From NCBI GenBank assembly GCA_938023035.1, contig CALIDI010000048.1, forward strand, positions 1-64,000: 64,000 nucleotides of DNA, written 5' to 3'. The position numbers and the translations under genes are program-made. A model generated the notes under the pieces. It was not told where the DNA came from. It made no database searches and saw nothing but the letters and a program-made list of their open reading frames with translations. The DNA is from an uncultured Leptolyngbyaceae cyanobacterium (GTDB lineage: Bacteria; Cyanobacteriota; Cyanobacteriia; Leptolyngbyales; Leptolyngbyaceae). Below are positions 1-64,000 of this stretch, piece after piece. Numbering within the stretch: the stretch's first letter is position 1; each line of letters starts with the position of its first letter.

Positions 1-102
1 GACTTAGCCGATGCCGTCATTGATGGGGTCAAGGCCAGAGCGCAAGCGGCAGGGTATCAAGCTGAACGATTCCGATTTCCCTCGAAATTGGCTCATTCAT
101 GA
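1..102 (+). CDS. C-terminal end of an unidentified protein (cut by window edge)
   Basis: Frame 1 is open from the first base to a TGA at 100-102 and gives 33 residues beginning DLADAVIDGV and ending PSKLAHS. The composition (alanine-rich amphipathic helix, then a basic tail) looks coding, but too little is present to name a family. The next gene is convergent (fni, minus strand), with about 140 bases between them. Confidence 0.5.
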   Translation, partial: DLADAVIDGVKARAQAAGYQAERFRFPSKLAHS

Positions 103-244
103 ACCATTACATACCTGAGCTTTTTAACCCTTAGCTACTTAGTCGAATGGGTTGGCGGTTTTCAAATTGCCAGACCCTTCTTTTTCCGGTGTTTGAGGAG
201 CTGCCATCTGATGCTAACCCTCCTAACAACCCATGAGCCGACGA

Positions 245-1285
245 TTAAGAGATGATGGGTTGCAACACATGGGGCGATCGCAATTCGGCAAGACGAGCGC
301 ACCCAGAACAAAACATGGCGGTTTTCAGCTCTGCCAGCAAAACATCTACTAGCGTATGGAGCGCATCAATCGATTCGTTGGCTGCCTGCAAAAAGGGAAA
401 TGCCAACCCAACCAAATCAGCGCCCAGGGCGATCGCCTTAGCCCCATCCAGGCCGTTGCGTAAACCGCCAGAGGCAATCAGCGGTAGAGTCGGAGCAGCC
501 TGACGAATGGTCGTCACACACTCCGCCGTAGGAATCCCCCAATCTGCAAAGGTCTGGCCTAAGCGCTGCTGTCGAGCATCCTGAGCACGCTCACTTTCTA
601 CCAGTGCCCAGGACGTTCCACCCGCCCCGGCAACATCAATCGCAGCCACTCCGGCAACTGTTAACTTTTGCGCCATTTCAGCCGAGATGCCGTTTCCTAC
701 TTCTTTGGCAATCACTGGCACTGGCAACTGGTCACAGAGGGTGGCAATTTTATCCAGCAACCCGGCGAAGTTTTTATCACCTCCGGTTTGTACAGCTTCT
801 TGCAAGGGGTTGAGATGCAGAATCAAAGCGTCTGCTGCGATCGCATCAATCACACGGCGACACTCGTCTAAACCATAACCATAGTTCAACTGCACCACAC
901 CCAGATTGGCAAACAGTAAGGCATCTGGAGCAACCGTCCGAATCGCAAAGGTATCCATCACCTCTGGATTCTCTACCGATACCCGCTGCGACCCTACCCC
1001 CATGGCCAGACCATAGTACTGGGCAATTTCAGCTAAACGAAAATTGATGAGCTTAGCCTGCTCCGTTCCTCCAGTCATGGAAGAAATCAACAACGGGGCC
1101 GCCAGGGATTTACCTAAAAAGTCTGTCGCCACATCAACCTCCGCATAGTTCAATTCAGGCAAACAGCAATGTCGCAAGCGATAGCGCTCTAAGCCATTGG
1201 CCACCTGCCGAAATTGCACCGATTCCTCCAGACAAACCCTTAAGTGATCGGCTTTCCGTGCCTGCGTTTCGGAGAAGGATCCCAT
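245..1285 (-). CDS. fni: Type 2 isopentenyl-diphosphate delta-isomerase
   Basis: This enzyme interconverts isopentenyl diphosphate and dimethylallyl diphosphate, the C5 units for carotenoids, the chlorophyll phytyl tail and quinones. The 346-residue length fits the FMN- and NADPH-dependent type 2 family, which replaces type 1 Idi in cyanobacteria. Visible family motifs are [23 protein letters not shown] (the Q-E pair that binds substrate and Mg), [15 protein letters not shown] and ASGGLRNG, which outline the FMN-binding TIM barrel. The ATG at 1285 is the natural start; no clear Shine-Dalgarno sequence precedes it. It appears to be a single-gene unit. The family assignment is firm. Confidence 0.95.
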
Positions 1286-1634
1286 AATGTCAAAAACTTG
1301 AAATGACCATTACCCTCCTATTGTTCCACGGGTTGATGGCAAACGGGGAAGGGAATTGCGGCGCAGCGAGCAGAGCGATCGCAGAATGCAATGGGGTGGA
1401 TTGATTGGCAAACCTGCTGCTTCAAGAATAGAGGATTATCAGGCATTCCCAAAAGCTTTTCAACCGCAGTTCGCCAGCTTGAGGTTATTCTTTTTCTGCC
1501 CTGCTCTGCCCTGCACACAAAGGCACGACTCAATCGGTAGGACATCATCCCCAAACCTTCACCAGAAACCGGCAATTTTGGGAGATACTGGAAACAGTTT
1601 CGCCCGTTAGGAGCCGTCAGGCCCGCAAGTCACG
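1286..1634. other. Intergenic spacer between divergent fni and CIA30 genes
   Basis: About 350 bases between two divergently transcribed genes, so it should hold both promoters. I see no convincing -10/-35 pair and no conserved ORF. One GCGATCGC-like site lies near 1375. Confidence 0.5.
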
Positions 1635-2291
1635 ATGCTGAGTGCCATTACGCGCCTGTTTCAAACGCTGATTTACTTTGAAACGCTGCCCTTGATTCGC
1701 TGGATTACTCGCATGTTTTTTGGAGCACCACCGCCACCGCCGCCGCCCTCCCCTCAGGCAGGTATCTTGTTTGATTTTACCCAACCCAATGATGCCCTGG
1801 CACAAACTTGGGGTGCCCTTGATGATGTCGTCATGGGGGGAGTCAGTGCTAGTTCCTTCCGGTTACAGGAGGGGGTTGCTCAATTCAGTGGAGTGGTTTC
1901 TACAGCCAATTCAGGTGGTTTTGCTTCAGTGCGATCGCGCAATTTTCTCCCTCCCCTTGATTTATCGAGTTATACAGGTCTGCGGCTGCACGTGAAAGGC
2001 GATGGACAACGCTACAAGTTACTACTGCGCGACTCCACCTCTTGGGATAGTTTGGCCTACGCTTTTTCCTTTGATACCACACCCGATCAATGGGTCACAA
2101 TCCAGGTGCCCTTCGCCGCGACCGTACCAGTTTTTCGCGCCAAAACGCAGCCAACGGCTCCACCGCTGAATCGTAGCCAGATTACCTCGATTCAACTGAT
2201 GTTAAGCAAATTTGAGTACGACGGTGCCCTCAACCCCCATTTCACCCCCGGAGAGTTTCGCTTACTACTACAAACCATTCAAGTGTACTAG
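1635..2291 (+). CDS. CIA30 family protein
   Basis: The 218-residue protein matches the CIA30 fold (complex I intermediate-associated protein 30, a jelly-roll carbohydrate-binding-like domain). Residues 1-30 form a hydrophobic or amphipathic leader, followed by a run of eight prolines (about 33-40). The CIA30 domain then starts at LFDFTQPND and includes WGALDDVVMGGVS, GFASVRSRNF, GLRLHVKGDG and YKLLLRDS. In eukaryotes CIA30 helps assemble complex I. Cyanobacterial homologues are common and mostly uncharacterised, and a role with NDH-1 is only analogy. It stands alone, upstream of psaL on the same strand, with a hairpin-bearing spacer between them. Confidence 0.85.
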   Translation: MLSAITRLFQTLIYFETLPLIRWITRMFFGAPPPPPPPSPQAGILFDFTQPNDALAQTWGALDDVVMGGVSASSFRLQEGVAQFSGVVSTANSGGFASVRSRNFLPPLDLSSYTGLRLHVKGDGQRYKLLLRDSTSWDSLAYAFSFDTTPDQWVTIQVPFAATVPVFRAKTQPTAPPLNRSQITSIQLMLSKFEYDGALNPHFTPGEFRLLLQTIQVY

Positions 2292-2612
2292 GTTAATAGC
2301 CCAGACAATTTTGCGCCGTCCCACTCTTATCCCCCCTCTCCTGCTCCCAAGTTTGAGAGCAGGAGAGCCAGATTCAAAGTTCCTCTCCCTCCTTGAAAAA
2401 GGTGAGAGTTACAAAACATAGGATGCCCTCAACCTTTCTGGCCAAAGCTCCACACCTAACAATTATTGAGGGTTGTAACTAAATACCTTAACTTTTCTAA
2501 AGCTATCCGCCGATTCTGAGATTTCCTGGCCCCAACCTGCAAAAATTAAGTGCAAATTCTGTTCGTTTACGAACTTCCTTGGTCGCTTTTCAGAAACTTA
2601 GGAAACTACAAC
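2292..2612. other. Spacer with strong hairpin, then psaL leader
   Basis: An 11-bp perfect inverted repeat, CTCTCCTGCTC (2336-2346) with GAGCAGGAGAG (2357-2367) and a 10-base loop, lies 45 bases after the CIA30 stop. It is not followed by a T run, so it is not a classic terminator. The loop and arm sequence (CTGCTCCCAAGTT) recurs in the dispersed repeats described elsewhere, so this is probably a fragment of that family. The rest should carry the psaL promoter and leader. Confidence 0.6.
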
Positions 2613-3083
2613 ATGGCTGATGAGCTTGTAAAACCGTTCAATGGCGATCCCTTTGTTGGGCATTTATCGACCCCAATCAGTGATTCTGCCTTCACTCGTA
2701 ATTTTATTGGCAATTTACCTGCCTACCGTAAGGGGCTTTCTCCTCTATTGCGGGGGCTAGAAGTTGGCTTAGCCCATGGTTATTTTTTGGTTGGCCCGTG
2801 GACAAAGTTTGGGCCCTTAAGGGATTCAGACTTTGCTGCAATGGGTGGTCTGATTTCGGCAATGACTCTAGTTTTGATTGCAACAGCCTGTCTCTCGGTC
2901 TATGGGTTAGTCACCTTCCAGGGTGACAACGACTCTACGACTGATTCATTGCAAACCTCAGAAGGCTGGAGCCAGTTTGCCGGTGGCTTCTTCGTTGGGG
3001 CAATGGGAAGCGCCTTTGTCGCTTACTTTTTGCTCCAAAACTTTGACGTCGTTGATTCGATCTTCCGTGGTTTTGTGAACTAA
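2613..3083 (+). CDS. psaL: Photosystem I reaction centre subunit XI (PsaL)
   Basis: PsaL is the membrane subunit at the centre of the cyanobacterial photosystem I trimer, needed for trimer formation. The protein begins [20 protein letters not shown], the typical PsaL N terminus, and contains the conserved [30 protein letters not shown] segment (split here: [11 protein letters not shown] then [12 protein letters not shown]), followed by two further membrane helices (about 75-100 and 125-150). I chose the ATG at 2613 (156 residues, normal length) rather than the in-frame GTG at 2550, which adds an atypical 21-residue extension. AGGA lies about nine bases upstream. I found no psaI beside it, although the two are often paired. 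A terminator-like hairpin follows about 100 bases downstream. Confidence 0.95.
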
Positions 3084-3185
3084 ATCTGGTTCAAGTCCAA
3101 GTCTAGGAGTTTTCTATAGAGAAACAACCCGTTTCAAGCGGGACTTGGTTTTATCAAGTCAACCATCTAACATTTTGGCTTTGGT

Positions 3186-3215
3186 AAGCAGGGACACCAA
3201 TCGCCCCTGCTTTTT
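3186..3215 (+). terminator. Rho-independent terminator-like hairpin after psaL
   Basis: The arms AGCAGGG (3187-3193) and CCCTGCT (3205-3211) flank an 11-base loop and are followed directly by TTTTT. It lies 103 bases after the psaL stop, the right place and orientation to end the psaL transcript. Confidence 0.75.
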
Positions 3216-3257
3216 CGTTGCGAGTTGCCCAGACAAAACCCTCTTAAGAACGCCCCT

Positions 3258-3383
3258 GAGTAGCTGAGCACGATCACGATTAAATTGAAGCTGATTGCAG
3301 AGGTGGAGAGTTAGAACCTCCTGCCTAGGAGCGCAGTCCCGACTCTTCCCTGCTTACAGTTGATTAAAACTACCTACTTATCA
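3258..3383 (+). repeat. Dispersed repeat family 2, copy 1
   Basis: About 125 bp starting GAGTAGCTGAGC and ending ACTACCTACTTATC, so the ends are imperfect inverted repeats. Related copies lie at 9298-9424, at 46606-46726 (best preserved) and, inverted and truncated, at 19028-19107. Shared inner blocks are TTAAATTGAAG, a GGTAGAA/GTTAGAACC block, GCCTAGG and CTTCTCTGCTTACAG. Confidence 0.6.
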
Positions 3384-3482
3384 GAATAATCAGAATCAAA
3401 TGGCTCGAACAAACTAAAACAAAAGGGAGCTACCACTAGGCAACCCCCCATTTAAGGATTCTATTGGCTCGACAGGATAACC

Positions 3483-4646
3483 CTAACGAATATACTCCTT
3501 TAAGACAGTATTACGGTTGGGGTGACGCAGCTTTCGCAGGGCTTTTGCCTCAATCTGCCGAATCCGCTCACGAGTCACATTGAAAATTTGCCCGATCTCT
3601 TCTAAGGTTTTCATCCGGCCATCATCTAAGCCGTACCGTAAACGCAAAACATCGCGCTCTCTGGGGCTGAGGGTATCCAGAACATTTTCCAGATCCTCAC
3701 GGAGGAGATTTTTAGCAACCTGATCTTCAGGGGTCTCCCCGTCAGACTCAATAAAATCACCGAGCCGAGAATCTTCCTCTTTCCCGATGGGGGTTTCTAG
3801 AGAGATTGGTAACTGGGCAGATTTGGCGATAAATCGCAGCTTTTCAATGGTCATTTCCATGCGAGTTGCAATTTCCTCTTCCGTTGGCTTACGCCCCATC
3901 TCTTGAGAAAGCAGCTTTGTTGTCTTTTTAATGCGCGAAATTGTTTCGTACAGGTGAACCGGTAGTCGAATCGTGCGAGACTGATCAGCGATCGCACGGG
4001 TAATCGCTTGCCGAATCCACCAGGTCGCATAGGTCGAGAACTTATACCCCTTCTCATGGTCAAATTTCTCAGCAGCGCGAATCAGGCCTAAACTCCCCTC
4101 CTGAATCAGGTCTTGGAAGGACAAGCCACGGTTCATGTACTTTTTGGCGATCGAGACAACAAGTCTCAGGTTGGACTGAACCATTTTATCCTTGGCTCGC
4201 CGCCCTTGATGGAGACGATAGCGAAAAGCAGGCAATGCCATATCCACTGCCTGCGCCCATTCGCCATCGTTGGGTTCTCGATCCAAACGATCTTGCAAAC
4301 CTTCACGAACCCGTTCCAACTCAAGTAGGTCAGCAATCTTACGAGCCAGCTCAATTTCTTCGTCAGCACGCAGCAACCGAATCCGGCCAATTTCTTGCAG
4401 GTAAAGTCGAATGGAGTCCTCAGTGTAGTGCTTCTTCTTGGTCTGTGCCCGTCGCCGCCCAACGACACGAGTTTTACCAGCTCCCTTACCATCCGAATCT
4501 TCTTCTGCTATGACTTCTAATGAGTCATCGGGATCCTCTTCGTCATCATCAATAAATGCCTCAATATCAGTTTCAGGCAGATCGTCTGCTACATCAGAGG
4601 TATCGTCTGTCAGATCAAGTTCGAGTAAGTCGTTGGCTTGGGTCAT
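3483..4646 (-). CDS. sigA: Principal RNA polymerase sigma factor SigA (group 1, RpoD type)
   Basis: This is the housekeeping sigma-70 of cyanobacteria. An acidic N-terminal stretch (about 1-65) leads into region 1.2 ([19 protein letters not shown]), regions 2.1-2.4 ([19 protein letters not shown], the [18 protein letters not shown] core segment, and the [15 protein letters not shown] -10 recognition helix), region 3 and region 4 ([13 protein letters not shown], then [20 protein letters not shown] for -35 contact). It ends LKEYIR like other cyanobacterial SigA proteins. I chose the ATG at 4646 ([10 protein letters not shown], 387 residues), which has GAGGAACGC upstream and matches relatives. 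The longer TTG/GTG starts at 4688/4685 add 13-14 atypical residues. More than 1 kb of apparently non-coding DNA lies upstream. Confidence 0.97.
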
Positions 4647-5489
4647 GCCGCGTTCCTCATGCTCCTTAACTAAGTCAAATGTCACCAAAAGATTCTATTT
4701 CCACGTGCCCTCATATGCAGCGTCACTAGATCGCCTCCTCAAAAACAGCCCTAAGCATTCCACCTTTATGAAAGAATGAGGCATTTCTATAGCGCTAACA
4801 TTGAGACAACTTTCTGAAAATCTATCCGATTGTAACGTTTCTAACAAATATCAGGCAATTTCACTTTACATAATCAGCGCCAACCCTTTTCCAACTCTAA
4901 AGAGGGCTGTCAAGCTTGTTGACGCCTCACCCGTGAAACTACCTGAGCTATCATTAGCAACGCTTAGAGTCTGAACTCTATCTCCAGTCAAATGCCTTCG
5001 ATTCCGAGAGGCTATAACAAACTGAAAGAACTGATACTTCCACTATTCCAGGTGTCTGGCTTTTTGTACCAGCACGAGAGCATCATGCTCTCTCTGCTAA
5101 GCTAACTCAGATTTTCAAGATCTGAACAAAGTTAATTATTAAGTTAGGTATCCAAATAACGGCTAACGAACCTAATCCTGCCATAGACATACCCACTTGA
5201 GCCTTAACTATTGACTCATTTCAGAGGCCTACACAAACAGCACATGCACTCTTAACTTTGACTACTCGATCAACACTTTGATCAGGAGCAAACCCGGTAA
5301 TGCCGAGCCTCAACGAGCTGTCGTACTAGTGTACAGTTTGCCAACGAGATGGATATGCTAAAGGAATCGCCAATAGCCCCAAACACTATACTAATCCAAA
5401 ATGCTGACATAACAGAGGCAGATAAATCGCCGAAGTTTTTCCGCCATTTCTTGAAATTTTTAAGCTAAGCGTTGGGCCTGTCGTGACTA
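4647..5489. other. Long sigA upstream region, no convincing gene
   Basis: About 840 bases with no ORF I would defend. A perfect GAGAGC-ATCAT-GCTCTC hairpin lies at 5076-5092. The sigA promoter(s) and a long 5' leader are expected here; no consensus was clear enough to place. Confidence 0.5.
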
Positions 5490-5644
5490 CTAGACTAAAG
5501 CATCAGTCTGGCTACTTTACCCCCAACCCCGCTCCCTGCCTCCTCTTCCATCAAGAAAACAGACATAGCCCGCAGGGACATAGCTCTGGCGGGATTTAAG
5601 CAGGGGGGATGAGGATGGCTGAGGCTAGTCGAGAAACTTCTGCC
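5490..5644. repeat. Dispersed repeat family 4, copy 1
   Basis: This segment starts TAGACTAAAGCATCAGTCTGGC and ends GGCTGAGGCTAGTCGAGAAAC then TTCTGCC (read as two abutting blocks). The copy at 57443-57611 has the same start (TAGACTAAGGCCTCAGTCTAG), the same end (GGCTTAGGCTAGTCCAGAAA then GTTCTGCC) and pyrimidine-rich, hairpin-forming middles. A 72-codon plus-strand ORF starting at 5609 begins inside this repeat and was not accepted as a gene. Confidence 0.45.
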
Positions 5645-5738
5645 TTGCGTACAGGGATGCGACTGAGTGACCTGGTAAACGATACGATGCTAAACGATTT
5701 GGGTCTAGAAAGTAATGAAGAGTTGAGCGATTCCTCGC

Positions 5739-6113
5739 TTACTCTACCGCTGTATGCTTGCCCTCTTGATTCAATGACGGCGGGGGAGATAAGGTTTGCT
5801 GGGCTGCTTTGGTCAGATACTGCTTAACGAGCGGAGAACGCAGGCTGCCCCAAAGGCTACAGGTCTTGCTTGTACAGGTAACAACCATCACAGCGTCTTG
5901 CTGGCTGAGTTTGCAGGCTAGCTGATAGGTGCGAGCACGAGCCTCTATGGGATACAGTCCCAAACGGCAGAACAGCTCATTCTGATGATACATGCCATAG
6001 CGAAGCGCATCATTCAACCAAAATTTGAAGATAAATATAGAGTGTTCGTCAATAACTTCTGGTGGCACGCGAATATCCTTAAACGTATGGGTACAAAAGG
6101 AGTCATCGAACAA
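5739..6113 (-). CDS. Conserved cyanobacterial protein of unknown function
   Basis: The 124-residue product begins FDDSFCTHTFKDIRVPPEV and runs through FKFWLNDALRYGMYHQNELF, CRLGLYPIEARARTYQLA and ACKLSQQDAVMVVTCTSKTC. This looks like a soluble mixed alpha/beta protein and resembles a short family I associate with cyanobacteria, with no known function. An in-frame TGA lies just upstream, so the TTG at 6113 is the only upstream start that keeps the conserved FDDSF beginning. The downstream end is near repeat family 4. No operon partner is evident. Confidence 0.65.
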   Translation of the reverse strand: MFDDSFCTHTFKDIRVPPEVIDEHSIFIFKFWLNDALRYGMYHQNELFCRLGLYPIEARARTYQLACKLSQQDAVMVVTCTSKTCSLWGSLRSPLVKQYLTKAAQQTLSPPPSLNQEGKHTAVE

Positions 6114-6493
6114 TTGACTAAATTGTCACGGGAACAGGGATAGCAACGGCCAGACGTTCTAGGAAAGTCCGGCCTGCCGTAAAAATAGATAAATTCGCGA
6201 TCCCCTTTACTCGACCAAAGCGTCAGTCACTTAATCCCTAGGGCCTACCAGGACTGTTTGGACAGATTGCAAACCGTCAACAGTTGTAAAGCTCTCAAGG
6301 ACAGATCTATCGCTCTAAAACACCCTTCTGCAATATCCTGCCAGGATGCACTGCGCTTGGGTGAAGGTCTGTTAACCAATGGCTGCTTAGGGAGCGGAAC
6401 AGCAGTAACAAATAAATTCGTTGACAGACACAAATGCTGGGGGTGTGCAAGTGTCAGATATCACATCAAAGCTTTAGGCTCCTACTATATCTA
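6114..6493. other. Intergenic spacer, nothing recognised
   Basis: About 380 bases. A block near 6210-6230 (CGACCAAAGCGTCAGTCA) resembles the start of repeat family 4 and may be a decayed fragment. ORFs on either strand here are short and unlike proteins. Confidence 0.4.
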
Positions 6494-7174
6494 TTATGGA
6501 TTCGCTGAGTGAATTTGCCAAAGTTGGTTAATTGTTACGAATTCATAGCCTTGATCAAGCAGGGGGGGTAGCAATGCTTCAACAGTTGCTGCAACATCTG
6601 AGCCACCATAGTGACCATCGTGTAGCACAATCAAAGAGCCGTTGTTCACCTGGTTTAAGACTCTCTGGGTAACAACAGACACACCTGGATGCACCCAATC
6701 CTCTGGCACAAGGCTCCACATAACTGGGCGGTAGTGCCATTGGCGAAGTAGAGCAAGGGTGCGAGGAGTAAACAAGCCGTTGGGTGGACGTACATCCTGA
6801 AGAGTCATGACTGGCAGATGACACGCTTTGGCAATTTCTAGCTGGGTTTGTTCGAGGGATTGCTTTAGCTGCGCGGCTGAAAGACGAACAAAAGATTGGT
6901 GATAATACCCATGTAAACCAAGCCAGTGACCTTGGTCGGCAACTTGACGCGCGATTTCTGGGGCGTGATGTACACAAAATCCCAAAAAGAAGAAGCTGGC
7001 AGTAACCTGATAACGCTCTAAAACTTTCAAGAGTTGAGGGGTATAGGTTGAATGAGGCCCATCGTCAAACGTTAAGGCGATCGCAGACCTAGCCGCAGAA
7101 CCTGACCAAAGGCAATCGGGAAAGGCCGGCTGCAACAATCGATAAAGATAGGGATAAAAGGAGGCGAATTGCAT
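6494..7174 (-). CDS. Polysaccharide deacetylase (NodB-homology) family protein
   Basis: A 226-residue carbohydrate esterase 4-type enzyme that should remove acetyl groups from a sugar polymer such as peptidoglycan or an exopolysaccharide. The NodB motifs are intact: TFDDGP (Asp37 catalytic base, Asp38 metal), HGYYH (His88 and His92, metal), RPPNG and VLHDGH near the C terminus. There is no obvious cleavable signal peptide, although the N terminus (MQFASFYPYLYRLLQPAF) is hydrophobic. The start is the ATG at 7174. The degenerate receiver gene lies 37 bases upstream on the same strand, so the two may be cotranscribed. The physiological substrate is unknown. Confidence 0.88.
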   Translation of the reverse strand: MQFASFYPYLYRLLQPAFPDCLWSGSAARSAIALTFDDGPHSTYTPQLLKVLERYQVTASFFFLGFCVHHAPEIARQVADQGHWLGLHGYYHQSFVRLSAAQLKQSLEQTQLEIAKACHLPVMTLQDVRPPNGLFTPRTLALLRQWHYRPVMWSLVPEDWVHPGVSVVTQRVLNQVNNGSLIVLHDGHYGGSDVAATVEALLPPLLDQGYEFVTINQLWQIHSANP

Positions 7175-7211
7175 TATTAAGAAACAGCAAAGCCCTAGAT
7201 CAAAGCCCTTC

Positions 7212-7604
7212 CTATCCTAAGGCATAACCTCGCTGACGAGCTTGGGCTGAATGAACTAAAGAAGAAAGAATATCGCTACTGATCGGATTGACGAGAAACC
7301 CATCAAACCCAGGGTTATCTTCTTGGTAGATCCAGCTAGGAGCGTGGGTGTCAGTCAACGCTACCAATAAAATTTGATGCGTGTTTGCGTATCGACGCAA
7401 TTCTCCCAGGTTGCTTGACCAATTTCGCTGATCACCTGCCACGATAATCAAAACGGGTGGATTTAAACGAGCGCGTGCCAGAGCGTGATCTTCAGATCGG
7501 GCGATCGCAACAGCATGGCTACCTTGTTTTAGCAAATCAGCTAAAATACCTAGCACTTGCGGTTGCTTCATTAGTAGCAAAATGTAACCCGGTCGTGGGT
7601 GCAT
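7212..7604 (-). CDS. Degenerate response-regulator receiver-like protein
   Basis: I chose the ATG at 7604 (130 residues, MHPRPGYILLLMKQPQ). A longer frame to 7670 adds an unlikely 22-residue extension. The alternating hydrophobic strands and helices match a CheY-like fold: YILLLM (strand 1), helix VLGILADLLKQ, strand VLIIVAGD (where phospho-Asp would lie), helix NLGELRRYA, strand ILLVALTDT and strand GFLVNPIS (the KP loop). However, the acidic pair after strand 1 is replaced by KQP and the switch lysine is missing (VNP for KP), so normal phosphotransfer is unlikely. It is probably a pseudo-receiver or protein-interaction module. It lies just upstream of the deacetylase gene on the same strand. 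Confidence 0.65.
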   Translation of the reverse strand: MHPRPGYILLLMKQPQVLGILADLLKQGSHAVAIARSEDHALARARLNPPVLIIVAGDQRNWSSNLGELRRYANTHQILLVALTDTHAPSWIYQEDNPGFDGFLVNPISSDILSSLVHSAQARQRGYALG

Positions 7605-8065
7605 AGTGTATCTGCATGAATGCGAACAAATCGTGATTGCTGTCAATATAACGGTTGTGAAAAAGGCCATCTTTACTCAGATTAGTACGGAAAGCATTTC
7701 CTATCAGTTATTTCCATCTTTATTTCAGGTAAAAACAGCTTCAATTTTTCTTAGCTATTGCTGCCACCTTATTAATCTTCTGCTAGTTCAAAATCGATTA
7801 GGTCACGTCACTTAACCAAAGATTTTGACTATTCTTAAGTTTTAATCTTTGCTTTATAAGCTAAGTCTAGTTTCATTTTTGTAGGCGGGGAATAAAATAC
7901 TCAACTGTTACGACCGACAGGTCTGAGACGCGAGGGGACTCGCCTGCAATTTGGGGGGTAGGAACGGCTTTTCTGCCATACGTTTGCACAATGAGCGCGG
8001 TGCCAACGACCAAAGTTTCGCTAAGATGCTTAGAAATCGTCCTAATTACTGTGTGACAAATCGAG
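7605..8065. other. Divergent promoter region
   Basis: About 460 bases between the divergent receiver-like gene and the ABC permease gene. It is AT-rich (7660-7880) and should contain both promoters. No specific element could be placed with confidence. Confidence 0.4.
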
Positions 8066-9205
8066 ATGAACTGGTGGCAACGACTGCGAAAAAATCGTCT
8101 GGCTTGGGTGGGAGCCATTGTCTTAGGAGTTTTCTACATTGTGATTTTATTCGCTGAGTTTATTGCTCCCTATGACCCCTATGTTTCCCAAGCGGATGGC
8201 TCGCTCTTACCGCCAACTCAAATCTACTGGCGCAACCAAGATGGCCAGTTGATCGGGCCGCATGTCTATCCCACCACCCAGGGGCCTGTTGATCTGGCAA
8301 CGGGCGATCGCGCCTTGATCGTGGATCGCAGCCAACCTTCGCCCCTGCGCCTGTTTGCCAAGGGTGACCCTTACCGACTCTTTCGTATCCGCCTACCGCT
8401 ACCCACCCAATTCCCTTTTGGCAAATTTGAAGAACGGGAGTTGCTGCCTGGAATTGCGGGCGATCGGCATTTGTTTGGTACAGATGGGCCTGGCCGACTC
8501 AACCTTTTAGGTACCGATGAAGCGGCTCGTGATCAACTCAGTCGGCTGCTCTATGGCGGGCGGGTGAGCCTGACCGTTGGCTTGATTGGGGTAGCGATCG
8601 CCTTTCCTCTGGGAATGCTGGTAGGAGGAATTTCTGGCTACTTTGGCGGCTGGGTGGATGCTATTCTCATGCGCCTAGCGGAGGTAATTATGACTATCCC
8701 CAGTCTTTACCTGCTGGTTACCCTTTCTGTGGTCTTACTCAATCTCGATCTGAAGTTGAGCAGTCCCCAACGGTTTTTACTGATTATTTTGATTACCTCA
8801 TTTATTCGGTGGGCGGCCCTTGCCAGGGTGATTCGTGGACAGGTCTTGTCGATTCGAGAGCGCGAATTCGTCCAGGCCGCCCGCGCCATGGGAGGAGGGG
8901 CTTTCTACAATATTGTGCGCCACGTGCTGCCTCAAACCGCCACCTACGCTCTGATTGCAGCAACACTGGCAATTCCTGATTTTATTGTGGCCGAAGCCGT
9001 TCTCAGCTTTTTGGGACTAGGCATCGTCCCCCCTGACCCCTCCTGGGGGAACATGTTGTCGATTTCCACCAATCCCTCCATTTTGGTGTTGCAACCCTGG
9101 TTAGTTTGGCCTCCGGCGACGCTGATTGTCCTAACGGTGCTGGCATTTAACCTCTTGGGAGATGGCCTGCGCGATGCCCTTGATCCCCGGAGTATCAGCC
9201 GATGA
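8066..9205 (+). CDS. ABC transporter permease, DppC/OppC type
   Basis: An inner-membrane permease of a peptide/nickel/opine-type ABC importer, 379 residues. An N-terminal membrane helix (about 13-33) is followed by a long extracytoplasmic segment, then the LLGTDEAARDQLSRLLYGGR motif typical of DppC/OppC and five or more membrane helices. The EAA loop reads ARAMGGGAFYNIVRHVLPQ, which contacts the ATPase. Usual DppC/OppC proteins are near 300 residues; the extra roughly 80 lie between the first helix and the GTD motif. The ATG at 8066 has GAG just upstream. No binding protein, partner permease or ATPase gene is next to it, so it is an orphan here, as often seen in cyanobacteria. Confidence 0.88.
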   Translation: MNWWQRLRKNRLAWVGAIVLGVFYIVILFAEFIAPYDPYVSQADGSLLPPTQIYWRNQDGQLIGPHVYPTTQGPVDLATGDRALIVDRSQPSPLRLFAKGDPYRLFRIRLPLPTQFPFGKFEERELLPGIAGDRHLFGTDGPGRLNLLGTDEAARDQLSRLLYGGRVSLTVGLIGVAIAFPLGMLVGGISGYFGGWVDAILMRLAEVIMTIPSLYLLVTLSVVLLNLDLKLSSPQRFLLIILITSFIRWAALARVIRGQVLSIREREFVQAARAMGGGAFYNIVRHVLPQTATYALIAATLAIPDFIVAEAVLSFLGLGIVPPDPSWGNMLSISTNPSILVLQPWLVWPPATLIVLTVLAFNLLGDGLRDALDPRSISR

Positions 9206-9297
9206 TGACTCTAGAGCCGCTTGTTTAGTTGGTAACAGCCACTTAGGAGGCTCACCACAACCCTAATGAGGGTACGGCAGCAAGCTTTGGTTGTCTC

Positions 9298-9424
9298 AGT
9301 AGCTGGGCTTAATAAAATTGAAGATGGTTTCGGAGGTGGATGGGGTAGAACCCTTTGCCTAGGAACACGGCCCCGCCCCTTCTCTGCTTACAGTTAATTA
9401 GGTAATTAGGACTGCCGCCTATCT
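9298..9424 (+). repeat. Dispersed repeat family 2, copy 2 (degraded)
   Basis: It begins CAGTAGCTGGGCTT and shares AAAATTGAAGATGG, GGGGTAGAACCC, GCCTAGG and CTTCTCTGCTTACAG with the other copies. It ends near GACTGCCGCCTATCT. It lies between the ABC permease and the 3' end of hppD (convergent genes). Confidence 0.55.
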
Positions 9425-9539
9425 AGGCATGATTTTAGCTGCCTGCTTAAAGCAGGGAGTATCAGGGGCTTAGTTTTTTTCTCTGCTAATCAGCTTGAGG
9501 CATCAGAGCTATTGGAGGATAAGACTTTCAAACGTCTTC

Positions 9540-10625
9540 TTACAGGTTGCCCCGGACGGCTTGCTCTTGCTCTAAAGCAACGAATAAAGATTTGAAGTTT
9601 CCTGCTCCAAACCCGCGAGAGCCGTGACGCTCGATAATTTCAAAAAACAGGGTCGGGCGATCACCAACAGGCTTGGTAAACAGTTGCAGCAGGTAACCAT
9701 CGGCGTCGCGATCTACCAAAATCCCCAGCTCAGCAAATTTATCCACGGGTAGCCCAGTCTCACGCACCCAGGCATCTAAATTGTCGTAGTAGGTCTGAGG
9801 AATGGGTAAAAACTCAACCCCAGCTTGCCGCAACTGCGTCACCGTTTGCACAATGTCATGGGTTGTCAGCCCAATGTGCTGAATCCCTGGCCCCTGGTGG
9901 TAGTCCAAGTATTCTTGAATTTGCGATCGCCTCCGCCCTTGAGCTGGCTCATTGATGTTAATAATTGTCTTCCCACCTTTTTCCAACACCTTTGACATTA
10001 GTGCTGAATACTCTGTTGAAATTGCCCGATCATCAAAATGCATCCGCTGGTCAAAGCCCAATACCCTGACAAAAAACTCGACCCAGCGCTCCATCTGCCC
10101 TTGCTCAACATTGCCAACAATGTGGTCGATACCCACTAACCCAATCAAGCTAGAGGTAACCGTCGCCCGGTTCACAAATCCAGGGGCAAAACCATTCGGG
10201 TAGCCACTCCGGTCAATAAATTTAATCAACGTATCCCCATAGGCATGAATTGCCGCAAACTCCAACACGCCGCACTCATCACTCTGCTGCGTGGGTGGAA
10301 TGGCTCCAACCGCCCCTCGTGCTACGGCACTTTGATAAGCCTCATGGACGTTTGGAACTTCTAAGGCAATAGTTGCAACGGTATCACCATGGCGCACAAC
10401 ACTCTGAGCAATGGGATGATTCCCACTCAAAGCTGAGCTAATCACAAATCGAATTCCAGGCTGCTCCATCACATAGGAAGTGACCTTTCGTTCCCCCGTT
10501 TCTAAGCCAGCGTAGGCAGTGTTAGTAAAGCCGAAACACTTGGCATAGTACATGGCAGCTTGCTTCGCATTACCAACATAAAACTCTAGGTGGTCAACAC
10601 CCTTAATCGGAAATACATCAGTCAT
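9540..10625 (-). CDS. hppD: 4-hydroxyphenylpyruvate dioxygenase
   Basis: This enzyme converts 4-hydroxyphenylpyruvate to homogentisate, the head-group precursor of tocopherol in cyanobacteria and an entry to tyrosine breakdown. The 361-residue protein has the two vicinal-oxygen-chelate halves. The iron ligands are visible as His168 (GIDHIVGN), His250 (GIQHIGLTTHD) and Glu329 (LFFEIIERHG), followed by the C-terminal GSRGFGAGNFKSLF helix. I chose the ATG at 10625, which starts MTDVFPIKGVDHLEFYVG and has GGGAGAA upstream. The open frame continues to 10877 but the added 84 residues look non-coding and overlap the direct repeats. The NRPS-like gene is divergent 1 kb away and might use related phenylpyruvate chemistry (speculative). 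Confidence 0.95.
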   Translation of the reverse strand: MTDVFPIKGVDHLEFYVGNAKQAAMYYAKCFGFTNTAYAGLETGERKVTSYVMEQPGIRFVISSALSGNHPIAQSVVRHGDTVATIALEVPNVHEAYQSAVARGAVGAIPPTQQSDECGVLEFAAIHAYGDTLIKFIDRSGYPNGFAPGFVNRATVTSSLIGLVGIDHIVGNVEQGQMERWVEFFVRVLGFDQRMHFDDRAISTEYSALMSKVLEKGGKTIININEPAQGRRRSQIQEYLDYHQGPGIQHIGLTTHDIVQTVTQLRQAGVEFLPIPQTYYDNLDAWVRETGLPVDKFAELGILVDRDADGYLLQLFTKPVGDRPTLFFEIIERHGSRGFGAGNFKSLFVALEQEQAVRGNL

Positions 10626-10738
10626 TGTGGGTTCTCCCCATGCTCCAAACGAGGTGAACGGACAGCAGTCTGAGCAAAATACTCTAAAAACACGATGGAA
10701 CTTTCCTTGCACTCTAGGGCTAGTTCGTAGCTGACTCT

Positions 10739-10850
10739 CTACACTGCTTTGGGAGTATCCTACGCAGAGGGAAGCCCTACTGCGGGATGTAAGGAGGTCT
10801 GTATGATGGTACCTACACTGCTTTGGGGGCATCCTACGCAGAAGGAAACC
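10739..10850. repeat. Pair of 38-bp direct repeats upstream of hppD
   Basis: CTACACTGCTTTGGG through CAGAGGGAAGCC (10739-10776) is repeated at 10813-10850 with five or so substitutions. The shared core is CTACACTGCTTTGGG followed by ATCCTACGCAGA. The copies start 74 bp apart, about seven helical turns, in the hppD promoter/leader region. They could be paired regulator sites or remnants of a small repeat. Confidence 0.7.
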
Positions 10851-10958
10851 GGGGTGACGCTGATGGGCGCTCAGCAAAATCTTTCGCTTTAGAAAGCTTG
10901 AAACTACTAGGTAAGTGATGCTACCAAACTCAGCGATTTTCGGCAGCCACCCAACCCT

Positions 10959-11174
10959 ATGCTGACTGAACCGTCTCTAGACAGCCTCACTTCTAAGTGG
11001 TATATCTGACAGCCTATTCACGACGACCGGGGTACGCCAGTGAATCCACGCAAACTTTACGAAAACTATGACTTGATCGATTCTTTTATTAAGATTAGTC
11101 CTTGTCGTCTCCGGAAAGACTTGGAAGCCATGTTTCCATCAGAGATGATAGTCATACCAGATGTCGCTGCATAG
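10959..11174 (+). pseudogene. Short interrupted reading frame (in-frame TGA)
   Basis: From the ATG at 10959 the frame reads MLTEPSLDSLTSKWYI, then a TGA at 11007-11009, then continues QPIHDDRGTPVNPRKLYENY and IDSFIKISPCRLRKDLEAM to a TAG at 11172-11174. Both sides have a protein-like mix of charged and hydrophobic residues in the same frame. That suggests a 71-codon gene or gene fragment broken by one nonsense change. A GTG at 11040 could restart translation. The family is not recognised. It lies between hppD and the NRPS-like gene. Confidence 0.35.
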
Positions 11175-11654
11175 AGATTCGTAGGCTGTCTATACAGTTG
11201 TCTATCGCCTTCAGTATTCTCTCGATCCCCCCTAGTCAATCTCTTCTATTTCAAGTGACTCAATACTTTGCTTCAAACGCCTCAATATTTTGCTGGGCAC
11301 CCTGATAAGAGGGATGAGAGGATTCCACCAGAGGCTAATTTTACTTTGGTAAACGTTAAAATGAAGCACAGCACAAAACCGAATATTAGTCCTTTTAGTA
11401 GCGAATTAAACAGGAGAGTTATTTTCCTTTGATGTATCAATTCGAACATAAACTATAAATCAACACCTCCTTTCTTTTTCACAATCGTTTTCACTTCTTA
11501 CAGAAGGAATCAGCTTGATCCCAACAGCGCTTCTACTGTTATCTGATTTAAGCGAGTCGGATTCGGTAAAGTATCAGAGGCCGGCAAGGGATATTGAAGT
11601 TGGCTGATTCGTCACTCCTTAAATACTTTTCCCTTAGTTGGTAGCTTGTTCACC

Positions 11655-14600
11655 ATGAGTTTTGAGTCAACTTTAGAAAGTTCTACTTTGCCTGTTGAAA
11701 TTAATGCATCGGCGGATATGGAAGAGGATCAGCCAAAGCTTCAGCCTATGGCGACTCAGCCAATACTGGGCGACTTACCGCCGTTGCAGTTGCCAGGCGA
11801 TTTCCTCAAGACTCCGGCGACGCCTTACCAGCCTCAACCATTCGAATTTTCGCTTCCAGCCAACTTAGCCGCCTTGCTACAGTCAGAAGCGCAAACAGGG
11901 AGTATCGAGGGAAAATCCTGGCTGTTGGCGGCCTTAAATGTTCTGCTTTACCGTTATACCCAGCAGTCAGCGATCGCGATTGATTTAACAACCCTGGGGG
12001 AGTCGCCAACCATTAGCTTGCCACCAACCCTACGCACTCAGGTATCGGCAGCGAGTCAGTTGCGGGATCTGGTTACCCAGGTCTCTGCTTACTTAAGAGA
12101 TGGGCGAGTTCGAGCAGCAGAAAGTTTTACAGGTGAACGAGCCGCTCTTGCGACTGCTTCACCTGTGGTGGTGACGTTTGTGCGGCAAGCGGGCAAAATC
12201 CCTGAACAGCAGCAACAGTGGTTTACTGAGTTTGCTCAAGCGGGGTTGGCATCCACCCACCAGCCCGATTGGCATCTCTTGATCTTTCAACAGGAGACAG
12301 GCAGCTTTGGGATTCTATATTACAATGCCAGCCTGTTTCAGCCCGCTACGATTAAGCGGTGGGTAGGACACTTGCAGGTGCTACTTGAGGGGATGGCGCG
12401 TCATATGGATTGTGCCATTGCCCAACTGCCGCTTTTAACGGCTGCCGAAGTGAAACAGCTCTTGGTGGATTGGGGTAGCCCTGTCATTGACTACCCAGCG
12501 TTGCCGATTCATCGGCATATTGAAGCTCAGGCTGCCTGTCAACCCGACGCGATCGCGCTCACCTATCAACACCGTCACCTCACCTATGGTGAACTCAATC
12601 AACGTGCAAATCAACTGGCCACTTACTTAAAGCAACTGGGAGTGGGCGCTGAGACGCGGGTGGCTGTCTGCGTCGAGCCTTCGTGGGATATTGCGATCGC
12701 CCTCCTAGCCATCTTTAAAGCTGGTGGGGTGTATGTTCCCCTCGACCCCAGTCACCCGATGGAGCGGTTGGCCACCATTCTAGAAGAGGTACAGCCCGCT
12801 GCCGTGCTTACCCAATCCGAGTTGCTACCGCATTTGCCCAGACTCAGATCTTGGGGTAAGGAAATCGCGCCAACCCTTTTCTGCTTTGATCGAGACTGGG
12901 CAGAGCTGCCAACAGCTCCAGAGAATAATGTTGAGACAACGATTAATCTCGACCAGACTGCCTACCTAATCTACACCTCTGGGACGACGGGTAAACCTAA
13001 GGGGGTAAGGGTTACCCACTACAACCTGGTGCACTATATCCTGGTGGCGCAACGTCAGTACGGGTTCAATGCTCAGGATGTAATGCCTGCGATCGCCCGC
13101 TTTACCTTCAGCATCAGCCTGTTTGAGTTGCTATCGCCCCTGGTGGCGGGCGGGCAGTTGCTTCTATTAGATCGAGATCATATCCTCGACTTTAAGCGCA
13201 TGACGCAAACCCTGGAGCAAATTACCGTACTGCATGCATCGCCAAGTTGGTTACGGCGGCTACTGGCCTATATCGAACGAGGTGAAGCCAATCCTCAGAC
13301 CTTTCCAAATCTGCGGCATGTCTCTTCTGGCGGCGATCTGGTAAGCGCTGATTTACTAGAGAGCATTAAGGCCACCTTTGAGCAGGCTGAGGTCTTTGTT
13401 ATCTACGGTTGCAGTGAAGTCAGTTGCATGGGGTGCACGTTCCCTGTACCCCGAGATCGCGTCGTGACCAAAAGTTATATTGGCAAACCTTTCCCCAATG
13501 TGGCAGTGCGTCTCTATGATCCCAACCAAAATCTCGTCCCGGTAGGAATCGTTGGTGAGATCTATATCGGCGGAGCGGGGATTGCAGCGGGCTATTTGCA
13601 GCAGCCAGAGCTAACCCAAGAAAAATTTATTGACCTTGACGGCCAGCGGTTTTATCGCACAGGCGATTTAGGGCGGTTTAATGCTGACGGTAACCTAGAG
13701 ATTTTGGGACGCACCGATTTTCAGATTAAGCTGCGTGGCATTCGGATTGAGCTAGGAGAAATTGAAACCCTCTTGCGACAAACTCCCGGGGTACGTGAGG
13801 CTGCTGTGGCAGCCCGTCAGTTACCCGGCCGCGAAGAAACCAGCCTGGTGGCCTATGTAGTACCCGATCACGGGAAAAACCTGAAAATCGCAAAAGTGCG
13901 TCGCCGCCTGCAAGCAAAATTGCCAGACTATATGGTGCCTGCCGCTTTTGTATTGCTTGAGGCCATGCCCGTTAACATCAATCAAAAGATTGATCGCCGC
14001 GCCTTACCATTACCAACGGCGGAAAACCTCGTTAACATTCAAACCTATGTATCGGCTTCTAATCCTTGGGAAGAACGCCTCACAGAAATTTGGGAGACAC
14101 TCCTGGGCATCCAACCCATTGGCATCCACGATCATTTCTTTGAAATTGGCGGCGACTCCCTTTTAGCCATGAACCTGATGGTTGAAATCGAAGCTGCTTT
14201 TGGTAAAACGTTGCCAGTCAGTACCATCATCACAGCTCCTACAATTGCACAGCTAGCGGCTATATTAAACCCGGATACCGCCCTACCACCGCCTGAATCT
14301 CTGGTGTTATTACGCTCTGGAGGAGAGGCTCCACCCATCTTTTTTGTCCACGATGGTGAAGGAGAAACGCTGCTTTATCGTAATCTCGCCCACCGCCTAA
14401 ACCCTGAACATCCAGTTTATGGCTTGCAACCCCTCAGTCGCAAACACTACCCGATGTTGCACACGCGACTGACCGACATGGCGGCTTACTACATTGAGCA
14501 AATTCGGAAAGTGCAGCCAGAGGGGCCTTACTTTTTGGCCGGCTTATGTGTCGGGGGCTTTTTGGCCTTTGAGATGGCACGACAACTGCGCAGTCAGGGA

Positions 14601-15278
14601 CAACCCACTGCCATGGTGGCGCTGATTGATACGGCAGATGTCGAAGCAAAAGAACGGCCAGGGAGGCTCGTCAGTGCCCGGCTTAACCGCTTTGCCCAAT
14701 CTCTGGGTAAGGGGCAAAACCTAACGCTCAGGCAACGTTTGCTTGAAGTACCAGCCAAAGTCGGGCGAAAACTGTGCAATCTCGTAGCCTACGAAGTTGG
14801 CTCCAAGTTTCAAAAGGTGCAGAATCGACTTAAATTCAAACTGTTGCGATACTACCTTGATCGAGGTGCAATTACTCCTGGATTTTTGCACGATATTCCT
14901 GTGCGCATTACCCTCAAATTGGCAGAGCGGGAATATGTGCCCCAGGCTGCTTATGTTGGGGAGGTCTTACTGTTTCGGGCAACAGAAAAAAGCCCAATCT
15001 TTGATAACACCCCCATTGATGATACCCCCTATATAGAGATCTATAGTGATCCCCTCCTCGGTTGGGAAAAGCGAGTAACCCACGGTGTGGTGGTGCATGA
15101 TGTGCCCGGTGGTCATTCCAGCATGCTACAGGAGCCAAATGTGCAGGTTTTAGCGGAGCTGATGCAGACGTATATCGACAATGCGCTGGAAGCAACCCAA
15201 CTGACCGGTGATCTGGCTCCCTATTCGGTGATTCAGTTAACGGAAGCGGGGCAATCTCAGGAAGTGGCGATTTCCTGA
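11655..15278 (+). CDS. Single-module NRPS-like enzyme (condensation remnant, A, PCP, TE)
   Basis: A 1207-residue enzyme that should load one carboxylic acid by ATP, hold it as a thioester and release it. About residues 60-285 match only the C-terminal half of a condensation domain (LLAALNVLLYRYT through LPLLTAAEVKQLL) and no HHxxxDG is present. The adenylation domain (about 290-780) has LTYGELNQRAN, YTSGTTGKPKG, YGCSEVS (normally YGPTE), YRTGDLGR and the core lysine in NINQKIDRR. By hand alignment the conserved Asp235 that grips the amino group is Ser486, so the substrate may lack an alpha-amino group. The PCP carries FFEIGGDSLLAM (Ser835). The thioesterase reads GLCVGG, putting Cys965 where Ser is usual, with Asp992 or Asp995 and His1154 (GGHSS) completing a triad. 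I chose the ATG at 11655 over a TTG nine bases earlier. No other NRPS genes or tailoring enzymes are adjacent. Confidence 0.88.
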   Translation: MSFESTLESSTLPVEINASADMEEDQPKLQPMATQPILGDLPPLQLPGDFLKTPATPYQPQPFEFSLPANLAALLQSEAQTGSIEGKSWLLAALNVLLYRYTQQSAIAIDLTTLGESPTISLPPTLRTQVSAASQLRDLVTQVSAYLRDGRVRAAESFTGERAALATASPVVVTFVRQAGKIPEQQQQWFTEFAQAGLASTHQPDWHLLIFQQETGSFGILYYNASLFQPATIKRWVGHLQVLLEGMARHMDCAIAQLPLLTAAEVKQLLVDWGSPVIDYPALPIHRHIEAQAACQPDAIALTYQHRHLTYGELNQRANQLATYLKQLGVGAETRVAVCVEPSWDIAIALLAIFKAGGVYVPLDPSHPMERLATILEEVQPAAVLTQSELLPHLPRLRSWGKEIAPTLFCFDRDWAELPTAPENNVETTINLDQTAYLIYTSGTTGKPKGVRVTHYNLVHYILVAQRQYGFNAQDVMPAIARFTFSISLFELLSPLVAGGQLLLLDRDHILDFKRMTQTLEQITVLHASPSWLRRLLAYIERGEANPQTFPNLRHVSSGGDLVSADLLESIKATFEQAEVFVIYGCSEVSCMGCTFPVPRDRVVTKSYIGKPFPNVAVRLYDPNQNLVPVGIVGEIYIGGAGIAAGYLQQPELTQEKFIDLDGQRFYRTGDLGRFNADGNLEILGRTDFQIKLRGIRIELGEIETLLRQTPGVREAAVAARQLPGREETSLVAYVVPDHGKNLKIAKVRRRLQAKLPDYMVPAAFVLLEAMPVNINQKIDRRALPLPTAENLVNIQTYVSASNPWEERLTEIWETLLGIQPIGIHDHFFEIGGDSLLAMNLMVEIEAAFGKTLPVSTIITAPTIAQLAAILNPDTALPPPESLVLLRSGGEAPPIFFVHDGEGETLLYRNLAHRLNPEHPVYGLQPLSRKHYPMLHTRLTDMAAYYIEQIRKVQPEGPYFLAGLCVGGFLAFEMARQLRSQGQPTAMVALIDTADVEAKERPGRLVSARLNRFAQSLGKGQNLTLRQRLLEVPAKVGRKLCNLVAYEVGSKFQKVQNRLKFKLLRYYLDRGAITPGFLHDIPVRITLKLAEREYVPQAAYVGEVLLFRATEKSPIFDNTPIDDTPYIEIYSDPLLGWEKRVTHGVVVHDVPGGHSSMLQEPNVQVLAELMQTYIDNALEATQLTGDLAPYSVIQLTEAGQSQEVAIS

Positions 15279-15318
15279 CGCTTGCAAGGAGCTTTATACC
15301 AAGGCATGACTACTCTTC

Positions 15319-16566
15319 TTAAAGAGGAGTTGTCGAGTCTGGTGACTCCAGCCCCTTGAGCGTTGGCAGGGGGTAGGGAAGGGCTTTGCCCTGAAGCATT
15401 ACCCAAAAGTTACCCATCCCTAGGGAGTTAACAAGACTGTGAAGGGCTTCCCGCCGTCGCAGAATGGCTTGAATTTCCTGGCGATCGCGACTTTCAGACT
15501 GGCTCAGCGCCGCAATCCGATCTCCTAGTCCCAAGGCCATAAGAAATAAACTTTGGGGCACTCGTCCTAGAAGTTGCAATCCACAGGCCGACCCCTTTTG
15601 CTCTAATGTCGTGAAATCCACATGGGCAGTGATATCCTGCTGTCCTAAGTGGAGGTAAGGATTGCCATGAGCACGGTGACGATAGTAACACTGCAAAGTC
15701 CCCTCAGATCGAGCAGGATGATAGTATCGCTCCGCCGGATAACCATAGTCAATCGTTAAGACAAACCCCTGATGAAGACAGCGGGCAACCTGCTCAAGCC
15801 AAGCGATTGCCCTCAAGTTTACCTCCGTTGTATACCCTTCTGGATAGGGTGGTGTTGTAAAGTGCACATTCACGTCAGCGAAATAGCGACCCAAATCAGG
15901 CGTCGAGAGTCCATCCTCAACCTCTCGAAAGAGCACCTCTGGGCGAGAAGACCGCCCATCTGGGTCTGCTGTTGTCACATAAACCTCCCACAGTTGCCCT
16001 TGGGAAAATCGCACCCGATGTACTGGAAACGCATCTACCAACTCATTCGAGAAAAAACAGCCCGTAATCGCATCGGTCGGGATTGTTGTCAGGTCACTCC
16101 AGCACAATTGAATATAGGATTCAAAGGGCCGCAAATGCTGCTGTTGCAGGGCAACCAGAACCTGACTGCGCTCCACAATCTGGTAATCTAAACATTGACA
16201 AAACTCTGGATAGCGATCTAGCAAATAGCGCAGAATATCCCCTGCCAATAGCCCCTGCCCGGCTCCCATCTCTATCAGCGTAAAGGAGGCCGGTCGCCCA
16301 AGAATTGACCACATCTGGACAAATTGCTCAGCCAGCAGTTCCCCAAAGTCGGCGGCCAAATGGGGAGCCGTAAAAAAATCTCCTGTCTGACCAATCAGCC
16401 GTGCCCGGGTAGCGTAATACCCAAAAGTTGGATCGTAGAGAGCAGCCTCCATAAACTCAGCAAACGTAATTCGCCGTTGTGGATGTTGCTTTATTTTCTG
16501 GAAAATCTGCTGATAGAGCTGACTGGACTGAGATTCCCATTGATTGTCTGACGCAGCCATCTCCAT
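15319..16566 (-). CDS. MidA/NDUFAF7-type SAM-dependent methyltransferase
   Basis: The 415-residue protein belongs to the class I methyltransferase family (DUF185, COG1565) that includes mitochondrial NDUFAF7/MidA, which methylates an arginine of a complex I subunit. It shows the family start (ITFAEFMEAALYDPTFGYY), GDFFTAPHLAADFGELLAEQ, the SAM-binding IEMGAGQGLLAGDIL, FFSNELVDAFPVHRV, the TIDYGYP loop and late LHLGQQDITAHVDFT. By analogy it might act on NDH-1, but cyanobacterial substrates are not established to my knowledge. The start is the ATG at 16566, with a second ATG two codons in. It is convergent with the NRPS-like gene, leaving a 40-base gap. Confidence 0.9.
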   Translation of the reverse strand: MEMAASDNQWESQSSQLYQQIFQKIKQHPQRRITFAEFMEAALYDPTFGYYATRARLIGQTGDFFTAPHLAADFGELLAEQFVQMWSILGRPASFTLIEMGAGQGLLAGDILRYLLDRYPEFCQCLDYQIVERSQVLVALQQQHLRPFESYIQLCWSDLTTIPTDAITGCFFSNELVDAFPVHRVRFSQGQLWEVYVTTADPDGRSSRPEVLFREVEDGLSTPDLGRYFADVNVHFTTPPYPEGYTTEVNLRAIAWLEQVARCLHQGFVLTIDYGYPAERYYHPARSEGTLQCYYRHRAHGNPYLHLGQQDITAHVDFTTLEQKGSACGLQLLGRVPQSLFLMALGLGDRIAALSQSESRDRQEIQAILRRREALHSLVNSLGMGNFWVMLQGKALPYPLPTLKGLESPDSTTPL

Positions 16567-17097
16567 TCTCCCGATCGCACCTGTTCATTTGCCAGGATCG
16601 CTATCCTACTTGATTGTCAGCATATATCTTCCCAGCTTCCGCGTTTCAGTCATTTCTTCTGTCCTGGGAGGCGCTTAAATAGACAAAATGCCAGCCTTTC
16701 CTGGAGCATGACTTAGGAGAGGCTGGCTGTAGGCCTTGATGACTATTTTTGTAGGCGAAACTGCAAGCAAAAACCAACGACACATTATTTAGAGAAACCT
16801 AAATTTTTTCGCCGTTTCTGGTCTCTTTGTCTACAATACCTGGGTGTTTTTACTAGTGGGCATCAGGCCTCAGGCTAGGCACGGGCGATCGCAAGGTCAA
16901 AAGCCACCCAAGGCTTGGGCAACCCCCGCCTGTCACGACTTACCGATACAACATTCCCTGCTTTTTCTTCCGCTTAGAGAAACTATCACATTAGATGTGA
17001 TAGGTCACTTAAACACTCTGAAAGTAGATGAGGAATAGGTTTTGAAGCTTGCTCGCTCGCCAAATTTTATCTGGTGGAACACTAGTCTGGTGGAACA
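16567..17097. other. Intergenic spacer with a long hairpin
   Basis: About 530 bases without a supported gene. Its main feature is a 13-bp stem, GCCAGCCTTTCCT (16690-16702) with AGGAGAGGCTGGC (16715-16727). The stem has one G-U pair and a 12-base loop. It lacks an immediate long T run on either strand, so it may be a weak terminator for the upstream minus-strand gene or an RNA element. A 16-bp tandem duplication (TCTGGTGGAACACTAG) covers 17070-17100 and touches the next gene's stop codon. Confidence 0.55.
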
Positions 17098-17295
17098 CTA
17101 AAGTTTGGCAGTTTGGGCTAAATCCTTGCCTGCATCAAAGATGATTTCAAACCGTTCGTTCGGCTGGCTTCGCTGGAGTACACGCAAATAAGCTTCTGCA
17201 TCGTTACGGCGACGAAAACGAGAAACGCTCAACTGTTTGAGGTTTGGCAAAAGCTTATGGATAACCCAGGGGGTGAGTTGATTTTGGTAATTCAT
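17098..17295 (-). CDS. Small conserved basic protein
   Basis: The 65-residue protein reads MNYQNQLTPWVIHKLLPNLK, then QLSVSRFRRRNDAEAYLRVL and QRSQPNERFEIIFD. The pattern (N-terminal helix, then strand SVSRFRRR, helix NDAEAYLRVLQR, strand FEIIFD) resembles a SPOR-like half-fold. I associate it with short cyanobacterial hypotheticals of similar sequence; the function is unknown. The ATG at 17295 is the clear start. The stop codon lies inside a 16-bp tandem duplication, so the last residues may have been changed recently. Confidence 0.65.
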   Translation of the reverse strand: MNYQNQLTPWVIHKLLPNLKQLSVSRFRRRNDAEAYLRVLQRSQPNERFEIIFDAGKDLAQTAKL

Positions 17296-17637
17296 AGGTT
17301 TCAGTGGCTAATGGTGAATTAAGCAACGAGCACGAAGATGGCACCTGAAAATTGAAGTTTCGAGTGAAGCGTTACTCATAAGGAAACGAATCTTTAAGGC
17401 CGCTACCGTTAAAACACTGTATCTAGTGTCAACTGCTAGCTTACATACTATAGATAGCGCTATCTGCCTCGAACTGCAAATTTTGTCACAAAAATAGATA
17501 CTTCTCGGAAAATGGTTTGAGCCAGCAGCCAGAGCCACTATTGATTGAAGCTTCAAGCATCCCAAAAGAGCAAAGTCTATAACTTGCTAGGCTACGGTCA
17601 ATCCAAACCAATCCTTCAGGGTTTAGCGATTCCCTAG
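17296..17637. other. Spacer upstream of the small conserved protein
   Basis: About 340 bases that should include the promoter of the minus-strand small gene. An 85-codon minus-strand ORF here has no protein-like pattern and was rejected. Confidence 0.4.
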
Positions 17638-18090
17638 GCAGCGACTGTGAATGACTTCTGCCCAAGTTCCCACCGTGAACGTCGCAACCAAGAGTCTGAA
17701 GTTTTCATGGATTTCAGTTTCAAAAATGCAAGGTCAATGGCTGCCGGAGCAATCAGGAGGATGCTAATCAACGTTTCCCAGGGTATGGGTTTAATCTAAA
17801 GCTCTTTTCCACAAGTTGTTTCACAAACACCTCCTAAGCTAGAGGTTAAAGAGGAGGAGTTGCTGCAAAAGCATGACACATCTGGAACAGCACCTCTTAG
17901 CAATGTGTTGCTTTAGTCAGATGGTACGGCTAGGACGAGGGCACTGGACGAATCCAAAGATTCCCCCGTTCCGGCCCGCCAATGTTCTGCTCCGGAGGGC
18001 TTGGGTTGCAACCATCGCACTGTCTTTGTTGAAGGTATCTTTCGCAAGGATAGTGACCTCCCCGAAAAGCTTTGGGATATTCTGCGATAG
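17638..18090 (+). pseudogene. Possible decayed coding region with two in-frame stops
   Basis: One plus-strand frame is open except for TAA at 17797-17799 and TAG at 17914-17916, and ends at TAG 18088-18090. It reads, in pieces, VNDFCPSSHRERRNQESE, FSFKNARSMAAGAIRRMLIN, PPKLEVKEEELLQKHDTSG and finally HRTVFVEGIFRKDSDLPEKL before WDILR. The later parts are strikingly protein-like and charged. No family is recognised, and other frames are also open over parts of it, so the call is weak. Confidence 0.3.
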
Positions 18091-18148
18091 AAGTAATTGA
18101 TTCTCCAACCTCAGATTTGTCTAGCTTTTGCCTATTTTTTGGTAGAAG

Positions 18149-18667
18149 CTATTGATTTAACCTTGAAGCCGTGTAGGAACCTAATACTTCTTGCCCCCAA
18201 CTGACTAAGGTGCCAGATCCTTCCAGCAACAAGAGGTAGCGTCCTTTTGCGAGATGGTGGTGATAAATGCTGGCTTTGCCAGCCTCTCGCCAAAGCCCTA
18301 AGAGTGCCCCAAGCATCGCCCCACAAAGCCCGCAGATTAGCGTGGTTGATATCAGCCAGAAGATTGGATGCCCTTTGACTTCGCCAATTACTAGCAGCAA
18401 GCTGGCAAGGGTTGCACCAATTAGGGTGGAGCTTAGCGCCATCGCGATCGCTCTGCGCTGAATTAACTGGCTAGGACTGAATAGCCCCACTCGTTCTGGA
18501 GTACTGTAGCCCGCGCCAACAATTGCCAGATTTTCTGGAGAAATGCCATGGCGCTGCAACAACCGATACACTTGAAATGCTGTTGCTTCGTCGGGCAAAA
18601 TCACCACTGCCAATTGGGAAGGGCGTCGCTTTACTCGTCGGTATGGGAGCGATCGCACAAAAGTCAC
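18149..18667 (-). CDS. Membrane protein with general-stress-protein-17M-like N terminus
   Basis: The 172-residue protein starts with a soluble domain (AVVILPDEATAFQVYRLLQR then GISPENLAIVGAGY) that resembles the YflT/GSP17M-type fold. Two membrane helices follow (about 75-97 and 103-127, the second with glycine spacing, GLCGAMLGALLG). A cytoplasmic end reads HHHLAKGRYLLLLEGSG. In related proteins the glycine-rich helix pair sits between two halves of the soluble domain, as here. The function is unknown; a stress-related role is inference from the name of the family. The start is the GTG at 18667. A 23-bp tandem duplication lies immediately upstream. Confidence 0.65.
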   Translation of the reverse strand: MTFVRSLPYRRVKRRPSQLAVVILPDEATAFQVYRLLQRHGISPENLAIVGAGYSTPERVGLFSPSQLIQRRAIAMALSSTLIGATLASLLLVIGEVKGHPIFWLISTTLICGLCGAMLGALLGLWREAGKASIYHHHLAKGRYLLLLEGSGTLVSWGQEVLGSYTASRLNQ

Positions 18668-18676
18668 CTTGTCGCT

Positions 18677-18722
18677 GATACAACTCTGCTAAGCGTTACG
18701 ATACAACTCTGCTGAGCGCTAC
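18677..18722. repeat. 23-bp tandem duplication before the membrane-protein start
   Basis: GATACAACTCTGCT plus AAGCGTTAC is followed at once by GATACAACTCTGCT plus GAGCGCTAC (18677-18699 and 18700-18722), with two mismatches. It sits within 10 bases of the GTG start on the minus strand, so it lies in that gene's leader. Confidence 0.8.
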
Positions 18723-19027
18723 CCGCCACGCACCTAGCCTAAAGCAGAGCAAAGGTGCCTTGCTTAGGCACAAGAGTTGCCAATGTTTGAACGCAGGCTT
18801 AGTAAACTCGAGAAAAGTTTATCCATTCCTTTGCACTGTCAGCATCTCAGCCATTGCTATCGTAAATTCTAACGTTTGCTATTAGAAATAGGCATCAATC
18901 TATGGAATTACGACTAGCCTACTAGTTAAGGGTGCGTTGGTGCTGACGGGGCATGTTGGACAAAATCGAACAGGTATGACCCAACAAGCGTTAGAATGCT
19001 GTGGCAATAGCTAAGTGGGTAGCCATC

Positions 19028-19107
19028 GCTAAGTAGGTAGTCCTAATGAACTGTAAAAAGGGAAGCGTAGGGGCTACGCCTCCAGACAAGGGGTTTCATC
19101 CCCTCGG
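19028..19107 (-). repeat. Dispersed repeat family 2, copy 4 (inverted, truncated)
   Basis: CTAAGTAGGTAGTCCTAATGA through CATCCCCTCG matches the reverse complement of the right two-thirds of the copy at 46606-46726 (compare GTAAGCAGGTAGTCCTGTAT and GGGGGCTAGGCCCTGGG). It is cut off where the family 1 repeat begins. Confidence 0.5.
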
Positions 19108-19109
19108 GT

Positions 19110-19209
19110 ACATGTCCCTTTTGCCCTGACCCTAAATCCCTCTCTCTGACCCCCTGCTCCCAAGTTGGAAGCAGAGACTGGGAAATGAGGGCCTGCAAAG
19201 GTGATATGT
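19110..19209 (+). repeat. Dispersed repeat family 1, copy A
   Basis: It starts ACATGTCCCTTTTGCCCTG and ends GGCCTGCAAAGGTGATATGT, so the ends are imperfect inverted repeats. The inner hairpin CTGCTCCCAAGTTGGAAGCAG matches other copies. It directly abuts a truncated family 2 repeat. Confidence 0.65.
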
Positions 19210-19224
19210 TCTCCATATCCCTTT

Positions 19225-19266
19225 ACCCCGGCATATTTGCAATTTACCCCGGCATATTTGCAATTT
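19225..19266. repeat. Perfect 21-bp tandem duplication
   Basis: ACCCCGGCATATTTGCAATT plus T occurs twice without mismatch (19225-19245 and 19246-19266). The period equals two helical turns. Confidence 0.9.
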
Positions 19267-19771
19267 AATTGCGCCTAGAGCGATACTTGGCTCGCGGGCA
19301 TTTCTCCAGGCTTATCCTAGCGGTCGATTGAGGAAATCTATCTAAACCAGTGTTGAGTAGAATTTCCTTAACGCTCTCTCCAAGAGGGATGCGATCGCCG
19401 TTGGTAAATGCGTTCCTAGCTATAAAACCCTAGTAAAAGCAGCTCACTGCTAGAAGCTTGCCCATAATAGAGCTAGTTCTACAAGGCAAACTCAGACCAA
19501 GTGACTTTCAGTGATTGTAGTGGGCATCCTAAGATAAGTGGCTGGTTCTTGAGAAGTTTGTAGGTAAGGATAAACGTCCCATAAGGGGGGAAAGGTTCCC
19601 TATCAGATACCATCGACTCATCTGAGATAATTGGATACCTTGAAAAAGAGAAAAGGATCCTGCTAATACTCACTTTAGCCGGAAGTTTAATGAAATTAGC
19701 TCCTGTTGATTCTAAGCTCAACTGCTATGTTTCTTGATGTGCCCTTAAGTATGGCCTGATTTGTCGTCTGC

Positions 19772-22315
19772 ATGTTATTTGCCTTGCCCAATTTCAAAAA
19801 AGCAACTCAAAATAGCTCGCGCTTGCTCAGACAATCTTTAAAGCACCCGCTGGTTGTATCCAGTCTAATTGCAGCGGGCCTTGTTTTAGGTGTACGTCAA
19901 CTTGGTGGTTGGCAACAGCTTGAGCTGTCTGCCTATGACTCTTTACTACGGTTACGCCCTGGTGAACCACCGGATAACCGGATTGTCATTATCGAAATTA
20001 CAGAAGAAGACATTCGTGCCCAGCAGCAATGGCCCCTCTCCGATGAAACAGTTGCCCGTCTGTTAGCTATCTTGCAAGATCACCAGCCCCGAGTCATTGG
20101 GCTAGATTTATTTCGTGACATTCCGATTGGGCAAGGAAGAGACCAACTTTTAAAGCAGCTCAAAGCAAGCAATGTGATTGCGGTCATGCGCTTGGGAGAA
20201 GGGGATGATATGGGAACTCCTGCTCCGCCAGGCATGCCGGAAGATCAAGTCGGGTTTAGCGATGTTGTAATTGATGCAGACTCCATCGCCCGCCGCAACT
20301 TCATGTACGCGCTCTTTGAGAATAAGGCTTACTATTCCTTTGCGCTGCGACTGAGCCTAAAGTATCTGGAACCCAGTGGTTATAAGCTTCAGGCTCAAAA
20401 ACAGAGCTTGTCAATTGGGCCAACTTTTTTTCCTTCGCTTGATTCAAGTTCTGGCGGATATGCTCGGGTCGATGATGGTGGCTATCAGACTCTGCTCAAT
20501 TACCGCTCTACGCAACAGCCTGCTCCTATGTTTACCCTGACAGAAGTCTTAAATGGGAAAGTTTCCTCAGAGCAGCTTCGCGGTCGCCTGGTGATGATTG
20601 GCACTACTGCACCTAGTGCTAAGGATTTATTTCAAACACCTTATAATTTATCGGCAAAACATAGCCCTTCAACACCGGGGGTGGTTGTCCATGCCCATAT
20701 GACCAGCCAAATTTTGAGTACCGTTTTAGATCAGCGATCGCTGATCTGGTACTGGTCTGACTTTCTCGAAGCTGTTTGGATCGGGGGTTGGGCCTTTGTA
20801 GGGGGCTGGCTGGCATGGCAAATCCGACAGCCACTTTTACTGGGTGGGAGCATGATTAGTGCGGTCGGTACTTTAGGGGGCATTACCTATGGCCTGTTTT
20901 TGCAGGCGGGCTGGGTTCCCATTGTTCCAGCGGCGATCGCCCTCGTAGGTTCAGCCGTGGGAGTGATCCTCTACCGTCAGCTCCACGATGCCTTTCATGA
21001 TGCCTTGACAGACTTACCCAATCGCATTTTGTTTACGCGCCAATTACAAGCAGCGATCGACCAACGTCATCGCTTCGCCACCGTTCAGGAAGATGCCTCT
21101 GAATCCCCATCCATTGCGGTCTTATTTCTTGGCCTAGACAACTTCAAAACCATTAATGATAGTTTTGGCCATCCCTTAGGGGATCAACTCCTGGTTTCAA
21201 CAAAAAAGCGATTGCAAGCTTGTTTACACCCCCGCGATCAGCTGGCGCGAGTTGGTGGTGATGAGTTCGCGATTTTACGCCAGCAAGTGATTGATCCCGA
21301 TGAGGTCATGCACTTAGCCGATCGTTTGCAGCAACAAATGACCCAACCCTTTAAGTTGGGGGGGCAAGAAGTTTTTACAACCGCAAGTGTAGGAATCGTA
21401 CTAGACCGGCCCGACTCTGGCTGTGTTCCTGAAGAAATCCTGAGAGATGCCCATACAGCCATGAATCGAGCCAAAGCTTCTGGTAAAGCCCGCCATGAGG
21501 TTTTCGTGACCGGGATGCGGCTGCAGGTCATGAGTCGGATGCAACTCGAAACCGACCTGCGACGAGCCATTGGCAGCAACCAATTTTGCCTTTATTACCA
21601 ACCGATCATTGCGCTGAAAACTGGTCACATCGCTGGTTTAGAAGCACTCGTTCGGTGGCAACATCCAGAACGGGGCTTTGTCCCGCCGATTGAGTTCATC
21701 CCCATTGCTGAAGAAACAAATCTGATTATTCCCCTAGGGCAATGGATTTTAAATGAAGCCTGTCGCCAACTGCGTTGCTGGCAAGATGAGTTTCCCAAAG
21801 AGCCGCCTTTAATCATCAGTGTTAATCTATCGGGCAAGCAATTTGCCCAGACCGATCTGGTCGAGCAAATTGAACAATGCTTGAAACAAACTGGGCTAGC
21901 TGGACGCAGCCTTAAACTCGAAATCACTGAGAGCATTGCGATGACCGATGTAGAGGCCACAATTGCGCTGCTTCAGCAACTCAAAGCTTTAGACTTGAAG
22001 CTGAGTATTGACGACTTTGGCACTGGCTATTCTTCTCTCAGCTACCTCCATCGCTTTCCAACCAATACGATTAAGGTTGATCGTTCTTTCGTCAGCCGCA
22101 TGGGGTATGAGAGTGAAGATGCACACATTGTTCAAACAATTATCATGCTGGGGCATAACCTGGGCATGGATATTGTGGCAGAAGGAGTCGAGACCCAAGA
22201 ACAGTTGGATCGACTACGTAGCCTAGGATGTGAGTACGGCCAGGGTTATCTCTTCTCTAAACCCCTCTCTGCCGATGCAATGCGCGCAATGCTGGCCCGT
22301 AACCCCCAGTGGTAA
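19772..22315 (+). CDS. CHASE2-GGDEF-EAL c-di-GMP signalling protein
   Basis: An 847-residue membrane sensor coupling an extracytoplasmic signal to c-di-GMP turnover. A membrane helix (about 28-45) leads into a CHASE2 domain (about 45-315; ELSAYDSLLRLRPGEPPDNR, GRLVMIGTTAPSAKDLF), then three membrane helices (about 325-400), a GGDEF domain (about 410-575) and an EAL domain (about 590-840). The GGDEF active-site motif is intact (ARVGGDEFAIL), but the first Asp of the usual LDLDxFK metal site is Gly (LGLDNFK), so cyclase activity may be weak. The EAL domain keeps EALVRW, the Asn of VNLSGKQ, DDFGTGYSS and AEGVET, so phosphodiesterase activity is likely. The start is the ATG at 19772. It is monocistronic by context. 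Confidence 0.93.
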   Translation: MLFALPNFKKATQNSSRLLRQSLKHPLVVSSLIAAGLVLGVRQLGGWQQLELSAYDSLLRLRPGEPPDNRIVIIEITEEDIRAQQQWPLSDETVARLLAILQDHQPRVIGLDLFRDIPIGQGRDQLLKQLKASNVIAVMRLGEGDDMGTPAPPGMPEDQVGFSDVVIDADSIARRNFMYALFENKAYYSFALRLSLKYLEPSGYKLQAQKQSLSIGPTFFPSLDSSSGGYARVDDGGYQTLLNYRSTQQPAPMFTLTEVLNGKVSSEQLRGRLVMIGTTAPSAKDLFQTPYNLSAKHSPSTPGVVVHAHMTSQILSTVLDQRSLIWYWSDFLEAVWIGGWAFVGGWLAWQIRQPLLLGGSMISAVGTLGGITYGLFLQAGWVPIVPAAIALVGSAVGVILYRQLHDAFHDALTDLPNRILFTRQLQAAIDQRHRFATVQEDASESPSIAVLFLGLDNFKTINDSFGHPLGDQLLVSTKKRLQACLHPRDQLARVGGDEFAILRQQVIDPDEVMHLADRLQQQMTQPFKLGGQEVFTTASVGIVLDRPDSGCVPEEILRDAHTAMNRAKASGKARHEVFVTGMRLQVMSRMQLETDLRRAIGSNQFCLYYQPIIALKTGHIAGLEALVRWQHPERGFVPPIEFIPIAEETNLIIPLGQWILNEACRQLRCWQDEFPKEPPLIISVNLSGKQFAQTDLVEQIEQCLKQTGLAGRSLKLEITESIAMTDVEATIALLQQLKALDLKLSIDDFGTGYSSLSYLHRFPTNTIKVDRSFVSRMGYESEDAHIVQTIIMLGHNLGMDIVAEGVETQEQLDRLRSLGCEYGQGYLFSKPLSADAMRAMLARNPQW

Positions 22316-22353
22316 GTAGCGGTGGTTAAGCCGACTGGAATGCGCAACATCGA

Positions 22354-25300
22354 TTACGTGGATGGCTCCAAACCTGGAAACTGAGAAAAGCCGCTCTGCG
22401 ACGCTCCATCAGTTAAACCATTTTCCTGGTGATTAGATTCTCCCCAAAAATCACGCCTGATCTCCTGCACAAGGCTGGCCACAATCGGATCAGGATCTTT
22501 CTGTAGGTTGGGGAGGAGTTGCTGTAGCGCTCTCGGAGAAGCAATTTTCAGGTAAATTACAACCGCTTCCCGAATAAAGCCACAGGGGTGATGCAAACAG
22601 GCAAGAATTTGTTCAGCCGTTACACTCCAGCGCGCTCTACGAGCCAGATGGAAGCAACAGGCTAAGGCCCAGTCTGACAAAAAGTGGCGCAAATCAATTA
22701 AATGCCGCAAGCGATCGCTTGCAGGCAGAGGTTGGTAGCTGTAAACTTCAGCCAGACGACTGAGTTTTTCGCGTTCAGAGCCTCGATCCAAAATGCTGAG
22801 CAAGGCGCGTTTAGTAGGAATATCCAGGGTGTTGTCAAGAATCTCTAGCCCATGGGCCGCACTACTGGCAGAAGTAGAGTGCAAGCTAAAAGCCGCTGCA
22901 TTAATCGCACTCAGAGGATACAGAAATTTCATCAATAGAAATAACCGCTCCTGCGCATCACTGACCATATCACTCAGTGCACGTTTGAGCAGTTCTGCTT
23001 CCCGTTCTGTCATGGCCGCCAAATCGACCAGAGCAGCATAAATCTGACTGACTAGCATAATTTCCTGATCAATCAGACGTTCTACCCCACTCCGTCCAAT
23101 TTCATCCAGGGTACTTTCAATCCCCACATCATTGGGAATCTCCAGCAAAATTTTCAACAAGTTGCGCCGATCTGCTCCCCAGGCAGTCTGGAGATGGGAA
23201 ATTAACGCATTCAGAGCCTCCAAAGTACCAATTTCGCCAATTACCTTCCAAGCATGGAGTCGCACCAAGTCTGGCTTATAGGGATCTGCAGCGAGGGCAA
23301 CTAACATCGGAATTGCTTCATCCTCAAGCCTTACCAGGGCTTTCATCGCGGCAGCTCGGGTTGACTTGTAATAGAGGCCGCGTAGCAGCGAGGGATAGAA
23401 TTCTTCTAAATGGGTGGCCGCGATCGCCTCTAACAATGCACACCGCACCCGCAGAGACTCATCCTGCAAAAGATTAGGGATATGCAACCGCAAGGACTGC
23501 ATATAAACAGCCTCACCCAAGGCCCGACACCCCATCACCCGCTCACGCTCCTGCTTATGGGTCAACATTAGGCGTAGGGTATTCGTTGCCTCCGCTTTTT
23601 GCAAGCTATTCCCCCGACGCAACATCAAAGAAGCCGCAGTACCTCGTACCACCGGGTCAACTTCTGCCCTGAGGTAAGGCTTGAGCTGACGGACATCTGG
23701 GGTCTCTTGAGTAATCCAGATATAGCGGAGCGCCACCGCCAAAACCTCCGGCGTAGGGTTGCTATCCACCAACGCTTGCACATCCGCCACATACTGAGGA
23801 TTCGGAAACTCCATCATCTCTTCCAGACTTTTCTGTTGCAGCCTAGGAGAAAGTTGGGTCAACTTGGGAGCCAAAATCTCCCCCACATTTTTAGGATCGA
23901 GTTGACTCAATAACTCAATGCAAGAAGCCTTATGCTCCTCTGTGCCAGGTTGTTCCAGCGTCACCAAAACAGCTTGCTTTAATTCGCGGAGATCAACATC
24001 GGTACTCAGTTGTCCGCGCTCAGCACTCATCACCAAAAGGCCAACGTACTTGGAACGCATCAGCCATACCGTTAACATCCATGCCAGCGCCAGCAAGAAA
24101 ATTCCAGGTAGGATCAAGTTCATCGCCTTAAAGGTTGACCACTCCATCTGTTCAAGCCAAACCAGGCTGAGCAAGGCTAACCCCGTCACGCCCGTTGAGA
24201 TTGGCTCCGCGACTCCTCGCACCGCCGCTTGAATGCGCCCACGAATCACTTCTGGTAAAGGTTGAAACAATACCGGACTGACACTGGCAAAAAGCGTATA
24301 GTGAAGCAACTCATCAAAAAACTTGAGTACAACCAGGGCAATAAATAAGGCCGTTCCTGGCAAAGCCAGCATGCCCACACAGACTGCACTAAAAAAGCTA
24401 AGCATCCCTGGCAACAACATAGCCGCTGTAAAAACACCCATACGCTCAATCAAACGGCTGGAGGCCAGCCATTGCATTGCCAGCTCAAAAATGCCAAGAA
24501 TTCCATTGAATAAGCCCAAAAAGGCAGCCATTTCTTCTTCTCCACGCCCCTGCTGCAAATCGCTTAAAAAGCGGAAATCAATTAGCAGCAGTAATACCTG
24601 CGCCAGGATGAAGAAGATAAACAAAAGCTTGACATAAAGCTGAAGTGGCCCTTGAATGCGTCGATTAGAAAAATCTGGCTGGCGATCCTCACTTCGTCGC
24701 CGCAAAAAGTCGGGAAACGCTTGTCGGTACTTTTGCCCTAGATAGAATAAGATGATGGCTCCTACCATCATGAAAGCTAGGGATAGTAGCATAACATTGC
24801 GTAGACCTCCCATTAAGGCAATCATGCTCTTAAGGGAAAAGCCGCTAATCACATCGGCGACAAGAATGCCACTGCTGATGAGCGGAAACGTGCGCTTAAT
24901 CTCGCGAATATTGAATAGTTGATTCGCTGTAATGGAGGTGTTCAGGTCGTTGAGAGCATAGACCGCCTCTAACCAGAGGCGCATACAAAAAATTGTGATG
25001 GCTGGCAAGGCCAAACCATAGACTTGGGTTGCTTCGCCAGATCCCAGCCCAATCCAAAACAGGGTTATGGGCAATGCCATTAAAAGTGCAGCTAGCACGA
25101 TCACTTTGCGCAGGGGGAAGCGATGCTGTAACTGTGAATAAAGAAACCCCAGCCCCGAGCCAATCCCTGCACTGGCGATGTAAATCCAGGGGAGGCCATC
25201 TTCTGCCCCATACTGCTGCAAAAATAGGGCAACGGTAATCGCTTCTAGCCAAACCAGACCAATCGAGGTGACGGCATAGAACGCAAACATAAGAAATGTG

Positions 25301-25389
25301 CGTTCACTTTCTTCTGGGCGCAAATTCACCCACCTTAATAAACGCTGCCCCAAAGTCAATTGATTAAACCGCTGCTTTTGACTTTCCAT
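22354..25389 (-). CDS. Npt1/Npt2-like (ADP,ATP carrier-like) membrane protein with HEAT repeats
   Basis: The 1011-residue protein has about twelve membrane helices (about 30-455) resembling the nucleotide transporter/ADP-ATP translocase (TLC) or MFS fold. Conserved-looking pieces are LEAVYALNDLNTSITANQLF, REIKRTFPLISSGILVADV and PEVIRGRIQAAVRGVAEP. Residues about 460-975 form a long cytoplasmic alpha-solenoid of HEAT-like repeats (for example SLRVRCALLEAIAATHLEEF and DLVRLHAWKVIGEIGTLEAL). Cyanobacteria carry such fusions; the substrate is not known, and the carrier domain may serve as an anchor. The ATG at 25389 has AGG about eight bases upstream. It is convergent with the CHASE2 gene. Confidence 0.8.
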   Translation of the reverse strand: MESQKQRFNQLTLGQRLLRWVNLRPEESERTFLMFAFYAVTSIGLVWLEAITVALFLQQYGAEDGLPWIYIASAGIGSGLGFLYSQLQHRFPLRKVIVLAALLMALPITLFWIGLGSGEATQVYGLALPAITIFCMRLWLEAVYALNDLNTSITANQLFNIREIKRTFPLISSGILVADVISGFSLKSMIALMGGLRNVMLLSLAFMMVGAIILFYLGQKYRQAFPDFLRRRSEDRQPDFSNRRIQGPLQLYVKLLFIFFILAQVLLLLIDFRFLSDLQQGRGEEEMAAFLGLFNGILGIFELAMQWLASSRLIERMGVFTAAMLLPGMLSFFSAVCVGMLALPGTALFIALVVLKFFDELLHYTLFASVSPVLFQPLPEVIRGRIQAAVRGVAEPISTGVTGLALLSLVWLEQMEWSTFKAMNLILPGIFLLALAWMLTVWLMRSKYVGLLVMSAERGQLSTDVDLRELKQAVLVTLEQPGTEEHKASCIELLSQLDPKNVGEILAPKLTQLSPRLQQKSLEEMMEFPNPQYVADVQALVDSNPTPEVLAVALRYIWITQETPDVRQLKPYLRAEVDPVVRGTAASLMLRRGNSLQKAEATNTLRLMLTHKQERERVMGCRALGEAVYMQSLRLHIPNLLQDESLRVRCALLEAIAATHLEEFYPSLLRGLYYKSTRAAAMKALVRLEDEAIPMLVALAADPYKPDLVRLHAWKVIGEIGTLEALNALISHLQTAWGADRRNLLKILLEIPNDVGIESTLDEIGRSGVERLIDQEIMLVSQIYAALVDLAAMTEREAELLKRALSDMVSDAQERLFLLMKFLYPLSAINAAAFSLHSTSASSAAHGLEILDNTLDIPTKRALLSILDRGSEREKLSRLAEVYSYQPLPASDRLRHLIDLRHFLSDWALACCFHLARRARWSVTAEQILACLHHPCGFIREAVVIYLKIASPRALQQLLPNLQKDPDPIVASLVQEIRRDFWGESNHQENGLTDGASQSGFSQFPGLEPST

Positions 25390-25728
25390 TCAACCTGTAT
25401 GTATTCCTCCGGCGCACTCTATGCCCTCGCTGCCGATTAGGACATTGTTACGTTGAGAAAACGTGGCCAGTAGAAGCATCACTGGTTAATCTTAAGTCTT
25501 CACAACAGGAATGATCCGGCTGGCACTGATTGTAAAGGCTGCGAAAACAGCCAATGCAGAAAGTTTACCTGTGGATTGGGAAATTCGTCACAGAATCGGC
25601 GGCAGAATTCTCAAGCATGGTTAGGAATATGGATTCCATCAGAGGGCATAAAGACCTGGATGGGGCTACAGCCTGCAGTGCACCACAATCTTGATATGGC
25701 TCAAAAAAGGTGCATTAACGTTAAGCTA
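25390..25728. other. Intergenic spacer, nothing recognised
   Basis: About 340 bases upstream of the HEAT-repeat transporter gene (minus strand) and downstream of the DUF3067 gene. No ORF, hairpin or repeat stands out. Confidence 0.4.
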
Positions 25729-26043
25729 CTACTCTTCAAGGATCCATTCTGAGGCGCGATCGCCTAACTCAATTGGAATGCTCACCGCCTTACCTAATCG
25801 AGGCCGTTCTCGCGTTTCCTGAATAAATTGTTGCACCTGCTCTACCCCGCCCCAGGCTTCTAAATAACTCGCGATCGCATTGAGATGCTCAATGTACTCC
25901 GTTTCTGTGAGGGGAAACGAGCGCTGCTCCAGGTATCTCCACATAACCTGCACCAAGATCTTGCCCTGGATACGCCGCAGTTGCACATCGTAGGAATAGC
26001 CCCACTTGCCGATAATCAATTGCTGGAGTTCTCGCCCTGTCAT
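25729..26043 (-). CDS. DUF3067 family protein
   Basis: A 104-residue protein of the cyanobacterial and plastid DUF3067 family, recognised from MTGRELQQLIIGKWGYSYDV, QLRRIQGKILVQVMWRYLEQ and the SFPLTETEYIEHLNAIASYL helix. The function is unknown. Its occurrence beside petC-petA, here divergent from them, suggests a link to photosynthetic electron transport, but that is inference. I chose the ATG at 26043 because relatives start MTG. A GTG at 26058 would add five residues, and neither start has a clear ribosome-binding site. Confidence 0.85.
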   Translation of the reverse strand: MTGRELQQLIIGKWGYSYDVQLRRIQGKILVQVMWRYLEQRSFPLTETEYIEHLNAIASYLEAWGGVEQVQQFIQETRERPRLGKAVSIPIELGDRASEWILEE

Positions 26044-26749
26044 ATAGCCGTATGCCACGTTTACTTAGGACAGTGTGAAAAGGAAAAGGGTAGGGATGTG
26101 CCATTTGGCTGAACTGTCGTCATTGCGCAGGACACCATCAAAACCATCAAATACGAACAGCCCCCTCCTGGGGACAAAACAGCTATCCAGCAGCAAAGTC
26201 ATGATCGCAGCCAAACGATCCTCCCCGGAACCTATCCTAACCAGGCTAACTATGACTATAGTTGCAGATCTTTTGGAAACAACCGAAGGCGCTCAACCGC
26301 TCCATCCATAGCCGCAGCCATTAGTGGCGGTCGAACCGTTGCGAAATTTAGTCAACAAAGAAGTGAGCTGAAGCTGTACCTTACTCAGACATGTGCTGGC
26401 AATGATGGCTTCGAGCTTCCTCTTAGAGTGGAGCGCAGCCGCATGCAGCCGCGGTGCTAAAAGCATCGAGGGTTCAAGGCTTTTCTGCTAAATCACCAAA
26501 ACGCTTAACATTTTGTATCAATCGAGCGGAGACGCTGTGCCGCTCACGTCAAGAAATGTGTAATGATTTTAATGGATTGCTTGTAACGATGGGAAGCGGT
26601 TATCCAGTAGCGACCAGCAGGAACTTTGCAGCTAAGAACTTTGCAGCCCATTGTGCTGCTGCAATGATCCGTTGGTGACTTATCCCATTTTGGTTACGCC
26701 TCCGACCCATATTTATGAATCTTTACTTTGAGTGAGTTGAACGAGAGTC
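26044..26749. other. petC upstream region
   Basis: About 700 bases between the divergent DUF3067 and petC genes, expected to carry both promoters. A 116-codon plus-strand stretch (26113-26460) is open but has no start codon; see findings. AACTTTGCAGC is duplicated near 26623-26650. Confidence 0.45.
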
Positions 26750-27289
26750 ATGACACAAGTTTCTGGAGCTTCGGATGTCCCTGATCTTAGCCGTCGTCAG
26801 TTTATGAACTTGCTGACTTTTGGCTCTGTAACTGGTGTAGCCCTGGGTGCCCTTTACCCGGTGGTGAAGTACTTCATTCCTCCCTCAGCAGGCGGCACGG
26901 GGGGCGGGGTTACTGCCAAAGATGCTCTTGGAAATGACATCTCGGTCAGCAACTTCCTGGCAACCCACACTCCCGGCGATCGCGTGTTGGCTCAGGGGCT
27001 TAAGGGTGACCCAACTTACATTATTGTGAATGAAGATAGGTCCTTGGCGAATTTTGGCTTAAATGCAGTTTGCACCCACCTGGGTTGCGTCGTACCGTGG
27101 AATGCCAGTGAGAACAAGTTTATTTGCCCTTGCCATGGTTCTCAATACAACAACGAGGGCAAAGTGGTGCGAGGGCCAGCCCCCCTCTCACTTGCACTGG
27201 TTCATGCCGCGGTCACCGATGATAAGTTGACCTTTACTAACTGGACGGAAACGGACTTCCGTACAGGCGAAGACCCCTGGTGGGCTTAG
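26750..27289 (+). CDS. petC: Cytochrome b6f Rieske iron-sulfur subunit
   Basis: The 179-residue Rieske protein carries electrons from plastoquinol to cytochrome f in the thylakoid cytochrome b6f complex. A twin-arginine-like [10 protein letters not shown] precedes a single membrane helix (about 18-42) and a glycine-rich hinge (SAGGTGGG, about 46-53). The 2Fe-2S ligands are in CTHLGC (Cys108, His110) and CPCHGS (Cys126 or Cys128 and His129), with the disulfide cysteines in the same boxes. Length and end (GEDPWWA) are normal. The ATG at 26750 follows AACGAGAGTC. petA follows 102 bases later on the same strand, the classic petCA operon. Confidence 0.98.
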
Positions 27290-27391
27290 GTTCTGTTCGA
27301 TGACCACTCCACAGTTCTATAGAAGAGCGGGGTGGTTGCTAGCGCCTCTTCTTGAATCCATTCTGTAGACTTTTCTGCCACTGATACACTG

Positions 27392-28354
27392 ATGAGAATC
27401 CATCCTTTAGAGCGATTGAATACCAAGGTTATGGCCGCGATCGCGGCTGCCATCGTCACCCTAGTGGGTAGCCTCAGCCTACCCCAAGCCGCCGTTGCGT
27501 ATCCTATCTTTGCCCAGCAAGCCTACGAAAACCCCCGCGAGGCAACAGGCCGAATTGTGTGTGCCAACTGTCACTTAGCCCAAAAGCCAACCTACGTAGA
27601 AGTGCCTCAATCTGTTTTGCCAGACACGGTGTTTGAAGCCGTGGTTAAAATTCCTTACAATACTGAAGCGCAACAGGTTTTGGGAGATGGCAGCAAAGGG
27701 CCGTTGAACGTAGGCGCTGTTTTAATGTTGCCCGAAGGCTTTCGGATGGCACCAGAAGATCGGATGCCTGAAGAACTGAAGGAAAAGGTTCAAGATCTCT
27801 ATATTCAGCCCTACAGTGAAGATAAGCAAAACATTCTAGTCGTAGGGCCTCTTCCAGGAGAGCAATACCAAGAAATTGCCTTCCCAATTTTGTCACCCGA
27901 TCCCGGTACAGATAAGGCTCTTCGGTTTGGCAAATACTCGGTTCATGTCGGTGGTAATCGGGGCCGGGGACAAATTTACCTCAACGGTGAGAAGAGTAAC
28001 AACGCAGTCTACAATGCCTCAGTCGCAGGTACGATTACCTCAATTACTAAGTCAGAAGAGGGGAGTTATGAGGTAGTGATTCAGCCAGCGGAGGGTCAAT
28101 CCGTGACCGATGTGATTCCTCCTGGGCCTGCTTTGCTAGTGGCGGAGGGGCAAACGGTGGAAGCAGGAGCGGCATTAACCGAAAACCCCAATGTGGGCGG
28201 TTTTGGACAGGCTGACGCTGAGATCGTGTTGCAAAGTCCTGACCGGGTGAAGGGTTTGTTGGCTTTCTTTGCATTGGTGATCCTGGCCCAAATTTTGCTG
28301 GTACTGAAGAAGAAGCAAGTCGAGCGTGTGCAAGCGGCTGAGATGAACTTCTAG
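27392..28354 (+). CDS. petA: Cytochrome f
   Basis: The 320-residue precursor of the c-type cytochrome of the b6f complex, which passes electrons to plastocyanin or cytochrome c6. The signal peptide ends AAVA before YPIFAQQAY, making Tyr37 the mature N terminus whose amino group ligates the haem. The haem site is CANCH (Cys57, Cys60, His61). The long beta-rich lumenal domain is typical, and a single C-terminal membrane helix (about 286-305) is followed by [15 protein letters not shown]. It is cotranscribed with petC in most cyanobacteria and closely follows it here. A strong terminator lies 50 bases downstream. Confidence 0.98.
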
Positions 28355-28403
28355 AAGTCCTCAAAATCTGACCTTCAGGTACGGAAAGTTGTGCCTGTTT
28401 TGG

Positions 28404-28432
28404 AGGGGAAAGCATTGGCTTTTCCCCTTTTT
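28404..28432 (+). terminator. Rho-independent terminator of petCA
   Basis: GGGGAAAGC, loop ATTG, then GCTTTTCCCC forms a stem with one bulge, running directly into TTTTT. It lies 50 bases after the petA stop. Confidence 0.85.
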
Positions 28433-28664
28433 AGTTGTGGCCTTAGTTCCTGCTGCCACGCAATGTGCAGGCTAAACAAACACGGTGGGAGTCTTGGTTC
28501 AAAAGCCATCAGGCTTGCAACTAGGCTTAACTAGGGCAAACACCGCTATCTGTTTGATGTGCCCGTTGACAGTATGGAATGTTGATTTTAGCCAGGTTGT
28601 CACTGGTTCCATACCCTGCACCTCAGCGGTAAAGAACGACAGGTTTGCGTTTATGTAAGCGAGA

Positions 28665-28777
28665 GCATGTCACCTTTGCAGGCCCTCAGCCCGCAGCCCT
28701 TCTCTAACCTGGGAGCAGGGGAGTCAGGCCATCTCAAAGTCCCTCTCCCAAATTGGGAGAGGGCAAAAGCGACATGC
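28665..28777 (-). repeat. Dispersed repeat family 1, copy B (inverted)
   Basis: The ends GCATGTCACCTTTGC and GCAAAAGCGACATGC are imperfect inverted repeats. Two inner hairpins are visible, including CCCTCTCCCAAATTGGGAG followed by AGGG. The orientation is opposite to copies A, C and D, judged by the position of the AGGCCCTCA block. Confidence 0.7.
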
Positions 28778-28820
28778 ACCCATGTAAGCCATTATGTAAG
28801 CCATTAGGGACTCGCCGGAA

Positions 28821-28870
28821 AAGATAGCTTTGCTTAGAAAGCTTGGGACAAAACCAAGTGCTCAACCGCC
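28821..28870. repeat. Dispersed repeat family 3, copy 1
   Basis: AAGATAGCTTTGCTTAGAAA through CAAAACCAAGTGCTCAACCG matches 47491-47540 at 41 of 50 positions by eye. Confidence 0.6.
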
Positions 28871-29018
28871 CTACTATCTGCGCTTTCCCCCGTTGGGATC
28901 TGGTTTCGCCCTATGTCGCGTTGCGAAACGACTGCGCTCAGCCCTCAACAGCCCTGTGATTCATCATTAACTGGCAAGTCTCTAGCGTATTTTAAGCACT
29001 CAGTATTTTACCAAGGAC

Positions 29019-30557
29019 CTATTCCATTAGGGGGCAATCGGGCTGGTTAAACAAGCTCGCATCCAGGTAGTTGACGCGGGCAAAAGGGGCCAGTGCAGTT
29101 AGAACCTGTTGGCCATAACTACGGTGGACAACCCGGCTATCAAACATGGCAACGACTCCCTGCCGTTCACGAACCGGGGCGATCGCCCGTTGCAGTTTAT
29201 TCAACGCTTCTGGCAACAAAAAGAGGCGAAACCAGTCTTGCCGCTGCCGCTTGTAGTAAGTCACCCGCCCTGCAATTAGGGGATCTTCCAGGGAAGGGAG
29301 GGGGAGCGTTGCGACCGCCATCACCTGAGGGGTGGGCAATACTGCCTGATAGGTTTGCCAAAACTCCCACCCCGTCACCAATACGCCATTATCATCCAGA
29401 CAGGTACGCTCTACCTGCACCCGAGAGCCAAACTCTGCGGCCAAACGAGAGCCAATCTGGGCCTTTAGCGGCGTATCTCCCACCAGCAAAACGGTGAGTC
29501 CCTGCCCCCCAGAGCTGAAGCGCAACAGGCTATGCATCTCCTGCATCAGCGCCCTCTGAAACTGCTCCGTGTTAGGCATAGGTAGACGTTCAGGCAGATA
29601 GAGATGAATCAGCTCATCCTGGCGATCAGGAGTGAACTTAACACAGGTTAAATCTTCTAACCCCAGCCGTTGTCGATAAACATTGGCTTCTGCATCTAAA
29701 TCGAGCGCTCCCCCGATTAAAATCACTGGTTGCTTTGTCCAAATCGGTTGCAGCGCTTCAGATACCTGCATCGGGCTGACATGGAGGGTAAATTGGCCCA
29801 ATTGCCGGGAGATGCCAGCCCAGAGGATTTGTGCCGAGGTTGAGCCAATTGGGTAAAATGGTTGCCACTCCACTGGAATGGGAGGAGTGGGCGAGGTGGC
29901 CAGCAAAAACTCAAACAGACATTCCAAAATCCTTTGTTCGTAAGGTTCTAACAGGCAGCAGTTGTAGGGATTGGGCGGACGCTGAAAGATGGTTTTCGTC
30001 AATTGCACCCGCGCATCACGAATTGCATCCGTATGCTTCGGGCAAGCTAACATGAGGGCTTCCCAATCTCTAGGCTGGAGGCGGCTGGTAAGGGTTGCAT
30101 TGGCCCACTGCTCTAGGTCATCCACCCCGTCTAGAATCGTGGGTATTGCTTCAGGAAAACGACCTTCCCCAAGCAGACGATCGCGCAGCCAGGTTTCAGG
30201 TGTGGTCAGGAGTAACCCCTTAAAGTCTTCTCCAGGAAAGCGATCGCCAGTACGAATCGGTTTACTAGCCTCAACCCATTGCCCCAACTGGGGAATTTCA
30301 ACCATGAGCAGACGTTGCTGCACCTCCTCAGATGCAACTAACACCACTGCGCCTGGCCAGAGCAACACTGGCACCAGATAGCTGAGGCGATAACGCCCCT
30401 GATAACGAGATAACGCATCGGTTTGCAGCAGCGCACTGCGCCCTAACCGCAAAGCACGCGCCACCAGCCGCGCCATCGTGAGATGATGAGACCAATAGGG
30501 CTTGCCTTGCTCGCGCAAAAAAGCACGGAGTCGCTGGTGAACTTCTACCTCAATCAC
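29019..30557 (-). CDS. DinG-like superfamily 2 helicase homologue with degenerate ATP site
   Basis: The 512-residue protein resembles cyanobacterial proteins named ATP-dependent DNA helicase (DinG/XPD-related). The C-terminal part fits the family best: MFDSRVVHRSYGQQVLTAL resembles the DinG motif VI region, and LLRFSSGGQGLTVLLVGDTP is a plausible motif IV area. The Walker A position (about 44-60) reads LLQTDALSRYQGRYRLSYL, lacking a GKT/GKS, and the DEAH box equivalent is DGVDD (143-147). ATPase activity is therefore doubtful. I chose the GTG at 30557 (starting VIEVEVHQRLR as in relatives); a TTG lies nine bases earlier. It is followed on the minus strand by unrelated spacer. Confidence 0.7.
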   Translation of the reverse strand: MIEVEVHQRLRAFLREQGKPYWSHHLTMARLVARALRLGRSALLQTDALSRYQGRYRLSYLVPVLLWPGAVVLVASEEVQQRLLMVEIPQLGQWVEASKPIRTGDRFPGEDFKGLLLTTPETWLRDRLLGEGRFPEAIPTILDGVDDLEQWANATLTSRLQPRDWEALMLACPKHTDAIRDARVQLTKTIFQRPPNPYNCCLLEPYEQRILECLFEFLLATSPTPPIPVEWQPFYPIGSTSAQILWAGISRQLGQFTLHVSPMQVSEALQPIWTKQPVILIGGALDLDAEANVYRQRLGLEDLTCVKFTPDRQDELIHLYLPERLPMPNTEQFQRALMQEMHSLLRFSSGGQGLTVLLVGDTPLKAQIGSRLAAEFGSRVQVERTCLDDNGVLVTGWEFWQTYQAVLPTPQVMAVATLPLPSLEDPLIAGRVTYYKRQRQDWFRLFLLPEALNKLQRAIAPVRERQGVVAMFDSRVVHRSYGQQVLTALAPFARVNYLDASLFNQPDCPLME

Positions 30558-30660
30558 AGATGACAAAACTCGTTTATCAAATGACCTTCATTTTGACACA
30601 CTCCCAGGAAGGTTCCCAATCAAGTCGATCAAGAAGAGCCGCTGAGAGGCGAGCAATGTC

Positions 30661-32229
30661 TCAACCCTGACTCACCGTTGAACCCGGCGCAAAGTCAAAA
30701 TACTGGACGAATTCCATTAACTTAGTAAACTCTGGCAAAGGAAACGGGCGATCGCGCAGAACGCTAGCCGTCACCACGCCATCCCCTGTTTCAATCAGGC
30801 GTTTACTGAATAAGGGATGATGGTAAATCGTCAGGGACTGCCCACTTGAACTCAGCAGGACAAGGCGGCTAGGAGCCTTGAGAAATCGAAAACGCTCTAA
30901 GCGGGTCACCAAGTCTGGTGATAGTTTGAAATGATGAGTCTGGGTCAAGAAGGTCTCGCGCATGTTAGCCAGCATGTGATAGCGTTCTGGGCTGAAGTAG
31001 TTGATTACTTCCTTGGCTTCTAACATCTTCACCAGTTGGTGCAGTTGCTTCTGTACTTGAGGGGCATCTCCAAAGGGAGCAATTACCCCATAGGCCGTTA
31101 AAAATAACGGGTCATCGCTTCCCATCTCAAAGATCAGAGATGTCCGCCGTCGCCCCATGCGGATATTCGGTGGGTTAAATCGCAAATTATCGAACTGAGC
31201 AAGTTGCCGATAGGCCGCTGCCAACATCATGTTCGTTTCATGATCCAACGCCGCATCAATTTGAATTTCGACCGTGGGAGGCATTTCCCTAAAAAAGAGT
31301 GGCACAGAGTCCGTCCCGATCCGTTGAACACAGCTCTGATCCCCATTGGGGCTGATATCTACCCACTCGCAGGTCATGCCTTCTGTTTTAATGCCAAAGC
31401 GGGTCACATCATAGATTTTTGCCCCTGTAAGCGTCGCCCCACTCAAATCAGCACCCACCCAGTCAGCCCCAATCAGATTTGCTCGGGTCAGATCTACATG
31501 TACTAGGCTGGTGCCATTCAAGCTGGCATAGCTCAGGTTTGTGCCCGTTAGGTTGGCCCCACTCAGCTTGGCCCCACTCAAATCAGCCCAGCGCAAATCG
31601 GCCCCACTCAAATCAGCCCAGCGCAGGTTGGCTCCACTCAGGTTTGCCCCGCGCAGGTTCACCCGGCTTAAATTGGCCTGCCGTAGTTCTGTGTTGCTGA
31701 GATCGGCACTGCTAAAGTCTGCGCTACTGAGATCGGTGCCATGGAGATTGGCCCCACTCAGAGTGGCGGCAGTAAACACTGTCCACTTTAAATCAGCGCG
31801 ACTGAGATTCGCCTGTGTCAGAATTGCTCCGCGTAGTTTGGCATCCTTCAAGTCTGCTCCGCTGAGATTTGCCCGATTCAAGTTTGCGCCGCTCAAGTCG
31901 GTTCGGGTCAACTCTGCCCTAACCAGGGATGCCGCAAACATTTCGGCATTGCTCAGGTCTGCCATGGCCAAGTTTGCGACATTCAGAATGGCTTCGGTCA
32001 AGTTTGCGCCGCTCAGATTCGCACCACTGAGCTTCGTGACATTTAACTTGGCTTTGCTTAAGTTTGCGCCACTGAGGTTGCTACCACTGAGATTGGCCAC
32101 GCTGAGGTTGGCTTCACTCAGGTCGGCTTGGCTCAGATTCACGCCGCTGAGGTTGGCTTCATTCAGGCTAGCACCTGCAAAGTTGCGTTCCCCAGCGGCG
32201 TATCGTTTTAGGAGTTCCTCGGCATTCAT
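30661..32229 (-). CDS. Pentapeptide-repeat protein with C-terminal globular domain
   Basis: About residues 15-285 are tandem pentapeptide repeats A(D/N)LSG/xx, expected to form a right-handed quadrilateral beta-helix (for example LSGANLSGANLTEAIL and ADLSGADLRWADLSGAKL). The remaining roughly 230 residues form a separate domain beginning near VEIQIDAALDHETNMMLAAA, rich in alpha/beta elements and of unknown function; similar tails occur in cyanobacterial pentapeptide proteins. No signal peptide is seen, so it is probably cytoplasmic. I chose the ATG at 32229 (MNAEELLKRYAAGERNF, the usual family start); another ATG at 32250 adds seven residues. It is divergent from tyrA 80 bases away. Confidence 0.88.
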   Translation of the reverse strand: MNAEELLKRYAAGERNFAGASLNEANLSGVNLSQADLSEANLSVANLSGSNLSGANLSKAKLNVTKLSGANLSGANLTEAILNVANLAMADLSNAEMFAASLVRAELTRTDLSGANLNRANLSGADLKDAKLRGAILTQANLSRADLKWTVFTAATLSGANLHGTDLSSADFSSADLSNTELRQANLSRVNLRGANLSGANLRWADLSGADLRWADLSGAKLSGANLTGTNLSYASLNGTSLVHVDLTRANLIGADWVGADLSGATLTGAKIYDVTRFGIKTEGMTCEWVDISPNGDQSCVQRIGTDSVPLFFREMPPTVEIQIDAALDHETNMMLAAAYRQLAQFDNLRFNPPNIRMGRRRTSLIFEMGSDDPLFLTAYGVIAPFGDAPQVQKQLHQLVKMLEAKEVINYFSPERYHMLANMRETFLTQTHHFKLSPDLVTRLERFRFLKAPSRLVLLSSSGQSLTIYHHPLFSKRLIETGDGVVTASVLRDRPFPLPEFTKLMEFVQYFDFAPGSTVSQG

Positions 32230-32309
32230 GGAAGCAAGGGGCAGATGCATGGGTGGATAGGGTGCGTTGAGCTTAAAATTAGCCCAGAGCTTTTAGCAGC
32301 ATAGCAAGA

Positions 32310-33158
32310 ATGAACATCGGCATTGTCGGTTTAGGGTTGATTGGCGGCTCCCTGGGGCTGGATTTGCGATCGCAGGGATATCGCGTTTTGGGAGTTAGCC
32401 GCCAGGTCGCTACCTGCGAACAGGCGATCGCCCGGGGAATTGTTGACGCCGCCAGCACCGATGGGCAATTGCTAGAGACTGCGAACCTGGTATTTCTCTG
32501 TACACCCCTGGGAGTCATGGAGACCACCGTTAAAGCCATCATTCCCCATTTATCTCCAGAAACAACGTTAACAGATGTGGGATCCGTCAAGGCTTGGGTC
32601 GTGAATACCTTGGCTCCCCTATGGCCTAACTTTGTTGGCGGCCATCCCATGGCAGGTACAGCAGATAGTGGGGTCGCAGCCGCCCAGAGGGGGTTATTTC
32701 AGGATGCACCCTATGTACTGACCCCCACAGCAACCACTCCAAAATCGGCCTTAGAGCAGGTCGAGAAAGTCGTACAGAGTTTACACGTCCGGATTTACCA
32801 TTGTTCCCCAGAGGAGCATGACTTAGCCGTTGCCTGGATTTCCCATTTGCCGGTAATGATAAGTGCCAGCCTGATTGCCGCTTGTGTTCAAGAAGCTAAT
32901 TTAGAAGTGCAACTGCTGGCAAAAGCCTTGGCCAGTTCTGGCTTTCGTGATACCAGTCGAGTCGGGGGCGGTAACCCAGAGTTGGGCCTGATGATGGCTC
33001 AGTATAATCAGAAATCCCTGCTGCGATCGCTTGATACCTATCGTCAGCAACTCGATCACCTCATAGAGGCGATCGCCCAAAGCGATTGGGCGACTCTCCA
33101 AGCTTTATTGGAGCAAACCCGGCAAACGCGATCAGCGTTTACAACCAACCCCCATTGA
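32310..33158 (+). CDS. tyrA: Prephenate/arogenate dehydrogenase
   Basis: The 282-residue enzyme makes tyrosine by oxidative decarboxylation of arogenate (cyanobacterial type) or prephenate. The N-terminal NADP-binding Rossmann motif is GLGLIGGSLG (7-16). Further family signatures are FLCTPLG, TDVGSVK, GGHPMAGTADSG (active-site His), WISHLPVMISASL and SSGFRDTSRVGGGNPELG. It is short, with no chorismate mutase or ACT domain, like the arogenate-specific Synechocystis enzyme; the substrate preference is inferred from that similarity. The ATG at 32310 is clear. hppD, which uses the transamination product of tyrosine, is in the same window but 22 kb away. Confidence 0.95.
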   Translation: MNIGIVGLGLIGGSLGLDLRSQGYRVLGVSRQVATCEQAIARGIVDAASTDGQLLETANLVFLCTPLGVMETTVKAIIPHLSPETTLTDVGSVKAWVVNTLAPLWPNFVGGHPMAGTADSGVAAAQRGLFQDAPYVLTPTATTPKSALEQVEKVVQSLHVRIYHCSPEEHDLAVAWISHLPVMISASLIAACVQEANLEVQLLAKALASSGFRDTSRVGGGNPELGLMMAQYNQKSLLRSLDTYRQQLDHLIEAIAQSDWATLQALLEQTRQTRSAFTTNPH

Positions 33159-33928
33159 AACTTCAAAATATCGCTTTGGCTATACCAACTACAGATGAGC
33201 ATAACCCACAGCTTAAAAGCCTTTTCCTACAAGGATTGGGCAGAGTCATCAACCATCATGCTTCAGCATTGATTAGTATTAGAGCGTTGAGAACAAAAAC
33301 CAATGCTCAGCCCGCGCTTTTGTGGGAGATAAGGTAACCAGAGCCTTAGGTGCCTTGGTTGCCACACTCGCTACTCTACCCCACCCTTTTAGCTTACCAA
33401 TGGGGGCCGCACCCTTTAGGGTTTGGGTACGGCGGCATCCCTGGGCGCAGTGTTTTTTGAAAGGTGTCCACCCGCTGCGATCCGGGCAATCACTACCGCC
33501 GCTCTACCGCTAAAACGCGCGGCGATTTTATTGGCGGGGCTGTTGACCAGAACCTTTCTGTAGGGCCTCTCACCGTTAAAGAGAAGACCACAGTCTCACC
33601 TAGGCGAGACAGGCTAGAATGATGCTCTGATTAATTGGCATGGAGTCAGAGAAGCCCATGGGCTAGGATTCTGTCAGGGCGATTCTGATGGGTTGTAAGC
33701 TCTCAGATTGAACCTCCATCCATCTATTCAGAGGAGGTCAGTGGTTACGTTACAGGTTGGGTTGACTGAACCCATTCTTCAGAATCCATTGTCTTAAGGA
33801 GCAGTGAACACTGCCCGCTTTGATCAGATCGTCTTTCATTTCTGCTGGATTCACCTGGAAAAACTCCCCCCTTTGCCTTTCTGCGATCGCTCTTTGTTTC
33901 ATGTGTCAAACCTATTTTTGCTGAAGCC
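33159..33928. other. Spacer upstream of purC, no gene accepted
   Basis: About 770 bases. Short plus-strand ORFs at 33322-33513 and 33804-34076 are arginine/proline- or histidine-rich shadows and were not accepted. The purC promoter should be near the 3' end; CTCACCTAGGCGAG (about 33595-33608) is a small palindrome. Confidence 0.4.
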
Positions 33929-34657
33929 ATGTCTACCCTCCAGAAGCTCTACGAAGGTAAAGCAAAGATTCTCTATCAGACAAATGAGCCAGATGTTTTA
34001 CTGGCACATTTCAAGGACGATGCGACAGCCTTTAATGCACAAAAAAAAGGCCGCATTCAAAACAAAGGTGAAATGAACTGCACCATTGCCGCCCATCTAT
34101 TTCGTCAGTTGGCGGCGAGAGGGATTCCAACCCACTTTGTGGATCAGCCTAGCCCCAATGAAATGCGAGTCAGAGCCGTAAAAATATTGCCCCTAGAGGT
34201 CGTTGTCAGGAACATTGCAGCCGGCAGTCTCTGTCAAGAGACAGGAATTCCTTTAGGTACGGTGTTGCCTCAGCCATTGGTCGAGTTTTATTACAAAAAC
34301 GATGGGCTAGGAGACCCCCTGCTTACCCGCGATCGCCTGCTGTTGTTAGAACTAGCTACCCCAGAGCAACTGGTTCAGCTCCAGCAGATGGCATTGCAAA
34401 TCAATACCCTGCTTCAGGAATTCTTCAATCAGTGTGGCATCACCCTGGTTGATTTCAAACTGGAGTTTGGGCTGGATGCTGACCAGACCCTCGTTCTAGC
34501 CGATGAAATCAGCCCTGACACCTGCCGTCTCTGGAACCAGGCAGAAACAGACCCCCAACAGCGGGTAATGGACAAAGATCGCTTTCGCCATGACCTCGGC
34601 TCAGTGGAATCTGCCTATGAACAGGTCATGCAGCGAGTACTGGCCCACCAGCTTTAG
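33929..34657 (+). CDS. purC: Phosphoribosylaminoimidazole-succinocarboxamide synthase
   Basis: SAICAR synthase joins aspartate to CAIR in the eighth step of de novo purine synthesis. The 242-residue protein has the family hallmarks LYEGKAKILYQT, ATAFNAQKKG, KGEMNCTIAAHLF, VVVRNIAAGSLCQETGI, EFYYKNDGLGDP, LVDFKLEFG and LADEISPDTCRLW. Length is normal. The ATG at 33929 begins MSTLQKLYEGKAK, as in relatives. No other purine genes are adjacent. Confidence 0.97.
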   Translation: MSTLQKLYEGKAKILYQTNEPDVLLAHFKDDATAFNAQKKGRIQNKGEMNCTIAAHLFRQLAARGIPTHFVDQPSPNEMRVRAVKILPLEVVVRNIAAGSLCQETGIPLGTVLPQPLVEFYYKNDGLGDPLLTRDRLLLLELATPEQLVQLQQMALQINTLLQEFFNQCGITLVDFKLEFGLDADQTLVLADEISPDTCRLWNQAETDPQQRVMDKDRFRHDLGSVESAYEQVMQRVLAHQL

Positions 34658-35119
34658 CTGCGCTGACGCCAGGTCAATAGTAAGTGCTGACCTGCAACGA
34701 TCCAGATGATTGGATCCTTGCCATGCTCGTTTTGATGCCTCAAGGCGGGTTGTTTACGGCAGCGCTTCGGAGACTGTTGGCGGGGCAACGGCGCAAACAG
34801 GTGGCCAACCGGCCCAACTAGCGATCACAAAGGCTTGATCGTTTGCTTGGTTGTATTCAGGATCAGTGCATTCAAACAAGCAATCAGTAATGATTTGTCG
34901 CTTTCAGGACGTTGTCGTCTTTCCGGATCGATCAATCGTTAACCAGGCACGCTTGTTTACTGTCAGGTTACTGTCAGTCGCAATTCCCAAAGCAGATGAG
35001 TAAAGGTACTCAGCAATAGGGTAAAATTCTTCAGTTTGCCCTGTTCAGTGTTCCCAGTCTTTACCTGTGTCTTGACCGAAGTTTTTAACGTGGTGTGTGG
35101 ATTCGTTGGGTATTAACTT
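34658..35119. other. Spacer between purC and the omp85 operon
   Basis: A perfect 7-bp inverted repeat, CAGGTCA (34670-34676) with TGACCTG (34688-34694), follows the purC stop but lacks a T run. A 45-codon frame starting GTG at 34684 (MLTCNDPDDWILAMLVLMPQ when read as Met) is open to 34821. It has a hydrophobic stretch and a basic tail, but is unsupported. The rest should hold the operon promoter. Confidence 0.4.
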
Positions 35120-37450
35120 ATGCGATTTTCTCCAGTTTTGGTGGCGTTTTTAGCAACAACCGCAACCGTCAGTCTGTCTCACTCTGCCCAAGGGCAAACC
35201 GCCGATTCGTTGCTGGCTCACTCAAATCGGTCTGAACAAGAAAGTCATCCCGCCGCTGATGCGGGTCGAGCCGCCCCGATCGAAAAGCCAACCCTTGCGG
35301 CCCCAATCAGCGCCACTGCCGCGACAGAAATAGCCCCGCCAGAGCGCATTCATGCTGAAACATTGGCGGCTCAGGCTGCGATCGTGGCTCAAGAAATTAG
35401 ACCGACGACCCCTTCCCAAGAAACACCAGATCGCCTGCAATTTCCTCCCCAGGATGTAGTTCCCGGCACCCCGACGGGTTTGCCTGCCGAAACCCGACCA
35501 GCACCCGCCCCTGAGCCGTCAACGCCAGATCAGCCATCCGTTACGCCTAGCCAACCCGCCCCTACTGCCGAACCGACATCACCCTTAACACCAGCGACAC
35601 CCACCACCCCACCCCAGGCCGACGAACCCCGTGTATTGGTTGCAGAAGTGGATGTCGTTGATCGAGATGGAAAACTCACTGACGCTCTCCGGGATGAGGT
35701 TTATCGGGTGATTCGCACTCGACCTGGGCAGGTCACAACCCGGTCGCAGTTGCAGGAAGATGTCAGCGCTATTTTTAAGACGGGCTTCTTCTTTAGTGTT
35801 GAGCCGATTCCTGAAGATACTCCTTTAGGCGTGCGGGTGACTTTTCGCGTGGGGGTTAACCCGGTGTTGCAGCGGGTCGAGGTGCAGGGTACTCAGGTAC
35901 TCCCCGATAGTGTCGTTCAGGAGGCGTTTGCTGGCCAATATGGCAGTGTTCTTAACCTGAATCGTCTGGATGATGGCATTAAGACGATTAACAAATGGTA
36001 TCAAGACAATGGTTACGTTCTAGCCCAGGTACTGGATTCGCCCCAGGTATCGCCAGAAGGGGTAGTGATTTTGGATGTCGCGGAAGGTGTGATTGAAGAC
36101 ATCCAAGTTAAGTTCATCGACAAGGAAGGAGAAGAAACGGACGACAAGGGCAACCCGATTCGGGGGCGTACTCGTGCTTTTATCATTACTCGCGAGTTTG
36201 AACAAAAACCGGGGGATGTGTTTAATCGAGCGAAGGCCGAGCGCGACTTGCAGCGTGCCTTTGGACTTAATATTTTTGAGGATTTACGCATTTCTCTCAA
36301 CCCGGGTAAGGATCCGCGTAAGGTGGTTGTGGTGGCCAATGTGGTGGAGAAAAATACCGGAAACGTTGCTCTGGGTGCCGGTATTAGTTCGGCCAGTGGT
36401 TTGTTTGGTACGGTCAGTTACCAGCAACAAAACTTTGGCGGTAATAACCAGAAACTTGGAGCCGAGTTTCAATTGGGTCAGCGGGAGTTGTTGTTTGACT
36501 TTAGCTTTACCGATCCCTGGATCGCCGGTGACCCCTACCGTACTTCCTATACGGTGAATGTGTTTAAGCGGCGGAGTATTTCCCTGATTTTTGATGGTGG
36601 TGATCCAGAAGTGCGATTGCCGGCACCAAACCGCGATCGCCCTCGGGTTAACCGTACCGGTGCAGGCATCAGTTTCTCGCGCCCCCTTAGCAAAGATGTG
36701 TTTAAGCGGGCTGAGTGGACAGCCTCCCTAGGGCTGCAATACCAGCGCATTGCGATTCGGGATGCAGACGGTGAGGTCAGTCCAATAGATGAATTAGGCA
36801 ATGACCTAAGCTTTAGCGGTAGCGGCAAGGATGACCTCTTGAGTCTACAGTTTGGCCTAGTGCGCGATCGCCGGGATAATCCCCTGCGGCCTACGGGGGG
36901 GTCACTGCTGCGCTTAGGGATGGAGCAAACTGTGCCCATTGGCTTAGGGAACATCTTTTACAATCGCTTGCGGGCTAGTTACAGTTTCTATCTACCTGCC
37001 CGCTTCCTCAATTTTGCCAAGGAATGTCGGAACCCCAAAGCCACTCCCCAAGAGTGCCCCCAAGTATTAGCCTTTAATGTTCAGGGGGGGACTGTGCTGG
37101 GGGATCTACCTCCCTATGAGGCCTTTTCCCTTGGGGGTAGTAACTCGGTACGGGGCTACGATGAAGGCGATCTAGCGGCGGCTCGCAGCTATATCCAGGC
37201 CACGGTGGAGTATCGCTTCCCGCTGTTTTCCTTTATTTCAGGTGCGGCCTTCATTGATGCGGCCACATCTTTAGGCAGTCAGGATAGCGTTAAGGGCGAC
37301 CCTGGCGGAGTCCGCAACAAACCCGGGAATGGCCTGGGCTATGGTTTAGGGTTACGCATTCAGTCTCCGATTGGGCCTATTCGGATTGATTATGGTTTTA
37401 ATGATCGGGGAGACAGCCGCCTCCACTTTGGAATTGGGGAGCGTTTTTAA
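35120..37450 (+). CDS. Omp85/BamA family outer-membrane protein
   Basis: The cyanobacterial Omp85 (Toc75-related) inserts beta-barrel proteins into the outer membrane. The 776-residue precursor has a signal peptide (about 1-26, ending SAQGQ), a proline/threonine-rich linker to about 170, three POTRA domains (about 170-410; for example [20 protein letters not shown]) and a C-terminal 16-stranded barrel (about 420-776). The conserved lid-lock loop reads [18 protein letters not shown], and the protein ends with FHFGIGERF-like aromatic sequence (LHFGIGERF). The ATG at 35120 is chosen. It heads a five-gene operon with lpxC, fabZ, lpxA and lpxB; its stop overlaps the lpxC start by one base. Confidence 0.95.
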
Positions 37451-38367
37451 TGCAAACTCAAGCCGCCCCAGGGTTGTCTGGGGCAAAATCATTAGAGTTA
37501 ACCGGGGTTTTCCAGAGTCAGACGACCCTCCGGGGGGAGGTTGGGTGTGAAGGGGTTGGGCTGCATACCGGCGAACCCGTGCAGGTGAGGTTACTACCGG
37601 CCCCGGCGAACAGCGGGCGTGTCTTTGTCCGTACCGATTTACCGGGTGCCCCAGAAGTGCCTGCACGGGTAGAGGCTGTTGCTCAAACGCTGCTCTCTAC
37701 AGAGTTGACACAGGGAGTGGCGTCGGTGCGTACGGTTGAGCACCTATTGGCGGCGCTAGTGGGAATGGGGGTAGATAATGCCCGGATTGAGGTGAATGGG
37801 GCAGAATTGCCTTTACTCGATGGCTCCGCCCTAGAGTGGACGCAGGCGATCGCCCAAGTCGGTATTGTGACCCAAGCGGCTTCTCGACCTTTGACTCGGG
37901 TTACTGAGCCAATCTGGCTGCACCAAAGAGATGCCTTTGTAGCAGCCCTGCCGGCTCAGGAGTTGCGCTTTACCTATGGCATCGATTTTGAGGTACCCGC
38001 GATTGGCAACCAGTGGCAGAGTTGGTCGCCTAGTCCCTATCTTGGAGCCGCTAACAGCGATTTTGTTGAAACGATCGCCCCGGCCCGCACCTTTGGTCTT
38101 TTACATCAGATTGATGCACTCCGTGCAAAAGGGTTGATCAAAGGGGGTAGTCTAGAAAATGCACTTGTTTGTAGCGAAGCAGGGTGGATTAACCCCCCTC
38201 TGCGATTTGCAAATGAGCCAGCCCGTCATAAACTTTTAGACTTAGTAGGAGATCTCAGCTTATTGGGGGCGATTCCAATTGCTCATTTTTTGGCTTATAA
38301 AGCCAGTCATCAGCTCCATACCCAATTGGCGCGATCGCTCAACTCCTTGGTGCTAGCCCAAGCTTGA
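37450..38367 (+). CDS. lpxC: UDP-3-O-acyl-N-acetylglucosamine deacetylase
   Basis: LpxC performs the committed, zinc-dependent deacetylation in lipid A synthesis. The 305-residue protein has [10 protein letters not shown] near the start, the zinc His in [20 protein letters not shown] and the pair in [12 protein letters not shown] (His and Asp), plus ARTFGLLHQ and LPLLDGSA. The start ATG shares its first base with the omp85 stop, implying translational coupling. A proline/glycine-rich N-terminal leader of about 20 residues precedes the conserved fold. It is followed by fabZ after 85 bases. Confidence 0.95.
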
Positions 38368-38452
38368 GTCCCTACTTGTTCTGAGGCAAACCTTAAAGAT
38401 CTAACTGTTAAGTTCGCTTTTATAATCACTGTCGAATACCAAACCCCTGCCC

Positions 38453-38995
38453 ATGTCCATTCTTACTGACGTTACCTGTTCCGAAAGTGTTTCAGAGCCT
38501 GTTGAAAACCACGCTCAGGCGGTGAGTGATAGATTGCCAGCGACAGATGCCAATAACAGCAATGTGCATCTTGCTGTTGAAGACATCCATAAGCTTTTAC
38601 CCCATCGCTATCCCTTTTCCCTGGTTGATCGCATTATCAAATACGTGCCTGGCAAACTAGCCGTTGGGCTAAAAAACGTCACCTTTAACGAGCCGCACTT
38701 TCAAGGACATTTTCCAGGCCGTCCGATTATGCCCGGCGTCCTGATCGTAGAAGCAATGGCCCAGGTGGGAGGGATCGTTCTGAGCCAAATGGATGAAATG
38801 CCCGATGGGCTGTTTATGTTCGCTGGGATCGACAAGGTGCGATTTCGCCGCCCTGTGATCCCAGGGGATCAGTTGATTATGACGGTGGAACTGTTATGCA
38901 CCAAGCGCCGTCGATTTGGTTGGATGCAGGGGCGCGCCGAGGTCGATGGCCAACTGGTTGCTGAAGGTGAGCTGATGTTTTCTCTGGTAGATTAG
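38453..38995 (+). CDS. fabZ: 3-hydroxyacyl-ACP dehydratase
   Basis: FabZ dehydrates 3-hydroxyacyl-ACP in fatty-acid elongation, competing with LpxA for the same substrate, which may explain its place in the lipid A operon. The 180-residue hot-dog-fold protein has [14 protein letters not shown] (catalytic His), [20 protein letters not shown] (conserved HFPG with His) and [13 protein letters not shown] (catalytic Glu). An N-terminal extension of about 37 residues before the core is variable among relatives. The ATG at 38453 is used. Confidence 0.96.
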
Positions 38996-39092
38996 CTCTA
39001 CCAGGCTCGGTGCTTCCTTCTCCCCTAGATTGGGTAACGCTTCTCAAGGCCATTTGTCTGGCGGATCTCCCTCATTTCTATCTCTAACCTCT

Positions 39093-39920
39093 ATGGCAAC
39101 CCTCATTCATCCCACTGCCGTAATTCATCCTGGCGCGGATCTCCATCCGACGGTTCAGGTAGGGGCCTATGCTGTCATTGGGGCAAAGGTATCGGTTGGG
39201 GCAGGTACGGTGATTGGTCACCATGTGGTACTAGAGGGCTTCACCCGGATTGGCGAACGCAACCAAATCTTCCCTGGGGCTGCTATTGGCCTGGAACCGC
39301 AGGATATGAAGTACAGCGGGGATGATACTCAGGTAGTCATTGGTGACGACAACTGCATTCGGGAATATGTCACGATTCACCGGGCAACCCATGCGGGCGA
39401 GGTGACCTCTATTGGCAACCACAATCTGCTGATGGCCTACACTCACGTCGGGCATAATTGCGTGATTGCTAACCAGGTGATTATTACAAACTCCGTGGCG
39501 TTAGCGGGGCACATCCACATTGAATCTCGTGCTCGTATTGGCGGTGTTGTTGGTGTTCACCAGTTTGTTCATATTGGTCAGCACTCAATGATTGGGGGTA
39601 TGAGCCGGATTGATCGAGATGTGCCGCCCTATATGTTAGTGGAGGGCAATCCTTCTAGAGTGCGATCGCTCAACACGGTGGGGTTAAAACGGGCAGGGTT
39701 TGCCGACCCGGCCAGCGGCAACGCTTACCAAATGTTAAAAAAGGCCTTTCGCTTACTCTATCGTTCTGGGCTAACGCTGAATCAAGCCTTGGATCAGCTC
39801 AACCTCCTGCCTGAGAACGAGCATATTCGCCATTTGCATAACTTCATGCAGCAAACCCAGCAACCAGGGCGACGGGGTGCCATTCCAGCAAAAATGCGGG
39901 GCACTCGCACAGACGATTAA
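39093..39920 (+). CDS. lpxA: UDP-N-acetylglucosamine acyltransferase
   Basis: LpxA starts lipid A synthesis by adding a 3-hydroxyacyl chain to UDP-GlcNAc. The 275-residue protein shows the left-handed beta-helix hexapeptide pattern from IHPTAVIHPGADLHPTVQVG onward, the catalytic His in AYTHVGHNC, the Gly-rich IGGVVGVHQFVHIGQHS and a C-terminal helical domain (GFADPASGNAYQMLKKAFRL). I chose the ATG at 39093 (MATLIHPTAV); an upstream TTG at 39030 would add 21 unrelated residues. Its end overlaps the longest possible lpxB frame. Confidence 0.96.
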   Translation: MATLIHPTAVIHPGADLHPTVQVGAYAVIGAKVSVGAGTVIGHHVVLEGFTRIGERNQIFPGAAIGLEPQDMKYSGDDTQVVIGDDNCIREYVTIHRATHAGEVTSIGNHNLLMAYTHVGHNCVIANQVIITNSVALAGHIHIESRARIGGVVGVHQFVHIGQHSMIGGMSRIDRDVPPYMLVEGNPSRVRSLNTVGLKRAGFADPASGNAYQMLKKAFRLLYRSGLTLNQALDQLNLLPENEHIRHLHNFMQQTQQPGRRGAIPAKMRGTRTDD

Positions 39921-39978
39921 GGAGCTACCTCCAGAAGCAAAAAGTATCGCAGCATTGCGCACAATTGGGAGAACCAGG

Positions 39979-41175
39979 GTGAAAAAGCGGATCTTCATCA
40001 GCACAGGCGAAGTTTCAGGGGATCTGCAGGGTTCTCTATTAATTGAAGCCTTACAGCAGCAGGCAGCGGTGCGCGGGGTCGAGCTAGAAGTTCTGGCTTT
40101 AGGCGGCGATCGCATGGCGGCAGCAGGGGCAAAGCTGCTGGGCCATACCAGTGCGATTGGCTCGATGGGCATCTTTGAGTCACTTCCCTATGTCTGGCCG
40201 ACCCTGCGGGTGCAGCGCCAGGCCAAAGCCTATCTCCAGCAGCACCCACCCGACGGGGTGGTGTTAATCGACTATATGGGGCCAAACATTGCCTTTTGTA
40301 ATTACTTGCCCCGGCATCTTCCAGGGGTGCCCGTCGTTTTCTACATTGCGCCCCAAGAATGGGTCTGGGCCGTCAGTTCCTACAACACTGACCGGATCGT
40401 CGCAGCAACTCAGCGGATCTTAGCGATCTTTCCCGAAGAAGCTGCCTATTACGAACGCAAAGGGGGCCGCGTCACCTGGGTTGGCCATCCCCTAGTTGAT
40501 CGGTTGCAAACGGCTCCAAATCGGTCAACAGCCCGGGCAACCCTCGGCATTTCCCCTGACCAAACTGTAGTGACGCTCCTACCCGCCTCGCGGCAGCAAG
40601 AATTGAAATATCTGATGCCAACGATCTTTACGGCGGCTCAGACGATTCAGAGCAAAATCCCAGAAGTACAGTTTCTGATTCCTCTCGCTTTGAAAAAGTA
40701 TCATCAACCGATTCAGCAGGCAGTACAGCGCTATGGTTTGCGGGCAACGCTGCTAGCTGACTCTGTGGTCAAACCAGAACCAGCAGAATCAGTGGCGTTG
40801 CAGGCGATCGCCGCTGCCGATTTAGCCATTACCAAATCCGGTACAGTTAACCTAGAAATTGCCTTGTTACAGGTGCCCCAGGTCGTGCTCTACAAGCTCA
40901 ACCCCATCACTGGATGGATCGCTCGCCGCCTGTTGAAGTTTTCTGCCCCCTTTGTCTCACCGCCAAACCTGGTGCAAATGAAGCCCATTGTCAAAGAATT
41001 TCTGCAATTTCAGGCGACCCCCGCGGCGATCGCCCAAGAATCCCTTGATTTGCTACTCAACCCTGACCGGCGTCAAAAGATGCTCACAGACTACGCTGAA
41101 ATGCGACAAGCGATCGGTGAGCCGGGCGTCTGCAAACGGGCCGCCAAAGAAATTTTAGATCTGGTCTGCGTCTAA
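39979..41175 (+). CDS. lpxB: Lipid A disaccharide synthase
   Basis: LpxB, a GT19 glycosyltransferase, joins UDP-2,3-diacylglucosamine and lipid X. Signatures are IFISTGEVSGDLQGSLLIEA, ALGGDRMAAAGAKLL, SIGSMGIFESL, DYMGPNIAF, YIAPQEWVWA and the donor-site LPASRQQELKYLMP, then TKSGTVNLEIALL. I chose the GTG at 39979 (398 residues, just before KKRIFISTGEVSG; AGGG adjacent). A GTG at 39877 overlapping lpxA would add 34 residues. It is the last gene of the operon, and no lpxD is present in the cluster. Its last 21 bases overlap the 3' end of the convergent hydrolase gene. Confidence 0.94.
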   Translation: MKKRIFISTGEVSGDLQGSLLIEALQQQAAVRGVELEVLALGGDRMAAAGAKLLGHTSAIGSMGIFESLPYVWPTLRVQRQAKAYLQQHPPDGVVLIDYMGPNIAFCNYLPRHLPGVPVVFYIAPQEWVWAVSSYNTDRIVAATQRILAIFPEEAAYYERKGGRVTWVGHPLVDRLQTAPNRSTARATLGISPDQTVVTLLPASRQQELKYLMPTIFTAAQTIQSKIPEVQFLIPLALKKYHQPIQQAVQRYGLRATLLADSVVKPEPAESVALQAIAAADLAITKSGTVNLEIALLQVPQVVLYKLNPITGWIARRLLKFSAPFVSPPNLVQMKPIVKEFLQFQATPAAIAQESLDLLLNPDRRQKMLTDYAEMRQAIGEPGVCKRAAKEILDLVCV

Positions 41176-42093
41176 ACTCTTTACCCACTGCCCGATTAGC
41201 TTGCCTAGCTCCTCGACGTGGGTTTGCGGCAAAGCATGATCCGCCCCAGGAATGACGACTAGCTGCGCCCCCGCAATCCCCTTTGCATAGGTTTCACTAT
41301 GCCAAAGGGGAATCGTTGCATCGCGATCGCCCGACACCACAAGGGTCGGCAAGTCCAACTGGTCAATCAACCGCTCCACTGTGTCAATCGCATCCTCCGG
41401 GCGCAGCCGATCCACCAAAAAGGAATAGGCGGCTGGATTGGCCAACAACTCCCGGCGAATTTGCCAGAACTGACTCATCATCTCAGCCTTACCAAACTGA
41501 CCCGCCAGAGTCTGTAGCAGATGCAGCCCCCAATCTACAATGGGAGTGCGCCATAACAACGGTCGGAGATGGTTATAGCGACCACAAAAACTATCGTCCC
41601 GGATGCCTGCTGGAGCCACTAAAATCAAGCCCTTGACTGCGGCGGGATAGGCCAAAGCATAGGCAACAGCAACCCACCCCCCCAGAGAGTAACCCACAAT
41701 GTAGGCAGGAGATAAAGCTTTTGTCACAACAAATTGCTGCACAAAATCAACCTCTGTAGCAATGTCATAGCGCCGGACTGGTTTAGCTGAGTCACCAAAA
41801 CCCAGTAAATCTAAACCAATGCAGCGAAATTGACTGTGTAGCCGCTCCATCAAAGGAAGCCAGTTGCGCGAGCTGCCCAGAAAGCCATGCAAGAATAGAA
41901 GCGGAGTGCCATGCCCCAGCATGCGATAGGCGGCTTGATCAGGTTCAGAAGAAGAACTCAGACAGATTTGGCAGAACTGGGTTTGGGTCACAAGTCGCGT
42001 CTCGTTGAAGTAACAGTTTTTTAAAGTGTAGTAATGCCCAAATTTGTTAAGACATTTGGGTGAACAAGCAATACAGGGAAAACTTCCCGACAT
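41155..42093 (-). CDS. Alpha/beta hydrolase
   Basis: A 312-residue alpha/beta-hydrolase-fold enzyme of unknown substrate. The oxyanion segment is LLFLHGFLGSSRNW, the nucleophile elbow GYSLGG (Ser136), the acid VVSGDRDATIP and the base GADHALPQ (His). A hydrophobic cap region lies between about 160 and 235. The start is uncertain: the ATG at 42093 gives an odd cysteine-rich leader (CIACSPKC, FCQIC), while a GTG at 41991 (residue 35) would remove most of it. The catalytic domain begins near residue 60 either way. The 3' end overlaps lpxB by 21 bases, tail to tail. Confidence 0.85.
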   Translation of the reverse strand: MSGSFPCIACSPKCLNKFGHYYTLKNCYFNETRLVTQTQFCQICLSSSSEPDQAAYRMLGHGTPLLFLHGFLGSSRNWLPLMERLHSQFRCIGLDLLGFGDSAKPVRRYDIATEVDFVQQFVVTKALSPAYIVGYSLGGWVAVAYALAYPAAVKGLILVAPAGIRDDSFCGRYNHLRPLLWRTPIVDWGLHLLQTLAGQFGKAEMMSQFWQIRRELLANPAAYSFLVDRLRPEDAIDTVERLIDQLDLPTLVVSGDRDATIPLWHSETYAKGIAGAQLVVIPGADHALPQTHVEELGKLIGQWVKSLDADQI

Positions 42094-42841
42094 AGGGATT
42101 CTACCCCTGCACCCTGTCCTAAGTCAGGTCACTAGGATGCATGTCACTTTTGCCCTCACCCTTTTCTGGTATGCCCGCAGGGCTTTAATCCCTCCCCCAC
42201 CCCCCTGCCCCCCATGAATGGAGGATCGGGGAAGAGGGACTTTGAGCTGGCTCGGTTCCCCTTCTCCCAGTTTGGGAGAAGAGACTGGGGAATGAGGGCC
42301 TGCAAAGGTGACATGCTCTCGGTCGCTATGGCTGTAGATTGCATCACCCAACCGTCGGTATAGGTTAATTGATCGCTTTGGCCAGAAACTAGAGACCCCA
42401 CCCCAGCGCTCAACCGCCAAGGATAGGTCGGCTTTCTGACTCATCCTTGCCACAAGCCATATAACGACGGCCTAGTTAACAGACAAATCCTTTCTCCTAG
42501 ACGGTTAAAACCGCAGCGAGACGATCAAAACCTGCCCTCGCAGGCAGAGAATGCCTTGCTATATCGAGAATAGATCAAGAGATCAAGTAGGCAGTGGCAA
42601 ACCTACTTGTCCAAGCGTGACTTTAGTCGCCCATTGAGAAAACAGAATGTCAGGAGTTTTCGTCATTTTGTCAGCTAGTTTTGTCAGCCAATCAGAGCAA
42701 CGACTATTAGTCTGCTATTCAGGAAGCTGGAAACACCCATGCACTGAGAATGATGCACCTTGCATTTGGCACTTTACATCTGCACAATATTTGCATAGCA
42801 ATACAAACCAGCCTTCAGTCGATATCCAATTCGTAAACTCC
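42094..42841. other. Spacer holding a family 1 repeat
   Basis: About 750 bases between the hydrolase start and the 3' end of the FAD oxidoreductase, both on the minus strand. It contains the family 1 copy at 42139-42316. A 95-codon plus-strand ORF reaching 42934 overlaps the oxidoreductase and was rejected. Confidence 0.5.
42139..42316 (+). repeat. Dispersed repeat family 1, copy C (longest)
   Basis: GCATGTCACTTTTGCCCTCA opens the element and TGAGGGCCTGCAAAGGTGAC followed by ATGC closes it, so the ends are inverted repeats of about 15 bp. Inner hairpins include CTTCTCCCAGTTTGGGAGAAG (written as CTTCTCCC and GGGAGAAG arms) and CCCCCCATGAATGGAGGATC. A related partial copy lies at 48097-48215. 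Confidence 0.75.
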
Positions 42842-44887
42842 TTACCAGACTCGCCAGTCCTGCCATTGGTCATTAAAAATCGAAGTATCCGGAAACGCGA
42901 TAGGATTTCCTCGCTGTTGGATCCGTTTTTGTAGCGCCTCCAGTTCTGGCTGAGGACGCGGTAGATTTTCGACCAGTTGGTAAGGCAATAATCCTCTAGA
43001 AAGCACAAAATCAGCCGTAATTCCTACCGCGGCTCCCACCGACCACTCAAAGGAATGCACCCGATAGGCTGCAGCAGTACTGTAGCTGGTGGCAATGCTC
43101 TTACCCGCCACCAGCAGGTTATCAATTTTTTGTGGAATTAAAGCCCGCAACGGAATCTGCCCTGGGTAAGCCTGTCCGTGGGCCTGCCGCACCCCTGGGC
43201 GCTCAATATTTCCCGCAGCTTCGGGGGGCGTATCTTGCATACAGGGGTGGAAGTCGATCGCATATTGGGCAATACCAACTGAGTCGGGATAAATCGTCGA
43301 TCGCCCCCGGTGGGTTATTTGCTCCAGCGGAATATTCTTTTGAATCACTTCCGTGGTTTTAAGCCCAGCGACCCCCGTCCACAGACTGCGATACAACTCT
43401 GGTGGCAAGCTGCGGTAGTACTCTTCGCGAAAGTCATGCATGGAAATATCAACCTCATGCAGGCTAAAGCCCCGCAGGTGGGCATAGGTTGGTCGCCCAA
43501 TGATGCGGCGAGCCTCGCGAATGTAAGGATACTTCGAGAGACCATGCACCGTACCCATAGGAGAATCCAGCCCGGTCAGGAGGCGATGGTTGGGTTCGGG
43601 ACGCTTTTGGCTGGGGCTGAGTTGAGAATCGCTGGTATCTGCCACAAGCCAATAATAGAAACCAAGAGCGATTTCTTCGCCCTTGCGTAAGGCATCGGTG
43701 CGCAGGCCCCCCATCCAACCACCCGCGGTCAATTGCCCTGTCGCAAGTAGCTGCTGGCGGCTGTAAATCAGGTTGTCTTCTGAGGTGCCAGGACGGTAAT
43801 CATTGCCCCACACCCAGTTCTGCATTGAAATCGAACCAGGACTGGAGGCCGGTAAGGTAAAGGGGCCGGCTTTCTCCATTTGGTCGGTTGGCGGGTTCCA
43901 AATACGGCGATAGGTGAAGACAAACTCAAACTCCGCTTTTCTTGGATCGACATCGTAGCCATAGTAGGGCCGATATTGCTCATAGAAAGAAGGCGGGTTT
44001 TGGGGTTGGGGTGTGGCGGTGCGCTCCATCGCAAAGGTGTAGGTAATGCCCTGCACACAATAGGGATCATTTTCTTTAACGGGGGAAGAAGGATTATTGC
44101 GATCGCGGGGATCTAGCCCCAGGCGATAAGGTACATCCGCCAGAGCAATCATTTCCCCCGTTTCCGTTGCATCTACCACCAGCCAGTGCTGGCCAGTTGG
44201 CAGAGTCTGGTCAGCGGCCGGCCGTGACTGTGGCACAAACTGGATCACCGACTTCTGTAACCGGGCCGAGTCCTTGTAGCGATAAGCATCTTCAATGATT
44301 CGGGAGAGGGGTTCGGTATTGAGCGGCGGCATCCCTGGGGCCGGACGATGTTGAATCGCGATCGCCCCCGTAATCAACTGGCCATCAGCGTTGTAATCCA
44401 ATTCTTTGATAACCGTCTGGGGAAACCAGTGCAACTTCCCTCGTCCTCTTTGCTCCGCTTGTCGCAGCATAGCTTGCAAAATGGCCTGGGCATCCTTGGG
44501 TAAAAAGCAAGCCGCACTCACCCAACACTCACCCGGGTTCAGCCGCCCATAGTGTTGTTGAATTCGACGGCGAAAGGCGTTATACCCCCTCGGGTAAAAC
44601 AGCAGTTGTCGCTGCCGCCGCGCCTCGTCTAGGGCCGAAGTCCCCTGGGAGGTGAGTTGCCCACCCACCCAATCCGTGATTTCAGTCATGCAAACAGTAC
44701 GCCCTGCCAGTAAGCCTTCCTCAGCAGCGGCAACGGCGGCCAAACCACCACCGACCAGCAAAATTTCGCATTCGACAGTTTGGTTGGGAGTCGGTCGGGT
44801 TTGAGCCATGCTCCGGGGAGAAAACCCCACCGTAATCAGCAACAAACCCAAAGAAGAAAGCCATTTCCAGGCTGAATAATGCGCCAT
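42842..44887 (-). CDS. Exported FAD-dependent oxidoreductase
   Basis: A 681-residue flavoprotein of the FAD-dependent oxidoreductase (pfam12831-type) family. A signal peptide (about 1-29; LSSLGLLLITVGFSPRSMA) precedes the dinucleotide-binding motif EILLVGGGLAAVAAAEEGLL, then MTEITDWVGGQLTSQGTSA. Further flavin contacts are the WLVVDATETGEMIALADVPY segment and the C-terminal NLLVAGKSIATSYSTAAAYR. Substrate and physiological role are unknown; periplasmic location is inferred from the leader. The ATG at 44887 is clear. The C terminus ends QDWRVW. Confidence 0.85.
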   Translation of the reverse strand: MAHYSAWKWLSSLGLLLITVGFSPRSMAQTRPTPNQTVECEILLVGGGLAAVAAAEEGLLAGRTVCMTEITDWVGGQLTSQGTSALDEARRQRQLLFYPRGYNAFRRRIQQHYGRLNPGECWVSAACFLPKDAQAILQAMLRQAEQRGRGKLHWFPQTVIKELDYNADGQLITGAIAIQHRPAPGMPPLNTEPLSRIIEDAYRYKDSARLQKSVIQFVPQSRPAADQTLPTGQHWLVVDATETGEMIALADVPYRLGLDPRDRNNPSSPVKENDPYCVQGITYTFAMERTATPQPQNPPSFYEQYRPYYGYDVDPRKAEFEFVFTYRRIWNPPTDQMEKAGPFTLPASSPGSISMQNWVWGNDYRPGTSEDNLIYSRQQLLATGQLTAGGWMGGLRTDALRKGEEIALGFYYWLVADTSDSQLSPSQKRPEPNHRLLTGLDSPMGTVHGLSKYPYIREARRIIGRPTYAHLRGFSLHEVDISMHDFREEYYRSLPPELYRSLWTGVAGLKTTEVIQKNIPLEQITHRGRSTIYPDSVGIAQYAIDFHPCMQDTPPEAAGNIERPGVRQAHGQAYPGQIPLRALIPQKIDNLLVAGKSIATSYSTAAAYRVHSFEWSVGAAVGITADFVLSRGLLPYQLVENLPRPQPELEALQKRIQQRGNPIAFPDTSIFNDQWQDWRVW

Positions 44888-45088
44888 AGGAGGTAATGTA
44901 TGTAGACAGTTTGGGCCATACCCTCAACCGTGATCGCCCAGATTCCACCGTCTTTAGCCGTTGACCTTTGCCGTTAACCGCAAACCCGGGGCTCAGATAG
45001 TTGACCTGGGGACATTGCCGAAGCATTCGCCCCACCTATCCTAAACAATAGGGTTGAAACGGCTCCCGGAAGCAACTGTCGCAATCTC

Positions 45089-45223
45089 CTAAGTGCGTAG
45101 CCGTCGTACCAACCATTCCACAAGATGGCCGATCCCATACACCAGAAAGGCATTAACCAGGAAAGCCAAAGCGACTAACGACCATAACCCCACACCATTG
45201 CCGCCTGGGAACCCAGGCAACAT
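45089..45223 (-). CDS. Candidate small single-span membrane protein
   Basis: A 44-codon frame begins MLPGFPGGNGVGLWSLVALA and continues through FLVNAFLVYGIGHLVEWLV to RRLRT. It has a glycine-rich start, one strong membrane helix (about 13-37) and a positively charged end, the layout of small thylakoid complex subunits (for example NDH-1 or photosystem accessory peptides). No identity could be assigned. AGG bases lie close upstream of the ATG at 45223. It lies between the FAD oxidoreductase and lepB on the same strand. Confidence 0.45.
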   Translation of the reverse strand: MLPGFPGGNGVGLWSLVALAFLVNAFLVYGIGHLVEWLVRRLRT

Positions 45224-45599
45224 TATCCTGACCTGAGTTTGCGGCTTCTGTTCCTAATCCGCTGCTAAGAATCGAGCAAGAACTCAGTGACCACATTCCA
45301 CTCGCTAGATTGAATTTAATGCCAGCCTAAAAGCGACATCAGCCAAAGTTTTGTGTTTTCAACTACAGAAGTGCCGGATCTAATTCTATTGATAGGTACA
45401 GGGAGTAGCCAAATCGCAAGCTAGCCAGCAACAAAAACACCCTGGCTAAATCGCCAGAGTAACTCTACTTAACGAGTAACTCTACTTAACACTGACAGCT
45501 CAGGAGACCCCCTATAAAGATCGCACCTACCCAGGCTTGCTCTTCGACAATTCTCAGAGCACAAGCTGGTTGAGCAACTTGGAAGCGACCTCCTTAAAA
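45224..45599. other. Spacer with a perfect 17-bp tandem duplication
   Basis: GAGTAACTCTACTTAAC occurs twice in direct succession (45457-45473 and 45474-45490) without mismatch. Nothing else was recognised. Confidence 0.7.
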
Positions 45600-46202
45600 C
45601 TACTTGTTGTAGCTAGGCTCAGGCTGAATACTACCCACACGGTTAGGAGGCCAAAACCGCACAACTGCCCGGCCAATAATTTTTTCCCGGGGCACAAACC
45701 CCCAGTAGTGGCTGTCATAACTATTATTACGGTTATCGCCTAAAACAAGATACTGGTTATCCGGCACTATGACTGGCCCATACTGATAGGCAGGCCGATC
45801 TTCCACGTAGTTTTCCTGAATCGGTTGATCATTAATAAACACCTTGCCATTCTTGACTTCCACTTTTTCTCCCGGCAGGGCAATCACACGTTTGATAAAG
45901 GCATCTTTGTAGTTTTGCTCCTTTAACTTTTCGGTAGGAGCAAACACGACAATATCGCCCCGTTCTGGCCTACGGAAGTGATAACCCACCTTATCGACAA
46001 TCAGTCGATCATTAATTTGCAGGGTTGGCAACATTGAGCCAGAAGGAATGTAGCGAGCCTCGGCTACAAAGGTACGAATTCCGAACGCCAGAACCGCACT
46101 TAAGGCAATGGTTTTTATCCCTTCTACCCAGGGGTTTTCCTGGGCTGGGCGCGGCGAAGCCTGGTCAGGCAAATTCGGCTGATTGCTATCTAGGCGTGTC
46201 AT
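45600..46202 (-). CDS. lepB: Signal peptidase I
   Basis: LepB removes Sec and Tat signal peptides on the outer face of the cytoplasmic or thylakoid membrane. One membrane helix (about 29-46) is followed by the Ser-Lys dyad: [10 protein letters not shown] (Ser56) and [15 protein letters not shown] (Lys103). Box E reads [18 protein letters not shown]. The length (200 residues) is typical for cyanobacterial LepB. I chose the ATG at 46202 ([10 protein letters not shown]); an ATG at 46244 would add 14 residues, and neither has a strong ribosome-binding site. No neighbour is functionally linked. Confidence 0.95.
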
Positions 46203-46427
46203 AGGCGCATTCAGAATGGTGCTGATTAGGATCTTAAGTTTCATTGATGAAAATCACCGCTGCTTTTACCATACTCTAAGTGTCGGTTGGTGTGGTGTCA
46301 AAGCAGCAGAGCTAATTACAGGCGGGGCTGTCATTAATTGACGTGAAAGTATGCCCCAAGGTTCCAGTCAGACAAAAAGTGCGATCGCCCAGTTTCCCAG
46401 ATCACCTCCCACCCCTATCTAGTAGGT

Positions 46428-46556
46428 GCATGTTACTTTTGCCCTCACCCTAAATCTCTCTCCCAATTTGGGAGAAGAATTTTGAGATGCCTTGGCTCCT
46501 CTACTGCTAGGTTAGGAGCAGGGGCTAGATGATGAGAAGCCGCAAAGGTAACATGC
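46428..46556 (+). repeat. Dispersed repeat family 1, copy D
   Basis: The ends are GCATGTTACTTTTGC and GCAAAGGTAACATGC, 14 of 15 complementary. Relative to copy C the inner pair changed on both arms (GTCAC/GTGAC to GTTAC/GTAAC). Inner hairpins include TCTCCCAATTTGGGAGA. Confidence 0.75.
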
Positions 46557-46605
46557 TTTCTCTCCAGTCAACCTAGATGGACTCACCAGTTATAAGGAGC
46601 TGATC

Positions 46606-46726
46606 GTAAGTAGCTGAGCGCAATTAAATTGAAGATGGTTGCGGGGGTAGAGGGAATAAAATCCCATGCCCAGGGCCTAGCCCCCATTCTTCTCTTCTGA
46701 CGCTTAATACAGGACTACCTGCTTAC
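46606..46726 (+). repeat. Dispersed repeat family 2, copy 3 (best preserved)
   Basis: It starts GTAAGTAGCTGAGCGCAATT and ends AGGACTACCTGCTTAC, so the outer ends are inverted repeats (GTAAGTAGCT against GTAAGCAGGTAGT). It shares AAATTGAAGATGGTTG and TTCTCTTCTGACGCTTA with the other copies. Confidence 0.65.
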
Positions 46727-46738
46727 AAAATCAAGCAG

Positions 46739-47125
46739 CTATAGCGTTTCCAGATAACTTAATAGGTCAGCCATTTCTTGGGCAGAGGGTTGAAACTGTG
46801 GCATCGGCGGGGTTTCACCGCTAATCACCTGTTGAATGATGCTAACCCGAGAACGTCGATTCGAGAGATCATGCAAGCTTGGCCCAACGCGGCCACCTGC
46901 CGCTTCTCCATGACAACCGGCACAATTCATCAGAAAAATCGCCTGCCCCTGTTCCCGATTTCCTTGAAGGGATAACACATCACGAACATAGGGGTTAACC
47001 TGTTGAGAACGGTAAAACCCTAGCGCAATGAATAAACTAGCCAGGGCGATCGCCAGCATAGCCACAACGACAAACCATCGTGCCCGTCGGGTCGCTTCTT
47101 CAGTCGTAGCAATCTGATTACTCAA
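46739..47125 (-). CDS. cytM: Membrane-anchored c-type cytochrome, CytM-like
   Basis: A 128-residue monohaem cytochrome with an uncleaved N-terminal anchor (about 17-37) and a haem site CAGCH (Cys68, Cys71, His72); Met108 in ETPPMPQF is the likely sixth ligand. This layout matches cyanobacterial cytochrome cM, linked in the literature to the switch between photosynthetic and respiratory metabolism. The assignment rests on size, anchor and motif, so another small cytochrome c is possible. An in-frame TAG lies shortly upstream, and the TTG at 47125 is the only standard start that keeps the anchor. It is divergent from petG. Confidence 0.75.
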   Translation of the reverse strand: MSNQIATTEEATRRARWFVVVAMLAIALASLFIALGFYRSQQVNPYVRDVLSLQGNREQGQAIFLMNCAGCHGEAAGGRVGPSLHDLSNRRSRVSIIQQVISGETPPMPQFQPSAQEMADLLSYLETL

Positions 47126-47676
47126 ACGCGCTTTGTCTACCAGGATGGACTACCAAACCATGACTGACCCCGGCAGAAGAACCATTCCATTCAGAAAACC
47201 CTTCTAACCAGACTTAGCCATGCAAGTTGGTTCCTCATTAATTTATCGCTTGTTTAGATAACTTTGCAATTCCTCAGATTTACTTAAAGAAAAGAATCGT
47301 CTTACCCCCTTCTAGGAAGGTTGAAATACACACTGAGCATTTTTCACTGCGAATTTCGCATCTCTTTGAAGGCACCCCCGTTCCCTAGAGCGAAATACCT
47401 AGCGGGGCTGGCCTCATGGGTCTATGTCATTGACCCAGTGCATTCGCACTAGTGCCCTGCCCAACCCCCTTTGCAGGTCGGGCAAAGGGAAATATAGCTT
47501 GGCTTAGAAAGCGTAAGACAAAACCAAGCGCCCGATCGCCAATGATGGGTAGGATTTTTGCCCCGCTATCGCCCCGTTTCTCGACCCCAGCTACATGTTT
47601 AGCTGGGGCAACCGCTCACTCAACAAGAGATCCATCAAAAATCATCTGAATCAGTCAAAGATAGTGCCGCCAGGGT
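47126..47676. other. Divergent spacer between cytM-like and petG
   Basis: About 550 bases. It contains a family 3 repeat (47491-47540) and a perfect 8-bp hairpin, CCCCAGCT (47585-47592) with AGCTGGGG (47600-47607). The hairpin lacks a T run on this strand. Both promoters should lie here. Confidence 0.5.
47491..47540. repeat. Dispersed repeat family 3, copy 2
   Basis: AATATAGCTTGGCTTAGAAA through CCAAGCGCCCGATCGCC pairs with 28821-28870 at about 41 of 50 positions. GCTTGG and CCAAGC arms can form a hairpin. Confidence 0.6.
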
Positions 47677-47704
47677 TTGTCTGGTCAGGCTTTTGCCTTA
47701 CAAT
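47677..47704 (+). promoter_or_regulatory. Likely sigma-70-type promoter of petG
   Basis: TTGTCT (47677-47682), a 16-base spacer and TACAAT (47699-47704) give a plausible -35/-10 pair. Transcription would start about 33 bases before the petG start codon. Inferred from sequence only. Confidence 0.4.
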
Positions 47705-47743
47705 ACAACTTAGAGATAAGTCGCTGCTTTAAGGAGACGAGCG

Positions 47744-47857
47744 TTGATTGAACCGATCTTGCTAGGAATCGTTCTGGGTTTAATCCCAATTACTTTGGCT
47801 GGGTTGTTTGTTGCGGCCTATTTGCAATACCGCCGGGGCGATCAACTGGGTCTATAG
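47744..47857 (+). CDS. petG: Cytochrome b6f subunit V (PetG)
   Basis: The 37-residue single-helix subunit is essential for b6f assembly or stability. The translation starts [20 protein letters not shown] (after Met) and ends [16 protein letters not shown], nearly identical to known PetG proteins, so identity is secure despite the size. The start codon is TTG at 47744, with AAGGAG eight bases upstream; no ATG or GTG in frame would preserve the conserved beginning. It is divergent from the CytM-like gene, and a hairpin follows about 130 bases downstream. Confidence 0.96.
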
Positions 47858-47984
47858 GTAAATTTTGTCTAAGTCCAGATCTCCAAGTTTCAAAGTTTTA
47901 CCTATTGGAAAAATCGCAAGATAAAGAGATTGCACGACTAGCATTTGAGTTGAGCTAAGTTGAACAGTACCGACTCGGTATCTT

Positions 47985-48010
47985 AAAGCCTGGCTGTTAG
48001 GTCAGGCTTT
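47985..48010 (+). terminator. Possible terminator downstream of petG
   Basis: AAAGCCTG (47985-47992) and CAGGCTTT (48003-48010) form a perfect 8-bp stem with a 10-base loop. The T run is weak (TTTGT), so confidence is moderate. Confidence 0.5.
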
Positions 48011-48096
48011 GTCTGTAAATACAGTCTGTAAACGACGTAAGTCGGTCAGGCTTAAATCAATCAGAGACGAGTGCGCATCCTAGTTTCATAACTCAC

Positions 48097-48215
48097 CCTG
48101 CGGGAAGCAAGCTACACTCTAAAGCCCTCTCCCTGCCCCCCATTCATGAGGGGTCGGGTAGGTGGACTTTGAATTCTACTTCCCTTCGCCCATTTTGGGA
48201 GACTATTCAGGGAAG
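48097..48215 (+). repeat. Partial family 1-like repeat reaching the allA 3' end
   Basis: CTGCGGGAAGCAAG, CCCTGCCCCCCATTCATGAG, GGTCGGG, GGACTTTGA and CCATTTTGGGAGA match the order of blocks inside copy C (CCCTGCCCCCCATGAATGGA, ATCGGGGAAGAGGGACTTTG, AGTTTGGGAGA). The outer GCATGT ends are not evident. The block runs into the last codons of allA. Confidence 0.5.
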
Positions 48216-48706
48216 GTAGGTACAATCTCCAGTTCGTAACCGTGGGCTGTGAGCAAGTTATAAGTGTCGTGGTCTACCTGGTTTGTATCCGTCAATTCCA
48301 AGTTATAGAAATCGGCCCATTCTCCTTGAAAGTATGGGCCTGCATGCCAGGTGCCCTTATGCAGTTTGATAAAGCATGTGCCAGGAATGAGAAAGACCTT
48401 CAGCGTTGATAAATTGGGTTGATGGTCTGATGTGGGGGCCGCTACCCCGATAAACCAAGATTTACCAGCTAATGCACCTAGACACTGGGTACAGCGTTGA
48501 TGGCGAGTGATTCGATGAAAGCGAAGCCCCTGATACGGTAAATGCATAATGTAGAAGCGAGGGATGCCCTGACTCAGATCTAGCTGGGCATCCCTATGGT
48601 CAAAAGGCTTGCTTTCCGGCGTAGCCGAAATTACCTGACCGTAGGCAGCGAATGCTTCAGCGGTAATCGGATGGGCAGAGATAGAGCGACATTGACGCGG
48701 TGGCAT
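48203..48706 (-). CDS. allA: Ureidoglycolate lyase family protein
   Basis: The 167-residue cupin-fold protein matches ureidoglycolate lyase (AllA), which releases urea from ureidoglycolate at the end of purine/allantoin breakdown. Family segments are ISAHPITAEAFAAYGQVISA, FYIMHLPYQG, ITRHQRCTQCLGALAGKSWF, VFLIPGTCFIKLHKGTWHAG and the WADFYNLELTDTNQVDH stretch. His116-like and Glu residues of the cupin barrel appear conserved. No allantoin pathway genes are adjacent, so the physiological role is inferred. The ATG at 48706 is used. The last codons lie in a repeat-derived region. Confidence 0.85.
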   Translation of the reverse strand: MPPRQCRSISAHPITAEAFAAYGQVISATPESKPFDHRDAQLDLSQGIPRFYIMHLPYQGLRFHRITRHQRCTQCLGALAGKSWFIGVAAPTSDHQPNLSTLKVFLIPGTCFIKLHKGTWHAGPYFQGEWADFYNLELTDTNQVDHDTYNLLTAHGYELEIVPTFPE

Positions 48707-49066
48707 GGGTAAAATTTTTGTGCGATCGCAAATTCGCCATATACACTGGTGTCTAAGTATTCTAATAGAGCGTATGCCTAGTCAGCTTTTATCAGTGTCA
48801 CATTCCAAATGCCATGTTGTCTCGGTGTTCATGGAAGACTGTCCGCTGAGTCCTCTGAAATATCGAGAGTTCAGAGTCATTTGCTAGGTATGTTTCCTGC
48901 TAATTCCTTCAGGGGAACTAGCAAGTCCGCAACAAGTGAGCACTCTTAACTAGTCTGAATCAGTCTGAATCAATCTCGTTTTATTTTCTCGATAGCAGGG
49001 AATCATAGATGCTATCGGTATGCTTAGCAGCCTGGGTCATTTGTAGCCAATGTTCTAGAAATATAC
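48707..49066. other. Divergent spacer, nothing recognised
   Basis: About 360 bases between divergent allA and the EamA gene, AT-rich toward the right. It should carry both promoters. A 60-codon ORF at 48705 is cysteine-rich and unlikely to be real. Confidence 0.4.
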
Positions 49067-50818
49067 ATGCAGTATCAGGGCGATCCACAACAAGAGCGAG
49101 AGAACCTTTCCACCACAGAGCAAGTCTTGCGGGCTGTCTCCGAAGAACTGCGTAATTTGCGTGAGGGCTTAGTAACCCAACTCTCTGAAGAAATTGCCTG
49201 TCTGCGTGCTGAGAAGTCCCGCCTTCAGACAGAGGTGGCTACCCTCAAAAAAGATTGTGGTGAGTTGCAAAGCCGCAAACTGACTAGCCTCTCAGAGCAG
49301 CACAGTGCGCAACAACAGATCTGGGCAAAGCAACTGGCCCAAATGCTAGCTGATCATTTGCAACAGTTAATGGTGCAGCGCTTGAAGCAAGTGGCTGAAC
49401 AATACCTAAGGGATCAGGCTCAGACAACCGCCCTGCCTGAACAGGCGCAGCAAATACTATCCGGTTTTGATACGAGCCTCTCAACCGCCCTTAAAGCCCT
49501 CCAAGGAGAACTCAATAGCTCCGAAAGTTCACTCTCTCAGCGACTTAACCGCATTCTAGAGCAACAGGGAGAGGCGCTCTTATCGGTATTAGTCGAGCGC
49601 TTGAATCAGCAGTTGCAGGCAGAACTGTCAGGACATTCATTTCTCTTCACTCCTCAACCAGTGGGTGGGGACGTTCATCCTGCTGTGATGGGGAGCCAGT
49701 TGCCACATTCTGCAACGGCGGCCCCTGCTCGCTTAACCGATAGAGCCGGGATGTCTTCCCCAAATACCCTACCGCTTCAGTTTCCAGGGACACCAGCTCC
49801 CCCTCCGGTTCAGCCCAGGCGCAAGATCTCTCAATTTCAGATGGGCTTGGCACTTGTGCTGCTCTCTACTCTGGCTTTGTCTTTCCACAATGTAGTAGTG
49901 CGTGTTGTTGGTAACAAAAGCACGATTTTGAATTTATTCCAGTTGGGGGGATACATCAAACTCAATTTGGGAAATTCTCTGCTGATACTCTGGTTACGGA
50001 TGTTGGTGGTGATTCCTCTCATGATTCCGGTGGCGATGGTTCTCTACCCACCGGTCTGGCAGGATATTAAACGCTTTGCGACAGCCGACGACCGCCGTCC
50101 TTTAATCAATGTCTTCATCAGTGGGCTTTCCCTGTTTATCTCCCAGGTATTGATTTATATCGCGATTGGATCAGTCGGGCCGGGGGTAGCAGTGACGCTG
50201 TTGTTCATGTACCCAGTTGTGACCGTTCCCCTCGCCTGGTTGCTATTTCGCGATCGTCCGACGCCACTTCGCTGGCTAGTGATGGCGATTATTTTGCTAG
50301 GAGTTCTCTGCACAGCCTTGCCTCGCATTGACCTGAGCCAAGTGGTATCTGGCGGGGCGACCGGTATCTTCATCGCGTTAGCTTCAGGAGTGGCCTTCGC
50401 CTTTTATCTCCTGTTTATGCAATTAGGCTTCAAAAAACTGCACCCCGTTCCCGTAAGCTTGATTCAATTCAGCACCATTTTTGTGCTAGCCAGCGTTTTC
50501 ATTATCTTTCAGCCAGTGCCATTAGAAATTTCTGTGATAAACCGTTCTGGTTTTTTGTTGGGTGGCCTGCTGTTGGGTGTTTTAACGCTCATTGGCTATC
50601 TGGCTAACAACTTTGGGGTACGCCTGATGGGGGCATCTCTAGCCTCCATTATTGCCTCCAGCGGGCCAGCAGTAACGGCCCTGCTAGGGTTATTGTTGAT
50701 TAATGATCAGCTCAAGTGGGTTCAGGTAGTAGGAATTTTGCTCGTTACCTTTGGGGTGGGTTTGTTAAGCTGGGAACGGATGAAACAGCAAACGAATTCC
50801 CCGAAAGCAACTAAATAG
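49067..50818 (+). CDS. EamA/DMT-family transporter with N-terminal coiled coil
   Basis: A 583-residue fusion. Residues about 5-170 are a charged, glutamine-rich helical region (TTEQVLRAVSEELRNLREGL, EIACLRAEKSRLQTEVATLK) predicted by eye as coiled coil. A proline-rich linker (about 205-250) leads to an EamA drug/metabolite-type membrane domain (about 255-575) with ten helices in two halves, for example GVAVTLLFMYPVVTVPLAWL and ASLASIIASSGPAVTALLGL. Standard members are near 300 residues, so the N-terminal half is an added module. The substrate is unknown. The ATG at 49067 is chosen; it lies in its own transcription unit. Confidence 0.85.
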   Translation: MQYQGDPQQERENLSTTEQVLRAVSEELRNLREGLVTQLSEEIACLRAEKSRLQTEVATLKKDCGELQSRKLTSLSEQHSAQQQIWAKQLAQMLADHLQQLMVQRLKQVAEQYLRDQAQTTALPEQAQQILSGFDTSLSTALKALQGELNSSESSLSQRLNRILEQQGEALLSVLVERLNQQLQAELSGHSFLFTPQPVGGDVHPAVMGSQLPHSATAAPARLTDRAGMSSPNTLPLQFPGTPAPPPVQPRRKISQFQMGLALVLLSTLALSFHNVVVRVVGNKSTILNLFQLGGYIKLNLGNSLLILWLRMLVVIPLMIPVAMVLYPPVWQDIKRFATADDRRPLINVFISGLSLFISQVLIYIAIGSVGPGVAVTLLFMYPVVTVPLAWLLFRDRPTPLRWLVMAIILLGVLCTALPRIDLSQVVSGGATGIFIALASGVAFAFYLLFMQLGFKKLHPVPVSLIQFSTIFVLASVFIIFQPVPLEISVINRSGFLLGGLLLGVLTLIGYLANNFGVRLMGASLASIIASSGPAVTALLGLLLINDQLKWVQVVGILLVTFGVGLLSWERMKQQTNSPKATK

Positions 50819-51294
50819 CAGTGAAAGTGAAAGAATGGGTTCAATCGAGTCAGCCCTTGTCCACTGCTCATGCCCCTCAGCCAGGTTCCGGTTAGCGCCA
50901 GGCCTTTCTCTGTAGACATTTGCCAATCGAGAAAATAAGCTGACTTGCCTGGACTGATAAACGGTTCAATTCCCTAACGCTAAGTTCAGCTCAAATCGCA
51001 GAAAATTCCCTAGGGAAACCTCTGCTTCTGGCCCTAGCGACGGTTCACATAACTGCTATCGCTATCACCAGGCTGAGTCCATTCGGAGTTAAAAAGCTGT
51101 AGAGACAGGAGTTCTACCTTTGCAACCCACCCTAGATCAGGTGGCTATGGCTACATCTTGTGCCATTGTGAATTTTGGACGTGTGGTCAGCTCGTCGAAA
51201 CGATTTGTGATCTTGGATAGTAGAAGCCCTACGACACAAAACATTTGATTAGATAGCTGTCGCATTTTCTATTGAAATTGGTATCACTTCTTCT
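50819..51294. other. Intergenic spacer, nothing recognised
   Basis: About 475 bases between two plus-strand genes. No ORF, repeat copy or clear terminator was found. Confidence 0.4.
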
Positions 51295-53502
51295 TTGCCT
51301 GTGAAAAAGCATATCTTTTTGACTTGGCTAAGTACCCTGGCTGTTCTGCTCTGGCACTATGGATTCAGTAACTTGCCCCTCAATGCTATGACCCTACCCC
51401 CATTCCAATATCCCCCAACCCGTACAGTTGCTCAGGTTGACTCGTACCACGGGATTGAAGTTGCCGATCCTTACCGGTGGTTAGAAAATCCCGACTCTAC
51501 CGAAACAAAAAGCTGGATTGTAGCCCAAAACGCCCTGACTTCTAAGTTTCTAGAACAGATACCAGCCAGGCAGCACATTTATCAACGACTTACCCAATTG
51601 TGGAACTTTGAACGCTATGGAGTGCCCTTTAAGTCGGGAGATCAAGACCTTAGCCCTGACTGCCAGGAAGATCGCCGCTACTTTTACTTCAAAAATGATG
51701 GATTGCAGAACCAAAGTGTTCTCTACACCCTGAAAAATCTAGAGGATACCCCCAAGGTGCTGCTGGATCCCAACCAATTGTCGGAGGATGGTACTGTTGC
51801 CCTGGCCGGTGTCGCAGTAAGTAATAATGGCAAATTGTTAGCCTATGGTCTTTCTCAGTCGGGTTCAGACTGGCAAGAGTGGAAGGTGCGGGATGTTGAA
51901 ACCGGCTTAGACTTGGTTGATGATATTCATTGGGTCAAATTTTCTGGAGCCTCCTGGACATCCGATAATCAGGGCTTCTTTTATTCACGCTACGACGAAC
52001 CGGATGAGCAAACCCGACTGGAAGCAGTGAACTACTTTCAAAAGCTCTATTACCATCGTCTGGGAACCCCGCAATCAGAGGATATTTTGATCTATGAGCG
52101 GCCCGATCATCAGGATTGGGGCTTTAGTGGAGATGTTAGCGAAGATGGCCATTACCTGATCATTTCAGTCTGGTTGGGTACTGATTCTCGCAATCTCTTG
52201 TTTTACAAGGATTTGACTCAGCCCAATGCACCTGTGGTGGAACTAATTAACCAGTTTGAGGCCGAGTTTAGTTTTATTGACAATGAAGGCACGACTTTTT
52301 GGCTGCGCACTGATTACAATGCACCCCGCGGCAAAGTGATTGCTGTCGATATTACCCAACCGGATCGCACCCGCTGGCGAGAGCTGATTCCCGAAATGGA
52401 GGAAACGCTCCAGAGTGTGAGTGTTTTGAACCATCAGTTTGTTGCTTCTTATCTTAAGGATGCCTATGACCAGGTGAAGATCTTTAGCCTGGAGGGAACC
52501 TTTGTTAGGAATGTCGATCTCCCAGGAATTGGCTCTGTTGGCGGCTTTAGCGGCAAGCGCCATGATACAGAAACGTTTTATAGTTTCACCAGCTTTACTA
52601 CTCCTGCCACTATCTATCGCTATAACCTAGTGATGGGAGAAAGTACGGTTTTCCGTAAGCCAGAGGTGCGTTTTCGCCCTGAAGATTACGAAACCAGGCA
52701 GGTTTTCTACCAGAGTAAGGATGGCACCAAAGTGCCGATGTTTATTGTTCATAAGCGGGGATTAGCCTTGGATGGCACCAATCCAACATTGCTTTATGGC
52801 TACGGTGGTTTTAATGTTTCCTTGACTCCGACTTTTTCGGTCAGCAATCTAGTGTGGATGGAAATGGGTGGAGTTTACGCCATGCCCAATTTACGCGGCG
52901 GGGGAGAGTATGGCGAAGAATGGCACCAGGCTGGGATGAAGTTAAATAAACAGAATGTATTTGATGATTTCATCGCGGCGGCTGAGTGGCTGATTGCCAA
53001 ACGCTACACCTCGCCTCAGCGTTTGGCCATTTCTGGGGGAAGTAATGGCGGTTTATTGGTGGCAGCTTGTATGACTCAGCGTCCCGATTTGTTTGGGGCG
53101 GTGTTGCCTGCTGTCGGGGTTATGGATATGCTGCGGTTTCACAGGTTTACGATTGGTTGGGCCTGGACTTCGGAGTATGGCTCACCTGATAACCCGGAGG
53201 AGTTTAAGGCACTCTACGCCTATTCGCCGCTGCACAACCTAAAACCAGGTACGGCTTATCCAGCAACCCTGATTACAACGGCAGACCATGACGATCGCGT
53301 GGTTCCAGCCCATAGCTTTAAGTTTGCCGCAGCGTTGCAAGCGGCTCACCGAGGTAGTGCTCCGGTGTTGATTCGAATTGAGACAAAGGCAGGGCATGGG
53401 GCTGGTAAGCCAACGACGAAGATTATTGAGGAAATGAGCGATCGCTGGGCGTTTGTGGTCAAAGTGCTCAATATCCAGATTGCGGCGGACTGGGCACAGT
53501 AA
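51295..53502 (+). CDS. Prolyl oligopeptidase (family S9A)
   Basis: This serine peptidase cleaves short peptides after proline. The 735-residue protein has the beta-propeller domain (about 100-450) and a C-terminal alpha/beta-hydrolase domain. The catalytic Ser lies in ISGGSNGGLLVAA, the Asp in TADHDDRVVPAHSFKF and the His in AGHGAGKPT. The usual N terminus, YPPTRTVAQVDSYHG and VADPYRWLENPDS, starts near residue 40 and is preceded by a hydrophobic leader (FLTWLSTLAVLLWHYGF), suggesting export. The start could be the TTG at 51295 or the GTG at 51301; an ATG at residue 32 would give a cytoplasmic form. It is convergent with the aldo/keto reductase gene. Confidence 0.93.
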   Translation: MPVKKHIFLTWLSTLAVLLWHYGFSNLPLNAMTLPPFQYPPTRTVAQVDSYHGIEVADPYRWLENPDSTETKSWIVAQNALTSKFLEQIPARQHIYQRLTQLWNFERYGVPFKSGDQDLSPDCQEDRRYFYFKNDGLQNQSVLYTLKNLEDTPKVLLDPNQLSEDGTVALAGVAVSNNGKLLAYGLSQSGSDWQEWKVRDVETGLDLVDDIHWVKFSGASWTSDNQGFFYSRYDEPDEQTRLEAVNYFQKLYYHRLGTPQSEDILIYERPDHQDWGFSGDVSEDGHYLIISVWLGTDSRNLLFYKDLTQPNAPVVELINQFEAEFSFIDNEGTTFWLRTDYNAPRGKVIAVDITQPDRTRWRELIPEMEETLQSVSVLNHQFVASYLKDAYDQVKIFSLEGTFVRNVDLPGIGSVGGFSGKRHDTETFYSFTSFTTPATIYRYNLVMGESTVFRKPEVRFRPEDYETRQVFYQSKDGTKVPMFIVHKRGLALDGTNPTLLYGYGGFNVSLTPTFSVSNLVWMEMGGVYAMPNLRGGGEYGEEWHQAGMKLNKQNVFDDFIAAAEWLIAKRYTSPQRLAISGGSNGGLLVAACMTQRPDLFGAVLPAVGVMDMLRFHRFTIGWAWTSEYGSPDNPEEFKALYAYSPLHNLKPGTAYPATLITTADHDDRVVPAHSFKFAAALQAAHRGSAPVLIRIETKAGHGAGKPTTKIIEEMSDRWAFVVKVLNIQIAADWAQ

Positions 53503-53559
53503 GGCAAGGGCCAGGAGCAGAGGCGGCGTTGAGAGCATGCCAAAAGCTCCTGGTAAAAT

Positions 53560-54525
53560 CTACTTCCACGGCAGGCTAACCACATCTAACTCGGCGACTT
53601 CCTCTGGGGTCAGGCTCCAGCCCAGGGCACCCACATTTTGACGAGCCTGGCTGGCAGTCTTTGCCCCTGGAATAGGAATCACATTCCCCTGAGCGATTAG
53701 CCAGTTCAGGGCCACTTGAGCGGGGGTGCGATCGTGGGCAATCGCCAATTTTTGCAAAATGGTGAGAACCGGCGCAATTTTGCGGAGACCGACTTCATTA
53801 AATCGGGGGTCCAGACGTCTGGCACCCGACAGGGTAACCGCCTGGTCAGGTGTATATTTACCCGTTAGCAAACCCTGTGCCAACGGACTGTAGGCTAAGA
53901 TGGTTACCCCCAGTTCACGGGCCGTAGCCATCACACCGTTGCTTTCGATTTGGCGAGCCAGCAGGGAATATTGCACCTGGTTTACCGCCAGGGGAATACC
54001 GCACTCTGCCAGATACTGGTGAACCTCCCGCATTTGTTGTGCTGAATAGTTGCTCACCCCAATTGCCCGAACCCGACCTTGCTCAACCTCACGGGCAAGG
54101 GCTTGCATGAGCGTGCGCTTACTCATAAAAAAGTCGAAGGGCATATGCACTTGATAAAGGTCAATCGTTGAAATCTGGAGTCGCTCTAAGCTGTGGGTTA
54201 CAGCTTCGGCAACTGCGTCAGCACTCCACCTCCAGGGTAGAGGAAAATACTTAGTGGCAATTTGAACGGGTTGCTCGGTCGCCTGCATAAATCGCCCCAG
54301 GAGCCGCTCTGATTCTCCCAATCCATAGACCTCCGCTGTGTCAAAAAAGGGGACTCCTCCAGCCAGAGCGGCCTCAAAGGCTGCCTGCACCTCTGGCCCA
54401 CCGTACTCTTTGCCATAGCTCCAAAAGAGGCGATCGCCCCAGGCCCAGGTTCCAATGCCAAGAGCCGGAACGGTTACATTAGTCGCACCCAGGGAAAGGG
54501 TTTGCAGCGATTGGGTGAAAGACAT
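53560..54525 (-). CDS. Aldo/keto reductase
   Basis: A 321-residue NADPH-dependent oxidoreductase of the AKR fold. The catalytic tetrad is visible as DTAEVYGLGES (Asp, Tyr), IATKYFPLPW (Lys) and DLYQVHMPFD (His). Cofactor-binding pieces are GVSNYSAQQMREVHQYL, LAYSPLAQGLLTGKY and the late VIPIPGAKTASQARQNVGAL. The physiological substrate is not known; similar proteins act on pyridoxal or small aldehydes. The ATG at 54525 is clear. An inverted repeat CCAGGAGC/GCTCCTGG lies between its 3' end and that of the peptidase gene. Confidence 0.92.
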   Translation of the reverse strand: MSFTQSLQTLSLGATNVTVPALGIGTWAWGDRLFWSYGKEYGGPEVQAAFEAALAGGVPFFDTAEVYGLGESERLLGRFMQATEQPVQIATKYFPLPWRWSADAVAEAVTHSLERLQISTIDLYQVHMPFDFFMSKRTLMQALAREVEQGRVRAIGVSNYSAQQMREVHQYLAECGIPLAVNQVQYSLLARQIESNGVMATARELGVTILAYSPLAQGLLTGKYTPDQAVTLSGARRLDPRFNEVGLRKIAPVLTILQKLAIAHDRTPAQVALNWLIAQGNVIPIPGAKTASQARQNVGALGWSLTPEEVAELDVVSLPWK

Positions 54526-54971
54526 AGCTTTACAGACTGTTACACATCCTCTTCAGTGTAAAACTTTTGCCCATTGCAGGAGAGAACCCTGAGTGATTTG
54601 CGGCGTTCTTTACAGTCATTCATTGCCCCTGCTAGATAGGTGTTGTATTTCCGAGGTGCAGTTTCCGCCTAACCAGCTACCCTATAATGGAGCCTTGTGC
54701 GACACTGACAGCCGTCGCTCATTTTTTCGCGGTAACAGTGATTCAGAAAGCCAACCCAGTTTTGGCAATTGGAAACTTGGGTTTGTCCTCAGCTTTCTGG
54801 CCAATCCTATCTTTCGAGGGTTGAGCGAGTTCCCTAACTGGGGTATTTCGTCCTCACAACATTTTCGCTTCCCAGGCTTAAGGGGGTGAAACCGGGTTGT
54901 CACTGATCCCAGTACCCAACAGTGCTATATCGTTTGCCCATTCATTTTTCCCAGAGAGTCAAGAGGTTTTC
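54526..54971. other. Divergent spacer upstream of gatA
   Basis: About 445 bases between divergent genes. The gatA frame is open from 54897, but the added residues look non-coding. A CTCCCAA-type arm (GGCAATTGGAAACTTGGG) near 54763 may be a repeat fragment. Confidence 0.4.
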
Positions 54972-56414
54972 ATGGAATCTATCCGTGCGTTGCATCAACA
55001 ACTGGTCAACAAAGAACGCTCTGCCGTTGAGCTTGCCCAGGCAGCCCTAGAGCGGATTCAGGCCCTCGAACCCCAACTCCATAGTTTTTTGCAGGTGACA
55101 GCCGATCAGGCTCTGGCCCAGGCAGCCCAGGTAGATGCTCGAATCGCGGCTGGAGAACCTGTTGGCCTTTTGGCGGGTATCCCTATTGGAATTAAGGATA
55201 ACCTTTGCACCAAGGGGATTCCTACCACTTGTGCCTCCCGAATTTTGCAGAATTTTGTGCCGCCCTATGAAGCAACAGTGACCCAAAAACTCCTGGATGC
55301 TGGAGCTGTCATGGTGGGCAAAACCAATCTGGATGAATTTGCCATGGGTGGCTCTACCGAAACTTCCGCGTTTCAGCGCACGGCCAATCCCTGGGATTTA
55401 GAACGGGTACCGGGTGGATCCTCTGGGGGGTCGGCGGCGGCGGTTGCCGCTGGGGAGTGTACCGTTGCTCTGGGTTCCGATACAGGAGGGTCGATTCGCC
55501 AACCCGCTTCCTTTTGCGGCATTGTTGGGATGAAACCTACCTATGGGCTAGTATCCCGCTATGGGCTGGTAGCCTTTGCTTCCTCCCTTGATCAAGTCGG
55601 TCCCTTTGGTCGCTGTGTGGAAGATACAGCCATTTTATTGGGGGCGATCGCCGGGCATGATCCGCAAGACTCTACCAGCCTTAAAGTGGAAATTCCAGAC
55701 TACACCCAGTTTCTCAAACCAGACTTAACGGGAAAAAAAGTTGGAGTCATTCAGGAAACCTTTGGTGAAGGGTTAGATCCCGAAGTGGGGGCAGCAGTCC
55801 AAACCGCCATTCAGCAACTGAAAGCCCTCGGTGCTGAAGTCCAAGAAATTTCCTGTCCACGCTTTCGCTATGGCATTGCGGCTTATTACATCATTGCCCC
55901 CTCTGAAGCCTCGGCTAACCTGGCCCGCTACGATGGAGTAAAATATGGCACTCGAATTGAGGGCGATAACCTGATTGAAATGTATACGCGTACTCGAGCA
56001 GAAGGGTTTGGGGCAGAGGTAAAGCGCCGCATTATGATTGGCACCTATGCCCTCTCGGCGGGCTACTACGATGCCTACTACTTGAAAGCGCAAAAGGTGC
56101 GAACCCTGATTAAGCAGGACTTTGATCGTGCCTTTGAGCAGGTCGATGTGCTGGTTTGCCCAACGGCCCCCAGCACCGCCTTTAAGGCAGGGGCCAAGAG
56201 CGACCCCCTCAGTATGTACCTGGTGGATTTGATGACTATCCCTGTCAACTTGGCTGGGTTACCTGCAATGAGTGTGCCCTGTGGTTTTGACTCTGAGGGA
56301 ATGCCCATTGGGTTGCAGATTATTGGTGGGGTTCTCCGAGAAGATACCGTGTTACAAGTGGGCTATGCCTACGAGCAAGCAACGGAATGGCACCAGCGAT
56401 CGCCCCAACTATAG
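54972..56414 (+). CDS. gatA: Asp-tRNA(Asn)/Glu-tRNA(Gln) amidotransferase subunit A
   Basis: GatA is the amidase subunit of GatCAB, which frees ammonia from glutamine to convert Glu-tRNA(Gln) to Gln-tRNA(Gln). The 480-residue protein has the amidase-signature triad: Lys75 ([11 protein letters not shown]), Ser150 ([16 protein letters not shown]) and Ser174 ([17 protein letters not shown]). Length and end match bacterial GatA. I chose the ATG at 54972 ([12 protein letters not shown]) with AAGAGG seven to ten bases upstream; the longer GTG-type frame from 54897 is not supported. gatB and gatC are elsewhere, usual for cyanobacteria. Confidence 0.97.
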
Positions 56415-56783
56415 GGAGGCCATCTAGAGAGAAAAGAGTCGGCTTCGTCACTGGCTTTGCCTCTATCCTGGCTCTGCCCCTATCATTGACAGGTTCCTAC
56501 CGGTATCAGACCCTATGGCCCTACGCAAGCGTATTAGGACACTTGCATGCTTAATACGGGGTTCTAACCCCGATCCTTGCCCCCATCTTGGATCGCGCTA
56601 CCGCATTAGAAATTCCGGAATGGGTAGAGAATGGCTTGAAGCTTAAGAAAGAGCGAATCAACGGCCTCATTGTATTGCTGTCGTCGCCATGTTTTTCAAT
56701 GGCAATGGCACGGCAGAAAGCCTATCCAGCATTGGCGGTTAAACACTTGGTTTCGCCCTCACCTTTCTAGCCAAAGTTATAAT
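56415..56783. other. Intergenic spacer, nothing recognised
   Basis: About 370 bases. A GGGGTT-CT-AACCCC palindrome lies near 56555-56568. The SH3 protein frame is open further upstream, but that part looks non-coding. Confidence 0.4.
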
Positions 56784-57323
56784 ATGCAATCTGTCCCAAT
56801 TCATCGGCTCCTTTGCGCCAGTCTCATGCTTGCTGGTCTCGCAATTGCAACCCAAAAATATCCGAGCCTAGCAGAAGAATTGCCCCCCATCTCAAATCGA
56901 TTCTGTGAGGTTACCCGTTTTTACCGTGTGCAGTCGCCTAGCCCCGCTGGGTTGGTCATACAGCTAGAAGACGGAGACAAACGGGCGATCGCCAATGGCA
57001 CCCTGGTCATGGTGGAGGTCGTGGGTGCTCGCGGTATCGCGACATTTGCTACTCCTTATGGCAGGACAGGGGTCATCCATGAAAAATATTTGCGCCCCGT
57101 TCGGTTTGGGAAAGCCCAATTTTCCGGCAAGCTCCGCGTCAAAACCCTGAACCCAGACGGATTTGTCAACGTGCGCCAGGCCCCAATACTTAGCAGCAAA
57201 ATCCTCGGTACCCTAGCCAATGGCACGCTCGTAACCCCTCAGAAAATAGTCGGAGAGTGGGTCTACGTAAAATCTAGTCGGATACAGGGATATGTGGCAA
57301 ATGCCTTCCTAATTTGCGATTGA
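56784..57323 (+). CDS. Exported SH3-domain protein
   Basis: A 179-residue protein with a signal peptide (MQSVPIHRLLCASLMLAGLA, ending about residue 28). Two SH3b-like halves follow. The second, RVKTLNPDGFVNVRQAPIL then SSKILGTLANGTLVTPQKI, has the typical bacterial SH3 pattern (NVRQ, GTLV, WVYVKS, GYVANAFL). The first half (FCEVTRFYRVQSPSPAGLVI) is more divergent. Such domains bind cell-wall peptides; periplasmic location is inferred. I chose the ATG at 56784; upstream codons of the open frame lack a protein-like pattern. Confidence 0.8.
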   Translation: MQSVPIHRLLCASLMLAGLAIATQKYPSLAEELPPISNRFCEVTRFYRVQSPSPAGLVIQLEDGDKRAIANGTLVMVEVVGARGIATFATPYGRTGVIHEKYLRPVRFGKAQFSGKLRVKTLNPDGFVNVRQAPILSSKILGTLANGTLVTPQKIVGEWVYVKSSRIQGYVANAFLICD

Positions 57324-57442
57324 GGCTAAGCTAACTTCATACCCAATATCCACCTACAGGAATATCCCATCTATAGGAATAGAAGTGCTACCTCCACCAT
57401 CAACCCTTCACGGCAAATTCTAATCTTCAGGAGCACATCCTA

Positions 57443-57611
57443 GTAGACTAAGGCCTCAGTCTAGCGACCCTCACCCCCTTCTTGAATGCCCGTTAGGGCT
57501 ATCCTCCTTTCCCAGAGAGAGAGCAAGGCTTGGATCAAACTCCCTTTCTCCCACCCAGAGAAAAAGGGCTAGGGGATAAGAGGGGCTTAGGCTAGTCCAG
57601 AAAGTTCTGCC
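57443..57611. repeat. Dispersed repeat family 4, copy 2
   Basis: TAGACTAAGGCCTCAGTCTA opens the segment and GGCTTAGGCTAGTCCAGAAA then GTTCTGCC closes it, as in the copy at 5490-5644. The middle is pyrimidine-rich then purine-rich (CCTTTCCCAGAGAGAGAGC, CTCCCACCCAGAGAAAAAGG). It abuts the 3' end of the diguanylate cyclase gene. Confidence 0.5.
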
Positions 57612-57619
57612 ATGCTGTA

Positions 57620-58645
57620 CTAGCAATAAAGCGCCGAAGCCAGCGAAACGGTATTTTTGCCCTGTTGTTTGGCCCGATAAAGCGCGTTATCCGCCTGGCT
57701 AATGATTTCGTCAACCTGCTTGGCAAATTGAGGAATCATTGTGGCAACCCCTAAGCTGAGGGTGACATAGGAATGGATAGGGGAAGAGTCATGGGGAATT
57801 TGTAAGTCTAAAACGCTCTTGCGAACGCGTTCAGCAACCCAGGCTGCACCAGCTTCATGGGTATTCGGCAAAACCACTGCAAATTCTTCGCCACCATAAC
57901 GGGCAACCAGATCAGAAGACCGATTCACCGCTTGGGCGATCGTTTGTGCCACTCGCCTTAAACACTGATCTCCCGCCTGATGGCCATAGCTATCATTAAA
58001 CGCCTTGAAACAATCGATATCACATAAAATCAGCGATAAGGGCTGTTGCTCACGACTTAAACGACTCCACTCAGTGGCAAGATATTCATTCAACCTGCGC
58101 CGATTCGCAATTTGGGTTAAGTCATCCACCAAAGCCAGATGGTCTGCCTCTAGCAACTTGCTGTACCACTGAGCTTCAACGGCATCCCCATGCTCAATAA
58201 TGGTGCGCATAATCATTTCCAAGTCATACTTTTCTTTAGAAATTATTCTTAATAAGGCTTGCAATTTCGTTTCTGCTGATTTCCGCTCTGCGACTTCTGC
58301 TTCCAAGCGCTGATTGATGCAATGAAGTTCTGTTTCGATTGAGTCGCCATGCTCGACCATTGTCTGCAAAATAATCTCCAAGTCTGCTTTTTGGCGTGAG
58401 ATACTATCAAGAACCGCCTCTAGAACAGCTTGCTTTTGCTTATAATTAGAAATAGCTAACTGAAGGTATTGATTTGCAGTGTGGAGCTGAGACTCAATTA
58501 AGTCTCCATGCATGGCTGTAGTTTCTAGAGCAACTTGTAAATCAGAATTTTCCTGTTGCAACCGCTCAACCTGTTGTCGCAACAGTTCAATCTCAATCAG
58601 TAATTGATCTTTTGCTCCCTGAAGATTTTCCACACCAGACACCAT
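57620..58645 (-). CDS. GGDEF diguanylate cyclase with HGD coiled-coil repeats
   Basis: A 341-residue soluble enzyme expected to make c-di-GMP. The N-terminal half is coiled coil with three copies of a 53-residue repeat, each carrying His-Gly-Asp (46-48, 99-101, 152-154; for example TMVEHGDSIETELHCINQRL). The GGDEF domain (about 172-335) starts VDDLTQIANRRRLNEYLATE and keeps the metal Asp in CDIDCFKAFNDSYGH and the active-site loop ARYGGEEFAVVLP, so activity is likely. I see no RxxD inhibitory site at the usual place. The ATG at 58645 lies five bases after the STAS gene stop, implying translational coupling; an ATG at 58717 would overlap that gene. Confidence 0.9.
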   Translation of the reverse strand: MVSGVENLQGAKDQLLIEIELLRQQVERLQQENSDLQVALETTAMHGDLIESQLHTANQYLQLAISNYKQKQAVLEAVLDSISRQKADLEIILQTMVEHGDSIETELHCINQRLEAEVAERKSAETKLQALLRIISKEKYDLEMIMRTIIEHGDAVEAQWYSKLLEADHLALVDDLTQIANRRRLNEYLATEWSRLSREQQPLSLILCDIDCFKAFNDSYGHQAGDQCLRRVAQTIAQAVNRSSDLVARYGGEEFAVVLPNTHEAGAAWVAERVRKSVLDLQIPHDSSPIHSYVTLSLGVATMIPQFAKQVDEIISQADNALYRAKQQGKNTVSLASALYC

Positions 58646-58650
58646 TAATT

Positions 58651-58992
58651 TCAGCCTAACTCCAGAGAAATACTTGGCATCAATCTCTGTAAATTTCTCA
58701 GCGACTTTGTCTGCCATAACACCTTATTAGAACCCTTTAGAACTAAACCAACATTTCCTTTATTTCTTAAAGACACAACAAACATAGAGAGCATACTAAT
58801 TCCAGAGCTATTTAGAAACTCTAGGTTCTTCATGTCAAGAGTAATCACCGATCCATTCTCGGCGGCAATATTCAAAACATTGATAATCGGCTGATAAGCT
58901 TCCATCCCATCCAAGCGCAAAAAACCCTTGAAGAAAACGGTGGCTTTTTCTGGGTCATACCAGACACTATAATCTTTTGTTGTAATCTCCAT
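58651..58992 (-). CDS. STAS-type anti-sigma-factor antagonist (slr1659-like)
   Basis: A 113-residue single-domain protein resembling the cyanobacterial slr1659 regulator group and SpoIIAA. Strand-helix order fits a STAS fold: VFFKGFLRLDG, helix AYQPIINVLNIAAENG, VITLDMKNLEFL, the switch loop NSSGISMLSMFVVSL (Ser62/Ser63, the position phosphorylated in SpoIIAA) and VGLVLKGSNKVL. It should bind the HATPase encoded just upstream when unphosphorylated and be reactivated by the SpoIIE phosphatase; both are inferred from family behaviour. It lies 97 bases after the HATPase gene and five bases before the diguanylate cyclase gene. Confidence 0.82.
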   Translation of the reverse strand: MEITTKDYSVWYDPEKATVFFKGFLRLDGMEAYQPIINVLNIAAENGSVITLDMKNLEFLNSSGISMLSMFVVSLRNKGNVGLVLKGSNKVLWQTKSLRNLQRLMPSISLELG

Positions 58993-59089
58993 GTCAGTTT
59001 CGTTCCTTTACAAAAAGAGATTGCGGCTGAGTCCGTCTAACTGTAAGTAACTGAAGAGCACACTCCAGACAGAATAGCATCGCATCCCC

Positions 59090-59665
59090 TTAGACATCTA
59101 GATGAGCCATAACGACAACTTTGACAATCTCTGGCTGGCTGAGAGAGGCTTCAAACTTCCAGCCGAAGCGGGCAGCATAGTCATTAATCATCGTCAGCAA
59201 GCCCATATGAGAGCCTCCATAACCAAGGGCTGTCTTTTCTAGCTGTTGGGTATAGAGCTGATCGATATCAGAAGTCAGGAGCTTTTGAATAAACTCGATG
59301 TATCTCTTAACTTTGCTCTCAGTGGCGCTATTAGAAACAACAAATACCAGACGTGTATCGTAAAGGTACAGAGAAATATGGATTGGTGATTCAGCACTTA
59401 GGTCACTGTGTTGAATGGCATTTTCTAATAATTCATTGGCGATGTAGCTAACCGAAGATTTGATGACCTCCTGCTTTCCTAGCGCATCTGTTTGATCAGA
59501 AGGGCCAGGAAAAAAGGTAGCAAAGTAGTCGCCCAAAAAGTCGGCGGATAAACCGTAGTTACTCCAACGTAAGTTTCGTGCATTGGAGCTAGGAGAGAAA
59601 CTAATCGTGAGATATTCTTCTGTTGGAGGAAGAGCTTCTATGAACTCTCCAAAGATTTGGGTCAT
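59090..59665 (-). CDS. Anti-sigma-like HATPase (slr1658-like)
   Basis: A 191-residue protein matching the slr1658 regulator group, related to histidine-kinase-like ATPases of the RsbW/SpoIIAB kind. The ATP N-box reads YIANELLENAIQHSD, the G-box GYGGSHMGLLTMIND, and strands HISLYLYDTRLVFVVSN fit the Bergerat fold. It should bind and phosphorylate the STAS partner or hold a target protein; the true target is unknown. It sits between the adenylate cyclase (54-base gap) and STAS genes, the usual slr1658-slr1659 pairing. The ATG at 59665 starts MTQIFGEFIEALPP. Confidence 0.8.
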   Translation of the reverse strand: MTQIFGEFIEALPPTEEYLTISFSPSSNARNLRWSNYGLSADFLGDYFATFFPGPSDQTDALGKQEVIKSSVSYIANELLENAIQHSDLSAESPIHISLYLYDTRLVFVVSNSATESKVKRYIEFIQKLLTSDIDQLYTQQLEKTALGYGGSHMGLLTMINDYAARFGWKFEASLSQPEIVKVVVMAHLDV

Positions 59666-59719
59666 AAATAAGTCACTTTCCTAGAGTCAATAAGATCAGA
59701 ATGGTGGATGGGGCATCAG

Positions 59720-61546
59720 TTAATTCAGTGAACGTTTACCCAAGAGCCAGTAAGTGGTCATTTTTCCTTTGCCTTTAATGGCAGTCATACCACGGGGTTT
59801 GAAGTCGTAACTATCCTTAAGGCGCTCATAAACGGTTTGCGTTACCTGAATTTTGCCAGGTTCTCCATGAGCCTCCATGCGGCTAGCAATATTGACGGTA
59901 TCTCCCCAGAGGTCGTAGGCAAATTTCTTTAAGCCAATCACCCCAGCAATGACTGGCCCAGTGTGAATGCCAATCCTTAAGTAAAAAGGAGTACCATCAT
60001 GACGCTGAAACCGGGTAATTTCTCTCTGCATACCAAGGGCAAGATCTGCAATCAACTCAACATGCCTTGGGTGAGGCGAGGGCAAACCACCCACAACCAT
60101 GTAGGCATCACCGATCGTTTTAATCTTCTCTAAACCATAGTGATCAACGAGGGAGTCAAAGGAGGAGAAAATTTCATTCAAAATGTCAACGAGTTCATTC
60201 GGGGAAACCGTATCTGCCAACTCGGTAAAGTTGACAATATCAGCAAATAAGACGGTGACTTTATTAAAATGATCTGCAATCTTATTAGTTCCCCGTTTTA
60301 GCTGTTCAGCAACTTTTTGTGGTAAAACATTGAGCAACAGCCGCTCTGAGGTCAACCGTTGCTGACGCAGTTCGGCTTCCATTTGCTTATGCTCAGTGAC
60401 ATCACGCACTGTACCTTCGTAGTGCAGAACGTGCTCTGCTTCATCTCTAACGACGCGGATGCTTTCAGAAATCCAGATGATGCTGCCATCTTTGCGATAG
60501 ATTTGAGACTCCATATCTGAGGCCGAGCCAAACTGATTCACAAATACGGTTAGCTCTGCCCGGCGGCTAGGCTGCACGTAAAGTTGTTTGGCGATATCTG
60601 TTAAGGCGGCCATTAGCTCTGCTGGAGAGTCGTAGCCATAGATGCGGGCGAGGGCCGGGTTGGCGTTAATGATGTGACCACTAGGTGAAACCTGATAAAT
60701 GCCTTCTACCGAATTCTCAAAAATGCTGCGGTATTTTTCTTCAGATTGTCTCAATTGCTCTTCGCGGTACTCAACTAGGGTTTTGAGTAGCCGGGCTTGT
60801 TCCTGAAGTTTGGCTTGAGATTGGCGGAGCGCTTCTTCTATCTGTTTGCGATCGCCAATGTCGTAAAGGGTGGTAAGCCAGACCAGTTCTCCTTGGAGAG
60901 AAACTTGATGGATCGAGGCGATCGCCCAAAAAGCCTGATTCTGAGCATTCTTTCCCTGTAGCTCAAAGCCAACCAGGCTGCTTTCCTGTTTGAGTGCTTG
61001 CTGCAAGCGGTCAGGTAAATCGGGTTCTTGATAAAAATCCCCCAGCGTGTAAGTTAAAATATCGGCCTCAGACACACCCAAAAGCTGGGCTGCCGCCGCG
61101 TTGGCATAACGAATTGAACCGGCTGGTGTTTGCGTCAGTACCATTGCGACGGGGCTAGCTTCGGCGATCGCCCGAAAGAGTTCTTCACTCTGACGCATTA
61201 CCTCAACAGCACGTTTATAGAGGTGATATTCGACGGTATCTCCATGTTCTACGGTGAGATTAAGAATGGCTTCTAAATCGGCTTTATCTCGGCTAACAGT
61301 GGTTAAAATGGCCTGGAGCGTTGACTGAGCCATTTGGCGCTCAGCAATTTCGGCCTGTAACCTCTGATTTGCTTGCTGTAACTCGGCTTCAATCGCATCT
61401 CCATGTTCCACAGCCGTTTCGAGGGTAACTTGCAAGTCTTGATTGAGTTGGCGTAGTGCTAGAACCTCCTGTTGCAGTAACGTGATCTGATCTAGAGGAT
61501 CGAGTGCACTGAGATCGACTTGCCCTGATGATGATGAGTGCCCCAT
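59720..61546 (-). CDS. PAS-containing class III adenylate cyclase with HGD repeats
   Basis: A 608-residue soluble cyclase. Residues about 20-115 are coiled coil with two 53-residue repeats bearing His-Gly-Asp (48-50, 101-103). PAS 1 spans about 121-235 and PAS 2 about 270-388. The cyclase domain (about 425-605) starts KVTVLFADIVNFTELADTV. Metal ligands Asp436 and Asp480, adenine-selecting Lys476 and Asp545 (KIKTIGD, AYDLWGD) and transition-state Asn552 and Arg556 (NIASRM) are all present, so adenylate rather than guanylate cyclase activity is expected. The ATG at 61546 is clear. It begins a tight four-gene run with the HATPase, STAS and diguanylate cyclase genes. Confidence 0.93.
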   Translation of the reverse strand: MGHSSSSGQVDLSALDPLDQITLLQQEVLALRQLNQDLQVTLETAVEHGDAIEAELQQANQRLQAEIAERQMAQSTLQAILTTVSRDKADLEAILNLTVEHGDTVEYHLYKRAVEVMRQSEELFRAIAEASPVAMVLTQTPAGSIRYANAAAAQLLGVSEADILTYTLGDFYQEPDLPDRLQQALKQESSLVGFELQGKNAQNQAFWAIASIHQVSLQGELVWLTTLYDIGDRKQIEEALRQSQAKLQEQARLLKTLVEYREEQLRQSEEKYRSIFENSVEGIYQVSPSGHIINANPALARIYGYDSPAELMAALTDIAKQLYVQPSRRAELTVFVNQFGSASDMESQIYRKDGSIIWISESIRVVRDEAEHVLHYEGTVRDVTEHKQMEAELRQQRLTSERLLLNVLPQKVAEQLKRGTNKIADHFNKVTVLFADIVNFTELADTVSPNELVDILNEIFSSFDSLVDHYGLEKIKTIGDAYMVVGGLPSPHPRHVELIADLALGMQREITRFQRHDGTPFYLRIGIHTGPVIAGVIGLKKFAYDLWGDTVNIASRMEAHGEPGKIQVTQTVYERLKDSYDFKPRGMTAIKGKGKMTTYWLLGKRSLN

Positions 61547-61951
61547 AAACTAGCAGTTAAAAAATCAGGTGACTACCGAAACTTGCGTATTTCCTACTTA
61601 CTTTGAGCAAAGGCGTAAAACCGGAGAGCTTTTCTTACTGTTACCCAAAATTCTATCGAATGCACCAGGGTCAATCCCCCGTTAAAGGAAGGGAATGGTG
61701 GGCAAGCCGACTTTGAGTATAAACGACAGTATCCGGGTTGCCTGTGGCTCTAATCGGTTTTGTCTTCAGGCTTTTGGGAAAAGTGTGCTGAACTTTAGGT
61801 GGGTATTGTGCCAATTAGCTCATTCTATGGCACAAACATAAGACCTGGGTAAAGACAACCGGCAGATTTGACGATCCCTGCAGACTCTTGCTCACAGTGC
61901 ACCCGACCAGTGCTTAGCAATCACATGCGATCGCCCTACCCAGAAAGTTTT
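61547..61951. other. Spacer before the cyclase operon
   Basis: About 405 bases between the SpoIIE phosphatase gene and the adenylate cyclase gene, both minus strand. It is long enough for a separate promoter. No terminator or repeat copy was recognised. Confidence 0.45.
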
Positions 61952-63994
61952 CTACTCCCGCTGTTTAATAACAACCAGGGTCAAGTCATCAAAAATCCTT
62001 TGCTCTCCAACATGGTGATAGACATCGGCAATCACAGCCTGTCGAATTTCGGCAGCCGTTCGTTGATAGGTTCGTTGCAGTATCTGGTATAAGCGCTCTA
62101 GGCCATACATTTCATTCCTTGGGTTAACGGCCTCAGTGATGCCATCGGTATAAAGAACAGCAACCTCTCCAGGAGCCAGGGAGGTTTTGATTTGCCCCAC
62201 AAAGGGGGTGATGTTGCTTTCAATTCCCAAGGGAAACCCTAGCTCAAAGGTGTCCACCGTTTCAATTTGGCCGTTGCGGCGAACAAGTACTAATTCTTCG
62301 TGTTGGCCACTGAGGCATAACATTCCTGCTTCATACTCAAGCAGCGAAAGGGTCATGCTTTTGGTAGATTTCATCCGGCGGGTGTTCGTGTAAATGATTT
62401 GATTAAGAACTTGTAGTCGTTTAATCGGATCGGTGTCATTGGCAATCAGGAGGGCGCGAAGAGCAGTTTGTGCCATTAGCATCAGAACGCCACTTTCGAG
62501 GCCGTGACCGGTGACATCACCAATACCAATGCTGATTCGGCCATTTTGTTGCAATACATCGTAGTAGTCGCCACCCACTTCTGTCGCGGGTTCCATAAAT
62601 CCGGCAATGTCTAGGTCAAGAATTTGCTGTAGCTCTTCTTCGCGCGGGAGAATCATTTGCTGGAGTTGCCGCGTTACTTCTAGCTCAGTACCCATGCGGA
62701 GATTTTCAGCTTTCAGTTGTTCATTCAGGCGGCTGATTTCGTCGTTGGCGGCAGCCAGAGCAGCTTCGGCTTGCTTGCGTGCAGTGATGTCTTCGACGGT
62801 GCCTTCGTAATAGAGTAGGTGACCTTCTGGATCGTAGACCGCCCGGGCGCTTTCAGAAATCCAAATAATGCTGCGATCGCGGCGGTAAATCTGGGCTTCG
62901 AAGCCGTTGACTTGATGGTGGGCTTGCATCTGCTGAATAAACGCCTGTCGTCGGGCTGGCTCTACATAGAGTTGCTGAGCAATGTCGGTACAGTTGGTGA
63001 TCAGCTCTGTGGCAGTCTCGTAGCCGTAGATACGGGCTAAGGCCGGGTTGGCACTGAGAAATTGGCCCGCTGGAGTCGTCTGAAAAATGCCGATAACAAA
63101 GTTTTCATAGATACTACGGTAGCGAGCGCTTTCTGCCTGGAGTTGGGCGTTTAGGTGACTAATTGCGGCCCTAGCCTGGTTTTGCTTAGTGATGTCTGTG
63201 GCGATCGCCAATACGCCCAGTTCCTCACTACCAGGCAACGGTAACACGCGCTTAATCCATTGCAGCCAACAGGTTTGGCCCTGCGCATTGACCCAGGCCG
63301 TTTCAGGAATGAGTAAATCCTCCCCTGAAACGATTACCTCCTGGTTTTCACCGATAAACTGTTGCCATTGCCCAGGTGGAAAAAACTGGGCTGCGCCGTT
63401 TCCTAAAATTTGGGCAATTTCTGTGCCCCAAAAGTTTGCCAGAGTCTGGTTTGCCAGGAGCACCTGGCCATTCCAGTTTTGTACCAGGATCAAGTCTGGG
63501 GAGGTGTCAACAAGTTGATGCAAAAATTCCCACTGCTGTTGCAAGGTTGCCTGTGCCAGCAGGCGTTCGGTAATTTCTTCGTAGGCCGTCGCAATCCCCA
63601 CGATTTGCCCAGTTTCATCGTAGAGCGGGGTTTTACTAATATCTAGCCAGATTTGGCGACCATCAGGTTGTACTAGCGTGTGAACAGAATGGCGTAGGGA
63701 GGTTCCAGTAGCAAGAACATGTTGATTGAGTTCGGCAAAAAGCTCGGCCTGTTTATGAGAAAACGATAGGTCGCTATCTGCCTTGCCAATAATTGTAGTT
63801 CCGTCAGCCAAGCCAGCGATCGCCGCGCCTAAATGGTTGCACCCCAGATAGTACCCATCCGTATCCTGCCAGAAAATGGCCAAAGGAATGCTGTCTACCA
63901 CCTGCCGCATCATCATTTGAGTGGTTGGCAACTCCTCTGGCTGCCGCTCTACCCCAGGGAGCATTGCTGTCGGGGCCATCACCTGGCCCTTCAT
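61952..63994 (-). CDS. Multi-PAS SpoIIE/RsbU-type protein phosphatase
   Basis: A protein of 680 or more residues with three PAS domains (about 25-150, 155-280, 290-410), a short coiled coil (about 410-440) and a PPM/SpoIIE serine phosphatase domain (about 450-678). The third PAS closely resembles PAS 2 of the adenylate cyclase (NPALARIYGY, RSIIWISES, YEGTV). Metal-binding acidic residues are intact: EVGGDYYDVL, IGIGDVTGHGLESG, LYTDGITEA and FDDLTLVVIK. It should dephosphorylate a STAS antagonist, most simply the one encoded 3 kb downstream. The ATG at 63994 may not be the true start, because the frame stays open to the window edge. Confidence 0.9.
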   Translation of the reverse strand: MKGQVMAPTAMLPGVERQPEELPTTQMMMRQVVDSIPLAIFWQDTDGYYLGCNHLGAAIAGLADGTTIIGKADSDLSFSHKQAELFAELNQHVLATGTSLRHSVHTLVQPDGRQIWLDISKTPLYDETGQIVGIATAYEEITERLLAQATLQQQWEFLHQLVDTSPDLILVQNWNGQVLLANQTLANFWGTEIAQILGNGAAQFFPPGQWQQFIGENQEVIVSGEDLLIPETAWVNAQGQTCWLQWIKRVLPLPGSEELGVLAIATDITKQNQARAAISHLNAQLQAESARYRSIYENFVIGIFQTTPAGQFLSANPALARIYGYETATELITNCTDIAQQLYVEPARRQAFIQQMQAHHQVNGFEAQIYRRDRSIIWISESARAVYDPEGHLLYYEGTVEDITARKQAEAALAAANDEISRLNEQLKAENLRMGTELEVTRQLQQMILPREEELQQILDLDIAGFMEPATEVGGDYYDVLQQNGRISIGIGDVTGHGLESGVLMLMAQTALRALLIANDTDPIKRLQVLNQIIYTNTRRMKSTKSMTLSLLEYEAGMLCLSGQHEELVLVRRNGQIETVDTFELGFPLGIESNITPFVGQIKTSLAPGEVAVLYTDGITEAVNPRNEMYGLERLYQILQRTYQRTAAEIRQAVIADVYHHVGEQRIFDDLTLVVIKQRE

Positions 63995-64000
63995 CGTAGT

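Follow-up and report, generated by a model that had tools for sequence, protein, structure and literature searches.

The closest described counterpart of the gene cluster reported here is the Sia system of Pseudomonas aeruginosa. According to PMC8457831, SiaD is activated by SiaC, which contacts two motifs of the parallel coiled-coil stalk, chiefly with its helices alpha2 and alpha3; SiaC residue T68 inserts between the stalk helices near S82 and Q86 of SiaD, and phosphorylated T68 hinders binding. The discussion of that paper names two partner switches, HsbA-HsbD and BgrV-BgrR, in which a STAS-domain protein controls a diguanylate cyclase, as is proposed for our cluster. Slr1658 of Synechocystis has been tied to recovery from iron starvation and to pgr5 expression (PMC7555055), and a predicted interaction network includes Slr1657-Slr1660 (PMC4614683); the passages in question link these proteins to no cyclase.

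The cluster lies in a 64-kb window (the whole stretch of DNA that was analysed) and consists of five genes, all on the minus strand. The ORF list and Pfam matches give the transcription order as PAS-SpoIIE phosphatase, adenylate cyclase, HATPase-type kinase, STAS protein and GGDEF protein. The first gene (61952..63994) encodes a PAS-PAS-PAS-SpoIIE (PP2C-type) phosphatase (PF07228, 130.1 bits, cut-off 25) that presumably dephosphorylates the STAS protein, and its ORF lies 405 nt upstream of the cyclase ORF. The class III adenylate cyclase (59720..61546; PF00211, 227.7 bits, cut-off 21.9) carries PAS domains and two stalk motifs; its preference for ATP is our assumption from its residues, and its cyclase domain gave the sole match in a comparison with a defence library, to Pycsar cyclases. 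It is followed after 54 nt by an HATPase-type protein (59090..59665), the presumed STAS kinase, which belongs to the slr1658 family (NF052618, 240.2 bits, above the cut-off of 200) and scores 25 bits against DUF6272, below the cut-off of 26.6. After a further 97 nt comes a single-domain STAS protein (58651..58992), the proposed ligand of the motifs and a member of the slr1659 superfamily (NF047705, 150.3 bits, above the cut-off of 100). The last gene (57620..58717; longest ORF 365 aa) encodes a GGDEF diguanylate cyclase (PF00990, 192 bits, cut-off 23.8) with three stalk motifs and, by sequence reading, a GGEEF sequence and an RSSD I-site. In the region 58645-58717 its longest ORF shares 67 nt with the STAS gene, and M25 (about 58645) is the likelier start since it just clears the STAS stop codon and so removes the overlap.

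The STAS protein, kinase and phosphatase look like the SiaABC phospho-switch and stand outside the Sia sequence families. Against the SiaC family PF09345 the window STAS protein scored 14.7 bits (cut-off 24.5), and a search of its own genome with PF09345 gave no match; the kinase scored 13.1 bits against SiaB NF038262 (cut-off 85) and the phosphatase 45 bits against SiaA NF038263 (cut-off 700), a weak likeness. The GGDEF protein reached 156.2 bits against SiaD NF038266, below the cut-off of 290 and over residues 191-356 only, its GGDEF half. Since the models of all four Sia proteins fall below their cut-offs and the slr1658 and slr1659 models above theirs, the cluster was not filed as SiaABCD; the names of the two families to which its kinase and STAS protein belong carry no mechanism.

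We propose, with a probability of about 0.7, that an HGD repeat on the stalks of the two cyclases is a coiled-coil docking station for the STAS phosphoprotein of the same cluster, whose dephosphorylated form would bind and activate both cyclases and which phosphorylation would release. Docking of the STAS protein on the stalk motifs, taken by itself, we consider highly probable. The proposal starts from four observations, namely the motif, its spacing rules, its strict co-occurrence with a STAS gene in the sampled genomes and a STAS model whose fold resembles that of SiaC.

Numbered along the longest ORF, the HGD triplets of the GGDEF stalk are residues 70, 123 and 176 (58502-58510, 58343-58351 and 58184-58192), and the adenylate cyclase stalk has its triplets at residues 48 and 101 (61397-61405 and 61238-61246), in both cases 53 apart. 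This agrees with the initial annotation, which had placed the same GGDEF triplets at 46, 99 and 152, 53 apart, by counting from M25, and the adenylate cyclase triplets at 48 and 101 with the same separation. Compared with itself, the GGDEF stalk has its best offset at 53, with 35 of 112 residues identical (31%) against 16% for the runner-up, and the adenylate cyclase stalk reaches 13 of 72 at offset 53, not better than at offset 14. After composition-preserving shuffling an HGD pair 53 apart was found in 0 of 200,000 sequences for each stalk. At the DNA level a repeat finder returned two pairs of similar 24-mers, 159 nt apart inside each gene; a recent DNA duplication was rejected as the origin of the repeat, the DNA repeats that are left being short and diverged.

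The earlier arithmetic, by which 53 equals 6x7 + 11 and keeps a coiled coil in register, is right, and the continuous coiled coil that had been suggested agrees with the AlphaFold2 model of the GGDEF protein. There the stalk (residues 32-196; 58130..58624, minus strand) is predicted to be a single unbroken helix of 165 residues, with block mean pLDDT of 62-76 over residues 31-90, the region of motif 1, and of 85-96 over residues 91-200. The repeat had also been noted as having no known named domain, and no Pfam family passed its cut-off over it: the best matches of the GGDEF stalk were LegC3_N at 16.9 bits (cut-off 25) and Filament at 15.4 bits (cut-off 40), and the best of the adenylate cyclase stalk was SYCE1 at 17.2 bits (cut-off 27). 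Among the NCBIfam matches listed for the stalks (25 of 27 for the GGDEF protein), no named domain exceeded its cut-off.

A profile search of cyanobacterial genomes, which the initial annotation had suggested, was made in 386 genomes with a 38-column profile, A2, at E<=0.001, and gave matches in 42 of them; all rows but two lie below 1e-9, and both exceptions are extra copies in proteins already matched. The window holds five copies, all on the minus strand. Those of the GGDEF protein are motif 1 (58469..58582, HGD at residue 70, E=3.4e-17), motif 2 (58310..58423, residue 123, E=2.5e-16) and motif 3 (58151..58264, residue 176, 21 residues before DxLT, E=3.3e-17 over 58154-58264), and those of the adenylate cyclase are motif 1 (61364..61477, residue 48, E=1.1e-13) and motif 2 (61205..61318, residue 101, E=1.0e-15 over 61208-61318). 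The unit, first described as 53 residues long, does recur in other genomes, but it is shorter: the motif spans at most 38 residues, can stand alone and has copies 25 to 67 apart. An alignment of 37 instances gave the majority consensus LxxxxxxLxxEKxDLEIxLETTxEHGDxxExxL.

Two samples were used for counting. Sample 1 comprises the surroundings of every A2 match in the 386 genomes; sample 2 comprises 80 named loci, the best among at least 513 relatives from genomes with names, which were selected by STAS and are not a test of association. The organisms overlap in part, and the samples are not additive. Over both samples, with sample 2 so limited, 173 unique motifs were obtained, of which 167 have the His, 154 the Asp at column 27, and 172 one of G, S, A, T, C or N at column 26. 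Read in register, column 26 appears to be a core position of the coiled coil, where a small residue would be unexpected in a plain coiled coil.

The motif is found in one to three copies per protein, and its carriers are GGDEF proteins, class III cyclases, histidine kinases, PAS proteins and proteins without an output domain. In 117 distinct motif proteins from both samples (sample 2 again the best 80 of at least 513), 51 are like the window GGDEF protein, 29 are class III cyclases, 26 have PAS without either and 11 matched no query domain. Pfam, run on ten such motif proteins, assigned HisKA/HATPase to five (L087, L094, L117, L265, L273), GGDEF together with EAL to two (L119, L282) and PAS alone to another two (L101, L108); the tenth (L077) had a match to HAMP alone. 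The initial annotation had seen the repeat on two cyclases and suggested a mixed-oligomer module for them, which is not supported; histidine kinases and proteins without an enzyme domain carry the motif too. Two of the loci are filed outside cyanobacteria: L282 (Ca. Albibeggiatoa, 7275-9698) encodes a PAS-GGDEF-EAL protein whose two motifs are separated by 39, and L273 (Desulfococcaceae HSG8, 2956-5184) a PAS histidine kinase in which the separation is 57, again between two motifs. The set of STAS, kinase and motif is thus present in non-cyanobacterial records, for which transfer and mis-binning are both possible. A variant motif, HST[DA]LE, was seen on cyclases near STAS genes of the ELSL type (L083, L088, L208) and on proteins of 160-190 aa directly after a STAS gene (L077, L079, L236, L258), which matched no query domain; in L077 Pfam found HAMP alone. 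A profile of this class B motif (HSTDLEN..., profile A5) matched strongly in 4 of 194 genomes, and in 7 of 194 at E<=1e-5.

The distances between motifs fall into few classes. All 36 motif-to-motif spacings in sample 1 are 4 mod 7, with values of 53 (26 cases), 60 (7), 46 (2) and 25 (1). Sample 2 (best 80 of at least 513) has 40 spacings, with values of 53 (27), 60 (4), 46 (2), 67 (2), 25 (1), 39 (1), 64 (2) and 57 (1), and 37 of them are 4 mod 7; the exceptions are the two of 64, in both of which the first copy is degenerate and without HGD, and the one of 57. The distance to the catalytic domain is similarly constrained. Counted for the last motif, from the residue that follows His up to the D of DxLT, it is 21 (16 cases), 35 (7) or 14 (6) in sample 1, where the pattern was found in 29 of 31 GGDEF motif proteins, and 21 (17) or 14 (5) in all 22 cases measured in sample 2 (best 80 of at least 513). 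With such fixed spacing classes the sites hold a constant orientation towards one another and towards the catalytic domain.

Profile A3, built on the STAS protein, divided the 386 cyanobacterial genomes into 54 positive and 332 negative at E<=1e-10. The initial annotation had recommended looking for conserved partners of HGD-repeat proteins, and the STAS gene is one: it is carried by 42 of 42 motif genomes (counting G005, in which the STAS frame is broken), and A2 found the motif in 0 of the 332 STAS-less genomes. Fisher's test gives p values of 1e-45 by genome and 8e-22 by genus, both of which ignore shared ancestry, but within each of four families (f1, f6, f7 and f18) some genomes have motif and STAS gene together and others have neither. 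A 77-column profile, A1, gave weak, partial matches in six STAS-less genomes (G019, G024, G030, G042, G072, G127) that A2 did not reproduce. STAS genomes without the motif number 12 of 54 (G044, G091, G109, G119, G125, G145, G151, G174, G187, G229, G282, G376), which indicates that the STAS protein has further partners; in seven of these the STAS protein is of a second type by a crude pattern, with ELSL instead of LRL.

These results bear on an alternative explanation, in which the stalk is a linker only, a coiled coil or signalling helix that dimerises each enzyme and passes on a conformational change, with HGD as a register marker that has no partner. The long helix predicted in the GGDEF protein and the register-keeping motif spacing are as such a linker would have them, and the stretch between motifs resembles what we take to be common PAS-kinase linkers. 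A pure linker, however, need not be missing from all 332 STAS-less genomes, and a near-invariant His and Asp at positions read as non-core, together with a small core residue, are unlike a plain coiled coil. We regard this explanation as improbable.

The STAS gene is also often close to the motif genes. In sample 1 it lies within 2 kb on the same strand for 44 of 61 motif proteins, a count that is a floor because ORF picking dropped the STAS genes of L184, L185 and L188 that profile A3 shows; the 61 leave out one motif protein in G135, lost to ORF picking, and take in one weak variant in L088. In sample 2, the best 80 of at least 513 and selected by STAS, the corresponding figure is 60 of 65, with a motif protein in 57 of the 80 loci. 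A kinase gene lies within 1.5 kb on the same strand of 64 of 72 and 61 of 75 STAS genes. At L100 (8480-10041) a single motif GGDEF protein is flanked by two STAS genes. In G005 C88 (L110, L118) the STAS gene is broken by stop codons and the single motif protein of the genome is eroded at its HGD site. One STAS-kinase-phosphatase locus (L257) is filed under a Gracilibacteria bin, for which mis-binning is suspected.

The initial annotation had proposed a docking or mixed-oligomer module, and its first half is probably right. Mixed oligomerisation of the two cyclases through their common repeat would account for the presence of the repeat on both window enzymes and on neighbouring enzyme pairs in several loci, but a tally of A2 rows shows a single motif protein in 24 of the 42 motif genomes, and in some loci, the window included, the paired enzymes have unequal numbers of motif copies. 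Because those 24 genomes hold no second motif cyclase to pair with, the mixed oligomer was rejected as the general role of the repeat, and we judge it very improbable.

The STAS protein was modelled by AlphaFold2 with a pLDDT of 95. Foldseek ranked SiaC entries first to seventh in the PDB (SiaC-SiaD, SiaB-SiaC and apo-SiaC; E 2.9e-5 to 4.5e-4), ahead of SpoIIAA. In VIA-align the model was tied between SiaC (6kko_D, Z 12.3 over 112 residues) and RsfB (Z 12.1 over 100), which means that fold by itself does not set SiaC apart, and a sequence profile search with the STAS protein retrieved generic STAS proteins and not SiaC. Its LNSSG loop (residues 60-64) is invariant in 21 STAS sequences, N61, S62 and S63 included, with I65 in at least 90%, and a Ser of this loop is the presumed phospho-acceptor. 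Mutual information between paired columns of STAS protein and motif showed no enrichment in alpha2/alpha3, which hold 14 of the top 50 couplings against 13.4 expected and have a mean best coupling of 0.104 against 0.126 elsewhere. Residue 70 of the STAS protein (Met or Lys) pairs with the motif residue G or S in an uneven manner (of 84 pairs, 28 M-G, 37 K-S, 9 K-G and 0 M-S), which may reflect shared ancestry only.

From these observations we infer physical binding, control by phosphorylation and activation rather than inhibition. In the proposed mechanism, the small residue (G, S or A) at the core, after the near-invariant His and before the Asp, would leave a slot between the two helices of the stalk. 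The LNSSG loop and helix alpha2 of the STAS protein would enter this slot and alpha3 would lie along the stalk, as SiaC does on SiaD. A signal sensed by the PAS domains would set the SpoIIE phosphatase against the kinase: removal of the Ser phosphate would allow the STAS protein to bind, stiffen the stalk dimer and switch the catalytic domains on, and phosphorylation by the kinase would make it let go of the stalk. With three and two sites per chain, the GGDEF dimer could hold up to six STAS proteins and the adenylate cyclase dimer up to four, and one phospho-switch would set c-di-GMP and cAMP together. The sign of control is borrowed from SiaD, and activation is accordingly put forward by analogy. 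The STAS protein might instead dock and inhibit the enzymes, or the partner bound to the stalk might be the kinase and not the STAS protein. Sequence does not give the direction of control, and the genes for kinase and STAS protein are closely linked; yet the closest folds of the STAS model by Foldseek are those of SiaC, and in PMC8457831 it is the STAS-fold partner of SiaD that binds and activates, its phosphorylation stopping binding. This alternative is unlikely in our view.

More generally, we lean towards the view that the motif is a portable plug-in site, a short heptad-phased stalk motif that would put any dimeric output (c-di-GMP, cAMP, histidine kinases) under one STAS phospho-switch, with the number of motifs setting the STAS load. 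SiaC-SiaD would then be one branch of this arrangement, and in the window one PAS-sensed phosphatase would govern both cAMP and c-di-GMP. Should a portable motif allow one STAS switch to serve several enzymes, the binding protein would act as a shared bus, and cyanobacterial cAMP and c-di-GMP signalling would come under common upstream control. A ligand would thereby be proposed for a set of signalling proteins of which otherwise just the output domains are known, and the rule of an H[GSA]D motif with spacings of 4 mod 7 and a distance of 0 mod 7 to DxLT could be used to find clients and to build controllable cyclases. A literature search over titles and abstract openings found no published report of the HGD motif or of STAS control of cyanobacterial cyclases.

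How far the cyanobacterial site resembles that of SiaD was assessed at several levels. Profile searches gave no direct proof of sequence kinship to SiaD or SiaC; the motif profile, run against the PDB, did not retrieve SiaD at E<=10. The model of the window GGDEF protein retrieved other GGDEF structures first and SiaD at rank 13 with an rmsd of 11.5, which is uninformative for the stalk. When the motif matrix was slid along SiaD (7e6g), S51 and S83 (S50 and S82 of the paper), the two known SiaC sites, took the top two places in two of three column ranges, among 88 offsets in one and 84 in the other; in the remaining range, the first tried, one SiaC site was second of 85, outscored by an offset within the GGDEF domain, and the other lay outside the fragment. 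The scores are negative in absolute terms, and with shuffled stalks the best score is reached in 2170, 840 and 101 of 5000 cases for the first, second and third range, 101 being that of the longest. The scan supports likeness of site, not proven descent.

The likenesses are of several kinds. SiaA, SiaB, SiaC and SiaD are a phosphatase, a kinase, a STAS-fold phosphoprotein and a GGDEF enzyme, the set of roles presumed for the window proteins, and SiaD has repeated motifs on a parallel coiled-coil stalk to which those of the window are comparable, with no profile match between them. The two SiaC sites of SiaD, RLERIARISDGFQSMARE and RLEKVARISDRYQQMMRD, are 32 apart, which is 4 mod 7 as in the cyanobacterial motifs when S-D-x-[YF]-Q is aligned to [GSA]-D-x-[IV]-E, and by alignment count the second lies 21 residues before the D of DPLT, a value also seen in the window GGDEF protein. 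Motif column 26 is aligned with S82 of SiaD. SiaC has N67-T68-S69-x-I71 where the window STAS protein has N61-S62-S63-G-I65, an N-[TS]-S-x-I loop in both. The systems differ in the site itself, which is I-S-D-x-[YF]-Q in SiaD and H-[GSA]-D-x-[IV]-E in cyanobacteria, and in its use, since cyanobacterial stalks have up to three sites and the motif extends to adenylate cyclases and to histidine kinases. That a STAS protein can control a diguanylate cyclase is already known; the new element proposed here is a portable, repeated docking motif found across several output types.
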